In this document: piece by piece, positions 1 to 60,840 of the stretch
Layout: each line of letters starts with the position of its first letter
How positions within the stretch are numbered: position 1 is the stretch's first letter
DNA from: a virus
Length of the DNA stretch: 60,840 bases
Virus record (IMG/VR): IMGVR_UViG_3300009506_000030
Span: 1-60,840 of that record
Reading direction: 5' to 3' (one strand)
Position numbers and translations under genes: made by a program
Notes under the pieces: generated by a model
What the model was told of the DNA's origin: nothing
What the model saw: only the letters and a program-made list of their open reading frames with translations
Database searches by the model: none

Positions 1-2
1 AA

Positions 3-155
3 AATAGGAAATATTATAATATTAATGATAATAAAATTGAAAATAAATATCCTGAAATTTATTGACATGAATGGGATTCAAGTGTACCTTTGGATAGAAT
101 TAAATATAAAAGCAAAAACGATTTATTAATGCATATAGAAAGGAGAAGAATATGA
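3..155 (+). pseudogene. 3' part of a gene with an in-frame TGA
   Basis: This frame reads as coding to its stop at 153-155, which overlaps the next start as ATGA, but it is interrupted by a TGA at 63-65. The flanking residues (ENKYPEIY, stop, HEWDSSVPLDRIKYKS) look like one continuous protein in which tryptophan would fit at the stop. TGA is clearly used as a stop elsewhere in the window, so a nonsense mutation or base error is more likely than recoding. The start lies outside the window. A promoter-like TTGACA-N17-TACCTT (62-90) overlaps the TGA. Function unknown. Confidence 0.4.
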
Positions 156-361
156 AAAAGATAAGTGATATATTTATTTTTATTGCAGCATTCTGGTTGG
201 GTATGTATGTTATCGGGTGGTTGGTAGTTCCCATGTTTGGCTTGATACCAAAGACATTGGAAGATATTGTTGTATTACAGGCATTTAAGATGATAGGTAT
301 AACAGGTATAGCAATAGCGTATATTATTGCATTGTTTGATATTGTTAAATATAAAAGATAA
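152..361 (+). CDS. small two-helix membrane protein
   Basis: A 69-residue protein with two hydrophobic stretches (about residues 7-31 and 45-63) separated by a short polar loop, ending in a basic tail (KYKR), so probably an inner-membrane protein. An AGAAAGGAGAAG ribosome binding site lies just upstream. It opens the left plus-strand operon and is followed 11 bases later by another small membrane protein. A holin-like role is possible from size and topology, but no family was recognised. Confidence 0.7.
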   Translation: MKKISDIFIFIAAFWLGMYVIGWLVVPMFGLIPKTLEDIVVLQAFKMIGITGIAIAYIIALFDIVKYKR

Positions 362-372
362 AGGAGATTGTT

Positions 373-510
373 ATGGAACAGATTTTACAGAAACTGGAAA
401 ACATGCTTAAAAATTACCTGGATCAGATTGAAGAGAAGCCGTTTAAGACAGTGTTAATTACAATGTTTATTTATTATTTGTTTACTGCAATGAATAAGAA
501 AAGTAAGTAA
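373..510 (+). CDS. small single-span membrane protein
   Basis: A 45-residue protein: a charged, probably helical N-terminal half (MEQILQKLENMLKNYLDQ) followed by one hydrophobic segment (about residues 25-39) and a lysine-rich end. It follows a clear AAGGAGATTGTT ribosome binding site and sits directly after another small membrane protein. Function not recognised. Confidence 0.6.
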   Translation: MEQILQKLENMLKNYLDQIEEKPFKTVLITMFIYYLFTAMNKKSK

Positions 511-641
511 TGACACCTGCTCTGTATAAAAGCAGAGAGGGAAGGTGGGTGGGATAAGAGGTGTCATATTGATACAATTGAATGGTATTAACACACAATT
601 GGGGCAGGTGATGGAGTGCGGTGGAGTGAGGGGAATGGAAG
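511..641 (+). other. non-coding leader with inverted repeats
   Basis: No convincing gene is seen here. An 8-bp inverted repeat (TGACACCT at 511-518, AGGTGTCA at 559-566) starts just after the previous stop codon and encloses a smaller CTCTG/CAGAG hairpin. A G-rich purine stretch follows (about 600-645). It also holds the 16-bp element shared with position 55143. It looks like a transcript leader or weak terminator region between two gene groups. Confidence 0.4.
571..586 (+). repeat. 16-bp element shared with 55143-55158
   Basis: GATACAATTGAATGGT occurs here and again, same strand, at 55143-55158; similarity extends a few bases further (TTAA/ATTAA). Here it lies in the leader of rightward genes; the other copy lies in the leader of the leftward Y RNA-ro transcript, so the two transcripts would be complementary over this stretch. 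Confidence 0.6.
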
Positions 642-678
642 ATGGGGATGCCTGAGGAATATGGCAAGAAGTTGCAAC

Positions 679-704
679 CTGACCCTGCCCCAGTAAAGGA
701 GGAA
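679..704 (+). repeat. 26-bp direct repeat carrying a ribosome binding site, copy 1
   Basis: CTGACCCTGCCCCAGTAAAG followed by GAGGAA is repeated exactly at 922-947. Each copy ends in the AAAGGAGGAA ribosome binding site of the gene that follows it. In one frame both copies encode DPAPVKEE. Confidence 0.85.
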
Positions 705-707
705 GTT

Positions 708-950
708 ATGAAGATAAAAGACATATTGGCTGAATGGTGTATGGGAGATGATGCACACATGCTTTTATATCCACAAGTCATTGATGATAGGAATGTGTCT
801 GCTGATAAAAAACAGTCTGGACTATATAGGGCATCGTCTCTATTAAAGCACCTAGAAAATAATGGATTGGAAATAGTTAGGAAACAGCAACCATGCACCT
901 GTGAAAGGTGTACTACAAACACTGACCCTGCCCCAGTAAAGGAGGAATGA
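708..950 (+). CDS. small hypothetical protein
   Basis: An 80-residue protein starting MKIKDILAEW, chosen at the ATG placed correctly after AAAGGAGG. A longer start at 642 is open but less well supported. It has a C-terminal CTCERC pair that could bind metal, and its last residues (DPAPVKEE) are encoded by the second copy of the 26-bp repeat. The stop overlaps the start of the next gene. No family recognised. Confidence 0.6.
   Translation: MKIKDILAEWCMGDDAHMLLYPQVIDDRNVSADKKQSGLYRASSLLKHLENNGLEIVRKQQPCTCERCTTNTDPAPVKEE
922..947 (+). repeat. 26-bp direct repeat carrying a ribosome binding site, copy 2
   Basis: Identical to 679-704. It supplies both the C-terminal codons of the 708-950 gene and the ribosome binding site of the coiled-coil gene at 950. 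Confidence 0.85.
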
Positions 951-1273
951 TGGGAGAAACAAAATCAAACTATACTGATAGTGCTAATAGATTTTATAAT
1001 AATGTTGAACTTCTAAGTAGTGAGTACAATAAACTTGAGCAGGAACTGGCAGACTGTAAAGCACAATATAAAGAACTTGAAGAAAAATGTGATACAATGA
1101 ATGCTATTAATTTTGATTTGGTAAATGAAGCAAATGGCAAATTGGCAGAACTCAAGCAGTTGGTGAAAGAATATAGGGCTGCTAGAAGGAAGGCAGCCAT
1201 CACGACAGATCAATTGGATTACCATGCTATGTGGGAAATAGATAAAAGACTGGGAAAAGCAGTGGAGGAATGA
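950..1273 (+). CDS. coiled-coil hypothetical protein
   Basis: A 107-residue, strongly charged protein with heptad-like Leu/Glu/Lys spacing from about residue 20 to 80, so probably a coiled coil. Two adjacent ATGs exist (947 and 950); the second has the better distance to the AGGAGG. The stop overlaps the next ATG. Function unknown; small coiled-coil proteins like this are common in phage early operons. Confidence 0.65.
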   Translation: MGETKSNYTDSANRFYNNVELLSSEYNKLEQELADCKAQYKELEEKCDTMNAINFDLVNEANGKLAELKQLVKEYRAARRKAAITTDQLDYHAMWEIDKRLGKAVEE

Positions 1274-1386
1274 TGTGGGAAAAGATATTTTATACTATCA
1301 TGTTAGTTTTGATATTTTGCCTTGGCTATAATTACGGATACTATAAAGCATTGATCAATTTTTTAAATGGTAAATATGACAAATAG
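1273..1386 (+). CDS. 37-residue single-span membrane peptide
   Basis: Starts MWEKIFYTIMLVLIFCLGYN: one N-terminal hydrophobic helix, then a short polar tail ending NGKYDK. Its start overlaps the preceding stop (TGATG), and GGAGGAATG upstream serves as ribosome binding site, so translational coupling is likely. No family recognised. Confidence 0.55.
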   Translation: MWEKIFYTIMLVLIFCLGYNYGYYKALINFLNGKYDK

Positions 1387-1449
1387 CAAGACCAACAGTT
1401 TGCAATGGTAGGATGCAAGTTCGGTGACATGCTTTTCTGATTATTATAT

Positions 1450-1668
1450 ATGCCATACCAAAAACAACCCTGTAGCAAGTCAAATCCAAACCATCCAGGG
1501 TATAATCATAAAAAGTTCATGAAATCGTTAGAAGGGTTTATAACAGAGAAAACAAGAAAATTGTTTTTCTGTGAAGGAAGAAAGGAAGATCCTAAGAAAA
1601 ATGAGCCTAAAAGATCCAAACGACAAAAGCGTGTATCAAAAGAAAAAATTCTTGACAAGGAAATTTAG
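1450..1668 (+). CDS. small basic hypothetical protein (doubtful)
   Basis: A 72-residue open frame, very rich in lysine and arginine, with no clear ribosome binding site and a 68-base overlap with the better supported gene at 1601. The N-terminal part (QPCSKSNPNHPGYNHKKFM) has normal composition, so it may be real, but this is a weak call. Confidence 0.35.
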   Translation: MPYQKQPCSKSNPNHPGYNHKKFMKSLEGFITEKTRKLFFCEGRKEDPKKNEPKRSKRQKRVSKEKILDKEI

Positions 1669-1918
1669 CCATGGTAGGATAACTATTGAAGATTGGCATA
1701 AAGTTATAAATGTTTCTAATGGATATCTAGAAATAGAGAGTAATTATTCATCACAATTCGACCCTGATGGTAGATTGAGTATTATTATACGTGGTGGTAA
1801 ATGGAGCCTTGATGATAAGAAAAGAACACCTAAAAATGCTGCAACTTTTAGATTTGATGATAATGAAACTAATGAACGAATGATCAATGCAGTGGTGGAT
1901 TATGTCAAAAAACCTTGA
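1601..1918 (+). CDS. hypothetical protein
   Basis: A 105-residue protein (MSLKDPNDKSVYQ...). The ATG at 1601, about 12 bases after AAGGAAG, is preferred; a GTG at 1571 would lengthen it by 10 residues. The C-terminal half alternates polar and hydrophobic residues as in small beta-rich proteins. It overlaps the next gene by a few bases. Function unknown. Confidence 0.55.
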   Translation: MSLKDPNDKSVYQKKKFLTRKFSHGRITIEDWHKVINVSNGYLEIESNYSSQFDPDGRLSIIIRGGKWSLDDKKRTPKNAATFRFDDNETNERMINAVVDYVKKP

Positions 1919-2300
1919 AATAAAAGAGATTTTTAATCATTGGAACCATAGTAATATTATTGTACATAAAAGACTTGACAAGGTAATGGCTAAAGTGATA
2001 GAATCAGTGCTTAAAGATGGTTATGATAAAGATGAACTCAAAGAAGCTATAACCTTGTACGCACAAGTATTGCACCATCCAGATACACGATGGACCTACA
2101 AATGGAGGATAGAAGAGTTTTTCAAAAGAACACCAGGGTTTAGGCATTTCCTTCCAGAATCAGAACCGCTAGAAAAGTTTACCAGGGCTGGCCTCTCCTT
2201 TGAATCGGGTGGTGCAACCCCTCCAGCATCATCCGTTTCTCCAGCCCTTAAAGAAAAGTTTCTCAAAGAAAAAAGAGAGTTTTTGCATGATAAACATTAA
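1902..2300 (+). CDS. replication-associated helical protein (phage replisome organiser C-domain-like)
   Basis: 132 residues. The segment of about residues 8-85 (IFNHWNHSNIIVHKRL, then YTYKWRIEEFFKR-like aromatic motifs, seen as TYKWRIEEFFKRTPGFRHF) resembles the C-terminal domain found on phage replisome-organiser and DnaD-like proteins, which helps load helicase. No DNA-binding N-terminal domain is present. It lies two genes before the helicase-like ATPase, in keeping with a replication role. The start was set to MSKNLEIKEIF. The family match is by eye and tentative. Confidence 0.5.
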   Translation: MSKNLEIKEIFNHWNHSNIIVHKRLDKVMAKVIESVLKDGYDKDELKEAITLYAQVLHHPDTRWTYKWRIEEFFKRTPGFRHFLPESEPLEKFTRAGLSFESGGATPPASSVSPALKEKFLKEKREFLHDKH

Positions 2301-2466
2301 TGCTTACAAGGTTGAGGATGGTAAGATACAGTTTGGCAAGCCTATACTGATAGAAGTTGTTGCTGGTGGAGACGTGTTTTGTGCTTTAACTATTGAAGAT
2401 ACTACAGTAGTTGCACGTTCAGACGATATAATAACAGCAGTACAGGCAGCTAAAAAAAATGATTGA
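2287..2466 (+). CDS. small hypothetical protein upstream of the helicase
   Basis: 59 residues, MININAYKVEDGKIQ..., predicted as a small beta-rich fold by its alternating pattern. The upstream extension of the frame overlaps the previous gene and looks non-coding, so the start is placed at 2287. It overlaps the helicase start by 8 bases, which points to translational coupling. Function unknown. Confidence 0.6.
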   Translation: MININAYKVEDGKIQFGKPILIEVVAGGDVFCALTIEDTTVVARSDDIITAVQAAKKND

Positions 2467-3256
2467 AGAAGATTTTCTGGACAAGAATCATCCAGATGGT
2501 GAAATAGTATCTTCCCTTCAATATATAGAGTATCTTGATACCTATGTTCCTGATAAACCTCCCTTGTATTTGGGCATGCCAATGCTTGATAAATTTATGG
2601 GGGGAGCAGTCCCTGGTGAATTGTGGGTACTATCAGGACCGTCAAAGCATGGAAAAAGCACTTTCATGCGCACTATTATAAAAGAATACTTTAAGCAGAA
2701 TCACCTTTCAGCTGTCTTTTCATTTGAGGAGAGTGAGAAAGAATTCTTTAAAAAGTATGAGGGATTTGAAAAAGAATTATTGTTTTACCTGCCAAGGGTT
2801 AAATATGCTTTTGATGTAGACAAGACATTTGAACAGGCTCAGGAAGCAATAGATAAATATGGTATAGAAGTTCTTTTTATTGATAGCGGTCAAAAAATGG
2901 TTAGAGATCTGCAGGACAGCAAATCTACACAAGCTGTTGCAGCAGATTTTTCTGCACGATTAAAAGAATTTACAAGGACAAGAGATCTTGTTACATGGCT
3001 GGTATGGCATATTAAAAAGGAAAATGTATCATTAAAAGAGCTTAATTATTCCTTATTACGTGATACTGGAAGACTGTATAATGAGCTTGATGGACTTATA
3101 TTCATGTACAGAGAAGAGAAATCAGAAGGACTGACTAAAACTCAGGAGAATTGGCTTAAGATAACTGCTACCAGAAGATCTGGAGTATGGGATGAGATGG
3201 TTCCTATTGTAAAAAGAGGACCTTATTTTAAGGAGCTTGAAGTAGAAGATGTCTGA
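2459..3256 (+). CDS. RecA/DnaB-type replicative ATPase
   Basis: 265 residues. Walker A is GPSKHGKST (residues 60-68) and Walker B is VLFIDS (138-143); a basic ITATRRSG near the C-terminus resembles the nucleotide-contacting end of DnaB C-domains. The length and the lack of a DnaB N-terminal domain fit phage helicase-like or RadA/DnaB-core ATPases. It probably unwinds or translocates on DNA during phage replication. The upstream helical protein, downstream PD-(D/E)XK nuclease and ERF annealing protein make a replication-recombination module. No primase or polymerase was seen, so host enzymes are probably recruited. Confidence 0.8.
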   Translation: MIEEDFLDKNHPDGEIVSSLQYIEYLDTYVPDKPPLYLGMPMLDKFMGGAVPGELWVLSGPSKHGKSTFMRTIIKEYFKQNHLSAVFSFEESEKEFFKKYEGFEKELLFYLPRVKYAFDVDKTFEQAQEAIDKYGIEVLFIDSGQKMVRDLQDSKSTQAVAADFSARLKEFTRTRDLVTWLVWHIKKENVSLKELNYSLLRDTGRLYNELDGLIFMYREEKSEGLTKTQENWLKITATRRSGVWDEMVPIVKRGPYFKELEVEDV

Positions 3257-3521
3257 AGATGTGGATAGATGGATGGAAGAGAATACATTTTATTGTTCTT
3301 TTAAAAAAGCACGTTTAACTGATAAGCAGTGTTCATATGAAATGGCTAAGTCTACCTATTTGTCTATGGGACAATGCAGGGAATGTGCTAAGTTTGTGTA
3401 CCCCTCTCAAGAAGAGAGGGATAAGGTAAAATTTGTTAAATTCAACAGAATGGATTTTGGACGTGGCAAAAAAAGAAAGAGTGTATCAGGAACACCATCC
3501 AAGCAGAGAGTTATTTCCTAA
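3249..3521 (+). CDS. small zinc-finger-like protein
   Basis: 90 residues. Four cysteines in the pattern C-x11-C (about residues 16 and 28) and CREC (about 43-46) suggest one zinc site; the C-terminus is very basic (RGKKRKS). It overlaps the helicase stop by 8 bases. A nucleic-acid-binding accessory of the replication module is an inference only. Confidence 0.6.
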   Translation: MSEDVDRWMEENTFYCSFKKARLTDKQCSYEMAKSTYLSMGQCRECAKFVYPSQEERDKVKFVKFNRMDFGRGKKRKSVSGTPSKQRVIS

Positions 3522-3696
3522 TTATACCTTATTGCTTCCTAATTGGCTTCATCTTGTTATTACTAAATTACAGGGTATGAAAGCTACAGAAGAGAACTTT
3601 TTTATCATTTGCAATATGGCAGAATCAGTTGATTGGGTGAAAAAGCTGATGTTTATTGAATTGTCAGGGAGGGAAAATGAAAAATATAATCCGTAG
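3463..3696 (+). CDS. hypothetical protein, GTG start
   Basis: About 77 residues (MAKKERVYQEHHPSRELFPN...). The most sensible start is the GTG at 3463; a TTG at 3433 is the other option. It overlaps both neighbours, as is usual in this operon. It is moderately hydrophobic in the middle but without a clear membrane segment. Function unknown. Confidence 0.5.
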   Translation: MAKKERVYQEHHPSRELFPNYTLLLPNWLHLVITKLQGMKATEENFFIICNMAESVDWVKKLMFIELSGRENEKYNP

Positions 3697-4111
3697 GGTC
3701 CCTATTAATGCAACAGCAGCTAGGGTTGTTGGTAAAGGGATTCATTATAAACCAAAGAAAAAAACATATACAGCAATTAGTTATGATGCTCCTCCAGCCA
3801 CATATAAGGTTCATTCTGGATTGAGCAGGGATTTAACAGGCATGCGAAGAGGGAAAACTGTTGTTGTTGGATACTTGGGTCGTAATTCAAAGAATTATGG
3901 TAAAAGAGTTGAACAATTATGGCTTGTACGTTGTGATTGTGGAAAATACGAACAAAGAAATGGTTATAGATATTATAAACATAGAGATAAGCCAGATCAA
4001 TGCTCCGAATGTGATAATTTACTGCATTTAAAATGGTTAGATCAACAAAACCAAGAAAAATATATTCTTACAAGAAAAGAAGAAGAGGATGCCTCGACCC
4101 CCAGCTTATAA
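3677..4111 (+). CDS. Cys-rich hypothetical protein
   Basis: 144 residues beginning MKNIIRRVPINATAARVVG, placed after AGGGAGGG. Residues about 97-125 contain RCDCGKYEQR and CSECDNLLHL, a CxC plus CxxC set that could hold zinc, as in recombination endonuclease-like or HNH-associated zinc folds. No HNH catalytic motif is visible. It overlaps the following nuclease gene by 23 bases. Confidence 0.55.
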   Translation: MKNIIRRVPINATAARVVGKGIHYKPKKKTYTAISYDAPPATYKVHSGLSRDLTGMRRGKTVVVGYLGRNSKNYGKRVEQLWLVRCDCGKYEQRNGYRYYKHRDKPDQCSECDNLLHLKWLDQQNQEKYILTRKEEEDASTPSL

Positions 4112-4775
4112 AATAGGTGATAAAAAAGTACCAGGAACGACCACTCCCATTAACCAATGGGGGGGAAATGAAAAGATTAATAACCTCTGTGATTGGGCGC
4201 AAAGATTAGCAGTTAACTATGAATACTGTGATGGTGAGCTTATTCATATTCCCAAATACTGGGTTGCAGAACGTGATGCACGTGGAGCAGTTGGTACACT
4301 TACTCATGCACTCTGGAGCAAACATATAGATAGAATGCAACCAGACCCTGATTACTCCAAGGCAACAATAGAACAGAGAGATGAAGCCCTGCTGCTCTTT
4401 GCAGATCTTAAGAAATGGCTTGTAAAAAATCCTCTCAATATAATAGCAATAGAAGAACCTCTGGTATCAAGAAAATACAAGTATGGAGGTACTCCAGATG
4501 TTATAGCAAATAAAATAGTAGATGTAAAGACTGGATTTGTAAATGAATTTACCTGTATGCTCCAGCTTTCAGCTTACAATAATTTAGCTATAGAAAATGG
4601 CTTGACAAGTGATAACCTTGATGGTATTATCTTACAACCATATGAGGGAAAGGTAAGGGAATATTATTTTTCTGCTAAAACATTAAGTGATCATTTCGAT
4701 ACATTTCTTGCGTTATTGAAAGTATATAATGATGATAAAAAATTTGATTATCTGAGGAAAAAGAAATGGAAATAG
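4089..4775 (+). CDS. PD-(D/E)XK exonuclease (Cas4/RecB-like)
   Basis: 228 residues. Nuclease core motifs are in order: GTLTH (residues 69-73), EE (122-123), GGTPD (133-137), DVKT (145-148) and QLSAY (159-163), the pattern of RecB/Cas4-type PD-(D/E)XK nucleases. There is no helicase domain and no Fe-S cysteine set. In phages such nucleases resect ends for the annealing protein; the ERF-family gene lies just downstream with only a small frame between. Confident at superfamily level. Confidence 0.75.
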   Translation: MPRPPAYKIGDKKVPGTTTPINQWGGNEKINNLCDWAQRLAVNYEYCDGELIHIPKYWVAERDARGAVGTLTHALWSKHIDRMQPDPDYSKATIEQRDEALLLFADLKKWLVKNPLNIIAIEEPLVSRKYKYGGTPDVIANKIVDVKTGFVNEFTCMLQLSAYNNLAIENGLTSDNLDGIILQPYEGKVREYYFSAKTLSDHFDTFLALLKVYNDDKKFDYLRKKKWK

Positions 4776-4921
4776 ATCCAGAAATGGAAGAGTTCATAAA
4801 AAGAACTGAAGAGTTTAACAAAAATTATGATACAAGTCATGGCGATATTGATCGCTTATTTAACGATTTGATGTTTGAGAACTGGCTATACCATTTAGGG
4901 AGGGAAGACGATGGGAGATAA
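4766..4921 (+). CDS. 51-residue acidic protein between nuclease and ERF genes
   Basis: MEIDPEMEEFIKRTEEFN...: highly charged and probably helical. It overlaps the nuclease stop by 10 bases and the ERF start by 11. TGAGGAAAAAGAA upstream may serve as ribosome binding site. Its conserved-looking overlap structure supports a real gene; function unknown. Confidence 0.55.
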   Translation: MEIDPEMEEFIKRTEEFNKNYDTSHGDIDRLFNDLMFENWLYHLGREDDGR

Positions 4922-5906
4922 AAAATCATTAGTTGAAATTTTGATAGAGGTTGGGAGTAGAATAAATGTACCTAAAAGCAGATGGAACCAATTTGGGAAA
5001 TATAATTATAGGAGTGCAGAAGATATTTGGACTGCTGCCAAGCCATTGCTTGCAGAACATGGTGTTTATGTTTATGCCAGCGATAGAGTTGAAAATGTAG
5101 GAAAATTTAATTACCAAGTATGTAAGCTTTCTGTCACTGATGATCAAAGTCTTTCGAGATGTATGTGGGTGGAAGGATGGGCGAGAGAAGACGATAGTAG
5201 AAAGGGAATGGATTCTCCCCAGTTGTCGGGCAGTGCTTCAAGTTATGCATGTAAAAGAGCATGGAATAACCTTTTGGGACTTGACGATTGTAAGGATTCA
5301 GATGCAACTAATCAGCACGATTATGTTGATAGTGAAGAAACAGAGGAAGAAGATATTGTTTTTAAAAAAAATGCTGAGGTACAATTATCTGCTTTAGTTA
5401 GTTTAATGGAAGATACAGGTTTTAACTTGTTGTCAGAAAGTTTTTGTTCATTCTTGCGTGATAAAGGAATGGTTAACGTTGATAAAATTGAACATCTCAC
5501 TTATGATCAGGCATCGGTCTTATTCGAAAACTTAGGTGAAACAGTAGTTGCTTTTTATTCCAATAAGAGCAAGCATAAGGAGATAATGGATGAATTCAAT
5601 AAGATAAAATCCAAAGAAGCTAAGAAGAAAATATTGGAACATATGGAAATGATGATACCAGAAATAAACAACAAGGTAGAATATGAATCATTAGCCGATG
5701 GAGCTTTAAATGATTATTTTAGACTTTATCTAATGACAATACATGACCAGGAGGTGAATAAGATAAGAGATGAAAGTCAAAAGATAGGGCTTACTACAGA
5801 AGAAGCAATAGGTGCTATAGAAAAACTTGGCATGAAACCTAAAGTAAGGGAGAAGATAAAACCAAAAAACAAAGAGTTTGAGAAGGTAGACACAAGTTAT
5901 CTTTAA
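4911..5906 (+). CDS. erf: ERF-family single-strand annealing protein
   Basis: 331 residues. The ERF hallmarks are visible: FGKYNYRSAEDIW (28-40), KPLLAEHG (44-51), GMDSPQLSGSASSYACKRA (99-117) and GLDDCKDSDA (123-132). These proteins anneal complementary single strands in phage recombination. The remaining C-terminal 190 residues are charged and helical, and may mediate partner or SSB contacts. AGGGAGG precedes the ATG. Together with the PD-(D/E)XK nuclease it forms an exonuclease-annealase pair. Confidence 0.85.
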   Translation: MGDKKSLVEILIEVGSRINVPKSRWNQFGKYNYRSAEDIWTAAKPLLAEHGVYVYASDRVENVGKFNYQVCKLSVTDDQSLSRCMWVEGWAREDDSRKGMDSPQLSGSASSYACKRAWNNLLGLDDCKDSDATNQHDYVDSEETEEEDIVFKKNAEVQLSALVSLMEDTGFNLLSESFCSFLRDKGMVNVDKIEHLTYDQASVLFENLGETVVAFYSNKSKHKEIMDEFNKIKSKEAKKKILEHMEMMIPEINNKVEYESLADGALNDYFRLYLMTIHDQEVNKIRDESQKIGLTTEEAIGAIEKLGMKPKVREKIKPKNKEFEKVDTSYL

Positions 5907-5921
5907 TCGCAAGGAGGAATT

Positions 5922-6116
5922 ATGGCAGATAAAGAAAAAAAATACCGTATTGTTGGCAATGGATGGAAGAAAGAAACGAAAGATGGTAAAATATTTTTAT
6001 CACTTAATTTTAAGGAAGCTATACCAGCAGAAACAGCTGCCTTTATGTTTCCCAATGACTATAAAAGAAAGGGGAAGGATGATCCTGACTGGGTTATCAA
6101 TATAAAAAATGAGTAA
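5922..6116 (+). CDS. small protein resembling DUF736-type proteins
   Basis: 64 residues. The pattern GNGWKKETKDGKIFLSLNF followed by a conserved-looking PDWVINI end resembles the small DUF736-like proteins of phages and plasmids. A strong AAGGAGGAATT precedes it. Placed right after the annealing protein, it might be a DNA-metabolism accessory, but this is inference. Confidence 0.5.
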   Translation: MADKEKKYRIVGNGWKKETKDGKIFLSLNFKEAIPAETAAFMFPNDYKRKGKDDPDWVINIKNE

Positions 6117-6843
6117 AAAAAAGAAAAAGAAACAAAAAGATAAGCGTGTACTTCCTAAGTATCAACCAAAGGATGACATAAGTACACCTGTGAAGCAGTC
6201 TAATATAAAAAAGATTATTTGTGTAGATTGCCCAAAAGATCCTTACATGATCATTAAGTATGATTCATGTGTTGCATGTGAGCATCATAAGGACGGAACA
6301 TGTAATTTTACAGTACCTAAAAAGAAAATAGCTATTGTTTCACCTTCTACACCAATGAAATTTAACAGGTCATTCTTTGCTTCTGCTTCTGAAGAGATTG
6401 CAAACTCAACCAGAAGTTATTATTTGCATACTCCCATTATGCATGATGTTAAGAACATAAAGGGATACCCTAATTACAGTAAAATAAGGGGAATGTTTTT
6501 ATTGGGTGAGTTCAGAGATAAACAACAAAAAGACAATGAAAAAGTTTTTTTAAATTGCAAAAGTATTAACCCATTAATTCTCATGTATGAGCAGCAGGAA
6601 TGCGATCCAGACATGATTATTGATGGGAAGTATTACAAAATTGAAGAAAGAGGAGGCGTGGTAGAAGGTGAGTTCGAAGTGCTTTACTATTTTTATGATA
6701 TGTGGAGCCTTGATGGTTTTGCAGATATCCAAATAAGGGGGAGGTGGTATAAAATAAAAACATCACCAATAAAAGATTCACAGGAAAATTTAGTGCTAAT
6801 AAGACAAAACAATACCGTTATTATAGGAGAAAGAAAAAAATGA
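6109..6843 (+). CDS. hypothetical protein with Cys cluster
   Basis: 244 residues with a very basic start (MSKKKKKKQKDKR) and a Cys cluster at about residues 38-66 (CVDCPKD, CVACEHHKDGTC), a possible zinc or iron-sulfur site. The rest is a mixed alpha/beta sequence I cannot place. It overlaps both neighbours by a few bases (ATGA with the next gene). Confidence 0.55.
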   Translation: MSKKKKKKQKDKRVLPKYQPKDDISTPVKQSNIKKIICVDCPKDPYMIIKYDSCVACEHHKDGTCNFTVPKKKIAIVSPSTPMKFNRSFFASASEEIANSTRSYYLHTPIMHDVKNIKGYPNYSKIRGMFLLGEFRDKQQKDNEKVFLNCKSINPLILMYEQQECDPDMIIDGKYYKIEERGGVVEGEFEVLYYFYDMWSLDGFADIQIRGRWYKIKTSPIKDSQENLVLIRQNNTVIIGERKK

Positions 6844-7220
6844 AAAAAATACTGTTCTCACTAATGCTAACCATGTTTACTGTATCAGCTTATGGAGCTA
6901 CGGTAAATTACCAGGCAACATGGGATGCCAATACAGAATCAGACTTGGCAGGATATAAACTGTATATCAACAATAATAATGTAATTGATGTCGGTAATGT
7001 TACTTCATACGATGGTTCAATTGAAGTTCCAGATAATGCAGTTACCGATATTAAGTTTGAATTAACAGCATATGATGTTTCAAACAATGAAAGTGAAAGA
7101 TCAGATTCAGTTACATTGACTGTTGACTTTGAGCCTCCTTCCAAGCCTACTGGATTAGTGGCTAAGATAATAGAGATAATAGTTTCTTTCTTTAAAGCTG
7201 TTATTCATTTTTTCGCCTGA
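6840..7220 (+). CDS. secreted fibronectin type III protein
   Basis: 126 residues. A signal peptide (MKKILFSLMLTMFTVSAYGA, cleavage likely near residue 20) is followed by one fibronectin type III-like domain (ATWDANTESDLAGYKLYI ... SVTLTVDFEPPSKPTGL) and an unusual hydrophobic C-terminal helix (residues about 107-126). It would be exported and may anchor in a membrane by its tail. FN3 domains in phages usually bind carbohydrate or surfaces, but a stand-alone exported one is odd. Start overlaps the previous stop as ATGA. Confidence 0.65.
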   Translation: MKKILFSLMLTMFTVSAYGATVNYQATWDANTESDLAGYKLYINNNNVIDVGNVTSYDGSIEVPDNAVTDIKFELTAYDVSNNESERSDSVTLTVDFEPPSKPTGLVAKIIEIIVSFFKAVIHFFA

Positions 7221-7235
7221 TATGGAGGTTTATCT

Positions 7236-7436
7236 TTGGAAGTTGATTGGAAAGAAAGATTCATAAATCTGAAAAGAAAAGTTACAAACTATTATCGTGC
7301 TCTAGATAGATTTGGGGCAGAAGATAATCCTACTGAAGAACTTTATTTAGAGTTTGCCAAGCACGATACCAGATTGAGAAATGTTTCTGGATATAGAGTT
7401 CCACCTGATGTTATTAAAAAAAGGAGGAATAAATGA
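7236..7436 (+). CDS. small hypothetical protein, TTG start
   Basis: 66 residues, MEVDWKERFINLKRKV..., starting at a TTG 7 bases after GGAGG. Helical and charged. Its stop overlaps the next gene (AAATGA). Function unknown. Confidence 0.55.
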   Translation: MEVDWKERFINLKRKVTNYYRALDRFGAEDNPTEELYLEFAKHDTRLRNVSGYRVPPDVIKKRRNK

Positions 7437-7600
7437 ACACTAAATGTATTCATGGATTCATGAGAAAGGATGAATGTGCTCGTTGCTTAGGCATGTATGA
7501 ATATATAAAAGATAGTGAGGCTAAGAAGGATGAAGATAGACATATCAGATTACAAACCATACGACACAATGAACAGCCCAAAGCTGTGGGAAAAGGTTGA
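7433..7600 (+). CDS. 55-residue Cys-containing protein
   Basis: MNTKCIHGFMRKDECARCLG: C-x9-C-x2-C with a nearby His suggests a small zinc knuckle. It sits behind AAGGAGGAAT and overlaps the start of the peptidase gene by 71 bases, so its C-terminal half may be shadow sequence, but the start signal is strong. Confidence 0.5.
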   Translation: MNTKCIHGFMRKDECARCLGMYEYIKDSEAKKDEDRHIRLQTIRHNEQPKAVGKG

Positions 7601-8006
7601 GCACTTCAATGCTTTTGAAGATTGGGGAGATCCTTACAAGATGTGGGTAATTTTAATTTATCACCTTGATTCTTTTAGGGAGTATTTAAAAAAACCGCTT
7701 ATTGTTCACTGTGGTTGGGAAATGAGAGATTCTGGCTGGCATCCTGCAGGAGCAGCAGTTGATCTTCATTGTCCATCACTATCATATAAGGATCTTGCAT
7801 TTAAAGCAATGCAGTTTACCTTTACTGGAATAGGACTGTATCCATGCTGGAACAATCCAGGGGTCCATTTAGATGTAAGGCCATTAGCAGATAATGATAA
7901 AAAAAGAAAATTATGGTACAGGCATGAATGGATGGACGGCAATATACTTAAAAAACAATATTACAATATAGAAGACTTAAGCACTCTGGCAATTCTGCCA
8001 GACTAA
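7530..8006 (+). CDS. M15-like metallopeptidase, candidate endolysin
   Basis: 158 residues. SGWHPAGAAVDLH (68-80) and VHLDVR (112-117) match the SxxHxxGxAxD and HxD metal-binding motifs of VanY/M15-type D-Ala-D-Ala peptidases, giving probable zinc ligands H71, D78 and H113. Such enzymes cut peptidoglycan cross-links and often serve as phage endolysins. There is no signal peptide or wall-binding domain. It ends the left operon, just before the terminator; the holin and spanin-like genes are on the other strand near 30-31 kb. The ATG at 7530 is preferred over a GTG at 7515. Confidence 0.75.
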   Translation: MKIDISDYKPYDTMNSPKLWEKVEHFNAFEDWGDPYKMWVILIYHLDSFREYLKKPLIVHCGWEMRDSGWHPAGAAVDLHCPSLSYKDLAFKAMQFTFTGIGLYPCWNNPGVHLDVRPLADNDKKRKLWYRHEWMDGNILKKQYYNIEDLSTLAILPD

Positions 8007-8025
8007 TGGGTTAGCCACCCATTTT
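7985..8025 (+). terminator. double hairpin at convergent gene ends
   Basis: Two hairpins in series: TCTGGCA/TGCCAGA with a 4-base loop (7985-8002), and AATGGGT/ACCCATT with a 5-base loop (8005-8023) followed by TTTTATTCTTTTT. The second fits an intrinsic terminator for the plus-strand operon and also covers the end of the minus-strand gene. Confidence 0.7.
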
Positions 8026-11000
8026 ATTCTTTTTCTCCTCCTGTTGCAGTTTGCGTAACTCCCTGGCAAAGCGTGCGCTTGTAAGACCTGGGAGCTTACG
8101 TGACTGCTGTTCAAGCCTTTTTCTTTCAGCTCTGTCAGCCACTCTGTATCTACTAAAATATATTCTAGCCCTTACTTCTGGTGATGCTGATTGAAGGGTC
8201 ATCCACCATTTCCTATCTCTTAATTTATAAGTACTCCTTGCATATTTAACCCTCTCTCGAAGTCTTTTCCTGTCAGTAACATCCTGTTGACTGATAAAAT
8301 CCCTAAGCGCTTTTTCATTTGCAGGAGTTTTATTGTCAAGCCATGTATTGACACGCTGATCAAGTTCCATCCTTTGCTCATACCTTCTTCCCTGTTCATC
8401 CAATTTTTTCTTTTCTGCTTCTTTTTCAAATGGAGTATAGGGATCAGTCGCTTTTAATATTTTTCTGAAACCTGGTTTTTGCCTCAATGCATCCATCTCA
8501 GCTTCTTTTTGCTTTGGTGTAAGACTGTTAAATATTTTATCTCCAGCAGCACCAATCAAAGATGTATAAATATTACCATAAGTAAAAAATTGTTGCAGTG
8601 CAAATTTAGTCCTTTCTGGTGAGAACCCTGTCTTTTTACCAAACTCAATAAACCCTGGATTGGTATATTTTGTATATTCCATTTGTTCAGGAACTTCTGG
8701 TCCTCTCCATATGTTTTTTTGCGCCCAAAAATCCCAATTGGAAGCATAACCAAGCCAGGCATCTAATACTGGAGGTAATGATCCCGTTGGAATTAATGGG
8801 AGTAAATCTTGCAATGACATTTGTATTTGGTCTCCGTCAACCTCTTCTCCCATGAACTTAGCCATGAGACCCTCGAATACCGATGCGATTGCCCTTTGCC
8901 CCTGGTCTTTAGCAATTTTAATATAGGGGTATCTTATTTCACCGTTTTTATCCTTATATGGCCTATCAATAGTAAAAATAAAATTATTAACTTTATCACG
9001 TGCTGGTACAGAATCCCATGCTTCTGGATGTCTTATTTTATTAGCTAAATATAATCCAGATGCGAATGTTCCCAGCTGCGCTACTTTATATGTGAATGCT
9101 GCTCTTCCACCTTTAGTAGTTGCTGCTCTTGCTATTCCTCTTGTTCCTTGAATACTTGCATTAAGATATGGTACTACACTATCAAGCCCTTTTGCCCAAT
9201 TCCCCCCTTGGCTGAAGTCAAGATAGTTACGAGCAATCCATGTTGCTTCTTGTGCTGTTTTACCATTGCGCATAGCTCTTTTACGTAGTGCAAGACGTGT
9301 CATGATTTCAGATGTTTCTCCCACATAACCAAGCCATTTCCCAAGTTTTCCGAGTGGTCCTATCTTGCCCTGATGAGTGAGAAATTCCATACCGCCACCT
9401 TCATTTATATAATCAAGATACTGACCCTTTCTCCTAATGGCATCCCATCCTACAGAAGCTATATCTCTTCCTATTTCAAATGGTGCTTTTATTAGATGCT
9501 TAGAGTATTCATTTGTAGTTAACCATATGTGTGCCAGGTCTCTTGGGATATTAGTTAAAGCGAATTCTGGGTTAAGTCCAGTAGCCATTGCTTTCAACAG
9601 CTTAGTTCCAGTTGCCCATCCAATTACATTTGCTACAGCAGCATTTACTATTGGATCATTTTCTACCCATTCTTTTGCAAGTTCACTTGGCATAATGAGT
9701 GCTTTTCTTTTCCCATCAATCATAACACTCAATTTTTCATGGCCTGGAGGAGCTGTTTCATAGAAGAGTTTTCCAGTTTTTGCCTGTTTTTTTATACCAG
9801 CAAGACGTACAATACCGTTATCAGGAATATTTTGAGCAACTTTATATAATTCCTTATTAGCGTTGTTACGCATTATCCTACTCTGTGTGCGTGTAACTAC
9901 TTGGTGCATTAGCTTTCTTGAGTCAGTCTCAAGAAGTCCATAATCACCCTCTTTCAATGCTTTTATTCCGCTATCAGGAACAGTAGTTAGTTTACCTCCA
10001 AGTGTTGGGTATGACCTATCAGGATCTACAAATTTTAATAAATTCCTTGGTGAATAATCACCCTTACTTACCATTGCATTTAATTCTTTTTCAGATATTA
10101 ATCCTCCTTTATACAGATCGATCAATTGTTTGCGCATTAATTTAGAATAAGCATCCATTCTCCCCTGAAGCTTATCTTTTATTTCTTTAGGTATGCTATT
10201 CATATACTTTTTGAAAGCTTCTGGAGGTAATCCACCAAGATGTTTGAAGTCAGGTTTATATCCTGCTATAGTTAGCTCTCTGTTGACTACAATCATCTTA
10301 TTTAATATTCTTTCTTCTTCCTTGGATAACCCTTTATAAATTTCCTTACTTGCTTCATCTATAATACGTCCAGCTTTGGCTTTAGCTCCCCTGGTTAAAT
10401 CATGAGCTATTACAGCAGACCTTCCCTCATCACCAGCTAGTTTTAAGAGTTTGCTTTTTATATTGCCACTTACATCAACAGTAGCACGTTTAAGTGCTTC
10501 ATAAGCTTTTTTTACTGATCTATCCTGTTTATATATTCTTTTACTTTCTGCTTCAGATGCATTTAAAACACGCTCAACTTTTTGGACATCATCCGTAGCT
10601 CCATCCATAATAGCAACTATTTCAGAAGGAACAGCCTGTTTACCACCTTCAGTAGTTTGTCTCATTACCATTGCTGCTTCTTCTGGAGTTAGATGTGCTG
10701 CCTCTGTAAGAAATGTCCTGAAGTCTTTGAACTTCTTTGTTCCTGCTTTTTTGAATCGTTTGATAAGTTCTTCTGATATCGCTTTTAGACGTTCTTCTGC
10801 TGCTTCTTGCTGTGGAGTTTTTTTACCAGTAGAAAAAGATCCCCTTTCCTTTCCGAATATATCAGTAACTGCTTTTTTAGCATCTTTTATGAGTTCACCT
10901 GTCTTCTTTTTAGGCAATGTTTTATTTTGTTCTACAGCAAATCTTTTCATAGCACTGCGCATGGCTGTAACTATTGCATCACTTCCCTGTTCAGACAAGT

Positions 11001-12513
11001 CTTTCATTGAAACTGTAGCATCAATAGGATATTTAGTTCCTTCCATCTTGATACGATATGTTGCAGAAGTGCCTTTTCCATACATTTCTTGTACACCACC
11101 ACTTTCTATCTGTACCATAAGCTTTTTACTTGCATCATCACCAAGGCTTTTTAGTTTTTTAGGAGACAATGTTTTAACGGTTGGCTTTGCTATGGCTTCA
11201 GAAACAGATAAAGGAAGCGTTGTTGTCTTTTTTGGTTTTAAGGCTTTTTTAGCTGCAAGATCTGCAAGGTATTTTTCTTGCGATACACCAATAGGAGGGA
11301 TTGCACTTTGTGCTCCTGGTACAGAAGCTTTACGCAATATCTTGCTTCCTTCTTCCGCAGCTGCTTTTCTTCCAGATGGAGTAACAGCTTCCAGTGCTGC
11401 TACTGCTTGTCTCCCAGCACCTTGTACTATTGGTCTTGTTTTATCTGGTAAGGCAATTACTCTAGCAGCAGGTAATGCTCCTGCTGGCTGTTTTCCTGCT
11501 CCTTGTATAATGCCTCCACCTTTTCCTCTAAGTGGTGGCAATGAATCCCTTAAGAGGACTAAGCTCTTTTGTATTGCTGGTTCTCGTTTGGCTAACTGTT
11601 GTATGCTATCATCCCTTACTACTTCTGTAGCAAGTTTCATAATGGATTTCATTGATTTAGCACTTTTAGCCATAGCAAGATAAGAGTCAACTGCCATTGC
11701 AGGATCTGATGCTGCAGTTCCTAAAATATCAATTAGCGTACCTTTAATCTTGCCATGCTCTTCCTGGAGTGTCTTTCCCGTTACTTGTTTATTGAGATCG
11801 TTTATAGTAACATTTTCCTTACCCCCCATAACTAAACCATTAAGTGCATCAAGTGCTTTCCCAGGGCTGAACTGTTTTCCTATAAGATAGCCAAGCACTC
11901 CTATGGGATCTTTAGGTATTGGAATGTCTTCAGTCTCCTTTAACTTTTTCTTTGTAAGTTCTTGACCACCAAGTAATACAGTCTGTGGAACTCCATATGC
12001 TTTGAGTGCTTCAATGGGTTTTTCCAGGAAGTCTTTGTATGCTCCTATTAGTGCATTCTTAAATACTCCCCTGCTTGGATCTTCAACCTGAGCTTTGATT
12101 ACACCAGTGCCTGGAGCCATGGATAATACTTTGCCAAGCATTCTTTGCGCAAGTGGTCTTACTTGTGTATCTTCTTGCATTTCTGCTGGTGGCTGTTGTT
12201 CTTGAGGTGAAAGTGCTGCACCTCTAACATCCATTCCTTGAGGCAACCCTGCCATCTGATTGAGATTAATATCAAATGGTTCTGGATTTTGGATTACCTG
12301 TGGAGTTTGAGCAACACGTTGCATTGGTTCAATACCACCAACAGGAACAGACATAATATCATCTGCTATCACTTTATCCTGAAGTATCGAAAAAGCATCT
12401 TTGCTTACATTCTTTTCTGCTTTCTTTAACCAGTTGGTACGCATTACTTCCCTGGTTTCTCTATCAGAATTTTTGAATGTATCTGTATTTTTTATTTCAG
12501 ACCATCTAAGCAT
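8011..12513 (-). CDS. very large internal virion / polyvalent protein
   Basis: 1500 residues, the last gene of the virion operon. The N-terminal third is Ala/Pro/Gln-rich linker; the middle is charged and helical; the C-terminal region (about 950-1250) has the pattern seen in large polyvalent phage proteins (ALTNIPRDLAHIW, ARNYLDFSQGG, PYLNASIQGTRGI). In podoviruses the largest protein in this position is an ejection protein that enters the host with the DNA and helps form the trans-envelope channel. No transglycosylase or protease motif was found. Assigned from position, size and the C-terminal pattern. Confidence 0.6.
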   Translation of the reverse strand: MLRWSEIKNTDTFKNSDRETREVMRTNWLKKAEKNVSKDAFSILQDKVIADDIMSVPVGGIEPMQRVAQTPQVIQNPEPFDINLNQMAGLPQGMDVRGAALSPQEQQPPAEMQEDTQVRPLAQRMLGKVLSMAPGTGVIKAQVEDPSRGVFKNALIGAYKDFLEKPIEALKAYGVPQTVLLGGQELTKKKLKETEDIPIPKDPIGVLGYLIGKQFSPGKALDALNGLVMGGKENVTINDLNKQVTGKTLQEEHGKIKGTLIDILGTAASDPAMAVDSYLAMAKSAKSMKSIMKLATEVVRDDSIQQLAKREPAIQKSLVLLRDSLPPLRGKGGGIIQGAGKQPAGALPAARVIALPDKTRPIVQGAGRQAVAALEAVTPSGRKAAAEEGSKILRKASVPGAQSAIPPIGVSQEKYLADLAAKKALKPKKTTTLPLSVSEAIAKPTVKTLSPKKLKSLGDDASKKLMVQIESGGVQEMYGKGTSATYRIKMEGTKYPIDATVSMKDLSEQGSDAIVTAMRSAMKRFAVEQNKTLPKKKTGELIKDAKKAVTDIFGKERGSFSTGKKTPQQEAAEERLKAISEELIKRFKKAGTKKFKDFRTFLTEAAHLTPEEAAMVMRQTTEGGKQAVPSEIVAIMDGATDDVQKVERVLNASEAESKRIYKQDRSVKKAYEALKRATVDVSGNIKSKLLKLAGDEGRSAVIAHDLTRGAKAKAGRIIDEASKEIYKGLSKEEERILNKMIVVNRELTIAGYKPDFKHLGGLPPEAFKKYMNSIPKEIKDKLQGRMDAYSKLMRKQLIDLYKGGLISEKELNAMVSKGDYSPRNLLKFVDPDRSYPTLGGKLTTVPDSGIKALKEGDYGLLETDSRKLMHQVVTRTQSRIMRNNANKELYKVAQNIPDNGIVRLAGIKKQAKTGKLFYETAPPGHEKLSVMIDGKRKALIMPSELAKEWVENDPIVNAAVANVIGWATGTKLLKAMATGLNPEFALTNIPRDLAHIWLTTNEYSKHLIKAPFEIGRDIASVGWDAIRRKGQYLDYINEGGGMEFLTHQGKIGPLGKLGKWLGYVGETSEIMTRLALRKRAMRNGKTAQEATWIARNYLDFSQGGNWAKGLDSVVPYLNASIQGTRGIARAATTKGGRAAFTYKVAQLGTFASGLYLANKIRHPEAWDSVPARDKVNNFIFTIDRPYKDKNGEIRYPYIKIAKDQGQRAIASVFEGLMAKFMGEEVDGDQIQMSLQDLLPLIPTGSLPPVLDAWLGYASNWDFWAQKNIWRGPEVPEQMEYTKYTNPGFIEFGKKTGFSPERTKFALQQFFTYGNIYTSLIGAAGDKIFNSLTPKQKEAEMDALRQKPGFRKILKATDPYTPFEKEAEKKKLDEQGRRYEQRMELDQRVNTWLDNKTPANEKALRDFISQQDVTDRKRLRERVKYARSTYKLRDRKWWMTLQSASPEVRARIYFSRYRVADRAERKRLEQQSRKLPGLTSARFARELRKLQQEEKKNKMGG

Positions 12514-12522
12514 AATTTTATC

Positions 12523-13866
12523 CTAGAGAAGAGATTGAGCTTCTTGTTCAGCACTCATTTGTCGCTTGGTTTTTTTAGGTGCAGCTTGCTCTGTTTGAGA
12601 TGGTAATGGAGTTCTTGATCCAGCAATTCCTCTTTTCACTGAACCTTCATCAAACATTGCTTTCATACCGCCCTTGAATAAATTTTTAATCATTCCGAAA
12701 AAACTCTTTTCTGCTTTATCTTGTATGGTAGGATCAGTAGCAGCCTGTTCTGGAGTTAAATTCATTTCTTGAGCTAGCTGTTCTTTTAAATCGTCTATCA
12801 TATGGCTAAACCATATTTCCTGGTGCGTATCACCATCATCTAGATCGATGAGAGTATATCCAACAGTGTAACCATCAGCATCTTTTATGGGTTGTAATTC
12901 CATGTGACTTGATTTCAATGATTCTGGAGTGATATTTGTCATTGTTCGAGTTGCTCTATTATATAATCCTATCCCTTCTCGTGTGGCTTGCATCTGATAC
13001 ATATCTTTACCTTGCTGCGAAGAGGCATCCCATGTAGCAACATCAAGGTCTGTAATTTTTTTTGGATCAAGACCCAAATCTTTATATCTCTTTTCCAGAC
13101 TATCTCTTATTACTCCCTGTCTTTCTCTTTCCCCTTTAGGAGCACTGGTTATTTTACCTGCTCCGACATCTACTCCGAACTCAGCTTGGCTTGCTCTTAT
13201 TAAGTCAGCTGTAGATATTGGTAGATTTTTTGCTATTTCACTATATGCTTCTACATCTTTAGGACTTAGCTTTAAGTGTCTTTGAAAAGCATCTTTTACA
13301 CCAGGAGCTTTCATAATTTCACCAGCAGCCTGTGGATTGGAATCTAGCAAATTAAGAGCATTGTCAACAAGAACTTTGTCATTAGCTTTTCTTTCATTAA
13401 ACGCTTGCTCTGCTCTGCGCCAAGGTTCTCTGAAAAGTGGTCCCACAATGGGTAAAGCTCCTAATGTACCAGCAAGTATAGTCTTTCCTAAACCTGGTCG
13501 TTGATTTTGTTCTGCTAGAGAAACGGTTGGTTCTTGAGTGATCCCTGCTAAATCGAATGCATTTGGAGAATTAACAGCATTGTATTGTGATGGAAGCAAA
13601 CCAAGAGCAGATGCATTGACATCATAATTTGATAGTGGTGTTTGGTCTGCTGGTTGAGGAATTACTCCTTCTCCTTGTGCTGTTGCAGGAGGCATTCCCA
13701 ATGCTCTATTAATCCTATCAACTTGCTCAATGTCTTGTTGCTGCTGATTGCGAACTATAGTTTCTGCTATGCCAGCATTTCTTCCTGTACTATCAGCATT
13801 TGCACTTGATGGCTTAGTAGTTTTTTTATCAGACGTTTTTTTAGTTTTTTTATTTTCCTCAACCAT
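12523..13866 (-). CDS. internal virion protein
   Basis: 447 residues. Disordered, Lys/Thr/Gln-rich N-terminus, then a Gly-rich hydrophobic stretch (about residues 126-142, KTILAGTLGALPIVGPLF) that could insert in a membrane, then helical domain and a low-complexity end. It lies between the other two putative ejection proteins. Composition and position, not homology, support the call. Confidence 0.5.
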   Translation of the reverse strand: MVEENKKTKKTSDKKTTKPSSANADSTGRNAGIAETIVRNQQQQDIEQVDRINRALGMPPATAQGEGVIPQPADQTPLSNYDVNASALGLLPSQYNAVNSPNAFDLAGITQEPTVSLAEQNQRPGLGKTILAGTLGALPIVGPLFREPWRRAEQAFNERKANDKVLVDNALNLLDSNPQAAGEIMKAPGVKDAFQRHLKLSPKDVEAYSEIAKNLPISTADLIRASQAEFGVDVGAGKITSAPKGERERQGVIRDSLEKRYKDLGLDPKKITDLDVATWDASSQQGKDMYQMQATREGIGLYNRATRTMTNITPESLKSSHMELQPIKDADGYTVGYTLIDLDDGDTHQEIWFSHMIDDLKEQLAQEMNLTPEQAATDPTIQDKAEKSFFGMIKNLFKGGMKAMFDEGSVKRGIAGSRTPLPSQTEQAAPKKTKRQMSAEQEAQSLL

Positions 13867-13881
13867 AACAGTAATCTCCTT

Positions 13882-14352
13882 TTATGAACCAGTTGTAGCG
13901 TTTGTTCCACCACCTGAACCACCGAAAACTCCACCAGCAGTTTCTATGCCGATAGCAGAACTTTTTGACTTTGATTGTTGACTGGGTTGTATTGGAAGAC
14001 CCTGTAACAATTGGAACCCTTGCATTTGTGCTGCCTGTCTTTGTGCTAATATATTCTGTAATGTGTTTTGTAGTGCATTATTTTGAGCTTCAGATACAAG
14101 TCGTGCTCGTTGTGCAGAGCCAAATCCCTGTGTTGCAAGTTGATTAATTTGCTGCTGCTGCATATTTAAAATATTTGCACCTTCATCCCTTGCTCTTTGT
14201 GTTGCTATTTGTGTTGCTGCTGTTTCCTTTCCAAGAGCTTGTGGGATTAATTGTTGAGTAAGAAAATCCCATATTCTTTTCTGCTCAGGCAAAAGGACTG
14301 GCTTCGAAGAAGACCGTGACCCTGATTTGCTGTATGATGTGCTTCCTCCCAT
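13882..14352 (-). CDS. small internal virion protein
   Basis: 156 residues, rich in Ala, Gln and Ser, with a Ser-rich N-terminus and Gly-rich C-terminus flanking one long helix (about 40-115). This resembles the small ejection protein that accompanies the two large ones in short-tailed phages (as T7 gp14 or P22 gp7). Homology cannot be shown by eye. Confidence 0.5.
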   Translation of the reverse strand: MGGSTSYSKSGSRSSSKPVLLPEQKRIWDFLTQQLIPQALGKETAATQIATQRARDEGANILNMQQQQINQLATQGFGSAQRARLVSEAQNNALQNTLQNILAQRQAAQMQGFQLLQGLPIQPSQQSKSKSSAIGIETAGGVFGGSGGGTNATTGS

Positions 14353-14353
14353 T

Positions 14354-14770
14354 TTATTTTACCTCTCTTTCGTATAGAACAGTCTTAGATGGGCTGAATC
14401 CCCATTTCTCCCACGCTCTTTGCGCTCTATCACTTTCCATTATTGCTATTGGAAATTCATGATTAAGTTTCTTACCTATCATTTTTATCATATCATCTAA
14501 AAGTTTTGGTTTATCGACAACACCATATTTACATGATGCGTGATGTATAAAAAGCTTTCCATCTTCCAACACAGTTGTGCTTATATAGCCAATAACTTTC
14601 TTATCTTCACATATTACAATCGTATGATTGTTTTGATTGAAAACATATCCCATGCAAGCCCATGGATTTTTATTAGTTGAGTCTGCATAAAACATAACTT
14701 GTTGAAATAATAATCTTGGATCTTCAAGTTCCTCAATATACTTAAGTGTAATGTCTTCATTCTTTACCAT
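14354..14770 (-). CDS. GNAT-type acetyltransferase
   Basis: 138 residues. A GNAT-like layout: a beta-strand pair around IVICEDKKVIGYISTTV (residues 52-68), HHASCKYGVVDK in the expected acetyl-CoA region, and the C-terminal AQRAWEKWGFSPSKTVLYERE, typical of the GNAT end. The usual Q/RxxGxG/A loop is degenerate. N-acetyltransferases of this kind turn up in the virion operons of several phages; the substrate is unknown. Confidence 0.6.
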   Translation of the reverse strand: MVKNEDITLKYIEELEDPRLLFQQVMFYADSTNKNPWACMGYVFNQNNHTIVICEDKKVIGYISTTVLEDGKLFIHHASCKYGVVDKPKLLDDMIKMIGKKLNHEFPIAIMESDRAQRAWEKWGFSPSKTVLYEREVK

Positions 14771-14778
14771 AGAACCTC

Positions 14779-16320
14779 CTAGAAAGGGGGGAGTGGAACA
14801 GCTGCATTCTTTATAGTATAATCCTGTTCAGTAAAAGCAGACTGCAAAGCAGTTACAGTAAGATTATTAACAGACTGTATCCCAAACGTATATGTTCTCC
14901 CAGCTTCTAGGCCATCAAAAGTAAATTGCTGTATATCGTCTCCTGCATCTTGACCATATAGAGTAGTGTGGGGGACATAGGTTGCTGGAGTATAGTCTCC
15001 TGCTTGCAGTTTATACTTTACATTATAGCCCATTGCCCCACCAACAGATTTCCATTGGACTACCCAGTTTTTTAAATTACCATAACCAGTGCTTTCTTCC
15101 TCAGCACCAGATAAAAATGTAGGAGCTGCTGGTACAGTTAATATCGCATCATCAGGACCATCAGCATCGCTTTGATAACCACCAGTATCGTATACCCTTA
15201 CCCAATAATAATATGTAGCTCCAGCTGATGGACCATTAGTGTAAAGACTTGCATCATATCCATGGTCTATATATTCTTCATTTTGCAATCCATCAGCTAT
15301 AAGATAAGTATCATCATCAAGTAAAGCAGTGGTAACAGCTGTTGTTCTATATAATCTATACCCCCCAAAAGCATCACCCTCTTCATGGCCTTTGTCCCAG
15401 TCAACAGATATATAGTAGTTTTCTTCATATGCAACTGCATTAATATTTGTTGGAGTGGTAAGCTCCTGATCATCAAATGCAGTAGTGCTTGCGCATGTTA
15501 ACTGTCCTTCCCTTCTATTTTTAGGAATAACTGCCCTGCTGTAAAATCGTGCTTTCCCATAATAGCTATATCTATCCCATTTCTTATCGGAAAAATTTAG
15601 AAGAGGTATGATCTTAAAGGCAAATGGGAGAGGTCCCTGCCCTATCATATTCTTATTTCTGTTAACTGAAAATTGATACTTGTCACCACTTGCCCATACT
15701 GCTCCTCCAGAAAGAGGACAAGTAATTTGCCATGGAGTTGTTTTATCCCATGCTGTTACTGAACCAGATTCGTCCTTAGTGATATTAGTAATATTGACAG
15801 CATCTGCAACAAGATTCATATCTGACCAGAATGGGATACCAGTATATTTTGTACCAAGCAATGGAAGAGTTGTCGTTGTTATATTTGATGTATCAACCAG
15901 ATTATCACCTGCTGCTCCAGCTGTACATGCTCCAGTATAAGTTACATAAGCGCATTCATCTAATGCTGTGAAGTTTTCTTCTGGAGAAGCAAAGAACTGA
16001 AATCCTCCAACATAAGGATATTTAAAAACAGGGACTGGATCACACCACATAATAACCAGAGGGACACCTGGTATTTTTCTTATCTGTAGCCCAGTTGGGA
16101 CAGGCATCGGTCCAGACTGACTAACTAGGTTTTGCTTGTAATCCTGCTGAAAGTTCTCAACTGAAGTATCAAGATTAGAAAGTGCTTCTATAATTTCATT
16201 GATCTGTTTTTGTGCTTCAGTATCAATAGTTCCTAGATTCTTATAGACATCTTCAAATGCTCTTGTGAAAACATCCTGGTTATATTCTTTTGGCAGTTTT
16301 TCGCTTGGGAAATTAGTCAT
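14779..16320 (-). CDS. tail protein with fibronectin type III-like domains
   Basis: 513 residues. N-terminal helical segment (about 1-70), then repeated beta-sandwich patterns of FN3 type: ISVDWDKGHEEGDAFGGYRL and WVVQWKSVGGAMGYNVKYKL with the matching YYYWVRVYD and YTFGIQSVN strands. Lies just after the nozzle-like gene, so it is probably a tail-tip or needle-associated structural protein that contacts host surfaces. Confidence 0.6.
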   Translation of the reverse strand: MTNFPSEKLPKEYNQDVFTRAFEDVYKNLGTIDTEAQKQINEIIEALSNLDTSVENFQQDYKQNLVSQSGPMPVPTGLQIRKIPGVPLVIMWCDPVPVFKYPYVGGFQFFASPEENFTALDECAYVTYTGACTAGAAGDNLVDTSNITTTTLPLLGTKYTGIPFWSDMNLVADAVNITNITKDESGSVTAWDKTTPWQITCPLSGGAVWASGDKYQFSVNRNKNMIGQGPLPFAFKIIPLLNFSDKKWDRYSYYGKARFYSRAVIPKNRREGQLTCASTTAFDDQELTTPTNINAVAYEENYYISVDWDKGHEEGDAFGGYRLYRTTAVTTALLDDDTYLIADGLQNEEYIDHGYDASLYTNGPSAGATYYYWVRVYDTGGYQSDADGPDDAILTVPAAPTFLSGAEEESTGYGNLKNWVVQWKSVGGAMGYNVKYKLQAGDYTPATYVPHTTLYGQDAGDDIQQFTFDGLEAGRTYTFGIQSVNNLTVTALQSAFTEQDYTIKNAAVPLPPF

Positions 16321-19300
16321 TGAAATATTCGTTATCTGGTTTCGGAACTATTTTCATTGTGATCTGAGATATTTTATGCCTGTCTGTTCCTTTAGCTTCT
16401 ACTCCTATAAACTGTCCATAGTCTCCCTGTATTGCTCTGCTTGCAAATGATCTGAATGCTGTGGATGTTGCAGATATAGTAGGCATAGTATCAACAGAAC
16501 TCTGATTGCATATGACAGCAGGAGTTATATTAGGAGTATATGTTGCTGTATGTAAACTTGCTATTGACCAGTAAGATGCAGCTAATGATTTATCAAACTG
16601 TATTCCAGGGTCTGTAAAGTCTTTTGTCCTTAAATGTGTCCATATAGCTGTACCATTATCTGTTTCACCGTCAAACATGGTATATATTTCACCGTTGCTT
16701 CTCCCATAATATATCTTGTCCTCATCCGATACACCCCTCCAGAGTGATACCGAATGAACATCAAAAGGGCCAGTTGCGTCAGCTGTTCCAGTCAATTCAC
16801 TGAACTGTTGGCCTGGAAGATAACAACACAATCCTTTTCTGTTGGTTTGGTCATAAAAAAGATAGTAGTATTTATCCTTCACAAATCCTATTGCATTTGA
16901 TAGCTGCTTTTCTGTATAGCTCTCAAATATATTATTAATAGGGAGAAAGAAAGTATCATCAACTCCAGAAATATTTCCCAACATTAATCCATCACGTGAA
17001 AGCCATATCAATCCCCTGTCACACTGCGCTACACTTCTTCTTGCTATGCATCCTTTATCAGATCTGAATACTGGTGGAGTAGTAAGACCCATAGTACTTG
17101 ACCACATGCCATGAGATGTCCATATTATTATATGGTTGTAATACTGATCTATGGCAGTTACCCCATTACCCATTGTTTCTGGTACATCGACACTGCTAAA
17201 ATCATTTACTCTGTATCCACAAAATGGTTCACTTACATAAACACGATAGGGAAATGTTTCTCCAAGTCTGCTTATACAGTTACCATAATACATATTATTG
17301 CCAATAGCCTTCATGACTTTGGCTTTTGGGGGAGCAAAAGAGTCTTCTGGCATAACCAGTCCTAGGTCTTCCTCTTTCTTTTGGTCAAAAAATGAATTCT
17401 TATCTACAGCCAGATCTCCAACATGTCTCCATGTAGATGATTTTCCACCCAGCCTGAATATCTTTTTAGACTCAACACGTTCCTGTTCTCCAGCTGATGG
17501 AACAAATATATCTGTTAAAAGAACATTCTTATTATCAACAATTATCTTTTCAGATGGTTCGGAAGTATTGGACATATATCCTTCTTCATCTTCTACAGCA
17601 ACCTTGTAATAATATTCTCCCTTAAGCGATCCATAATTCATCATTGTGAAGTTATCAAAGCACACTACTGCTTCATTACCAGTTCCAGTAACTTCAAATG
17701 TATGGCCTCTTATGTCTGTCCATGCAGGAGTTTTGCCAGCTTCTCCACTTCTCACAAGAAGCATATCTTTCTTATCCCATTCAAATATGGCAGATGGCCA
17801 ACCTCCTCTATCACGTCCAAGGTACTGCATGCTGTGTTTTATAAGGCCCTGTACTTCCTGTTGATTATAGGGATGTGTAAAATAATTTGTAAGGAATAAA
17901 AGGCTGCTCTTATCTAACTGTTCATAATTCTGCAGCGCTCTTACTATCCTGTCTGCTTTTACAACATCTTCTACCCCTTCTGGTAAAGTTCCTCCAGACT
18001 TTTTAGCTATTTCCCTTAAGTATTCCTGTCCTCCCTGTTTTAGGTTAGCTGGATTTATTTGCATAGCAGAGAGAAGCTCTTGTCCAGTGATTGTATATTC
18101 CCAGTAATTATTCAAGTCTGCATTGCTTGCGTTGTTTCCATGCAGACGTATCTTTATTTCAGATACCTGTTCGGGTTTTTCTGATGCTATCCATATCCTG
18201 AACTTATCGTTTAATTGACTTGGAATAGTTTCGTATTTAATAAAGCCAAATTCATCATTGGACCAATCCCATGAAGGAGGTATGTTTACAACTGGTATTT
18301 TATATTCATCAAGATTTATTCCTATGTCACCACCAAAGGCAACTGGATCTCTTTGTATGGTCATACCAAACGGTTTAGATCCATATACACGTAATGTACA
18401 TCCAGCGATACCAAGAGACGAATGATTATAATCAGGATATGTTGCATGTCCATATCCATATGTTTTATACTTAGTTGATTTTAAAACAAACTCTGCAACA
18501 TCTGTAGCAAGATCAGCTACCCATGCATAATCCTTTAGATTTGTATCTGCAAATTGATCAACTGCATCAAGACTTATGAGATCTAATGGTTCAAATGCGT
18601 TTACGATCTTGGCAGCTTTGGGCCATTCAAGCTTTAAATCATCAACATAAAATGACCATCCTGCTGCTCCAGCTAACCATCGTGGACCATAAGCATCAAT
18701 TCTCGTTATATTTGTCCAGTCACATCCAATACCAGTTTTTGTCCAGTTAAGACTTAATGATCCATCTGGATCAAATCTGGTCATTTTCTTAAGACCCCCT
18801 CCCCTAAGAGAAGTTCCCATGCCAAATGCAACAGTCATGTAATTTCCGTCAGCAAAAACTTGACCACCAGAATAGAATCTCAATCGTGGAGCAGTGAAAT
18901 TTCCCCATACAACAGTAGGCCATCCACCTCCAACAGTAGCTGCATCAAGTCCTTTCCATCCACAATTCATACTAAGAACACATGCTGTATTTGCAGTAAC
19001 ACCATCTGCAAAGGTAACAAAATCCTGCCCTGTATCGAATTCAATACTGCAATGAGCTGTGCTCTGTCCACCAGATATGACCAGGCATGATACTCCTTCT
19101 TTAGTCATCCTTCTATTGAACGTTGCTTTAGTATATGTTGCAGTATTTGTTAACCATCCATAACTTGAATTAGGATCTTGCTCTTCAAAAGTAGCCCATT
19201 GTATAGCATATGATTTTGCTATAGGAGGAGTTTTGAGTAATGTAATATCATTAAAAGTAATCATTGCAGGATTGCTTGCACTGGCCTGACTGTCTCCTTC

Positions 19301-20245
19301 GAGAGAGAGTCGCACTGCATTGATTGCGCTCCATCCACCAGGAGATCCAACCATTGCAAAATTCTGCTTTCTTATTCTGAATCTGAATAACTGATTATCA
19401 TATGGATTGATACCCCACTGGTTCATGGCAGTATTTTGCTGGAAGTCCCACTGTGACCATTCAGCAGATTCTTCCTCATCCTTCAAGGCATCGTCAGGGG
19501 CTTCTGCTATGGGACACCAGAAATAATCAGTCCATCCACCAGAGCTGAAAGCAATACTTAGTGATTTAATAGCTTGTTTGTCATACCTGTAAATATTAAA
19601 AGATATGAAATCAGTAGCAGAAGAAGATGAACCATCATCAAAATAGTTTAAGTTTAACGTAGACTCTGGAGAATAAGTCATTGTAGCAGTTTCGCTGTCA
19701 GACTCCTGCGAGAATCTTAAAGCAGCATCTCCATATAATCTGTGCGTTGGACTTCTGTCAATACTTGCAGAACCTGCTCCACCACCAGCGCTGTATGTCC
19801 ATTGAGCAGTTTCATCAGACCTCGATATTATCTTAGTGGCATTGGGATTTGGGATACCAGCTTTAAAGAGATAATTACAATCAGTATCGCCAGCTGACCT
19901 TCTTACCCTTGCCATTTTTACTTCATCTTCATAATTACTATAAAATATCTTATTGCCAAACTGTTCAAGATCACCTATAGTAGTTCCAGAGATAACAGCA
20001 GGAGATGCAGAATCTGAAGTATCTCGTAATGAATAACTCAACCATGTATTAGCTGTATCCTGTGTAAACCTTATTATTGTCTGGCCATTTGAATTTGCCA
20101 CATAATCAGAATGAACTGTTACTGCAAAAAACTCATCTGCATATTCAGAAGCAGAGTTTATGGCAGGAACAAATTTAGATCTGTCACTATGGTAGTATTT
20201 ATATAAAGCAGTTATTGTTGTTTCAGATGTAGCTATAGGAGCCAT
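16313..20245 (-). CDS. large tail nozzle-like protein
   Basis: 1310 residues, all-beta composition. The C-terminal 450 residues contain phrases common in short-tail nozzle proteins (MYYGNCISRLGETFPYRVYV, then IIWTSHGMWSS and KDKYYYLFYDQ), a beta-propeller-like region. The N-terminal part includes carbohydrate-binding-like beta-sandwich sequence (FYVDDLKLEWP). A 60-residue gene just upstream (20255-20437) encodes what looks like the missing start of this protein. Overlaps the downstream gene by 8 bases. Confidence 0.6.
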   Translation of the reverse strand: MAPIATSETTITALYKYYHSDRSKFVPAINSASEYADEFFAVTVHSDYVANSNGQTIIRFTQDTANTWLSYSLRDTSDSASPAVISGTTIGDLEQFGNKIFYSNYEDEVKMARVRRSAGDTDCNYLFKAGIPNPNATKIISRSDETAQWTYSAGGGAGSASIDRSPTHRLYGDAALRFSQESDSETATMTYSPESTLNLNYFDDGSSSSATDFISFNIYRYDKQAIKSLSIAFSSGGWTDYFWCPIAEAPDDALKDEEESAEWSQWDFQQNTAMNQWGINPYDNQLFRFRIRKQNFAMVGSPGGWSAINAVRLSLEGDSQASASNPAMITFNDITLLKTPPIAKSYAIQWATFEEQDPNSSYGWLTNTATYTKATFNRRMTKEGVSCLVISGGQSTAHCSIEFDTGQDFVTFADGVTANTACVLSMNCGWKGLDAATVGGGWPTVVWGNFTAPRLRFYSGGQVFADGNYMTVAFGMGTSLRGGGLKKMTRFDPDGSLSLNWTKTGIGCDWTNITRIDAYGPRWLAGAAGWSFYVDDLKLEWPKAAKIVNAFEPLDLISLDAVDQFADTNLKDYAWVADLATDVAEFVLKSTKYKTYGYGHATYPDYNHSSLGIAGCTLRVYGSKPFGMTIQRDPVAFGGDIGINLDEYKIPVVNIPPSWDWSNDEFGFIKYETIPSQLNDKFRIWIASEKPEQVSEIKIRLHGNNASNADLNNYWEYTITGQELLSAMQINPANLKQGGQEYLREIAKKSGGTLPEGVEDVVKADRIVRALQNYEQLDKSSLLFLTNYFTHPYNQQEVQGLIKHSMQYLGRDRGGWPSAIFEWDKKDMLLVRSGEAGKTPAWTDIRGHTFEVTGTGNEAVVCFDNFTMMNYGSLKGEYYYKVAVEDEEGYMSNTSEPSEKIIVDNKNVLLTDIFVPSAGEQERVESKKIFRLGGKSSTWRHVGDLAVDKNSFFDQKKEEDLGLVMPEDSFAPPKAKVMKAIGNNMYYGNCISRLGETFPYRVYVSEPFCGYRVNDFSSVDVPETMGNGVTAIDQYYNHIIIWTSHGMWSSTMGLTTPPVFRSDKGCIARRSVAQCDRGLIWLSRDGLMLGNISGVDDTFFLPINNIFESYTEKQLSNAIGFVKDKYYYLFYDQTNRKGLCCYLPGQQFSELTGTADATGPFDVHSVSLWRGVSDEDKIYYGRSNGEIYTMFDGETDNGTAIWTHLRTKDFTDPGIQFDKSLAASYWSIASLHTATYTPNITPAVICNQSSVDTMPTISATSTAFRSFASRAIQGDYGQFIGVEAKGTDRHKISQITMKIVPKPDNEYFND

Positions 20246-20254
20246 AATTCCCCT

Positions 20255-20437
20255 CTACGGTTTTGGTGAATGTGAGAATACAGTAATACCTTTCCTTGTT
20301 CTAAGTGCTCCCCTTCCTGGTATGTAGTTTTTTAGTATTTGCAGTTCATTCGGCTTACGCATATCTGCTGTACCGTTCTTATCAGTATTGAGCGTTAAGT
20401 CTATTTTTATTTCTATATACTGTTTTTCAATAGCCAT
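20255..20437 (-). CDS. 60-residue stand-alone N-terminal nozzle segment
   Basis: Contains ELQILKNYIPGRGALRTRKG followed by ITVFSHSPKP, closely matching residues near 28-60 of the adjacent 568-residue protein (SILKNYIPDEEILVTREG). In nozzle proteins of short tails such a segment starts the polypeptide, so this looks like a split-off or duplicated N-terminus. It shares one base with the upstream gene stop and lies 9 bases before the 1310-residue gene. Confidence 0.6.
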   Translation of the reverse strand: MAIEKQYIEIKIDLTLNTDKNGTADMRKPNELQILKNYIPGRGALRTRKGITVFSHSPKP

Positions 20438-22143
20438 TATGAATATGTCTTGTTAAATATTTTATCTATTTCAGCATCTGTAAGTAATCTATTGATTACC
20501 ACTACTTCGTCTATATTCCCCGTAAAATTATTGGCAGGTGAAGTTTGATTAATCCTACCAATTTGTAGGGCATGTGTACTCATAGTATTATTGCCTGGAG
20601 CAGTTCCTGTATGATTATGCCCTCCCAACAAAGTGCCATCTTCATGCCTTACTCTCATAACCATAGAATTATCAGATGCTTTATAAGTACATCCTATATG
20701 ATACCAGTTATTAATAACCATAGATGCATCAGATGAAACAGTATATGATATATCTCCAACAGAGCCTATTTGCCATCTTGCATCACCAAATGAATTCATT
20801 GAAATAGCCCATGCCCTTCCTCCTGCTACTGAATCCCATTTAGTAACAATTCCTTGTGTTGATGCTCCTATCGCTTTGGGTCTTGCCCAACAACAGACTG
20901 AAAAATCTTTTTCACTTCCAGTTGATTGACCTGGAAAAGATGGGAGTAAACTTCCATCTGCTAATTCAGCCCTCTGTGATGATGCAGCGCATACCTCTAA
21001 ACATGAAATTCCCTCTGCTCCAATATAATTAAAAGATGGAGCAACAGGAGTTGAAAGATTTTGAGCATTAATCGAATCAACATAATTTCCGTCAAACTTC
21101 CATAGTGCAACAACATCGCTGTCTGAAGTGAAATCGTTTGCTGGTGACCATCTATCACTGTCACGCATTTCTCCTATTTTATCAATAAAAGAATTTTGAG
21201 TAATGAGATCACCGACACAAACTATAAAGTCATCAATCTGGCCTCTCCCTGCTCTAAAAGAAGGTGCTATTTGTATACCCTGATTATTTGTTGTACCTGA
21301 AGAATATTGTCCTGCATGTACTAATGCAGGAGAACAGGTCGCTGCTGTTTCAGTATCGTTAACTGAATCATAAACAACAAGTCCAGAATTACCAACATTA
21401 ACAGAACTCCACAATGCAACATGATACCATGTCCCAATCTGTATTGATGTTTCAGCACAAACAGTTCTCGTGATTCCAACTGAGTCGGCTATTGTTGCAT
21501 AAAAGTGATTGCTTCCTGAAGCTGAAGAAATTCCTATAATAAATCCGCCTGGCTTAGTATTTTGAGTTCTGGAAATATACAATGTCTTATTTGCACTATC
21601 AATGTATAACATTCTCAACCACATTGCCATGATAAAGCTATGCTTACCATCTGTATATCCAGGAAAGTTTATAGTTTCAAGAGCACAGTATTCCTTAAAA
21701 ACCCCTAACCATAATCCAGGTCCTGGAGGTATAGGATAATAGTAATCGGTATACCATGCTCCAGTACCTTCCTTACATGTCAGAGTCGGAGATATGCTAT
21801 TATTCGCAGTTACATTCCACCATCCAACTCCCTGTATTTCATCATCTATACTTTCAACGGCAGTTAAATTTATTATAGTTCCAGTATTTACGGAAGATTC
21901 TTCAAATCGTATCCAACATATACAATCAGGATCTGATGATGGGTCATATGGACCAGGAGTTGTTGTTGTCCATGGAGTATGAGCAAATACAGTAATTCCT
22001 TCTCTCGTTACCAGTATTTCCTCATCTGGTATATAATTTTTTAATATACTGAATCCACCTGCTGCTCTTTCAGGACTTGCTTCGTCCAGATGAGTATTGA
22101 GAGAAAACGGTGGAGCAATATTTATGTATGATTTATCAGCCAT
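20437..22143 (-). CDS. LamG/concanavalin-like tail protein
   Basis: 568 residues. The N-terminal 60 residues are paralogous to the small gene at 20255. Two concanavalin-like (LamG-type) domains follow: about residues 70-310 (CICWIRFEES ... GQIDDFIVCVGDL) and 345-565 (VVALWKFDGNYVDS ... GNIDEVVVINRLLTDAEID). These usually bind glycans, so this is probably a tail component for surface recognition. Overlaps both neighbours by a base. Confidence 0.65.
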   Translation of the reverse strand: MADKSYINIAPPFSLNTHLDEASPERAAGGFSILKNYIPDEEILVTREGITVFAHTPWTTTTPGPYDPSSDPDCICWIRFEESSVNTGTIINLTAVESIDDEIQGVGWWNVTANNSISPTLTCKEGTGAWYTDYYYPIPPGPGLWLGVFKEYCALETINFPGYTDGKHSFIMAMWLRMLYIDSANKTLYISRTQNTKPGGFIIGISSASGSNHFYATIADSVGITRTVCAETSIQIGTWYHVALWSSVNVGNSGLVVYDSVNDTETAATCSPALVHAGQYSSGTTNNQGIQIAPSFRAGRGQIDDFIVCVGDLITQNSFIDKIGEMRDSDRWSPANDFTSDSDVVALWKFDGNYVDSINAQNLSTPVAPSFNYIGAEGISCLEVCAASSQRAELADGSLLPSFPGQSTGSEKDFSVCCWARPKAIGASTQGIVTKWDSVAGGRAWAISMNSFGDARWQIGSVGDISYTVSSDASMVINNWYHIGCTYKASDNSMVMRVRHEDGTLLGGHNHTGTAPGNNTMSTHALQIGRINQTSPANNFTGNIDEVVVINRLLTDAEIDKIFNKTYS

Positions 22144-22799
22144 TAAGGAGTTTCACCTATGTCCTGTATACCTTCTTTCATTGGTTCTGGAATATAATGT
22201 GTATTAATCTGAGAAATAATTCTGTTCAGTTCCTGTATATACATATTATAAACAGATTGCGCCAGTTCAAGTTCAAGCCTCTTTAAATGCCCCATGTATA
22301 CTCCATACATAGTTACTAAGTGATGGTACATATTTGGCAAATTGAGAGTTCCTTGAGCTGTTTGTCTTCCTTCTATCCATATATAGGGTATGAGAGTTAA
22401 CGTTGCAGTAGGGACATGTGAAAGAACAATCTTTTCATTCCAGCAAGTCCACTTCATTTGATCAGATCCTATTCCAGCAACTCTTCCTATCTGTTCTGGT
22501 GTAATATAATCAAGAGATATATTATTGCTTGTAACAATAGTTTTAATGCCAAGTGTTGCGATGGATGTTTGCAATCCAACCGTACCCATAGCACTTGGCC
22601 ATGAATAAGTAGATATACCGCTTGTGGTAGTTATGCCAGTAGTAACTATAACAGTATTGCAAAATGTCTTTATACTTACATCTCTCACTCCATCATTAAT
22701 CCATGTGTTTATTGCACTGTCTGTAAAGTGTCTTGCAGTTGGTTCTGCCAATAGATGGCGTATCCTTGTTCTTACTGCTGTTCTAGTTAACCCAGGCAT
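22143..22799 (-). CDS. head-tail adaptor-like protein 2
   Basis: 218 residues. MPGLTRTAVRTRIRHLLAEPTARHFTDSAINTWINDG is typical of the start of adaptor (connector ring) proteins, in which a helix-turn segment precedes a beta domain and a C-terminal helix (here LKRLELELAQSVYNMYIQEL). It is followed by the LamG tail protein and preceded by a second adaptor-like gene. The family match is by pattern. Confidence 0.6.
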   Translation of the reverse strand: MPGLTRTAVRTRIRHLLAEPTARHFTDSAINTWINDGVRDVSIKTFCNTVIVTTGITTTSGISTYSWPSAMGTVGLQTSIATLGIKTIVTSNNISLDYITPEQIGRVAGIGSDQMKWTCWNEKIVLSHVPTATLTLIPYIWIEGRQTAQGTLNLPNMYHHLVTMYGVYMGHLKRLELELAQSVYNMYIQELNRIISQINTHYIPEPMKEGIQDIGETP

Positions 22800-22811
22800 A
22801 ATAATATCTCC

Positions 22812-23753
22812 TTAATATAATGCATCCCATGGATCATGACTAACATACCATTTCTGTCCTCTGAAATAAGATTTAAAAAAATTATCACTGGTATATTTTG
22901 CATGTGTTCTTGCTCTCCAGTCATGCGCAAGAGCATTGTCTAATGCTGAAGATGCCTTAGTATATGCATTCTTAAGCATGTCATCTGAAATAGTAGCAGG
23001 ATTGATCATGCGTTTTCTCTGCATGAGATCAATCTGAGCAAAACAGTTAATAAGATAACTGTCAAGTAATGGAGTAGTTGTTGAAATAAGTGTTTCTGGT
23101 CGTAGCCTCCCCCTTCCCCTAAGCTCATAGACTCCATCTATTTTAGCTGGGTAGATCTGTATGAGTGTAGCTCCTGCAGAATTTACACCTACGTTTCTCC
23201 ACTTTGATGGTTCACCTTCTGATTGCAGATCTGGATCAACCTTTTCAAAAGTAGAAGTAGTCATCTCTTCCAGATAGCTGTCATGCATAATGTGTATTAC
23301 TGTTTCTACAGCAGTAGGTATTGCATATATATGCTTAAATATTGAATAGCTGTCACCAGAAGATGAAGCAGCAGTAGTTGTTATCCCAAGATATGCTTCT
23401 GTTATAGTAAGAGCTATAGATGTATTTGATGTTATTACATAGTAAGCAGCTTCATCATACTTCTTAACAAACATACCAGCAAAATTAAGAGTAGTTCCTC
23501 CAGCAGAAGTTCCCCATGCAGCACTTACATTTGTAGCAGCATCGATGTTTGTTCCACCAGCACTGAAAATAACACCACCAGTTTCTACGTATTCTTTTGT
23601 GGCAAACTTAAATTCAGCATCAAACTTGGACCATGGGTACATATAAGACAATTCTGAATATGCCCTGTTAATGGCATTATCAATCTCTGTAGGAGTAAAC
23701 CCTGGAACCCATGTACTTAAATCATTTCTCATCTGTGCCAATGTTTGTCTCAT
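22812..23753 (-). CDS. head-tail adaptor-like protein 1
   Basis: 313 residues. MRQTLAQMRNDLSTWVPGFT followed by EIDNAINRAYSELSYMYPW and a C-terminal LDSYLINCFAQIDLMQRKRM helix match the general layout of phage adaptor proteins that join portal to nozzle. An inserted Ala/Thr/Ser-rich beta segment lies at about 55-135. Two different adaptor-like genes in tandem are unusual but known from short-tailed phages with rings of two proteins. Confidence 0.6.
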   Translation of the reverse strand: MRQTLAQMRNDLSTWVPGFTPTEIDNAINRAYSELSYMYPWSKFDAEFKFATKEYVETGGVIFSAGGTNIDAATNVSAAWGTSAGGTTLNFAGMFVKKYDEAAYYVITSNTSIALTITEAYLGITTTAASSSGDSYSIFKHIYAIPTAVETVIHIMHDSYLEEMTTSTFEKVDPDLQSEGEPSKWRNVGVNSAGATLIQIYPAKIDGVYELRGRGRLRPETLISTTTPLLDSYLINCFAQIDLMQRKRMINPATISDDMLKNAYTKASSALDNALAHDWRARTHAKYTSDNFFKSYFRGQKWYVSHDPWDALY

Positions 23754-23757
23754 TTTG

Positions 23758-23940
23758 TTACTCCTGAATAGCTTGTTCTTTTAACAATTCATCAAGCATT
23801 AATATTTTACCCCTGATTTGCTCGTTAAGCACAATAAGCTGATCATATTCATTTTTTAAATCAATTATTTTCTTGCTATTCTTCTCGAAATCAGCTATAT
23901 ATTTAGTTCTTTTATCCTGTAGCATTAATTGTAGCCCCAT
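23758..23940 (-). CDS. 60-residue coiled-coil protein
   Basis: Almost all helix with heptad spacing (NSKKIIDLKNEYDQLIVLNE). Located between fibre and adaptor genes; possibly a small tail or chaperone component. ATG at 23940 has only a weak ribosome binding site, but the tight spacing to both neighbours supports the gene. Confidence 0.5.
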   Translation of the reverse strand: MGLQLMLQDKRTKYIADFEKNSKKIIDLKNEYDQLIVLNEQIRGKILMLDELLKEQAIQE

Positions 23941-23941
23941 A

Positions 23942-24265
23942 TTATTCCTTTAAAGACAATCCTTGATCAATAGTAGTTTGTAAAGATATATTTTCATCAG
24001 TATTAATAGTTTGAACATTTTGTAAATAAGCAATTTTATCATCAATTAAATCATTTAATATATTCTGCTTAATAGCATCTGATAAATATATATTTAATAT
24101 TTGTAATAATGTTCTTGACAAAAGCCATTCTTCTGAAAGTTTTGGAGTTTGTTCAACTGTTATTCTTTCTCTAATTAAATCTTTTAATACATCTTGCTTA
24201 ATCTGTGTCCAAGCCACTTCTTTATCCTTTTTAGGTTTTTTGGGTTTCTTAGGTTTTTTTGTCAC
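23942..24265 (-). CDS. helical hypothetical protein with KKP repeats
   Basis: 107 residues. The N-terminus is a short repeat KKPKKPKKPKK, the rest is helical with a leucine-rich centre. It overlaps the end of the fibre gene by 17 bases. It may be a fibre-assembly factor given this position, but there is no recognised family. Confidence 0.5.
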   Translation of the reverse strand: MTKKPKKPKKPKKDKEVAWTQIKQDVLKDLIRERITVEQTPKLSEEWLLSRTLLQILNIYLSDAIKQNILNDLIDDKIAYLQNVQTINTDENISLQTTIDQGLSLKE

Positions 24266-27200
24266 ATAATATTTTTCTTAATTCATTAATTTGTTTTTGC
24301 TGTTTTTTAATCATTTCAATTGCATAAATACTAAAGTTCATATAATTAAGTGATTCAGGAAGACCATCCTTGTCATAATTAACCAAATAGTCTAACCCTA
24401 ATTCTTCTATCTCTTCAGCAATATATCCAAGAGAATATTTTTCACCCCCAAGACCAGTAAAAGTTTTTGGTTGTACTTCTAAAATCTTTGACCATTCACA
24501 ATCATAGGGTTCAATATTTTTCTTAAAGCGTTTTGATGATGTTACTCTATGGATAGTTCCATTTGTTGAATCCCAATATAATGGATCTGTAGTTGTTGTT
24601 GATTGTGGAATTGTATTAACATAAAGATATGAACTAGCAGTTGCTCCAATATGTAATCCACCTACACCATTAAACCATAGACCACATGAAGCTGTATTTG
24701 TACCTGCCAATACTAATTGATAATTATTAGTTCCTTTTGTTGGTGCATAAAAATATGCTTGATATTGATTAGTAATATATCCACCAGTTCCCAATACTGC
24801 TGAATCCCTTATCATTAATCCATATGAATTAGCTGCCTGAAATACGCCAGCTGTATCATTTATCCAATGATTAAGGTCTAATGCAATATTATTTAATGTT
24901 CTAAAAGTTCCATTGTATGATCTAGCACCCCAAGTCTGTATTCCATATGTAGTTGTACTGGCAACTGCACCACCAGTTGTACCTGATACATATGGCCCAA
25001 ATTGTAACCCATAACAAGCACCATTAACATTTGTATTGTTTAAAACAGTATATCCACCTATTCCTATCTTATCAGATGTATCTGCTGCTGCTGGAGTAGA
25101 TAATAAATCAACATATAAACTATATTTTTTAGTATTTTCAAGACTTGCATTTGATATTCTTGTCAAAGAAGAACAATTATGTACTGCATTGTTACCTATT
25201 CTTACCAATCCTTCTGCAGCAAATGTTGGAGCTACTGTTACTAAAGCAGAACCAGTAGTTGAATCGAACCTTAGATATTCTATAGGTGTTCCAGCATCAT
25301 CATAAAATGTAAATGCAGAAGTAATATTAGTCTGCATTGTTAAACTTCTTTCACCTGTAACAGATATATTTGCAGATGTTTTAATTGCACCATTAAATGT
25401 TGCAACTCCACTTACTGCAAATGTTTCACCAAAAGTAGCTGCACCTGATACATGAAAAGTAGTACCGCCAAATGTAGCCAATCCACATACAATAAAATTT
25501 CCACCACCAGTTCCTTGGAATGTAGCAGTACCACAACATACAAATGCTCCATTAGCGTTTAATTGTCCATAAACTGTTGTTGTGCTACTTACAGTTAAAG
25601 TGCCATTTAAAGATGTGTTCCCACTAACTGTAAGATTACCGCTTATGTTAACAGCACCATTGAGGGTTGATGTCCCACTTACAACTAATGCACCAATAGT
25701 TGTTGTACCTGAAACAGTAAGTGTACCGCTGATAGTTGTATTACCACCCAATGATGTTGTTCCACAAACAATCAACCCACCGCTTATTGTTGCTCCACCA
25801 GATACCGTTAATGCTCCAGTAACTACCATAGATGTAGCATTAACTGCTCCAAGAGTTAATGGATCTCCTATAGTAACAGTTGAAGAATTACCTAGAACAG
25901 TAGTAAGTAAAAATTGTGGACCAAAATTAAGGTATCCATCGCTTACACTAGTATTCCATTCAGGGTTTGCATTCTCTTCAATATATATTGCATTACCACC
26001 ACCTGCAGGTGTTGTCCATGCCCCCTGGCCATTAAGATATTCGCTTGCAACATTGCTAAGTTTAGGACATAACCCATGATAGGTACTTGTTGCATTTAAA
26101 TCAGTATTATCATCTGGTGTATTCCAATCATCAAGTTTTATTGATGTTAATGCTGTTCCATTTAAAGTTACTGCTCCACTTACTGATAACGTACTTTCAA
26201 AAGTTACTGCTCCACTCACTGTTAAGGTACTGTTTATTTTGGTAATTCCACCAAATGTTGTTGTTCCAGTAACAGTTACATTACCACTTATTGTGACAGC
26301 ACCATTCAAAGTAGTTGTACCACTTACAGTAAGCCCACTGCTTATAGTTAATCCACCATTGATAGTTGTAGCAGCTAATGTAGTAGTCCCACTTACAGTG
26401 AGAGTTCCATTTAAAGAAGTATCTCCGCTAACAGTTACATTACCACTAACCGTCAATCCACCATTTAATGTTGAAGTTCCGCTGACTACAAGACCACCAT
26501 TGGCATTTAACTGGCCATCTATAGTAGCTGTACCAGAAACAATAATATTATTATCAAATGTTGCCACTCCACTGACTTCAAGAGTATTATCTATAGTGGT
26601 AGCACCACCAAGTGTGGTAGTTCCACATACACTTAAAGTTGCTGTAACAACTAATGTATTGGTTGTTAATCCACCACTTACAGTAGTTGCTCCTTGTAAC
26701 GATGTAATACCACTGACAGTCAATGTTCCATTTAACGATGTATTTCCACTAACAGTTACATTACCACTTATTGTGACAGCACCATTAAGGGTACTTGTGC
26801 CAGAAACTACTAAAGCACCTATTGTGGTAGCACCAGATACAGTTAAAGTTCCTGATATGGTAGTATTCCCACCAAGAGAAGTAGTACCACTTACAATTAA
26901 ACCATCATTAATAGTAGTACCATCAAGCGTTATTGCACCACTTACAGTTAATCCACCAGAAATGGTAACAGCTCCTTGAAGCGTAGAAGATCCACTGACA
27001 ACTAAGTTATCATTAATAGTAGTTGTCCCATCAAGTGTTACCGCTCCAGCTATCTCAAGAGTTCCAGCTCCGCATATATTAGTGCCTACATTTAAATCAC
27101 CGCTTATTGTGGTATCACCAGAAACTGTAAGAGTTCCGCTTATGATAACATTGTCACTAAAGGTAGTCTGCCCACATACTGAAAGCGTTCCACTAACTGA

Positions 27201-29756
27201 TAGACTGTCTATTACCAAATTACCTGTTAAGCTTACTGTTGCACAAGTACCAGTTCCAGTAGTTACAGTGAAATAAGCGGTGTTGAAAACAATTGTTACA
27301 TCTCCACCAGTAGTGTCAACAGCAGCCGATTGATTATATTCAAAAAAAGAATCATTTCCTCCACCAGCTCCAGGGAGTTGATAAGAAGTTCCAGCACTAT
27401 CAACATATAAAAGTTTTGTTCCACTGGTTGTCTCAGCAGCATAAAGTCTTATGGCATTTGTACCAGGACCAGCAGGAGCTGCAGCTGCTGCTGATAGCTC
27501 CATGTATTCCCTTACAATAGCTGCTGATTCAACAGTAATGCCATCATTAAAAGTTGCTTCACCTGCAACTAATAATGTGCTGGAAAGAGATACTGCTCCA
27601 GTAACAGTTAAAGTACCACTTAATAACGTATTCCCACCTACCGTTAAATTACCGCTAATAATTACTTCATCATTTACTGTTAATGCACTTTCTATTGTTA
27701 CTGTATCATTAAAGGTAGCAGCTCCACAAACATGTAAAGTAGTTGATAGGCTTACTGCTCCGCTTACCGTTAATGTGTCATTAATAATTGTTATTCCATC
27801 AATGGTAGCTGTACCTGTAATTGCTATATTATTATTAATTGAAACAATTCCACTAATTGTTAAACTATCACCAAATGTAACTGCTCCTGAAACATGCAAT
27901 GTATTTTGTACACTGGCAGAACCAGTTACATTCAATGTACTTACTGTTAAAGCACCGCTTATATTTACATTATTATTAAATGAAGAAACACCACTTACTG
28001 TTAACGAATCTCCAAATGTTACAGCACCAGATACATGAAGAGTGTTTTGAACACTTGCAGCACCTGTAACACTGAGAGTACTTACAGTCAATGCTCCACT
28101 TATATTTGTATTATTGTTAATAGTTACAATACCGCTTACTGTAAGACTATCCCCCAATGTGGTAGCTCCACTCACATGTAAAGTTGTCTGAACAGATGCT
28201 GCAGCGGTAACATTAAGTGTACTGACAGTTAGTATTCCACTTATATTAACATTATTATTAAAGGATGATACTCCACTTACTGATAATGTATCGCCAAAAG
28301 TAACAGTACTACTTACTGTCAATGCACCACAAACAAAAAAGTCACCACCAAGTGTAAGATTTGCAGATACTGATTGCGCACCCCTTGTTCCATCATTAAT
28401 AACATATTGAGTATGATCATCATCGGAAAGACCAGACAAAGATCCATGGTCGGAAACCGCCACTCCTGCTCCTGCTATGGTTGCAGTTCTCCAATCAATA
28501 TAATCACCACCACCTGCCACGGATCTCACCCTTGCATTTACTTGATTTCCATATGCACCTGTCTGAAAAATTATAGTTCCAATTGGCCTCATTTCAGGCC
28601 CTGGAAGCGAACCCAATAATAAACTATTTATTTCAGTTGTTGCTCCTGTTTGGGCTGAAGCAAGATTTCCATAATCAGCTTGACCAATAATAGCAATCAT
28701 TTGATTATCAACATCATTGGTCATAAAGACATGACATAAAACAAACTGATTATTATTTACTTCAGTTAATTGCCATGTCCCAGCTACATCTTCATTCCAT
28801 ACTAATCTTGTACCAGCAGCAGCAGTTATTACTGAAAATCCAGCATTGGTTGTTGATACCCAAGGACCACCTGCTCCAGACCTGTACCATATGGGTAAGC
28901 CAACAGTACTTGCTACGGCTGCTGCGCTTATTTCCAAGTCTTCATCATAAGCTGATCCAGCATTATGTCCAAATTGTGCATCCTCATCATCTGCACCAGT
29001 TTGATCAGCGGTAAAATTAACCAGAGCTAATCCATCATCGTAAGCAAGTCCAACCGTATCATGTAAATAATGATGGGTTTTCCCATCCATTGTTATTCCA
29101 TGACGTTCATCAGCAAATAGTATTTTAGTTGCCTGTGCGGTATTCCAGTATAAAATAGCTACTAGTGCTTTTTCTTCAATTGCTGTTTCTACTTGAGCAT
29201 CACTTGGACTATTTACCTCAGTCAGTGTTGCACTGTCATAGTATATAAGTGTTGTTCCTGTAGTATTTGTTGGAACAATAGTATCTGCAGCAGTTACAGT
29301 AAATCTTTGACCTTTGATATAATAATCAAACGATGTTGCAGTAGGACTTATTGATAATGTCCTTGTTCCATCATCCCATGATAAATCAGAATCAGTCCTG
29401 TTGGGGAAACCAGAAGGTTCATTAGTATCTGCACCATCAGGTAAGCCTATTATTGCAGATCTATCGGCTGTTACCGTTACATGATCGGCAGTACTTCTTT
29501 GTCCATCATACGCAACAGATTTTGCCCAATACCAATAAGACTTCGTAGTATTTATTGCTGTAAATAAATCATAATAAAATACATACGGAGTCTCTGAATT
29601 AGTAATATGAAATGTTTTTGCTATAACATCTGCTGTTGTTATAGCTGCAGTATTATCATCTTCCCTGCGGTATATTTCATAATGACTAATATCTTTCTGG
29701 TTAGGACTGGTCCATTTAAGGATATTACCCCAATTGGTAACAATAGCACAGGCCAT
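24249..29756 (-). CDS. long repetitive tail fibre with S74 chaperone domain
   Basis: 1835 residues. N-terminus (1-60) is FN3-like (ILKWTSPNQKDISHYEIYRR). The centre (about 460-1460) has several dozen short repeats on the theme TLTVSGxxTxxGxxTISG, expected to form a triple beta-helix shaft. The end carries an intramolecular chaperone of the S74 type: SSKRFKKNIEPYDCEWSKIL, LGYIAEEIEELG, then a C-terminal helix IEMIKKQQKQINELRKIL. S74 domains trimerise the fibre and cut themselves off, usually at a Ser in the SSKRFKKN region. It is the probable receptor-binding fibre. Confidence 0.85.
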   Translation of the reverse strand: MACAIVTNWGNILKWTSPNQKDISHYEIYRREDDNTAAITTADVIAKTFHITNSETPYVFYYDLFTAINTTKSYWYWAKSVAYDGQRSTADHVTVTADRSAIIGLPDGADTNEPSGFPNRTDSDLSWDDGTRTLSISPTATSFDYYIKGQRFTVTAADTIVPTNTTGTTLIYYDSATLTEVNSPSDAQVETAIEEKALVAILYWNTAQATKILFADERHGITMDGKTHHYLHDTVGLAYDDGLALVNFTADQTGADDEDAQFGHNAGSAYDEDLEISAAAVASTVGLPIWYRSGAGGPWVSTTNAGFSVITAAAGTRLVWNEDVAGTWQLTEVNNNQFVLCHVFMTNDVDNQMIAIIGQADYGNLASAQTGATTEINSLLLGSLPGPEMRPIGTIIFQTGAYGNQVNARVRSVAGGGDYIDWRTATIAGAGVAVSDHGSLSGLSDDDHTQYVINDGTRGAQSVSANLTLGGDFFVCGALTVSSTVTFGDTLSVSGVSSFNNNVNISGILTVSTLNVTAAASVQTTLHVSGATTLGDSLTVSGIVTINNNTNISGALTVSTLSVTGAASVQNTLHVSGAVTFGDSLTVSGVSSFNNNVNISGALTVSTLNVTGSASVQNTLHVSGAVTFGDSLTISGIVSINNNIAITGTATIDGITIINDTLTVSGAVSLSTTLHVCGAATFNDTVTIESALTVNDEVIISGNLTVGGNTLLSGTLTVTGAVSLSSTLLVAGEATFNDGITVESAAIVREYMELSAAAAAPAGPGTNAIRLYAAETTSGTKLLYVDSAGTSYQLPGAGGGNDSFFEYNQSAAVDTTGGDVTIVFNTAYFTVTTGTGTCATVSLTGNLVIDSLSVSGTLSVCGQTTFSDNVIISGTLTVSGDTTISGDLNVGTNICGAGTLEIAGAVTLDGTTTINDNLVVSGSSTLQGAVTISGGLTVSGAITLDGTTINDGLIVSGTTSLGGNTTISGTLTVSGATTIGALVVSGTSTLNGAVTISGNVTVSGNTSLNGTLTVSGITSLQGATTVSGGLTTNTLVVTATLSVCGTTTLGGATTIDNTLEVSGVATFDNNIIVSGTATIDGQLNANGGLVVSGTSTLNGGLTVSGNVTVSGDTSLNGTLTVSGTTTLAATTINGGLTISSGLTVSGTTTLNGAVTISGNVTVTGTTTFGGITKINSTLTVSGAVTFESTLSVSGAVTLNGTALTSIKLDDWNTPDDNTDLNATSTYHGLCPKLSNVASEYLNGQGAWTTPAGGGNAIYIEENANPEWNTSVSDGYLNFGPQFLLTTVLGNSSTVTIGDPLTLGAVNATSMVVTGALTVSGGATISGGLIVCGTTSLGGNTTISGTLTVSGTTTIGALVVSGTSTLNGAVNISGNLTVSGNTSLNGTLTVSSTTTVYGQLNANGAFVCCGTATFQGTGGGNFIVCGLATFGGTTFHVSGAATFGETFAVSGVATFNGAIKTSANISVTGERSLTMQTNITSAFTFYDDAGTPIEYLRFDSTTGSALVTVAPTFAAEGLVRIGNNAVHNCSSLTRISNASLENTKKYSLYVDLLSTPAAADTSDKIGIGGYTVLNNTNVNGACYGLQFGPYVSGTTGGAVASTTTYGIQTWGARSYNGTFRTLNNIALDLNHWINDTAGVFQAANSYGLMIRDSAVLGTGGYITNQYQAYFYAPTKGTNNYQLVLAGTNTASCGLWFNGVGGLHIGATASSYLYVNTIPQSTTTTDPLYWDSTNGTIHRVTSSKRFKKNIEPYDCEWSKILEVQPKTFTGLGGEKYSLGYIAEEIEELGLDYLVNYDKDGLPESLNYMNFSIYAIEMIKKQQKQINELRKILCDKKT
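25380..28340 (-). repeat. short-period repeats coding for the fibre shaft
   Basis: Imperfect units of about 18-24 bases, many encoding T-V-S-G or T-I-S-G, repeat across the fibre shaft with diverged third codon positions. Adjacent larger blocks (for example around 27830-28290) repeat as about 132-base units differing in a few bases, suggesting recent duplication. Confidence 0.75.
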
Positions 29757-29759
29757 TTC

Positions 29760-30026
29760 TTATTCCCATACAATAGTAGCCGTAGCGCATTCTAAGGCGA
29801 CATACATATTTTGAATTTCTACCCCTCTAGAATCTCCCCAAGTAACAGTCCTTGGAGCAGTGCCACAATAGAATTTCATTATTTCAGTATTGGCAGTTGC
29901 AGCAGTAGCATTATAGACTGTACATGTTGCGCTCAACTGTCCAGTATTTGGAGTTACAATAACTGAAGTAATCATTAATGGACCTGGCTGAATAGAAGCA
30001 GATGCTGTTACATATTTTTGTCCCAT
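29760..30026 (-). CDS. small virion protein, decoration-like
   Basis: 88 residues, all beta by pattern, rich in Thr, Ala and Val (ITSVIVTPNTGQLSATCTVY). It shares one base with the stop of the holin-like gene upstream and precedes the fibre. It may be a head or fibre attachment protein; not recognised. Confidence 0.5.
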   Translation of the reverse strand: MGQKYVTASASIQPGPLMITSVIVTPNTGQLSATCTVYNATAATANTEIMKFYCGTAPRTVTWGDSRGVEIQNMYVALECATATIVWE

Positions 30027-30229
30027 TACTTATTCCTCCTTACTTCGACTGCTTTAACTCCAGACCTACCAACAATATAAGCAATCAAAGTATAAATTGC
30101 TTCTTCTGGCAAATCCAAACCAAATATTTTATTAACAATAGGAATAGCTGCACCAGCTATAGCTGCCCAAAATTCAGTAGTCTTATATCCTGGTTTTGCA
30201 TTAGTCCCGTTTACCGCTGTAGTTGCCAT
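30026..30229 (-). CDS. putative holin
   Basis: 67 residues: polar N-terminus, then TEFWAAIAGAAIPIVNKIFG and EAIYTLIAYIVGRSGV, two hydrophobic segments separated by a short acidic turn, and a basic end (VEVRRNK). This matches small phage holins placed in virion operons. GAGGAGTT precedes the ATG. The adjoining spanin-like pair supports a lysis role. Confidence 0.6.
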   Translation of the reverse strand: MATTAVNGTNAKPGYKTTEFWAAIAGAAIPIVNKIFGLDLPEEAIYTLIAYIVGRSGVKAVEVRRNK

Positions 30230-30238
30230 AACTCCTCC

Positions 30239-30403
30239 TTACACATCTGGAAGATCATTGGGATCTTTTTTCTTAAACTCTTCGTAAGCTTTATCTAAAG
30301 CTTTTTTTGTTTCTTCTGCTGAAAGTCCTGCAGCTTGAGCACGTAAACTCAAGATCTGCAAAACTCCAACAAGTATTTCTCCTATAAGAACAGCTATAGA
30401 CAT
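30239..30403 (-). CDS. 54-residue membrane-associated protein
   Basis: MSIAVLIGEILVGVLQILSL forms one hydrophobic helix, followed by a charged helix (AEETKKALDKAYEEFKKKD). It lies between the holin-like gene and a lipoprotein, so it may be a second holin or antiholin. Preceded by CTAGGAAATG, a modest ribosome binding site. Confidence 0.55.
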   Translation of the reverse strand: MSIAVLIGEILVGVLQILSLRAQAAGLSAEETKKALDKAYEEFKKKDPNDLPDV

Positions 30404-30406
30404 TTC

Positions 30407-30808
30407 CTAGTCCTCCGTTAAGGCTATAAGCCTGTTGATTAATTCTGTTAAACGATTCTGAGTAGCAGCATCGAGTTTTAATCCATTTTCCTGGAGTTGT
30501 TTAATAGTATCTATAATAGGAAATAACTCTATCAGTACTTTCTTTTTTTCCCTTAGCATTACACGCTGATCATCTGAAAGATCTTTATTAATCATATCTT
30601 CAGTGATGAGCGTTGGATTGGCTTTAAGCATAGCACGATCAGCCTCTACTATTGTAGGATCGATGACCTGATCAAGATATAAATCGTACTGTGCATTATA
30701 AACATTTACTGCCCACAGTGTTTGCTGCTGTGGAGTTAAATGTGCCATACATCCCATAAGAACTAAAAGAATAAGAAAGCATATACTGTTCCTTTTCACT
30801 AGTTGCAT
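30407..30808 (-). CDS. lipoprotein, possible outer-membrane spanin
   Basis: 133 residues. The start MQLVKRNSICFLILLVLMGC is a lipoprotein signal with lipobox LMGC (Cys20). The mature part is helical. Just upstream lies a single-span protein with a helical outer domain, so the two could act as spanins in lysis; this would imply a Gram-negative host. It is larger than most o-spanins, and a structural lipoprotein is the alternative. Confidence 0.55.
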   Translation of the reverse strand: MQLVKRNSICFLILLVLMGCMAHLTPQQQTLWAVNVYNAQYDLYLDQVIDPTIVEADRAMLKANPTLITEDMINKDLSDDQRVMLREKKKVLIELFPIIDTIKQLQENGLKLDAATQNRLTELINRLIALTED

Positions 30809-30818
30809 AAATCACCTC

Positions 30819-31052
30819 TTACTGGTTTGGAACTATTCTTGCTACACCACCGTCTGGTAAATGAATATGATTGGGAGGAGCGTTCTTAAAATAAGTCATA
30901 ACAATAGCACTCAACTCCTTCAAATCGTCCTTTATCACTTCATGGTCCTTGTCATTACGGGCTAAAGCATCCTGCATAGTCCATGCAACAAGAGCAAGTA
31001 AGACCATTGCAACGGTGATTACAATATTTAAGTATAGTCTTCCTTTGTCCAT
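30819..31052 (-). CDS. single-span protein, possible inner-membrane spanin
   Basis: 77 residues: MDKGRLYLNIVITVAMVLLA anchors it in the membrane, followed by a charged helix (DKDHEVIKDDLKEL) and a short polar tail. The start was moved to 31052, behind GAAAGGGTAAAG. It precedes the lipoprotein gene. The spanin assignment is inferred from topology and neighbours. Confidence 0.5.
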   Translation of the reverse strand: MDKGRLYLNIVITVAMVLLALVAWTMQDALARNDKDHEVIKDDLKELSAIVMTYFKNAPPNHIHLPDGGVARIVPNQ

Positions 31053-31103
31053 CTTTACCCTTTCGAAAATCCATAGCTCCCCATAACACAAGGGAGCATG
31101 GAA

Positions 31104-31556
31104 TTATGGAGTTGTTGTACACATTACAAACCATTTAGCAACAAAACCAGATGTTTTAGTGCTGGAAGTGTAAAGCGCACAAAGACTTCCACCAGCAGTA
31201 ATTTCAAGTATTTTTGTAGTGCTCAATGCAGTATCAAAGTTAGTATAATTAGCAGCAGCAGCAGAAATCTTTATTTCGTTTACTAAGGCTCCAGTTCCTG
31301 CACTATTAGTTAAGGATACTCCAGAACTTGTTCCAGCAGCTGTTACCTGTACAGCTCCAAAGAAAAAAGTTGTATTTGATGTAACGGTAACTAAAGTCAC
31401 ATAACCAGACACAGAAGCACTTACAAGAGTACCAGAAAAAGTAAATCCATTGGATGCAGCTAATTTGTCTTGCGTAATTTCTGCAGTAGTAGCGATGTCA
31501 TCATTAACAACATAAACATCTGCTACATTGCCCCTTATTGTTTCATATTGTCCCAT
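31104..31556 (-). CDS. small virion protein
   Basis: 150 residues, beta-rich with many Thr, Ser, Ala and Val (FTFSGTLVSASVSGYVTLVT). It follows the decoration-like protein and precedes the lysis-like cluster. Probably a head or tail accessory protein; family not recognised. Confidence 0.5.
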   Translation of the reverse strand: MGQYETIRGNVADVYVVNDDIATTAEITQDKLAASNGFTFSGTLVSASVSGYVTLVTVTSNTTFFFGAVQVTAAGTSSGVSLTNSAGTGALVNEIKISAAAANYTNFDTALSTTKILEITAGGSLCALYTSSTKTSGFVAKWFVMCTTTP

Positions 31557-31621
31557 TTATTTATCCTTTCAAAAATAAAGGAGGAGTGCACCCATAATGA
31601 GTGCACTCGTTCCCTTTTGTG

Positions 31622-32380
31622 TTACAGGTTAAAATCAACCATTGCACAAGAACCAGCAACAGCAGTTTGCGTGAAAACACCAACATAAGTATCGCTTGAT
31701 GTAATGTTGGGGCCAACTGCACCAGTTGTGCAAGCAGTCGTGTGATAAGCAGGCCCACCGACAAGGTTCCCACCAATAGCCAGAACAGGCCATTCACCCT
31801 TCTTGCCAAGATACACAAAAGAAGAAGCAGCAGCAGAAGAAAGTGTTACACCAACAAGTTTTCCTGTCAGCAAAGCACAGTCTCCAGTTACCACAACTCC
31901 CTTGTAAGGATTTTGCACAAGATGAGTAATAGACGTTGTGTTAAGGGCAAGCTCTAATCCGTCTTTTAAGATAACCTTAGCAGCAGTACTGGAAGCAGGC
32001 CATGCAGGATGTCCTTGGATCATATAACTATAATCACTACCTGTACCACAAGTTATCAAAAGCATACCATCAGCATACAGATCCGCTGCAGCAGACGTTG
32101 CGCCAATCACCAGGAATACTTCCGTTGCGCCAATAGAAGCAGTAATGGCAACAGCCCTATTGTGATGATTAGCAACAACAGCAGGACCCTGTACAGTTAC
32201 TCCTGCAGAAACAGCAGCAGCACCGATCTGGGCAAATACAACTTCTCTGCCAAGACCAAGCGGTTTTACATCTCCAAGCTTGGCAAACTTCTGGCTGGTA
32301 TTGAGAGCGGTCTTAGCCTCCCTAATACCCATAACACTAATCTTTGAATTTCCACCATAATTGTGAACACGATCTACCAT
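31622..32380 (-). CDS. capsid decoration-like protein
   Basis: 252 residues, rich in Ala, Val, Gly and Thr. Immediately downstream of the major capsid gene, the usual place for a decoration or head-stabilising protein. The beta-rich sequence without charged runs fits. AAAAGGAGAAAAAATT precedes the ATG. Confidence 0.5.
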   Translation of the reverse strand: MVDRVHNYGGNSKISVMGIREAKTALNTSQKFAKLGDVKPLGLGREVVFAQIGAAAVSAGVTVQGPAVVANHHNRAVAITASIGATEVFLVIGATSAAADLYADGMLLITCGTGSDYSYMIQGHPAWPASSTAAKVILKDGLELALNTTSITHLVQNPYKGVVVTGDCALLTGKLVGVTLSSAAASSFVYLGKKGEWPVLAIGGNLVGGPAYHTTACTTGAVGPNITSSDTYVGVFTQTAVAGSCAMVDFNL

Positions 32381-32448
32381 AATTTTTTCTCCTTTTGCTT
32401 ATGGGCAAGCTCTGAACCTCATTGGCTTGAAGTCAGGAGTACCCTAGT

Positions 32449-33381
32449 TTAAGAAATATTCTGAATCTGCCCCTGGTAACGTGGAGCAGTACAAATAATA
32501 TTACCCATCCAGTAAAAACGCCCTGTCTTGGCATCTTCATCGAGATGGGTCATAAAATCCTGCCATGACATATTGCGGTCTTCATGAACAACAAACTCAA
32601 TAAAATCTGTATTCAGAAGATAAGCAATACCAGTTGCAAGATCATCATCAGTAATAACTATAGCAGAGTTGAACTCTATTCCATTAAAACCAATGGACCT
32701 GAGATCAACATGCCCAGTATTCTGATACCGTTGCTGCGGAGTCATCTTGTTCCACATGCTGTTGTATACAGCCTGTGTAGTGATGATCATATCAGGTTCT
32801 TTGTTGTTCTTGGTAGTCTCACCGTAAGCAGTCTGAAACATGCTGTTGGAGTAAGCTCCACCTGTTGCGTTCAGGTAAGCTTGCGCCCATGTGTCAGTTG
32901 TTCGGTTAATCGTACCATAGGTAGTATAGTTTGTGCCATCATCACAGATAGCTGGCAAACCATCTATTTGATCTCCAGAACCACCAGACCTGAGACCGTC
33001 ATTTAAAATCTGAGACATGGTTTCTCTCGCATTGTCCATTTTGTCAGCTACAAAATTTCTAATACGGTTAGAACCCATAGAAATAGCTTCGGACCATCCA
33101 TCGATTGTAACATCTACATACGCCATTTTCCAATCGTGGATAAATTCCTTTACTGTCTCTTTCTGTGTAGTACTGAACTTAGCACCCCTGCTATAGAATC
33201 CACCAGGGAGACGTGCATATCTTGCGCCAGTTCTGATGTTCTCACCAGAATCAGCCATGTACTTGCCTTTTCCTTCGATACGAGCAAGAATCGCATTATT
33301 CTGAATTATCTGCGACTCAATCTTTGGAAGATACTCGTCCCTTACAAAGGCATCAATTTCTTGAACATTACTTTTGCTCAT
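32449..33381 (-). CDS. major capsid protein
   Basis: 310 residues. Order scaffold - capsid - decoration is as expected. Features: N-arm helix (VRDEYLPKIESQIIQNNAIL), a loop with GARYARLPGGFYSRG, the YVDVTIDGWSEAISMGSNRI spine region, and a P-domain NEPD-like IITTQAVYNSMW, as in HK97-fold capsid proteins of short-tailed phages. A strong GAAGGTGATACA leader precedes it. Function is confident; subfamily is not. Confidence 0.8.
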   Translation of the reverse strand: MSKSNVQEIDAFVRDEYLPKIESQIIQNNAILARIEGKGKYMADSGENIRTGARYARLPGGFYSRGAKFSTTQKETVKEFIHDWKMAYVDVTIDGWSEAISMGSNRIRNFVADKMDNARETMSQILNDGLRSGGSGDQIDGLPAICDDGTNYTTYGTINRTTDTWAQAYLNATGGAYSNSMFQTAYGETTKNNKEPDMIITTQAVYNSMWNKMTPQQRYQNTGHVDLRSIGFNGIEFNSAIVITDDDLATGIAYLLNTDFIEFVVHEDRNMSWQDFMTHLDEDAKTGRFYWMGNIICTAPRYQGQIQNIS

Positions 33382-33427
33382 TGTATCACCTTCCTATTGA
33401 GACTAGGAAAGAGATACAGCCACACTA

Positions 33428-34171
33428 CTAATCAGTGCTGCCTCTTTTCCTAGCAATTACTTTTCGTACTTGTCGTCCAAGAGGCATGGTAGGTGATACT
33501 ACATTAGTCTTTCTTTGTTCTTCCCACTTTTCCTTTTCTTCATCCAGACGTTTCTGAAACTCTTCCTCTTTTATTTCATTCGAATAACATCCTAAAAGAG
33601 CGTTCTTCATATTCAGGAGATTGTTCTCTCTCGCATAGGTTAGCACCCTTTGAGGATCAATTTCAAATGATAAATCTCGGATTCGTTTACTCTGCAATTC
33701 TGAGAAAAGATCAACAAGCATTTTATTGCTGACCTGTGCTGCCTTTGCAAGATCATTCATTTCCTTCTGTGTCTGAGCTACAGACTTCTTGAGTTGTTTA
33801 ACAGCAGGGTCTGAATAATCATCATCATCTGAATCATCAAATTCATCAGAGAGCTGCTTTTCCCGTTTAGCTTTATATTCGTTAAACTCTTCAACGATTT
33901 TTGCGTTATCAGGATTTTGCTCAAACTCCCACCACTTTTCACCAACTGCAATCTTGTCTTTCATTGCAGCCATTTCCTCTTCGAGCTTTTTGCGCTCATC
34001 TGCCAGAGCTTGAGTCTTCTTTGTGTAATCTGCATGAAATCCCTTAACCTTCTTTTGGGAGTCTTCATCAAGATCTTTTATGCTCTCTTCATCAAGTTGA
34101 TCGAGATTAGGTTCGCCTGTACCTTTGTTATTTTCATCGGTGGGCTTAGTGTCTTTTGCTGCGTCTACCAT
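33428..34171 (-). CDS. capsid scaffolding protein
   Basis: 247 residues, highly charged and helical, with an acidic run (DEFDDSDDDDYSD, about 110-122) and a basic C-terminus (RQVRKVIARKRGS) that would bind capsid protein. Position directly upstream of the major capsid gene and the composition fit a scaffold that is lost before maturation. Confidence 0.75.
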   Translation of the reverse strand: MVDAAKDTKPTDENNKGTGEPNLDQLDEESIKDLDEDSQKKVKGFHADYTKKTQALADERKKLEEEMAAMKDKIAVGEKWWEFEQNPDNAKIVEEFNEYKAKREKQLSDEFDDSDDDDYSDPAVKQLKKSVAQTQKEMNDLAKAAQVSNKMLVDLFSELQSKRIRDLSFEIDPQRVLTYARENNLLNMKNALLGCYSNEIKEEEFQKRLDEEKEKWEEQRKTNVVSPTMPLGRQVRKVIARKRGSTD

Positions 34172-34285
34172 GCTACACTCCTTGTCTAGCGTATTGTCCA
34201 GTGCTCCCTCCAGGGAACTTATTGAACAGCACTATAGGACTACTATTAATACTAGTTTTGATGCTGCACACTTATGCAGTCTTAA

Positions 34286-34433
34286 CTAGCGTTTCTTACT
34301 TTTCTTAGACTTGCCTTTACCAGCTGTATTCATGGCTATGGCTATTGCCTGTTTTTGAGGATAACCTTTCATGCCTGAGTTTACTGATATTCTTGCTAAT
34401 AGTCTTTTGGCTTTTACCTTTTGTTAATGGCAT
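34286..34433 (-). pseudogene. small basic protein gene with a one-base frameshift
   Basis: Begins MPLTKGKSQKTISKNISKLR and would continue GYPQKQAIAIAMNTAGK in a different frame, a common small phage/bacterial protein pattern. One extra A in the GAAAGG at about 34360 separates the halves; as written, the first frame stops at 34317. Removing one base gives a 48-residue protein ending at 34286. It could be a base error, a recent mutation, or slippage. Confidence 0.55.
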
Positions 34434-34435
34434 AA

Positions 34436-34741
34436 TTACTTCCCATGATGACAGGTCGATTTTCCAGAACTCCTTCCCTGTCTATTCATACCTTTTCTTT
34501 CTTTCATATGAGTTCCGTAATGCAAAGGATTACCTCCACCTCTGCTCATAGAAGTCTTTGGTTTCTCTATGGCACTTCCTATCCCAACGTCTTCACCACG
34601 TCCACGATTAGGAGGGACATTCATTCCTATAGCACTTTTGAACTTATTGGTAAGATAATCGAAAGCACCTTCAGAGGCGTTCTGGATTTTTCCTACCCAT
34701 CCCTTTCCTTCATAAAACTCATCTCTGTCTTTTTTGTCCAT
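34436..34741 (-). CDS. small hypothetical protein of the portal-scaffold interval
   Basis: 101 residues from MDKKDRDEFYEGKGWVGK, with ACGGGGGAAATCATA before the ATG. The C-terminal part is Gly/Arg/His-rich and probably disordered (ending STCHHGK). Located with two other small basic genes between portal and scaffold. Function unknown. Confidence 0.55.
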   Translation of the reverse strand: MDKKDRDEFYEGKGWVGKIQNASEGAFDYLTNKFKSAIGMNVPPNRGRGEDVGIGSAIEKPKTSMSRGGGNPLHYGTHMKERKGMNRQGRSSGKSTCHHGK

Positions 34742-34965
34742 TATGATTTCCCCCGTTTTATATTCTTCCACATAGCAGCAGCTGCTACACGTTTACCTGC
34801 TTCAGCAGATCCATATTGTTTGGCAGCTTTGGCAGCTACTTTAGCAAATCCTTTTCCCTTTTTACCTATATCTCCACCTGATCTTGCTTTTTTTGCTACA
34901 GTACTCTTTGTCTTAGCAGACAACCCTTTTGAAGGAGAAGTTGATTTTCCTTTAAACTTAGCCAT
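34741..34965 (-). CDS. small Lys/Ala-rich basic protein
   Basis: 74 residues with over a third Lys, Ala and Gly (GKGFAKVAAKAAKQYGSAEA). Highly basic, so it may bind DNA or be packaged in the head. It overlaps the portal stop region by one base. No family recognised. Confidence 0.55.
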   Translation of the reverse strand: MAKFKGKSTSPSKGLSAKTKSTVAKKARSGGDIGKKGKGFAKVAAKAAKQYGSAEAGKRVAAAAMWKNIKRGKS

Positions 34966-36782
34966 TAGATACCACCTCCTCCTTTAGTTACTGACTCTCG
35001 TATAGCTTGGTTGGCATGTGGACTTTGTAAATTAGTAACTGAAGGAGCAGATCCACCAGCGCCTCCCATACCCATTCCTCCACCACCACCTACCATTTGT
35101 TGTGCCATAATAGCTTGTTCAAGCTGCGCTTGTTCTTCCTGCTGCATTCTTTCAAGGATTTTAGTTCCACCAGGAATATCAATCATTTCCATTACAGCCT
35201 TTCTATCTATGATAGGTTTAGGCTGTGCCTGGTAAAGCTGCAGTGCAAGCATAGCTTCCTGCATTTTGTTCATTTGCATAGTAGATCCAGGTCTGATCTT
35301 AAACATGAAGTTCTTCCATGCATCTTTCTTGTTCTTAAAGTATTTTGAATTGCTTTTAAGTTTCTCGCTGACAAATTTAAAAGCAGCCCAGTCTTCATCA
35401 TTTTTAAAACTCCACATATTTCTTTCATCAGATTCGAATTGAAAAATACGTGAAATCATTTTCTGTCCTATCCGTTCAAGCAAATTCTCTACAGCACGTG
35501 ATTTAAGTCTTACCACAGACATGGCAGCAGCCTGTAAGGCTTCTATGGCAACACCAGATTTTACATCACCAGGAGTCTGCCCTCTAACTACCTCAGTATT
35601 CCCTGAAAGCTTTGAGATAGCATCTTCTAAGTACTGTACAATATTAAACATGCCAGCAGGTAAAGGAGGAGCACTTTCTCTCCTTAGATCTGAACCTGGT
35701 TTCTTTTTTATTTTAAGACCTGGAACATTATCAAGGTCTTCCCATTCTTGAGGTTCTAGGGCATTTGCATCACCAATCCAAATAGCATTAGTCATGAGAA
35801 GACCATTTTCTACTATTAAGGCAATAATCTTATTAAGGAGTCTTTGAAGTTCAGCAAGATCCTCTATCTCTCCAGATCCCCATGCAGAGTCTGGATTCCT
35901 ATGCCAATCCAATATATCTATAGGGAAAGTAAGATCCCAATACGGATTTGCCTCATCAATAACTATTTCATCACCAGCAATAATAATATGTCTTCCTCCT
36001 GGATATTTAAGCTGACCTTTAGCCATGGTCCTGTCCTGTATCCAGTATTCCTTTACCAGTGATCGTGCAACAGCAGACTGTTTTCTGAGCTGGTCCAATA
36101 CTCTTCTGGTTGTTCTTCCGCTTCTCTGTTTTAAAGCCCTATCTCTTATAAACGTAAATGGTGCATCTGCTTTTATCTTGTTATTGTTATAAGTAGACCT
36201 GGCAAGAGTTGTAGCCATTATAGTCTCAACTCTTATGTATTCAGCCTTATCCAGATGTTGAGAAGCAGTAACAGCAGGGTCAAAATTGAGATTCCTCGGA
36301 TCAACCACATGAAATGTATTATCCCCTTTCCCCAAACGAAGTGTTTTATCGAAAAGAGTATTTGTCCCAGCTGTTCCAAACATTTCAGCATAAAAAATAA
36401 CATCTGTTAAATTCATATCTAAAGACTGCTCTGACCACTTAGCAGCTATAATTTCCTCTAAAGCATCAGAGACATCCTGCAATGGATCATAAAATGGAAG
36501 AATATCCATAAAAGGCTTTGCATCTGTCATTTGTGATGTCTTGCGTTCTATGGATTGCTTTAGAAAATTAAGAACTGGTGACACCCTGTAAGAAGGTCTA
36601 TGTTCAGGCCAATGAGTTTTACCTGCATAAAAATCTGGTATCTCGTCCCATTTCTTTGAAATGTATGATTCTTTATATTCATCCATTTCGTAATCAATGG
36701 ATGTAAGAAACTTCTTTATATCTTTTTCTGAGGTTCCAACCTTTAAATCAGCATCAGAAGGAACGTGTTCATTAGTAGGCAT
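34965..36782 (-). CDS. portal protein
   Basis: 605 residues. Consistent features: N-terminal helical region with WDEIPDFYAGKTHWPEHRPSY-like opening (as WPEHRPSYRVSPVLNFLKQS), central ILDWHRNPDSAWGSGEIEDL, a long C-terminal helix (KLSGNTEVVRGQTPGDVKSG region) and a Gly/Met-rich barrel-like tail. Gene order with terminase upstream and scaffold/capsid downstream supports the call. Forms the dodecameric DNA gate at one capsid vertex. Confidence 0.8.
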   Translation of the reverse strand: MPTNEHVPSDADLKVGTSEKDIKKFLTSIDYEMDEYKESYISKKWDEIPDFYAGKTHWPEHRPSYRVSPVLNFLKQSIERKTSQMTDAKPFMDILPFYDPLQDVSDALEEIIAAKWSEQSLDMNLTDVIFYAEMFGTAGTNTLFDKTLRLGKGDNTFHVVDPRNLNFDPAVTASQHLDKAEYIRVETIMATTLARSTYNNNKIKADAPFTFIRDRALKQRSGRTTRRVLDQLRKQSAVARSLVKEYWIQDRTMAKGQLKYPGGRHIIIAGDEIVIDEANPYWDLTFPIDILDWHRNPDSAWGSGEIEDLAELQRLLNKIIALIVENGLLMTNAIWIGDANALEPQEWEDLDNVPGLKIKKKPGSDLRRESAPPLPAGMFNIVQYLEDAISKLSGNTEVVRGQTPGDVKSGVAIEALQAAAMSVVRLKSRAVENLLERIGQKMISRIFQFESDERNMWSFKNDEDWAAFKFVSEKLKSNSKYFKNKKDAWKNFMFKIRPGSTMQMNKMQEAMLALQLYQAQPKPIIDRKAVMEMIDIPGGTKILERMQQEEQAQLEQAIMAQQMVGGGGGMGMGGAGGSAPSVTNLQSPHANQAIRESVTKGGGGI

Positions 36783-37464
36783 TTGCGCTTACAACTCCAT
36801 CACGTTTATTTTCTTTCATCCATTTCTTTTCTTCCATGGCTTCTTCGCTTGGACCAAACTTATCTGCAGGGAAAACAATTCCTGTTTTATGAGCATCTTC
36901 ATACCGTTTAGCACAGAGATTGGAACAAAATCTCTGTCTCAAATTAGTAGTTCTGGTTAACTCAATTTCCTTTTTACAATACTCACAGTATAATTGCTCA
37001 TTATACCCTATTACTCCTTGCTCCCATTCTGGTTCAATATCATATTCCATGTAATCAACCATCTTGGAAAGCCTGTTCAAAACACCTAGAACATAAACTC
37101 CAATATCCTTTACCCTCTGCTCCTCTGCTGCTTCCATCCAGTCCTTCTTAAATCCTGGTTCTAAACAGGAGAGTAAGAAAAGTGCGCTCTCATTTAGGCT
37201 CTTCCGCATTTCTTTGTTTTTTTTGATTTTTTCTTTTCTTTCTGCATCGCTCTTCCTCTCCTCTTCAGTTTTTACTGGTACAGGGCCACCAGACGGCTCT
37301 GTATTTAGTTTTTCTTCTTTTAGTGCATTAGATGGCCTACCACGCTTTTTAATCGGTTCTGGAGCAATCTCGTCATCTTGAGGCACTGTCTGCACCCTTT
37401 TCTTAGCATGTACTCTTTTTAGTGCGTTTAAGGTATTTTTTGAGGTTAACGGTGCTTCATCCAT
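36772..37464 (-). CDS. AT-hook and zinc-finger protein, first gene of the virion operon
   Basis: 230 residues. An AT-hook-like KKRGRPSN lies at about 38-45, a charged helix at 65-95, and a zinc site CEYCKKEIELTR plus CSNLC near 165-195. It could be a packaging or regulatory protein. It overlaps the portal start by 11 bases and is the first gene after the phased-repeat promoter region. Confidence 0.55.
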   Translation of the reverse strand: MDEAPLTSKNTLNALKRVHAKKRVQTVPQDDEIAPEPIKKRGRPSNALKEEKLNTEPSGGPVPVKTEEERKSDAERKEKIKKNKEMRKSLNESALFLLSCLEPGFKKDWMEAAEEQRVKDIGVYVLGVLNRLSKMVDYMEYDIEPEWEQGVIGYNEQLYCEYCKKEIELTRTTNLRQRFCSNLCAKRYEDAHKTGIVFPADKFGPSEEAMEEKKWMKENKRDGVVSANAY

Positions 37465-37480
37465 AAAAATCTCCTGTTTA

Positions 37481-37570
37481 ATTAGGTATATAACGGTTTA
37501 GTTGGGAATATTACTGGCAAAAAAAATATATCAAAGTATAGTTGAGTATACTTGGGTATATTTAGGATAA
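37481..37570. promoter_or_regulatory. 10-bp phased TATA decamer array before the virion operon
   Basis: Read on the plus strand, successive 10-base blocks end in TATA or a near match: ATTAGGTATA (37481), a gap with GTTGGGAATA (37501), then AAAAAATATA, TCAAAGTATA, GTTGAGTATA, CTTGGGTATA (37521-37560). A helical-turn period puts all sites on one face of the DNA. It covers the only sizeable gap between the packaging block and the leftward virion operon and ends at the stop of the upstream gene. Probable activator or repressor sites. Confidence 0.6.
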
Positions 37571-38872
37571 GCTTTCCAGTGCTTTTTTATTCTGAATAAA
37601 TGGGTAATAGGCAAAATTGGACTCTGAAATAACCCCATCTATCATTAAATCCTTAATAAAAATATAATCTTCAAATCGGGGATAATTCTCCTTAGCTTCC
37701 TCAAAACATCTTTTAGCTCTAAGGAAATCCCCCATCTGCCTATAAGCACATCCCTTGTAGAACAAGGATGTACCTCTGCAAAATACGATATCTTCTGATT
37801 GTTCCTCTTTATATTGCTCCATTAAGACTATAACTTCTCTGTTCATGCCAGATTGAAGTAAGGTTGGAGCAAGACCAAGAAAAGCTTGGTTACTTGTTAA
37901 TGGGAATTTTTCAAAGATACCATCAATAATAGTATTAACGTTCTTGGTTTCAAAAAGTTCTTTTATGGTTTTATTTATTTTTTCAGCTGAATGATCGTAA
38001 GAATTAAGTATATTTAATATGCCATCATAATTTACATCGATTGCTTTATAAGAAGGGTTTTCCGATTTTTGCAATATAATTTGCATAGATCTATGATGCC
38101 CACTATATGAGCAATCAATAATGGCCAATCCAGCCTTGGAAGCAAGTCTTTGAAAGCTTTCAAAAGAAAATGTGCAATTATGAGCAGAAGACAAAAAAGC
38201 ATCAACTATTGTAGTTGGATATGGATATATATAAGATGGTGTCTCAATAATAATTAACCCATTATTATCAATAAACTGCTTAATGTGCCCTAAAAACTTA
38301 AGCGGAGAGTAAAAATGCTCAATAGTATTACATGAAATAATAATATCATACTTTTTATCTTCTTTAAAAGCAAAGACATTATTAAACATAATATCTATGC
38401 CAAATAGCTTCTGAGCTATATCATTACTCCTTTTGTCCATATCAATACCTTTTACAGTAGCTCCCATGGACTCAAGCCCTTTTAACAATACTCCTGTCCC
38501 AGAACCGACTTCTAATACGTTTTTTTGCTTTATGTTTATGTTGTGTTTCTTAATAAAATCAAGCATGTAGACTGATTTTATTACAGAATCAATAATACTT
38601 GCTTTTGAAATACCGTCAACCAATCCTTCTTTAAAGAGTGACAAATAATGCCCATCATAAAAAATATTCTGTGATTCTTCTGTAAGCATAGGATTTTTAA
38701 ATATTAACCCACAATCCATGCATAAAACATCTTTCATGTGAAAAAGAGTGCTTCCCTGCTTAATTAACCTTGCCTTTGACCATGGTTTTTTCTCCCATAT
38801 CAACTTCAGATTCTTGGAACCGCATACAATACAATCTCTTTCTTCTTCTTTATACGTTACAAATTCATCCAA
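37562..38872 (-). CDS. methyltransferase with zinc site and TPR tail
   Basis: 436 residues. An N-terminal zinc ribbon uses C14, C17, C51 and C54. A class I SAM methyltransferase follows with motif I EVGSGTG (121-127) and IISCNTIEHFY (about 175-185). The C-terminal 150 residues contain TPR-like helices (FYKGCAYRQMGDFLRAKRCF). Similar Cys-ribbon methyltransferases modify nucleotide sugars or glycans. It overlaps the terminase gene by 16 bases. Probably part of the glycan block rather than DNA modification. Confidence 0.7.
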   Translation of the reverse strand: MDEFVTYKEEERDCIVCGSKNLKLIWEKKPWSKARLIKQGSTLFHMKDVLCMDCGLIFKNPMLTEESQNIFYDGHYLSLFKEGLVDGISKASIIDSVIKSVYMLDFIKKHNINIKQKNVLEVGSGTGVLLKGLESMGATVKGIDMDKRSNDIAQKLFGIDIMFNNVFAFKEDKKYDIIISCNTIEHFYSPLKFLGHIKQFIDNNGLIIIETPSYIYPYPTTIVDAFLSSAHNCTFSFESFQRLASKAGLAIIDCSYSGHHRSMQIILQKSENPSYKAIDVNYDGILNILNSYDHSAEKINKTIKELFETKNVNTIIDGIFEKFPLTSNQAFLGLAPTLLQSGMNREVIVLMEQYKEEQSEDIVFCRGTSLFYKGCAYRQMGDFLRAKRCFEEAKENYPRFEDYIFIKDLMIDGVISESNFAYYPFIQNKKALESLS

Positions 38873-40623
38873 TGCTTGTCACTCCTTTTTGTCATAGGGT
38901 CAAAATCATCATAATGAAGCCTATCACGAACATCTGGCTTCACTGTTTCTGAAACAGGATCAATAATACCCTTGCTGTAAATTTGCTGTTCTCCATATTC
39001 CTGCTCCATACCACTCAGCATTATTAAAAAAGCCATCACAAGGTCATCTTTTCCTCTCCCATAAGCGCTTGCACCAGGCCCATAAGCATCCCGAACATAT
39101 ATCATCATTTCATCAACAAGTGATTCACTTTTAATGACAATCATTTTATTATTAATACAATATCTTCCCAAAGTAAGCATTGATGGCTTTGATGTAGGAT
39201 CTGTTTTCCACCCGTATTTGTCCTTGGAAACCCTGCTTAGAGCATCCATGACTTTTCTCTTGATAACATCCCAGTAATCCCTATCCAATATAGCATCTAT
39301 AACAGCATGACCGTAACCGAATGCTTCTGGAACTAACAGGGCCTTGTTATACATCACTCCAATATCAACAGCCAGCCATCCCAGTATCTTAGCATCTAGT
39401 TTTCCATGCCATTCAGCTGCTTGGCTGGCAATAATACCAGTTCTTCTGTCAAGAACACGAAATACTTCTATACCAGCCATATCTGTAGATCCTGGCTCTC
39501 CAGAAGAAGGATCAATGCCGATAACGTATTTTTCGCCAGGTATAGGATCTTCCCATATTTTAAGTCTTCCTATACTGTCAGAAACCAACTTCCCATTAGA
39601 AAGGTTTCCTATAAATTTAGGCTTTTCACACGCCCTCTTGTATTCTTTTAAAACAGCCCTGTCAAATACATTATTACCGCTGACAATAAATGCTTCATCA
39701 TCGGTAGTTGGATACTGCTCATGAAAAGCTTCAATGCTACTCTTATCACCTTCTGCAAGATTGTATCCTAAAAGACCAATCTGATTTCTTCTCCAATGAA
39801 GCTGCTCCAGTGTAGCCTGATGTTCATCTTGCAATTCTTTTTCTTCATCATCTAATGTATCAATTATTTTTTCCTTGTCTTTTATATCAGCAAAAGGCAT
39901 AGTATAATTTTCATGGTCAAGCCACGAATAAAAAAGAGGCTTGAATGCACTCTTCCCAGCCTTTGCTTTCTTCCATTCATTATAAAAATGCTCACCTTGT
40001 CCTACAATCCCGTTAGCTGTAGACTCTATAATAACAAATGTTCCAGGCTCCTGAAATGCAGTAGGGATAACAGCCTTTCTCACTGATTCTGCATCACGAT
40101 AGTTGGCATATTCAGAAAAATGGATGAAGTGATTACCAGATCCCAGTCCTGCTTTATTGGTGCAGGAGACTGTTCGCATGGATGATTTAAGACCATGGCC
40201 ACCGTATTTTTGCTGCTTACTTTTGGGTATATCGAACACGAGCTTAGAACTACTTTTATATTTGGTTTCTGGTTGCAGCTCTGGAGGGAGATACTCGTAG
40301 AAGACATGCGACATGTTGTGAATATAAGAACATCCTTCGTCATCTGCTGCGATAGTAATACCTTGCCTATGAGACTTGGTATGACACTCGTGGAACATTC
40401 TTGACTGGACATATGTTGATACACCATGCCTTCTGGCTTTAAGAACGATAAGTCTGATGGGCAAGTTATTTTGCTTGTGCCATTCCCATACTTTGTTGAT
40501 TTCTCTTTGTACGAATCTTTGGGAATAATCAAATTTTATTAATCCTTCACCTGCTTGAATCCATAATAAGTTTCTTGCATAGAAATCATAATCCTGCATT
40601 TGTGCAACTGTAACTTTATTCAT
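38857..40623 (-). CDS. terL: terminase large subunit
   Basis: 588 residues. Walker A-like KARRHGVST (62-70), Walker B region FIHFSEYAN (166-174, catalytic E171), coupling motif IIESTANG (198-205), and the RNase H-like nuclease with GIDPSSG (369-375, D371) and GKDDLVMAF near the end. It packages DNA through the portal. A possible small terminase lies directly upstream with an overlapping start. Confidence 0.9.
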   Translation of the reverse strand: MNKVTVAQMQDYDFYARNLLWIQAGEGLIKFDYSQRFVQREINKVWEWHKQNNLPIRLIVLKARRHGVSTYVQSRMFHECHTKSHRQGITIAADDEGCSYIHNMSHVFYEYLPPELQPETKYKSSSKLVFDIPKSKQQKYGGHGLKSSMRTVSCTNKAGLGSGNHFIHFSEYANYRDAESVRKAVIPTAFQEPGTFVIIESTANGIVGQGEHFYNEWKKAKAGKSAFKPLFYSWLDHENYTMPFADIKDKEKIIDTLDDEEKELQDEHQATLEQLHWRRNQIGLLGYNLAEGDKSSIEAFHEQYPTTDDEAFIVSGNNVFDRAVLKEYKRACEKPKFIGNLSNGKLVSDSIGRLKIWEDPIPGEKYVIGIDPSSGEPGSTDMAGIEVFRVLDRRTGIIASQAAEWHGKLDAKILGWLAVDIGVMYNKALLVPEAFGYGHAVIDAILDRDYWDVIKRKVMDALSRVSKDKYGWKTDPTSKPSMLTLGRYCINNKMIVIKSESLVDEMMIYVRDAYGPGASAYGRGKDDLVMAFLIMLSGMEQEYGEQQIYSKGIIDPVSETVKPDVRDRLHYDDFDPMTKRSDKHWMNL

Positions 40624-41317
40624 CTAACTCAATTTCACCTTCCTCCTGCAGCATCTTTTCATAAGTGCTAACTTGCTGCTCTTTGGCTGAACCTGATTTG
40701 GGAGCTAAAAAAACTCTGGCCTCTTCTGCCATTCTTACTTTAACATCATTGCTTGTCCTAGTATCGGCAATAATTTTATTCAATGCATTTATTACAACAA
40801 CACATTGTTTCTTTGATAGAAGGTCAAATGACTTAAGCAGATAACTGACCGCTGCCCTCTTCTCTTTCATGTCTATTTTTCTTTTAGTAACTAACTTCAT
40901 CATCTGATCTATTCTAAATTCTTCAGTATCCTTCATTAAATCAGAGACAAGATCAAAGTTACTTCCATAGTTATCCAGGTTATCTTTTGGCCTTATCCTT
41001 GGAGCAGCTACACGTTTATGCCTATCTATTTCATAATGATCAGTTTCCTTTGCATAACGATAATTATCATGAAGTCTTGCTAACCGTTTTCTAATGCAGT
41101 CATCGCAAAACCATATGTATTGCTTTATCCTACCCTGTGTAATATTATCATGAGTAAGATCAATGCCACAACCATTACACTTTTTATCTTCAGGAATTGG
41201 CAGCAGCTTCGGACCCTTGCGTTCCTCTATAATTTTTTTCAGTTCCTTCGTATACGTGTTTATAGAGTTTAAGGAGTCCAAAGAAGAATTCGAAGATTTC
41301 GATAAATCTTGCAACAA
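40616..41317 (-). CDS. putative small terminase-like protein with zinc ribbon
   Basis: 233 residues from a TTG start at 41317. A zinc ribbon CNGCGIDL ... FCDDC lies at residues 47-73; the rest is charged helices. Directly upstream of the large terminase with an 8-base overlap, the usual place for the small subunit. No helix-turn-helix was recognised, so the role is inferred from position. It overlaps the 3' end of the glycosyltransferase gene by 128 bases, so a later start is possible. Confidence 0.5.
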   Translation of the reverse strand: MLQDLSKSSNSSLDSLNSINTYTKELKKIIEERKGPKLLPIPEDKKCNGCGIDLTHDNITQGRIKQYIWFCDDCIRKRLARLHDNYRYAKETDHYEIDRHKRVAAPRIRPKDNLDNYGSNFDLVSDLMKDTEEFRIDQMMKLVTKRKIDMKEKRAAVSYLLKSFDLLSKKQCVVVINALNKIIADTRTSNDVKVRMAEEARVFLAPKSGSAKEQQVSTYEKMLQEEGEIELDE

Positions 41318-43121
41318 TTAACTCATCTCCTTTGTAAAGTGAGGGAAGGGTTTTTAAGGTATTCTCTTTTCCCATGCACCAAGATTGTATAACATGCATA
41401 ATAGTATAATAGCACATATCATGAGTAAGAATGCTGTCCTTCACCTTGCTAACATAATCAAAAATATCACTTATACTTTTATCTACAGTGCTATTATCAA
41501 ATAGGAGAAAACCCTTTTCCATATTTGCTAAAACTTCTTCTATTTCTTTTATGCTCCATGATAGATAATCAAGGCCTCTCTCTATTTCCTGATTAATGGT
41601 TTGAACATCATTTGCCTTTTCCTCATCGCTTGGAACAGCCAAACATTCTCTCAAGACATTGTTGGTTCCAATGTCATTTTGTATATACTTGTCAATCGCC
41701 TCTTGCAATGGCATAAAAACAGTACCGTTTATTCTAGCTCCACCTTCTGTTGCATTAATAACTGTGTACTCTCTCTTCTTTGTAGCTATATCAAATTCAA
41801 ATCTTTTAAGCATGCCAACCCATGTTTCTAAAGAATCAAGCATTTGTCCATCATTGCCGATTACTTTCGATTTCTGCTTTATGAGCTGTGAAGTTTTAAG
41901 ACCATTACTTGCATGATTAGCGCCAGTAACATGAGAATCACCATTAGGGGCAAAAGCAAGATCCTGACCAACAAGAATTATAGGATCACATCCCATATAT
42001 TCTGCAATCTTGTATGCCATATTTGTAACAGACTTGCCAGTGTTGAGTATTCCCTTGTCCAGTTTTAACCATTTGAAATGAGCAAAATCCCTGAACACAA
42101 CCATATGATCTCCATGCCATTCATTATAGACATGAGGCTTAACTACTGGACAGGCCCCCAGCCACATCCCCTTCATAGAATCCTTATTTTCTATTTGCTT
42201 AAAATGATTGCATGTGGTAAGGTTGCGTTCCAGTGAACAAACAATATCTGGAACGATAGGAGGATCATGGTTAACAAATGTATTTAAAGATGCATCAGCT
42301 GCAAAGAATACACATTTGTTTTTTATTGATGGAAGCAAATGTATATTTTTATTTAATGATGGACCAGTGGCAACAATAACAGCTGGCTTACCAGCAAACT
42401 TATCCTTAACCTTTGAAACACCTGGCTGAGAAGATATCAAATCAAGGTTCTGTAGCATGTGGTCTATCCCGAACCAACTGTCTTCTGGATCATTACCATA
42501 TGAGCTTTTAATATCATAACACACACGCCCTATTTCTTTGCAGAACGGCTTATAATAATCTTTGTTAAAACGTATCTCAACTGGATGTTCAATAAAATGA
42601 AAAGTAGTAAAAGACTGCTTTCCAGTATTGTTTATCTTATCATATATATATGAATAAACATTAGGGATAGGAACACCTGCTACAACATAGACTCCATCAT
42701 GATCAAATATGCTGCAATTACCATTAGGGGTATTTACTATGGGCTGTTGATGCCTTATGTACTGATTGAAGATCTGTAAATTATTTTCTACCATTATTAT
42801 AAAAGGTAAATCTTTTGCATACCTCTCAAAAATATAATTTAAATAATATCCCATTCCTATGCCAAGCATGACTATAACATTAGCACTTGTTATGTCTTCA
42901 GAAACAATATTAGATGCAAATGACTTGGCCTCAGCTATAGGGTCTTCCCTCGAATGAAGCAACCACTCTGTCTCACCAGTTTTAACAGTTAATGTCTTAA
43001 ATGGTGGTATCTTGGTAGGAATAACTTTAGTGCTGTAATCATCGCTCAAATGGCGTAGTTGATTAGCAAGCACTGGATACCTTTTAGCAATAGCAGCCAT
43101 GTTAAATTCATAAACACTCAT
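41190..43121 (-). CDS. Maf/DUF115-type glycosyltransferase
   Basis: 643 residues. Family motifs: GPSLNKNI (253-260), VFFAADASL (271-279), PDIVCSLE (291-298) and ILVGQDLAF further on. Motility accessory factor (Maf) proteins transfer nonulosonic acids from CMP-donors to flagellin Ser/Thr. Upstream genes resemble CMP-nonulosonate synthesis enzymes (NeuC, NeuB, NeuA), so the expected substrate is probably made by the phage. The acceptor may be the phage fibre or host flagellin. Overlaps the LarA-like gene by 4 bases. Confidence 0.75.
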   Translation of the reverse strand: MSVYEFNMAAIAKRYPVLANQLRHLSDDYSTKVIPTKIPPFKTLTVKTGETEWLLHSREDPIAEAKSFASNIVSEDITSANVIVMLGIGMGYYLNYIFERYAKDLPFIIMVENNLQIFNQYIRHQQPIVNTPNGNCSIFDHDGVYVVAGVPIPNVYSYIYDKINNTGKQSFTTFHFIEHPVEIRFNKDYYKPFCKEIGRVCYDIKSSYGNDPEDSWFGIDHMLQNLDLISSQPGVSKVKDKFAGKPAVIVATGPSLNKNIHLLPSIKNKCVFFAADASLNTFVNHDPPIVPDIVCSLERNLTTCNHFKQIENKDSMKGMWLGACPVVKPHVYNEWHGDHMVVFRDFAHFKWLKLDKGILNTGKSVTNMAYKIAEYMGCDPIILVGQDLAFAPNGDSHVTGANHASNGLKTSQLIKQKSKVIGNDGQMLDSLETWVGMLKRFEFDIATKKREYTVINATEGGARINGTVFMPLQEAIDKYIQNDIGTNNVLRECLAVPSDEEKANDVQTINQEIERGLDYLSWSIKEIEEVLANMEKGFLLFDNSTVDKSISDIFDYVSKVKDSILTHDMCYYTIMHVIQSWCMGKENTLKTLPSLYKGDELIVARFIEIFEFFFGLLKLYKHVYEGTEKNYRGTQGSEAAANS

Positions 43122-44152
43122 TTGTACTCCCCTAACATTATATCAGAACCATAATAAATAACTGCTTCAGCAGCTCTGCCCAAACGTAAATTAACAAACT
43201 GTAAAAAATCTGCTATGTTTGGAAAATTAAAAATCTCTCTGTGAAAATATACCTGAATAGCTTCTTCAGAAACAGAAGGGCATACAAAGCAAATCTGCCT
43301 GTTGTTATACTGTTCGCTAAAAACATCATCAAAAAATGCTGGTCTTAATCCATTTGGTTGCTGAAACCCATAGTGGACTCCTATCCCTTCAGGGCAATCA
43401 CTCCAGATACAAATAATACCACCATCCTTAACCTGTGTATGTTCCATAAAAACACACATTGCATTCATTGACTGGAGAAAATCTTTGTTCTTTATAATCG
43501 GAACTAAGATAGCAACATCAGTCGGATCAGGTAAAATAACAGAATAGTCATTGATCGCAGAACATCGAAAATGCCTAGCATGTAAAGAAGCTTTATAGAT
43601 AGATATACGTACAGGATCACCATAGCAGTTAATGCTATAGTTAACATAAGTCTCGATGCGCTCTCTTGTGCCTTGATAAAAACCTCTTTCCGCTTCTGTG
43701 ACGGAACCATGGAATTCCATGACATCTTGGTAACCACTCAATCCAGGTAAAACAATTTTACAATCACCACTTAACCCAACATATGTATGAGGAAGAACAC
43801 AACCAACCCCTATAATGTTATATTTCTTTTTATTGAGAGGGAAGTTGCAGAGTGGGCTATGTGAATATATCTTAAGCCTTTTGGTCAGATCGGACCCGAT
43901 TTTATCTGACACCTCATGGTGTGTGTTTGCACGATGTAACCCACTCGCCACAACAACTGCAACCTTATCCTCTCCAACTTTATTAACCGCATACTCAACT
44001 ACCATCCTTGCAATACTTGTTCTTGGTCTGGTAAAATCATCAATAACAATTAAAACATCTCTAGTGTCAAATGTAATGTTATGAATTTCATCTAATAGTT
44101 GGTATGTCTCAAGTGGTTTTATATGATTTAAACTTACCGTATCTAGCTGCAC
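43118..44152 (-). CDS. LarA-like nickel-dependent racemase/epimerase
   Basis: 344 residues. DDFTRP (38-43), SGLHRANTHHE (70-80), PHTYVGLSGDCKIVLPG (121-137) and FHG (147-149) match the LarA N-terminal domain. H73, H122, K132 and H148 align with LarA H108, H174, K184 and H200, the ligands and covalent lysine of the nickel-pincer cofactor; the last two gaps (10 and 16) are identical. Cofactor-building LarB/C/E are absent here. The protein is shorter than LarA (about 420). Overlaps the Maf-like and NeuA genes, so it is probably part of glycan chemistry. Confidence 0.75.
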   Translation of the reverse strand: MQLDTVSLNHIKPLETYQLLDEIHNITFDTRDVLIVIDDFTRPRTSIARMVVEYAVNKVGEDKVAVVVASGLHRANTHHEVSDKIGSDLTKRLKIYSHSPLCNFPLNKKKYNIIGVGCVLPHTYVGLSGDCKIVLPGLSGYQDVMEFHGSVTEAERGFYQGTRERIETYVNYSINCYGDPVRISIYKASLHARHFRCSAINDYSVILPDPTDVAILVPIIKNKDFLQSMNAMCVFMEHTQVKDGGIICIWSDCPEGIGVHYGFQQPNGLRPAFFDDVFSEQYNNRQICFVCPSVSEEAIQVYFHREIFNFPNIADFLQFVNLRLGRAAEAVIYYGSDIMLGEYK

Positions 44153-44802
44153 TTGTATTTTTTGATAAAAGTTTCAACTATTGCAAAGTCTTCTTTTGTG
44201 TTTATATTATATCCTCTGTGCTTAGGTATTATAGTATAGAACCTGTTTAAATCAACATGGTTAATATCGGTAACACATAAGTACTTTCTGCTATAAGAAT
44301 ACATATTGCCACTTCTTATGATTACTCCTTCTGGTTCAGTCCCTTCTTCCCATTGTATAGCTTGTTCCAAATAAGAAGGATTAATATTATCATCAACATA
44401 ATATGTTTTCCCCAAATGAAAGCCAGAAGACTCCATCTGAGTTATAAAACTTATAAGATCATTTTTATGTCTTAATGGATTAGTAGGCTGAAATAGTATT
44501 ACATGATCATATTCTTTATTGAATATCCTTTCAGCATGTAAAAGAGCATGTCTAACAGATATTACATGGGGAGTTTTGTCCTGGCATAATGCTTCTGGTC
44601 TCTTTAACTTGTGGAGACAATCTGGCACGTCAAATGATACTGGTGAATCAGAAGAAAAAATAATATCTTCAAAGAATCTTTTGTTTGCAACTAAAAAATC
44701 AGTGGTCCATTGATATAATGGTTTACCTCCAATAACTTTTTTGTTTTTTCCCCTCACCCGTACACTGGTCGATTTAGCGGTAACCAACCCAAGGATCTTC
44801 AT
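44143..44802 (-). CDS. neuA: CMP-nonulosonate cytidylyltransferase (NeuA-like)
   Basis: 219 residues. The nucleotide-binding start is TAKSTSVRVRGKNKKVIGGK (8-27), a variant of ARxGSKx(I)xxKN, followed by PLYQWT; LFQPTNPLR (about 103-111) is the LQPT(S/N)PLR motif. It would activate a nonulosonic acid with CTP. Overlaps neighbours on both sides (10 and 29 bases). The usual GS of the N-terminal motif is replaced by ST, so activity is not guaranteed. Confidence 0.75.
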   Translation of the reverse strand: MKILGLVTAKSTSVRVRGKNKKVIGGKPLYQWTTDFLVANKRFFEDIIFSSDSPVSFDVPDCLHKLKRPEALCQDKTPHVISVRHALLHAERIFNKEYDHVILFQPTNPLRHKNDLISFITQMESSGFHLGKTYYVDDNINPSYLEQAIQWEEGTEPEGVIIRSGNMYSYSRKYLCVTDINHVDLNRFYTIIPKHRGYNINTKEDFAIVETFIKKYKCS

Positions 44803-45409
44803 ACCAAAAACCTTTCCCCAACCATTTATTAGTTTCCCATACCCTTTTATTATAAAAATGTTCTATCAAGCCCTTTAATGCAGGATAAACCCATATAACA
44901 TCTAAACTTCTCAGAGAAAAACATTTATCCCTATAAACATCTTTATCCTCAAAAATGTTAGTAAGTTTTTTCGGTACTACATAATGAATATTCAAGCCAG
45001 TCTTTTTTACCTTAGACCTCATGTGTTTAATTAATTTTATCTGATAAACAGATTCATAATGCTCAAGTAAACCATAAGTAAAAACTATATCAAAAAAATG
45101 ATCTGGATATGGGATATCAAATGCATTAGCCCTGCAAAACTTATGATTCCTTCCGTTATCTGGAGGTATATAATATTTATCTATAGTATGTGTATCCATA
45201 CCACATCCATATAAGTAATCACTCATTATAGACCTGCCACATCCCACTTCAAGAGATTTAAGATCTTTTAAATTGCCTTCTGGAAAGTGCATAGTAGCTC
45301 TTGTTTTTAAAAACATGGCATTTAAATAAAATGCATGTTCATCAATCTGCTTCCCCTGTCTTTTAGACCAGAATTTTACCCAATTGTTTAGCAATTTTCT
45401 CTCCAGCAT
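44774..45409 (-). CDS. class I SAM methyltransferase
   Basis: About 211 residues. Motif I is LEVGCGRSIMSDYL and the post-I region FDIVFTYGLLEHYE is typical of Methyltransf_11-type enzymes. It sits between NeuC and NeuA homologues and may methylate the sugar. The start is uncertain: ATGs and a TTG (45394) are all inside the 3' end of the NeuC-like gene. Confidence 0.7.
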   Translation of the reverse strand: MLERKLLNNWVKFWSKRQGKQIDEHAFYLNAMFLKTRATMHFPEGNLKDLKSLEVGCGRSIMSDYLYGCGMDTHTIDKYYIPPDNGRNHKFCRANAFDIPYPDHFFDIVFTYGLLEHYESVYQIKLIKHMRSKVKKTGLNIHYVVPKKLTNIFEDKDVYRDKCFSLRSLDVIWVYPALKGLIEHFYNKRVWETNKWLGKGFWYEDPWVGYR

Positions 45410-46490
45410 GACCATCACCATACATAGTATCACGCTGATAATATCTCTTCCTCTGTCTAGTGATGGCTTGTTTCAAAATTACTCTGTCAAATGGAACATG
45501 AGAGACATTCCTTCCACACTCTCTTCCTTCCTGTCGATCACCAATGCTGACAGATGGAATACCAAGAAAAGTAGCCTCTCTTATACCAGCAGAACTGTTA
45601 CCAATAATACAACAACACTGACACATTAAAGCGCTAAAAACAGCAGAATCCAAATGTCTAATATATCTAACGTTTGAATCCCAGTTAAGTTCTTTAATCA
45701 TTCTCCACGCTTTAGCTATCTTGTCACTGCCAGGATCAATATTGGGCCACATAACTATTTTCTGTTCATCAAATTCATTTAAAACATCAAATACCATATT
45801 GACCTGTTCTCCAGTTACTGGATCTCCTTTTGTATCTGGATGAAGCATAATAATAAAGAAATCTCCATATATCTCTATTTTATCACCATCCCCATGCCTA
45901 TTAACTTCATCCTGTATTGATTTCCAGTTAGGAACTAATGAACTAAGCAAGTCCATAGAAGGGCATCCCATTGCCCAAATTCTAGCATGATCTTTTTGCT
46001 TCATCTGCAGTATTCTATCTGCAGCATCTGCAGTAGCAGGAAAATGATAATCAGCAAGCTGTGTTATTGCATTGCGTACCTTATCATCTATTGTTCCAGA
46101 AATCTCTCCTCCTTGAAGATGAACAAGAGGAATGTTCACATAAGAAGCAGCTATCGCAGTAGCAAGAGTTTCATACCTGTCTGCAACAGTCATAATCATA
46201 TCTGGATTTTCATTGTCAAAAATAGTGGAAAGTTCAACGATGCCCAAACCAACAGTCTTAGGCATTTTGACGAGATCATCGCCCTCAACAGCCAATGACG
46301 TTTTGAAAATTCTTATATCAGGAAAGTCTTGTACTATATTATCAATAGCATATCCATACTTATACAAATATAAACTATTGCCCAGTGCAAGTACAGGTTC
46401 TATGTGTGCAGGAAGATTCTTTATTATTGTCTTTACTTTGTTGTAACTGCTTCTGTTCGTTACCGCTATTACTAACTTTTTCCGCTTCAT
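45363..46490 (-). CDS. neuC: UDP-GlcNAc 2-epimerase, hydrolysing (NeuC-like)
   Basis: 375 residues. VADRYETLATAIAASYVNIP (102-121) and LVHLQGGEISGTIDDKVRNA (122-141) match the NeuC/LegG pattern, and the C-terminal GNSSAGIREATFLGIPSVSI binds the UDP. It would make ManNAc (or a diacetyl analogue) plus UDP, the first committed step to nonulosonic acid. AAAAGGGATG precedes the start. No 4,6-dehydratase or aminotransferase for legionaminate or pseudaminate is in the window, so plain Neu5Ac-type product or host cooperation is implied. Confidence 0.8.
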   Translation of the reverse strand: MKRKKLVIAVTNRSSYNKVKTIIKNLPAHIEPVLALGNSLYLYKYGYAIDNIVQDFPDIRIFKTSLAVEGDDLVKMPKTVGLGIVELSTIFDNENPDMIMTVADRYETLATAIAASYVNIPLVHLQGGEISGTIDDKVRNAITQLADYHFPATADAADRILQMKQKDHARIWAMGCPSMDLLSSLVPNWKSIQDEVNRHGDGDKIEIYGDFFIIMLHPDTKGDPVTGEQVNMVFDVLNEFDEQKIVMWPNIDPGSDKIAKAWRMIKELNWDSNVRYIRHLDSAVFSALMCQCCCIIGNSSAGIREATFLGIPSVSIGDRQEGRECGRNVSHVPFDRVILKQAITRQRKRYYQRDTMYGDGHAGEKIAKQLGKILV

Positions 46491-46761
46491 CCCTTTTCCC
46501 TTGTAATTTCATCATCTGTATTGCGATGTAAACCAACGCATCCGCTATCTCCTCCAGGGATTCCTGTATATGATCAAGCTCCATATTACATGACATTTCA
46601 CCATACTGAGGATATCCAATTCCCAGTATCCTTTGGGTTAGAAGTTTTAATATTCTCCTTTCATAATAAAGCTCTGGTTCATTGCTAGACATAATCTCCA
46701 ATCTCGAAATCAATTTCTTTGCATATTCTTCTCTCGATTTTCTTTCCTCTAGTTTGTTCAT
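46375..46761 (-). CDS. helical protein, possibly MazG-like
   Basis: 128 residues from MNKLEERKSREEYAKKL (SD GAGGAA eight bases upstream). The central SLEEIADALVYIAIQMMKL resembles the metal-binding E-x2-D helix of all-alpha NTP pyrophosphatases, but only one such motif is visible. The last 35 residues are low-complexity and overlap the NeuC-like start by 116 bases. Tentative. Confidence 0.45.
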   Translation of the reverse strand: MNKLEERKSREEYAKKLISRLEIMSSNEPELYYERRILKLLTQRILGIGYPQYGEMSCNMELDHIQESLEEIADALVYIAIQMMKLQGKRDEAEKVSNSGNEQKQLQQSKDNNKESSCTHRTCTCTGQ

Positions 46762-47032
46762 AAAATAATTCCTCATCAAATGTGTATAGCTTTATAAGCA
46801 GTTCTTTATGTATAGTGAATGGATTCATCACTTGCGAGGTAGTGTCAAACATCTCTTCAGCTAATGCAAGAGTAATAAAATCTTTATCCTCTTTAATAAC
46901 AACGCCACATCCAATATGAATAGAATCCCTTTTAACAGGCAATTCCTTTCTTGATACCCATCCATCTTTATAGAGGGGATCTATGAATATAAAGAATGCA
47001 AATGTATGTTTAGTATTATCTGTATCATTCAT
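46685..47032 (-). CDS. hypothetical protein
   Basis: 115 residues, mixed alpha/beta, MNDTDNTKHTFAFFIFIDPL... The start overlaps the previous small gene by 8 bases and its 3' end overlaps the next gene. No family recognised; the gene lies in a run of small accessory genes. Confidence 0.55.
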   Translation of the reverse strand: MNDTDNTKHTFAFFIFIDPLYKDGWVSRKELPVKRDSIHIGCGVVIKEDKDFITLALAEEMFDTTSQVMNPFTIHKELLIKLYTFDEELFYEQTRGKKIERRICKEIDFEIGDYV

Positions 47033-47195
47033 TGCTAGTTACTAGCCCTGTATGAATATTAGAATATATATAACCAGAATTAAGTTTATTCATAGTATCA
47101 TCTAATTGCTGCAATTCCTGTTTTGCTAATTCATAATCACAACCTCCTTGTGAATACATATATGCTAAAATTTCATTATCAGATAAATCACTCAT
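47025..47195 (-). CDS. 56-residue hypothetical protein
   Basis: MSDLSDNEILAYMYSQGGCD... acidic and helical, behind ATAAGGAGTTGGCT, a good ribosome binding site. It overlaps both neighbours by a few bases. Function unknown. Confidence 0.6.
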   Translation of the reverse strand: MSDLSDNEILAYMYSQGGCDYELAKQELQQLDDTMNKLNSGYIYSNIHTGLVTSNE

Positions 47196-47374
47196 AGCCA
47201 ACTCCTTATGATATCAAATACACCCATATATACATATTCAAGCAAAGCATCAATCAATTTGAAGATAATATAAGCAAGGCAAATAACAATAATAGTAGCC
47301 CTAACATCATGTACATCCAACCCTTCAGTATTCTTTGGGCCATAAATAATCATTCTCCATATTTGTTTTAACAT
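47192..47374 (-). CDS. small membrane protein
   Basis: 60 residues with one long hydrophobic segment (about 26-45, TIIVICLAYIIFKLIDALLE). ATGA overlap with the next gene. Function unknown. Confidence 0.6.
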   Translation of the reverse strand: MLKQIWRMIIYGPKNTEGLDVHDVRATIIVICLAYIIFKLIDALLEYVYMGVFDIIRSWL

Positions 47375-47393
47375 CTACGCACCATAAACATAT

Positions 47394-47633
47394 TCATCTT
47401 CCTAAATTCTCAGCCATTCCTTTTGCAAGTAATATAGCACATATACAAAGTACGGGCCATATTAGAAATCCCCAATGATTACCATAATCTTTGAGACATC
47501 CAAACCCTGTTATCATCCAAGGAATAATAAAAAACACAGATAGCATAAACCAACTTCCAACATAATCCTTCCAATCATAAAATTTACAATCCCAAGCTTT
47601 TTCATGCAGCAATTTTATTTTCTCAAGAATCAT
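47394..47633 (-). CDS. two-span membrane protein
   Basis: 79 residues: GSWFMLSVFFIIPWMITGFG and WGFLIWPVLCICAILLAKGM are two hydrophobic helices, with a charged N-terminal amphipathic helix. Could be a superinfection-exclusion or holin-like protein, but nothing specific is visible. Confidence 0.6.
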   Translation of the reverse strand: MILEKIKLLHEKAWDCKFYDWKDYVGSWFMLSVFFIIPWMITGFGCLKDYGNHWGFLIWPVLCICAILLAKGMAENLGR

Positions 47634-47654
47634 TGTTTTCCTTTCCTTTGGTCA

Positions 47655-48320
47655 TCATATAGAAGTATCAGTCATAACCATGTAAGGTTCAAACTTACGA
47701 TGGACTTTCTCGGTGGCAATTACATCCTTCCTGCAGTGGTCAAGAACATACTCTAATGATTTTCTCTGCCCTTGAGATGCATGAATCCAGTGGCGATTAT
47801 CAATCCTGGTTTTCGTTGTCTTACCTATCATGATACGCTCAAGATTTTCAAGTCTTCTGGAACTTGCCTTGATGTTCCTTCTGGCAACAAAGTAGAGATC
47901 TTTATGATATCGTGAACCAAACGGTGGGAACGGAACCCCCTGCATAAAGCAACGAGTTTTAATGAATGGTATGTCAAACTTGGAAGAATAAAACCCTATT
48001 GTTCTGTCAAATGATTCAATGTCCTTGACAAGCTTTTTAAGGAGTTGTTTGTCAAGATCAATATGTACATCTTTTTCAGATACACATCCTTCAACAATTT
48101 CATCCTTACCAGACACTTTAATGCAGTAACATAATATAAATCCAAAATCTGCATTAAGGTTAGTGCATTCTATGTCAATATAGCCAACCCTCTCCTGATT
48201 ATATCCTTCATGAATATAGCAATTATAATGCTCAAGAAAAGGCATCCTATGTTTTTTGCATCTATGGTTTGCTAACCAAATAATTTCTTTCTTTTTTAAT
48301 GAATGGACTGGTGCTGGCAT
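47655..48320 (-). CDS. DEDD-type 3'-5' exonuclease (RNase H-like)
   Basis: 221 residues. Exo I YIDIECTNL (47-55, D49/E51), Exo II GFYSSKFDIPFIKTR (about 108-122), and Exo III YVLDHCRKDVIATEKVH near residues 192-208 give the DEDD pattern of YprB-like predicted exonucleases. An N-terminal Cys/His piece (HRCKKH ... HYNC) may bind zinc. Presence near Ro suggests a possible RNA-processing role, but DNA repair is equally likely. Confidence 0.7.
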   Translation of the reverse strand: MPAPVHSLKKKEIIWLANHRCKKHRMPFLEHYNCYIHEGYNQERVGYIDIECTNLNADFGFILCYCIKVSGKDEIVEGCVSEKDVHIDLDKQLLKKLVKDIESFDRTIGFYSSKFDIPFIKTRCFMQGVPFPPFGSRYHKDLYFVARRNIKASSRRLENLERIMIGKTTKTRIDNRHWIHASQGQRKSLEYVLDHCRKDVIATEKVHRKFEPYMVMTDTSI

Positions 48321-48625
48321 ACATCCTCATCATCTTTCTCCTCCACAGTTATTTGTCTGATTCCTTCGCCACTATCCACAATAAATAGAGTACCGCCATT
48401 ATTGCCAGGATGTTTATTATGTAATATAGCATTTTCCCTCCAGAAAATTCTAATAAAAAAGCTTAAACAAGCCCCAATAAAAAATAGAGCAACCAAAATA
48501 GGAACAAAAACAAAAATAAAAGCTGTTGTATATAAAACTATCATTCCCATGGAAATTGCCATAATAATATCTAAGACTCTTCCACAAGTTTCTTTAATTT
48601 TTCTTTTGACATTTTGTATTCGCAT
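48296..48625 (-). CDS. membrane protein overlapping the reductase gene
   Basis: 109 residues. Two hydrophobic segments (IIMAISMGMIVLYTTAFIFV and PILVALFFIGACLSFFI), then a polar tail. It starts 55 bases inside the 3' end of the ribonucleotide reductase gene; a later start is possible. Function unknown. Confidence 0.5.
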   Translation of the reverse strand: MRIQNVKRKIKETCGRVLDIIMAISMGMIVLYTTAFIFVFVPILVALFFIGACLSFFIRIFWRENAILHNKHPGNNGGTLFIVDSGEGIRQITVEEKDDEDVCQHQSIH

Positions 48626-50325
48626 GGAGTCAATACCTCTTCACCCCTACTTCCTTCACGATAAATCGTGACTCCCTTTACATCATACATATGATCAAGC
48701 AATAATTTATTCAGCTTTATCTCTGGATAGTCATGCCTGACAGGAACGGTCAAAGAAATAGAATTATCTATATACTGTTGTGCAGTGCTTTGTATCTCAA
48801 AATACTTTTCTGGATTTATTTCGTATGATCCAACAAAATGGCTCACATCCTTACCAGATAAAACAAATTGCTTAAAGAGAGGATCAACCTCAGTCACCTG
48901 CTGCTTCTTACCTCCAACATAGTATCTTCGCTTATATATGGGATGGAAAATAGACTGTATCCCTTGGCTAACCCCAGCAACGATAGAAGTAGTTCCTGTT
49001 GGTGGCATCGATAGTAGTGTCCCATTTCGCAATCCAAATTCCTCAATGTCTTTACGAATTCTCCTGGGGAGAGTGCGAACAAAGCTCCCTTCGAGATGGT
49101 CACTGGCCTGAAATTTTTGGAACGGACCTCTTTCTTTTGACAATTCAATGCTTGCTTCATAGGCATAATTTCGAAACTTTGTGAGCAGTCCTTCCATAAA
49201 CTCAATACTGTCTTTTGAGCCATAGTCATTTATCCCCATCTTAAGCATTAAATAATGCAAACCCATCACACCAAGACCAATCCTTCTTGTTGATCGTGAA
49301 ACAAGATCAATTTCTGGCAATGGGTATTCTGTTACATCAAGAACATTGTCTAAAAACCTAACTGCATAGTATACGATAGTCTTTAATAATTTCCAGTCTA
49401 CATCATTTTTCTTTTCATCATAAAATAATGAAAGGTTAATACTTCCAAGATCACATGCACCATTTTTGGGTACTGGTATTTCACCGCAAGGATTAACAGC
49501 AACAATCTTTTCACAGTACCATAAAGGATTGTTAAGCTCTATATTGTCAAAATTTAAGAATCCAGGTTCTGCCTTTTTCCATGCATGGTTAACAGCTGTG
49601 TCCCATATATCTCTTGCCTTAACTGTTTTATATATTCTATTGTTAAATTGGAGATTCCACTCCTTATCTTTTTTAACAGCATTGAGAAAATCATTAGTAA
49701 GCTTCACACTTATATTAAAATTTTCCCATTCAGTATCTTTTATTTTCTTAGCAATAAATTCAAATATCTGCGGATGTGATGGATGCATAAAAGTAATGCC
49801 AGCACCACGCCTATCACCTCCTCCTCTTATTAGACCAAGCCAAAAGTTAGTACCATCAATAAAAGACAATGCTCCAGAAGACTCGGAATTATTTCCCTGA
49901 GAAACTAATGGAGTACCTTTAGGTCTTAAAGGGGAAGAATCAAAGCCAACACCACCACCGTATTTAGAGATAATAACCGCATCAGAGAGAAGTTTGACAA
50001 TGCTTTGAATATTATCTTCCCATTCAAGCCCAAAACAATTAAGCAGCATTCCCTTATTCTTACCAGCATTACGTAATATTCTACCTCCTGGAATAAAGAG
50101 AAAACGCTCAATCATATCACGATATGCCTGATAATAAACCTGTCTCTTCCCGTTAGGGTCTACAGAGCTGATAGACTTTGCAACTCTATCAGCACACCCT
50201 GCCCAGGTTTCATTATCATTTAACGCATATCGTAATTTAAAGATACTGTCGCTTAACCCACTAAGATCACGTTGATCTGATATGTTGCATCCAAGATCAT
50301 CGCACTCTTCACATAGCTTTGTCAT
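48571..50325 (-). CDS. nrdJ: class II (B12-dependent) ribonucleotide reductase
   Basis: 584 residues. Active-site features: LLNCFGL (C97), NPCGEIP (278-284, C280 and E282), GACDLGSINL, TGTTSIVAGVSQGIQSIF, in NrdJ order. No R2 or NrdG partner is in the window, which fits adenosylcobalamin chemistry. It supplies dNTPs for phage replication. Oddities: an N-terminal CEECDDLGC, and no C-terminal Cys pair (only TPCEYK), though NrdJ enzymes usually carry a redox pair there. Its activity would depend on host cobalamin. Confidence 0.85.
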   Translation of the reverse strand: MTKLCEECDDLGCNISDQRDLSGLSDSIFKLRYALNDNETWAGCADRVAKSISSVDPNGKRQVYYQAYRDMIERFLFIPGGRILRNAGKNKGMLLNCFGLEWEDNIQSIVKLLSDAVIISKYGGGVGFDSSPLRPKGTPLVSQGNNSESSGALSFIDGTNFWLGLIRGGGDRRGAGITFMHPSHPQIFEFIAKKIKDTEWENFNISVKLTNDFLNAVKKDKEWNLQFNNRIYKTVKARDIWDTAVNHAWKKAEPGFLNFDNIELNNPLWYCEKIVAVNPCGEIPVPKNGACDLGSINLSLFYDEKKNDVDWKLLKTIVYYAVRFLDNVLDVTEYPLPEIDLVSRSTRRIGLGVMGLHYLMLKMGINDYGSKDSIEFMEGLLTKFRNYAYEASIELSKERGPFQKFQASDHLEGSFVRTLPRRIRKDIEEFGLRNGTLLSMPPTGTTSIVAGVSQGIQSIFHPIYKRRYYVGGKKQQVTEVDPLFKQFVLSGKDVSHFVGSYEINPEKYFEIQSTAQQYIDNSISLTVPVRHDYPEIKLNKLLLDHMYDVKGVTIYREGSRGEEVLTPCEYKMSKEKLKKLVEES

Positions 50326-50363
50326 TTAATACCTTATCGATAATTTCAGCATATTATTAATCA

Positions 50364-51185
50364 TTAAATAATATACCTAGTCTTATAATGCTCATAACTT
50401 TCTCTTTCCCTATCCTGCATTACTAATCTGCCATCCCCAAACATACGAGATATTCTCTTGCATAATCCAACCAGGTTTCCCATGTCCTGTGGACTGCTTG
50501 CTATTTCTGAAGTAGGACCAAAACTGCCCTTTATTTTAAAATGTTTTTCTAAATAAGAAGCTCCTAGACTAACAGCGAGAAAACAAGGTAAATCATCAAG
50601 ATGATGATCGCTATAGCCAAAAGCAACTCTAGTCTTATCAATCCCACCGTATTTTTCCCTTAACGCAAGAATCCTGGATAAATTAAGCTCAGAATCATGC
50701 GTTGGATACAAAGAAACGCAATGCATGATAACAAGCTCATAAGTACAGTCTACAAGATCATATAAAATATCAAGTTCATTTGCATCCTTTATCATTCCCG
50801 TAGAAACAAACACCCTCCTCCATTGATGCTCTTTTATGGCATTTACCAGAAGAGGATGTAATTGACCAGAAGCTATCTTTATGTTAGAAACGTTTGTCCT
50901 CGTACAAAGTTCTACCATATTAGCATGATGAACTGTCGCTATAAGATCAATCCCATGGAAATCACAATCACTCTTAATTTCCTTTAATAAACTGTCCTTG
51001 ATCTCACAAGCCTTTATATTTTCTTTCTTATCCTGCCATGGATTACCTATTCTGCCAGAATCCTTTAACTGTACTTTTAAAAAATCTACCTGACAAACAG
51101 CAGCGTTATGAATAGTATCTTTAAGTAATTCTTCATCACCCTGCCAGTAATTAGCTATTTCTGCTATTATTTTTATATTCTTCAT
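50364..51185 (-). CDS. neuB: nonulosonate synthase, NeuB-like, lacking SAF domain
   Basis: 273 residues. TIM-barrel motifs of NeuB: IIAEIANYWQGD (6-17), KIASGQ (103-108), VSTGM (127-131), HCVSLYPT (155-162), GYSDHH (190-195) and SLGASYLEKHF (206-216). It would condense PEP with ManNAc or an analogue. Family members have about 340-350 residues with a C-terminal SAF (antifreeze-like) domain that closes the active site of the dimer; that domain is missing. It lies about 4 kb from the other pathway genes, next to an unknown gene. Confidence 0.75.
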   Translation of the reverse strand: MKNIKIIAEIANYWQGDEELLKDTIHNAAVCQVDFLKVQLKDSGRIGNPWQDKKENIKACEIKDSLLKEIKSDCDFHGIDLIATVHHANMVELCTRTNVSNIKIASGQLHPLLVNAIKEHQWRRVFVSTGMIKDANELDILYDLVDCTYELVIMHCVSLYPTHDSELNLSRILALREKYGGIDKTRVAFGYSDHHLDDLPCFLAVSLGASYLEKHFKIKGSFGPTSEIASSPQDMGNLVGLCKRISRMFGDGRLVMQDRERESYEHYKTRYII

Positions 51186-51809
51186 TCAACTTGCTAATGT
51201 AATCAATTGTGCATTAACATTAAAGGCAGGTTCAACAGAATCACATAAAGATCCTTCAACCCTTCTCATTGCCATTCTTCTTTTATCTCTTATCTCTTGT
51301 TGTTTTGGAGATTGAAATTTAAGTATCCTCTCTAAACATTCATTAACATCCTTTGGTTCTATAAGGATTTCTTTAGTATTAACCAATGGAGTAAATATAT
51401 TAAAATCTTCTATATCTTTTCTATGAACATCTTCTATCATAGGTATTGCATTTACAGCCTTATAATTACCCATGTCAGCATGATATAATACTTCAAATCT
51501 ACTCGCCATCCATTTTACCACAAAAACAACATCAGTACAATATGGAACATCATTATGCCTAAAAAAGTTATAACTTATAGAATCACTCAATGCATAAAGT
51601 TTATATGGCTCATGTTTCATAATAAGCTGTAATGAATCCCTCATCTGATCTTGCTCCATAGCAAGTTGCCATCCTGCTTTTTGGAGAGCAAGCGTGTCAG
51701 TTTCCCATCCAGCCCATATAACCTTGCATATGGGATTCTTGATCCATTGACTCAAGTCACCATATTTTTTACTTAGCACTTCCATCCAATCACTTATACC
51801 ACTGCACAA
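51186..51809 (-). CDS. hypothetical protein adjacent to neuB
   Basis: 207 residues, alpha/beta. Trp-rich N-terminal part (WMEVLSKKYGDLSQWIKN, KVIWAGWETDTLAL) and a basic C-terminal helix. Its stop touches the NeuB start, so they are translationally linked. No glycosyltransferase or hydrolase motif is apparent. Confidence 0.5.
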   Translation of the reverse strand: MCSGISDWMEVLSKKYGDLSQWIKNPICKVIWAGWETDTLALQKAGWQLAMEQDQMRDSLQLIMKHEPYKLYALSDSISYNFFRHNDVPYCTDVVFVVKWMASRFEVLYHADMGNYKAVNAIPMIEDVHRKDIEDFNIFTPLVNTKEILIEPKDVNECLERILKFQSPKQQEIRDKRRMAMRRVEGSLCDSVEPAFNVNAQLITLAS

Positions 51810-51814
51810 ACATA

Positions 51815-52003
51815 TTAGTCACTATTAAAATCATCACTAACTTCATCATAAAGGTCTTCTATTTCCCTATCAATATTGCGCAATACCTTTTTAGTTTGCT
51901 TTCTTTCCTTGAGTTTAACCTTTATTTTCTTTTTTATCTCATCAATAATTTCTTTATCAAGCTCACCAGCAACTTCATCTCTAATCTTTTTTATATCAAT
52001 CAT
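51815..52003 (-). CDS. 62-residue charged helical protein
   Basis: MIDIKKIRDEVAGELDKEII... ends in an acidic tail (EVSDDFNSD). TGGAGGTACAAAA precedes the start. Highly helical; function unknown. Confidence 0.6.
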   Translation of the reverse strand: MIDIKKIRDEVAGELDKEIIDEIKKKIKVKLKERKQTKKVLRNIDREIEDLYDEVSDDFNSD

Positions 52004-52160
52004 TTTTGTACCTCCATGTATTGGTAGCACTGTCATAGCAATAATTAAACATATTTTTTTCACGCAAAATGCGCATATCACTCTCTAATGCAATAATACG
52101 CATTTCAAGTTCTGAAATTTTATCTGCAAGGGTAGGAGTACTCTTTTTACTATCTTCCAT
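51996..52160 (-). CDS. 54-residue coiled-coil protein
   Basis: MEDSKKSTPTLADKISELEM then IIALESDMRILREKNMF form a heptad repeat; it ends in a Trp-containing tail. It overlaps the next gene by 8 bases and contains the ribosome binding site of that gene. SlyX-like in look, but no assignment. Confidence 0.5.
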   Translation of the reverse strand: MEDSKKSTPTLADKISELEMRIIALESDMRILREKNMFNYCYDSATNTWRYKND

Positions 52161-52195
52161 CAGAAACAGTTTTCCCCTGTACTATAAACAACCTG

Positions 52196-52378
52196 TTACA
52201 TCTCCCTGTAAAAATCATGATCAATACGCATTTCCTGCTTACCTTCAAACAGTCTTGGATATGCCCTGTGATAAATATCTTTAACCACCATTAAGAGTAA
52301 AGCAAGGACAATGATAGCAATTATTGTCCAGTAGATATCTTTAAGCAGCTGCCTTATTATTATCCACCATCTCCACAT
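52196..52378 (-). CDS. small membrane protein
   Basis: 60 residues, Trp-rich start (MWRWWIIIRQLLKDIYW) and one hydrophobic span (TIIAIIVLALLLMVVKDI), then a polar end. Overlaps the upstream Tat-signal gene by 38 bases. Function unknown. Confidence 0.55.
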   Translation of the reverse strand: MWRWWIIIRQLLKDIYWTIIAIIVLALLLMVVKDIYHRAYPRLFEGKQEMRIDHDFYREM

Positions 52379-52634
52379 ACATTTTCCTCATAATTTTTTC
52401 AATTTCCTTGTCCTGCCAATCTCTAAACAAATAAATCTTCTTCTGTAGTGCTTTTGAAGCATTATGTTGCATTGTTATTATTTCAGAAGCAGTCAATCTT
52501 TTAAACTGAACCTTCAATCCATCATCAATCTTAACAAACTCTTCAGTATAACCTGTTGTTAATGGGAAAGCACAAATCGCACAAGCAGTCATGCCCATGT
52601 TTCTCAGAAATTCACGTCTGGTCATCTTTCTCAC
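52341..52634 (-). CDS. protein with twin-arginine signal peptide
   Basis: 97 residues. MRKMTRREFLRNMGM fits the Tat motif S/T-R-R-x-F-L, followed by a hydrophobic core (TACAICAFPLTTG). The exported part is helical and charged (ALQKKIYLFRDWQDKEIEKI). Tat export implies folding or cofactor binding before export, unusual for a phage protein. Neighbours give no clue. It overlaps the upstream Zn-finger gene by 23 bases. Confidence 0.6.
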   Translation of the reverse strand: MRKMTRREFLRNMGMTACAICAFPLTTGYTEEFVKIDDGLKVQFKRLTASEIITMQHNASKALQKKIYLFRDWQDKEIEKIMRKMYVEMVDNNKAAA

Positions 52635-58681: not shown

Positions 58682-58831
58682 ATGAATTATATATGGTGTA
58701 ATAAATATGAACATATGAAATCGGTTATAGTATGTGCTAAAAGGTGCATACATTATAATCAAAAGCTATGTATTACTATAGAAAAAATATACAGAGATAA
58801 AGGTTATACTTTAAACAGGAGGATAAAATAA
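58682..58831 (+). CDS. 49-residue Cys-containing peptide
   Basis: MNYIWCNKYEHMKSVIVCAK... with four Cys in a CxnC...CxnC arrangement. Its last codons contain the AACAGGAGGAT leader of the next gene. AAAGGGTAACTAC is a weak ribosome binding site. Confidence 0.5.
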   Translation: MNYIWCNKYEHMKSVIVCAKRCIHYNQKLCITIEKIYRDKGYTLNRRIK

Positions 58832-58832
58832 A

Positions 58833-59522
58833 ATGGAAAATAAAAAATGTATGTCAAATATACAGCATTGTAAATGTGAAGTATGCAAACCAATAAAAGA
58901 AAAGGAAAAAATAGAACAATTAAAGCCTTCTTATTGGTTAAACTGTACTGATGATTTAATGAAATTAGGCTTTTCAGAAAATGATATTAATGAAGCTATA
59001 ATAGACAGTGGGAATAGTATTGAAACATTAACCAAAAAAAAATACTTTGAGAATGAACCTTATTATTCAAAAAATAAGTTAATAAGGAAAAATGTAACAT
59101 TTTCTAAAAAGAAATATTTTGGAAATACAGAATATTATAAATATGTTCAAGTAAAAGGTAATGAGTATAGAATCCCTTCAGAATATCAAGGGCTAAAACA
59201 TGGTGAGATTATAGGGCAACTACTTAAAAATAGATACCATTGGTTTAATAGTTTTAAATGGAATATTTACGAACTTCATAATTTAGAAAATTTTGAGTTA
59301 TATATGAAAACAAGTGACATTAACAATATAGATATACATTTATATGTTCCAATTAAAGCTATTACTACTAGCGATTTTAGTTTAATAGAAAAAAGGATGA
59401 TTAGCTATTGGAAATGGTATTTTAAGGATAACAATGAAAAATTAGAAAGAGTATTGAAAGTATTGGATAGTAAAGAATCTCTTAAATTAAAACAAATTTT
59501 AGGATATATAAGGGAGGATTAA
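58833..59522 (+). CDS. hypothetical protein with Cys N-terminus
   Basis: 229 residues. The N-terminus has CMSNIQHCKCEVCK (zinc-like), then a Lys/Asn-rich alpha/beta sequence with aromatic WKWYFKDN near the end. I do not recognise it. It precedes the gene product 88-like gene by 4 bases. Confidence 0.6.
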   Translation: MENKKCMSNIQHCKCEVCKPIKEKEKIEQLKPSYWLNCTDDLMKLGFSENDINEAIIDSGNSIETLTKKKYFENEPYYSKNKLIRKNVTFSKKKYFGNTEYYKYVQVKGNEYRIPSEYQGLKHGEIIGQLLKNRYHWFNSFKWNIYELHNLENFELYMKTSDINNIDIHLYVPIKAITTSDFSLIEKRMISYWKWYFKDNNEKLERVLKVLDSKESLKLKQILGYIRED

Positions 59523-59526
59523 TAAA

Positions 59527-60111
59527 ATGAATAAAATATCAATACCAAAAGGAAATAATAAATTAGGTAGCATTCCTGCTTATTCATTGCCTCCTGATAA
59601 AACATGCAAGGGGAACCCTTGTCATAAAAAAGGATGTTATTATAACAAGTTTGTCAAGTTACGGCCTACAGTTAAAAAATCAGTTTATAATAACTGGGAA
59701 TTGTTAAAAAAACATCATGGCACTGAACAAACTATTTTTGACATATGTAGATCTATAGAAAAAAATAAACCTAACTATTTCAGGTGGTTTGTCGGTGGAG
59801 ATATACCGTCACAATTATTTTTAGATGGTATGTATTATGTAGCGTTAACAAACCCTGAAACTAAATTTTTATGTTACACTAAAAAATATAATAAATATGA
59901 TTTTAGTAATACACCTAAAAATTTACAAATAGTCTATAGTGCATGGGTTAATATACCATTGCCTCCTGATGATAAACCCATAGCATTCTATCAAGATGGT
60001 ACAGAAAAAAGAGTTTATAACGCTATTACATGCAAGGGTAAATGTGACTTATGTTTTAAATGTTGGCATTTAAGCAGACTAAAAAAGAATGTAGTATTCA
60101 ATAGGCATTAA
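59527..60111 (+). CDS. gene product 88-like protein
   Basis: 194 residues. IPAYSLPPDKTCKGNPCHKK then GCYYNKF, FRWFVGGDIPS, TKFLCYTKKYNKYDF and the C-terminal CKGKCDLCFKCWHL match the gene product 88 family found in many phages and plasmids; eight Cys may bind metal. The family is thought to act in DNA or RNA metabolism, but its activity is unproven. AGGGAGGATTAATAAA precedes the ATG. Confidence 0.7.
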   Translation: MNKISIPKGNNKLGSIPAYSLPPDKTCKGNPCHKKGCYYNKFVKLRPTVKKSVYNNWELLKKHHGTEQTIFDICRSIEKNKPNYFRWFVGGDIPSQLFLDGMYYVALTNPETKFLCYTKKYNKYDFSNTPKNLQIVYSAWVNIPLPPDDKPIAFYQDGTEKRVYNAITCKGKCDLCFKCWHLSRLKKNVVFNRH

Positions 60112-60141
60112 TGTAAATATTAATAAGGAGGATTAAATAAT

Positions 60142-60360
60142 ATGGAAATAAAAAAATTAAGTAAAGATGAAAAATGGGAAAAGTATATTTCAGATAATAG
60201 AAAATTAACAATAAAAATGAAAGATAAAAGATATGTAATGTGGTATACGCCTAAAAATGAAAGAGAAGTATTTAAATATTTTGATACTTATAAAGAAATG
60301 TGTGATTATGTAATGGAAAATAAAATTGTTAACTGGTCATGTAAATTAATACCTAAATAA
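60142..60360 (+). CDS. small hypothetical protein
   Basis: 72 residues, lysine-rich alpha/beta, behind AAGGAGGATTAAATAAT. Ends NWSCKLIPK. Unknown function. Confidence 0.6.
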   Translation: MEIKKLSKDEKWEKYISDNRKLTIKMKDKRYVMWYTPKNEREVFKYFDTYKEMCDYVMENKIVNWSCKLIPK

Positions 60361-60370
60361 TGGAGGCAAT

Positions 60371-60559
60371 ATGGAAATAAAATTTATAACAAATAAAGAA
60401 TTGATTAAGGAAAACAGAATTGTTAATGGTAGAATGCATAAAGATTATTATTGTCCTTATTGTGGAAGTAGTGACATAGAAAAAGGTCACATTGATTTTA
60501 TATGTCATAGTTGTGGTATAAGTGACGATTTAAATAAGATAATAGAAATGTATAATTAA
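60371..60559 (+). CDS. zinc-ribbon protein
   Basis: 62 residues with CPYCGSSDIE and CHSCG (CxxC ... CxxC, 18 residues apart), a classic zinc ribbon. TGGAGGCAAT precedes it. Possible transcription-related factor by fold only. Confidence 0.65.
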   Translation: MEIKFITNKELIKENRIVNGRMHKDYYCPYCGSSDIEKGHIDFICHSCGISDDLNKIIEMYN

Positions 60560-60576
60560 AAATGGAGGTAAAGACA

Positions 60577-60840
60577 ATGAATAAGAGAACAAATATAGAA
60601 ATGTTTAGATTCCCCAATAATGCAAGGTCAACCATGATAATTGACAATATGGTACATGCTCTTAATAAAGATAGATACAAAATAAGAAAAAGAGGAAGGA
60701 AGCCTAACAGGGAATTAACACAGGAAAAATACAACGATGCCCCTCCCTTAAAATTTTCCAAGGAAATAGCTGTTTATATAGAAGATAAGAATAATTATAT
60801 TAGATTTATGTATACTGATTATAAGGAAGAAATAGAAAGG
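60577..60840 (+). CDS. hypothetical protein, cut by the window end
   Basis: At least 88 residues, MNKRTNIEMFRFPNNARSTM..., basic. AATGGAGGTAAAGACA precedes the ATG. It runs off the end. If the ends of the window were adjacent, its frame would not match the coding frame at the left end without a shift. Confidence 0.6.
   Translation, partial: MNKRTNIEMFRFPNNARSTMIIDNMVHALNKDRYKIRKRGRKPNRELTQEKYNDAPPLKFSKEIAVYIEDKNNYIRFMYTDYKEEIER

Follow-up and report, generated by a model that had tools for sequence, protein, structure and literature searches.

The window, that is, the whole 60,840-nucleotide stretch of the IMG/VR virus record IMGVR_UViG_3300009506_000030, carries a cluster of minus-strand genes in the order neuB, ribonucleotide reductase, neuC, methyltransferase, neuA, larA, maf, a small ORF and the terminase large subunit. 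The neuB-like gene (50364..51185) encodes a synthase of 273 aa matching Pfam NeuB at 9.8e-34 and TIGR03569 at 8.5e-31, and a B12-dependent ribonucleotide reductase gene (48571..50325; TIGR02504 5.4e-133, over the cut-off) is found next to it inside the cluster. The neuC gene (45363..46490) encodes a hydrolysing UDP-GlcNAc 2-epimerase that scores 290 bits with TIGR03568 against a cut-off of 236 and matches Epimerase_2 at 1.6e-56. A SAM methyltransferase gene (44774..45433; Methyltransf_23 7.6e-8), found at the same place in three related phage contigs (L013, L023 and L025), separates neuC from a neuA/pseF-like gene for a CTP_transf_3 cytidylyltransferase (44143..44802; CTP_transf_3 2.5e-6, over the Pfam cut-off; PseF 5.7e-9). 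The larA-like gene (43118..44152) starts with GTG and encodes 344 aa comprising Lar_N and a LarA-type C-terminal domain. It overlaps neuA by 10 nt and the next gene by 4 nt; a sequence-only reading of this DNA had described both overlaps. This next gene (41190..43121) encodes a Maf/PseD-like motility-associated glycosyltransferase (MptE-like 2.8e-41; Maf_flag10_N 2.4e-5; FlagModPseD 2.5e-51, below the equivalog cut-off). A small conserved ORF (40616..41317), with no Pfam family above cut-off and the same order in all relatives, follows at the position of terS, which it may represent, and the terminase large subunit (38857..40623) is recognised by PHROG terminase matches to 1.9e-14 and by its relatives. 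Downstream of the terminase, a minus-strand gene at 37562-38872 encodes a methyltransferase with a TPR tail, whose counterparts occupy the same place in L010, L004, L013 and L014.

The cluster belongs to the nonulosonate and Maf type by its NeuC over the equivalog cut-off, its NeuB domain, its CTP_transf_3 domain and its Maf-like transferase; NeuB, NeuA and Maf of the window pass the domain cut-offs and not the equivalog cut-offs. The C-terminal SAF domain was not detected in the NeuB-like proteins of the window, L013, L023 and L025, nor in those of two archaeal loci described below (L070 and L192). Such SAF-less synthases in phages and in fusion-bearing archaea hint at a non-standard acceptor sugar. 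Elsewhere in the window, a minus-strand gene at 52841-54175 encodes a TROVE/Ro60-like protein (TROVE 7.3e-20; vWA_Ro60 1.3e-4), a homologue in a phage of the RNA-binding protein Ro60.

The ORF at 43118-44152 was proposed from the letters alone to be a LarA homologue, and it is confirmed as such on the minus strand: Lar_N is matched at 5.9e-21 (75.1 bits against a gathering cut-off of 23.3) and solved LarA chains at about 1e-9. NCBIfam LarA/malate-racemase models also match at about 1e-19, with 70 bits against the equivalog cut-offs of 460 for lactate racemase (NF033504) and 500 for malate racemase (NF052593), neither of which is reached. No family in PHROGs matches the protein. An AlphaFold2 model built from a 28-sequence alignment, which included cellular LarAs, has a pLDDT of 89 and a pTM of 0.88, and it superposes by VIA on 9eia, a LarA with bound D-lactate, with a Z of 31.6 and 3.2 A over 335 residues across both domains. 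A model built earlier from five phage sequences had a pLDDT of only 60; LarA-family entries were the only structures matched by this low-confidence phage-only model at E below 0.001. The two-domain LarA fold of the window protein is supported by these models, not independently proven.

Residues of LarA are given here after 2yjg, whose numbering equals that of L. plantarum LarA at every residue checked. Catalytic D72, H108 and H174 are kept in the window protein as D39, H73 and H122, and NPN-binding R75, K184 and H200 as R42, K132 and H148, the latter three being invariant in the phage homologues where the sequence reaches. The equation of H73, H122, K132 and H148 with H108, H174, K184 and H200, made earlier without a structure, is thus borne out by the mapping on 2yjg. 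The accompanying statement that all nickel-pincer residues are present holds for the cofactor-binding residues and the catalytic Asp and His, and fails at K298, which is Asn throughout the phage family (N230 in the window protein; seven of seven distinct homologues). Q295 is kept as Q227, and Y294, which is L226 in the window protein, is lost in all seven. Lactate racemases have F-F after their second catalytic His; most of the phage homologues have polar residues at these positions, chiefly T/N followed by H/Y/R. In LarA proteins, D72, H108, H174 and K298 are catalytic and R75, K184 and H200 bind NPN; some LarA groups lack H174 or K298, so K298 is not universal (PMC7583248). In Isosphaera LarA, the substrate carboxylate is held by Arg73, the two histidines, Gln295 and Lys298 (PMC11851776), so that one of five substrate-carboxylate contacts is changed in the phage protein. 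The phage enzyme keeps the residues needed for the cofactor and acid/base chemistry of LarA, and the changes at K298 and Y294, together with the mostly polar residues after H122, fit a change of substrate.

Relatives were found in IMG/VR by a motif pattern (2 true among 9 matches) and by alignment searches; a viral-contig scan with the single protein gave none. The homologue contigs are L013 (62.5 kb), L010, L004/L015, L014/L022, L023/L026 and L025, all of them metagenome contigs, which together with the window yield seven distinct proteins of 24-42% pairwise identity. All eight LarA active-site columns are invariant in these homologues, with K298 as Asn and 5-7 rows per column, while only 32 of the 344 positions are invariant in the whole phage alignment. 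A naive hypergeometric calculation gives 2e-9 for all eight being invariant, which suggests more than chance conservation of the active site. The phage clade is monophyletic in the tree with an ultrafast bootstrap of 94. No isolated phage shares the Maf of the window, and a NeuC search returned distant matches only. Among 50,697 phage records, a comparable LarA match was found in only two unannotated gut contigs, L155 and L256. The former (MT839865.1, “Bacteriophage sp.”) was rejected as a source of phage LarA, since it looks bacterial, encoding a full-length LarA together with a GntR-like regulator and a transporter of the MFS type. Motifs of the phage family were found in no cellular member among the matches listed; restriction of the subfamily to viruses is not proven.

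The gene order is conserved along with the protein. L013, L023 and L025 have neuB and a neuC-methyltransferase-neuA-larA-maf-terL run in the same order as the window, and L010 and L014, which are truncated at contig ends, match it as far as their sequences reach; L004 shows larA, maf and terL. In all five contigs that reach neuA, larA is found between neuA and maf; in the remaining L004 and L014 it adjoins maf. Every contig that bears maf has larA beside it, with one ORF intervening in L010. This ORF (L010:1399-1920; 173 aa) resembles an HNH homing endonuclease. The spacing between neuA and larA ranges from -19 to +13 nt across the phages, and larA usually overlaps or nearly touches maf. The cluster is joined to the terminase large subunit in the window and in the relatives, in agreement with the earlier attribution of the gene to a phage genome.

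As had been noted from the sequence, larB, larC and larE are absent here: the LarB, LarC and LarE models match nothing in the window or in the 62.5-kb L013, nor in L023 and L025, virus records that may be fragments, and LarC is absent from the remaining phage contigs, too. Because none of the phage records checked has larBCE, NPN would come from the host, and we infer that the phage LarA-like enzyme would depend on this supply. A peptidase at 7515-8006 of the window is related to a bacterial M15 family (1e-5, just under the cut-off), which weakly suggests a bacterial host.

NeuA-LarA associations are also found in cells. At least 80 LarA loci were found by a motif scan across genomes of bacteria and archaea, and Asn at position 298 is found in 4 of the 80 cellular LarA matches listed: L037 and L041 from Calditrichota, L093 from an unclassified bacterium and L070 from a thaumarchaeote. 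The three bacterial genes lie either with an AMP-binding ligase and a sugar epimerase-like ORF, as L093 does, or among probable glycan genes. In L070, CTP_transf_3 (8e-20) and Lar_N (1.5e-54) are encoded in one ORF directly after NeuB. A sample of 300 Nitrososphaeria genomes contains four fusion ORFs of CTP_transf_3 and Lar_N (L190, L191, L192 and L193; 654-666 aa), each right after NeuB; three are closely alike and one is divergent. The archaeal fusions have Asn at 298, Lys at 75 and Leu at 295. Of 14 other archaeal LarAs aligned, six likewise have a residue other than Gln at 295, and Asn at 298 is limited to L194 and L195. All four fusion-bearing Nitrososphaeria genomes carry LarB, LarC and LarE over cut-off; LarC is common in the class (237 of the 300 genomes), so that its presence in these four is not specific. 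A Lar_N protein was found in only 21 of the same 300 genomes, and most sampled Nitrososphaeria seem to make the nickel-pincer cofactor with no recognisable LarA user.

Outside the fusions, no NeuA, NeuB or NeuC was found near LarA in 32 sampled cellular regions (14 archaeal and 18 from the phylum of L093), so the NeuA-LarA link is not background. Long LarA ORFs in that phylum were checked as candidate NeuA fusions and are not fusions. The tree likewise lends no support to the phage clade being sister to the archaeal fusions, with which it does not group specifically, and the two NeuA-LarA associations may therefore be independent. LarA in sediment Thaumarchaeota was read as a sign of lactate use (PMC8397731). 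The context of the Nitrososphaeria fusions suggests glycan synthesis, with no identity to the LarA of that study implied. A sugar-acid context, which the sequence-only reading had drawn from the NeuA- and Maf-like neighbours, is strengthened by neuB and neuC, by conservation across related phages and by these archaeal fusions, which mirror it.

From the homology, the residue conservation, the fold model, the conserved cluster and the archaeal fusion ORFs in genomes with larBCE, the phage protein is probably an NPN-dependent hydride-transfer isomerase in the synthesis of a nonulosonate-type donor sugar for the Maf transferase; its cofactor use and activity, and the order of the pathway, are what we infer from the same evidence. 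In such a pathway, NeuC would convert a UDP-sugar into an N-acylmannosamine-type sugar, the NeuB-like synthase would extend it with PEP, the NeuA-like enzyme would activate the product with CMP, and Maf would move the CMP-activated sugar onto protein. The LarA-like enzyme would alter the configuration of a hydroxy acid, either an intermediate or a substituent of the sugar, by NPN-mediated removal and return of a hydride, in which H73 and H122 may act as alternating acid/base, K132, H148 and R42 may serve the cofactor, and R42 and Q227, with N230 instead of Lys, may surround the acid group of the substrate. What speaks against this assignment is that K298, a substrate-carboxylate contact (PMC11851776), appears as Asn, and that Y294 is lost.

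The substrate needs to be reconsidered on chemical grounds. LarA transfers the alpha-carbon hydride of a 2-hydroxy acid to NPN and returns it on the opposite face, two histidines serving as acid and base. In a 3-deoxy-2-ulosonic acid, C2 is the anomeric centre, a ketone or hemiketal that bears no C-H. LarA would thus find no alpha hydride to abstract, and the earlier suggestion of C2 of a nonulosonic acid as the site of reaction is chemically untenable. The C1-C2 portion of the NeuB product is not an alpha-hydroxy acid, so that none of the known LarA reactions applies directly to a nonulosonic acid. What remains is either a 2-hydroxy acid, as an intermediate or a substituent, or another stereocentre bound in a new way. 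A tentative version of the latter, perhaps possible and short of probable, is that the subfamily acts directly on the nonulosonic acid or its CMP form, where it would invert a carbon other than the one alpha to the carboxylate or move a hydride from one position of the sugar to another.

Other explanations take the same gene differently. It is scarcely conceivable that larA is a contig artefact or cellular contamination: the window is a single metagenome record and the LarA-bearing “phage” record from gut resembles bacterial DNA, but the same gene order joined to the terminase recurs on independent contigs from several metagenomes. A general auxiliary gene of host metabolism, such as a lactate or malate racemase unrelated to its sugar neighbours, would agree with the best HMM matches, which are the lactate and malate racemase models, and with the many LarAHs that racemise small 2-hydroxy acids (PMC11770544). 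This is quite improbable, because the scores fall far under the cut-offs of those models, F-F after the second catalytic His mostly gives way to polar residues, larA keeps its position between neuA and maf or beside maf in every contig described above, and the archaea have NeuA-LarA fusion ORFs.

The loss of K298 and Y294 in all seven phage members, the overlap or fusion of larA with neuA, and the absence of Q295 and the change of R75 to Lys in the archaeal fusions might instead mean that NPN catalysis was lost with the change of K298 to Asn and that the protein serves the NeuA enzyme as a subunit with a structural or binding role. We regard this as rather unlikely, as mere binding would not require that both acid/base histidines and three NPN-binding residues stay invariant at 24-42% identity, and the archaea with the fusion carry the complete gene set for making NPN. 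Somewhat less doubtful, though still not favoured, is a sub-case of the pathway proposed here with a different substrate, in which LarA determines the stereochemistry of a free hydroxy acid (e.g., lactate or glycerate) that is later attached to the sugar as an acyl decoration. This would retain the known substrate class of LarA and give a role to the conserved methyltransferase next to larA and neuA, which could modify the hydroxy acid; the bacterial LarAH L093, with its AMP-binding ligase and sugar epimerase-like neighbours and Asn at 298, points the same way. Against it, the phage genes from neuC to terL include no recognised acyl-activating or acyl-transfer enzyme, and the archaeal fusion partner is a nonulosonate-activating domain, not an acyl ligase.

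For many LarA homologues, we know of no substrate. If the donor-sugar assignment is right, the subfamily with Q-x-x-N in place of Q-x-x-K and the archaeal NeuA-LarA fusions offer such homologues a concrete, testable pathway. Phages that rely on an organometallic cofactor of the host are rare, as are phages with most of a sialic-acid-like glycosylation pathway beside their packaging genes; this phage would add to both. The nickel-pincer cofactor probably serves sugar decoration, viruses included. Direct action on the nonulosonic acid or its CMP form, if true, would be a new reaction class for this cofactor, serving archaea through the NeuA-LarA fusions and phages that use host NPN for non-standard sialic-acid-like protein decoration. 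Searches of open-access papers turned up neither a phage LarA nor a LarA that works in a nonulosonate-type pathway.

Compared with the LarA superfamily (lactate racemase and LarAH; PF09861), the phage protein shares the two-domain fold and the equivalents of D72, R75, H108, H174, K184, H200 and Q295; it is short (344 versus about 425 aa), about 17-18% identical to solved LarA by structural alignment, below all NCBIfam equivalog cut-offs, viral, and located within a sugar-activation cluster. New within this known superfamily is a subfamily that is viral and linked to glycans through the activation of nonulosonate-type sugars. LarASp and LarABw, LarAHs with non-canonical active sites (PMC12611868), likewise combine a LarA-like fold, changed substrate residues and a suggested carbohydrate role, but they have H174 changed to Asn, whereas the phage protein keeps both histidines and has Asn for K298. 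Bacterial flagellin nonulosonate pathways with Maf (NeuC/NeuB/NeuA, or Pse/Leg with Maf/PseD) have NeuC, NeuB, CTP_transf_3 and a Maf-like transferase in common with the phage cluster, in which NeuB lacks SAF, NeuA and Maf stay below equivalog cut-offs, larA is added and packaging genes adjoin. A precedent is EpaA/EpaB, prophage-encoded 8-epipseudaminic acid enzymes of Acinetobacter, in which phage NulO-modifying redox enzymes are coupled to a cytidylyltransferase (PMC12053666). Both systems comprise a phage-borne CTP_transf_3 enzyme and a redox-type isomerising enzyme in a nonulosonate pathway, and EpaA has its cytidylyltransferase fused to a redox domain, as in the archaeal NeuA-LarA ORFs. 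Their redox parts are an aldo-keto reductase domain (EpaA) and a short-chain dehydrogenase (EpaB), whereas here a LarA domain with NPN residues is found, and the window phage has its own neuB and neuC.
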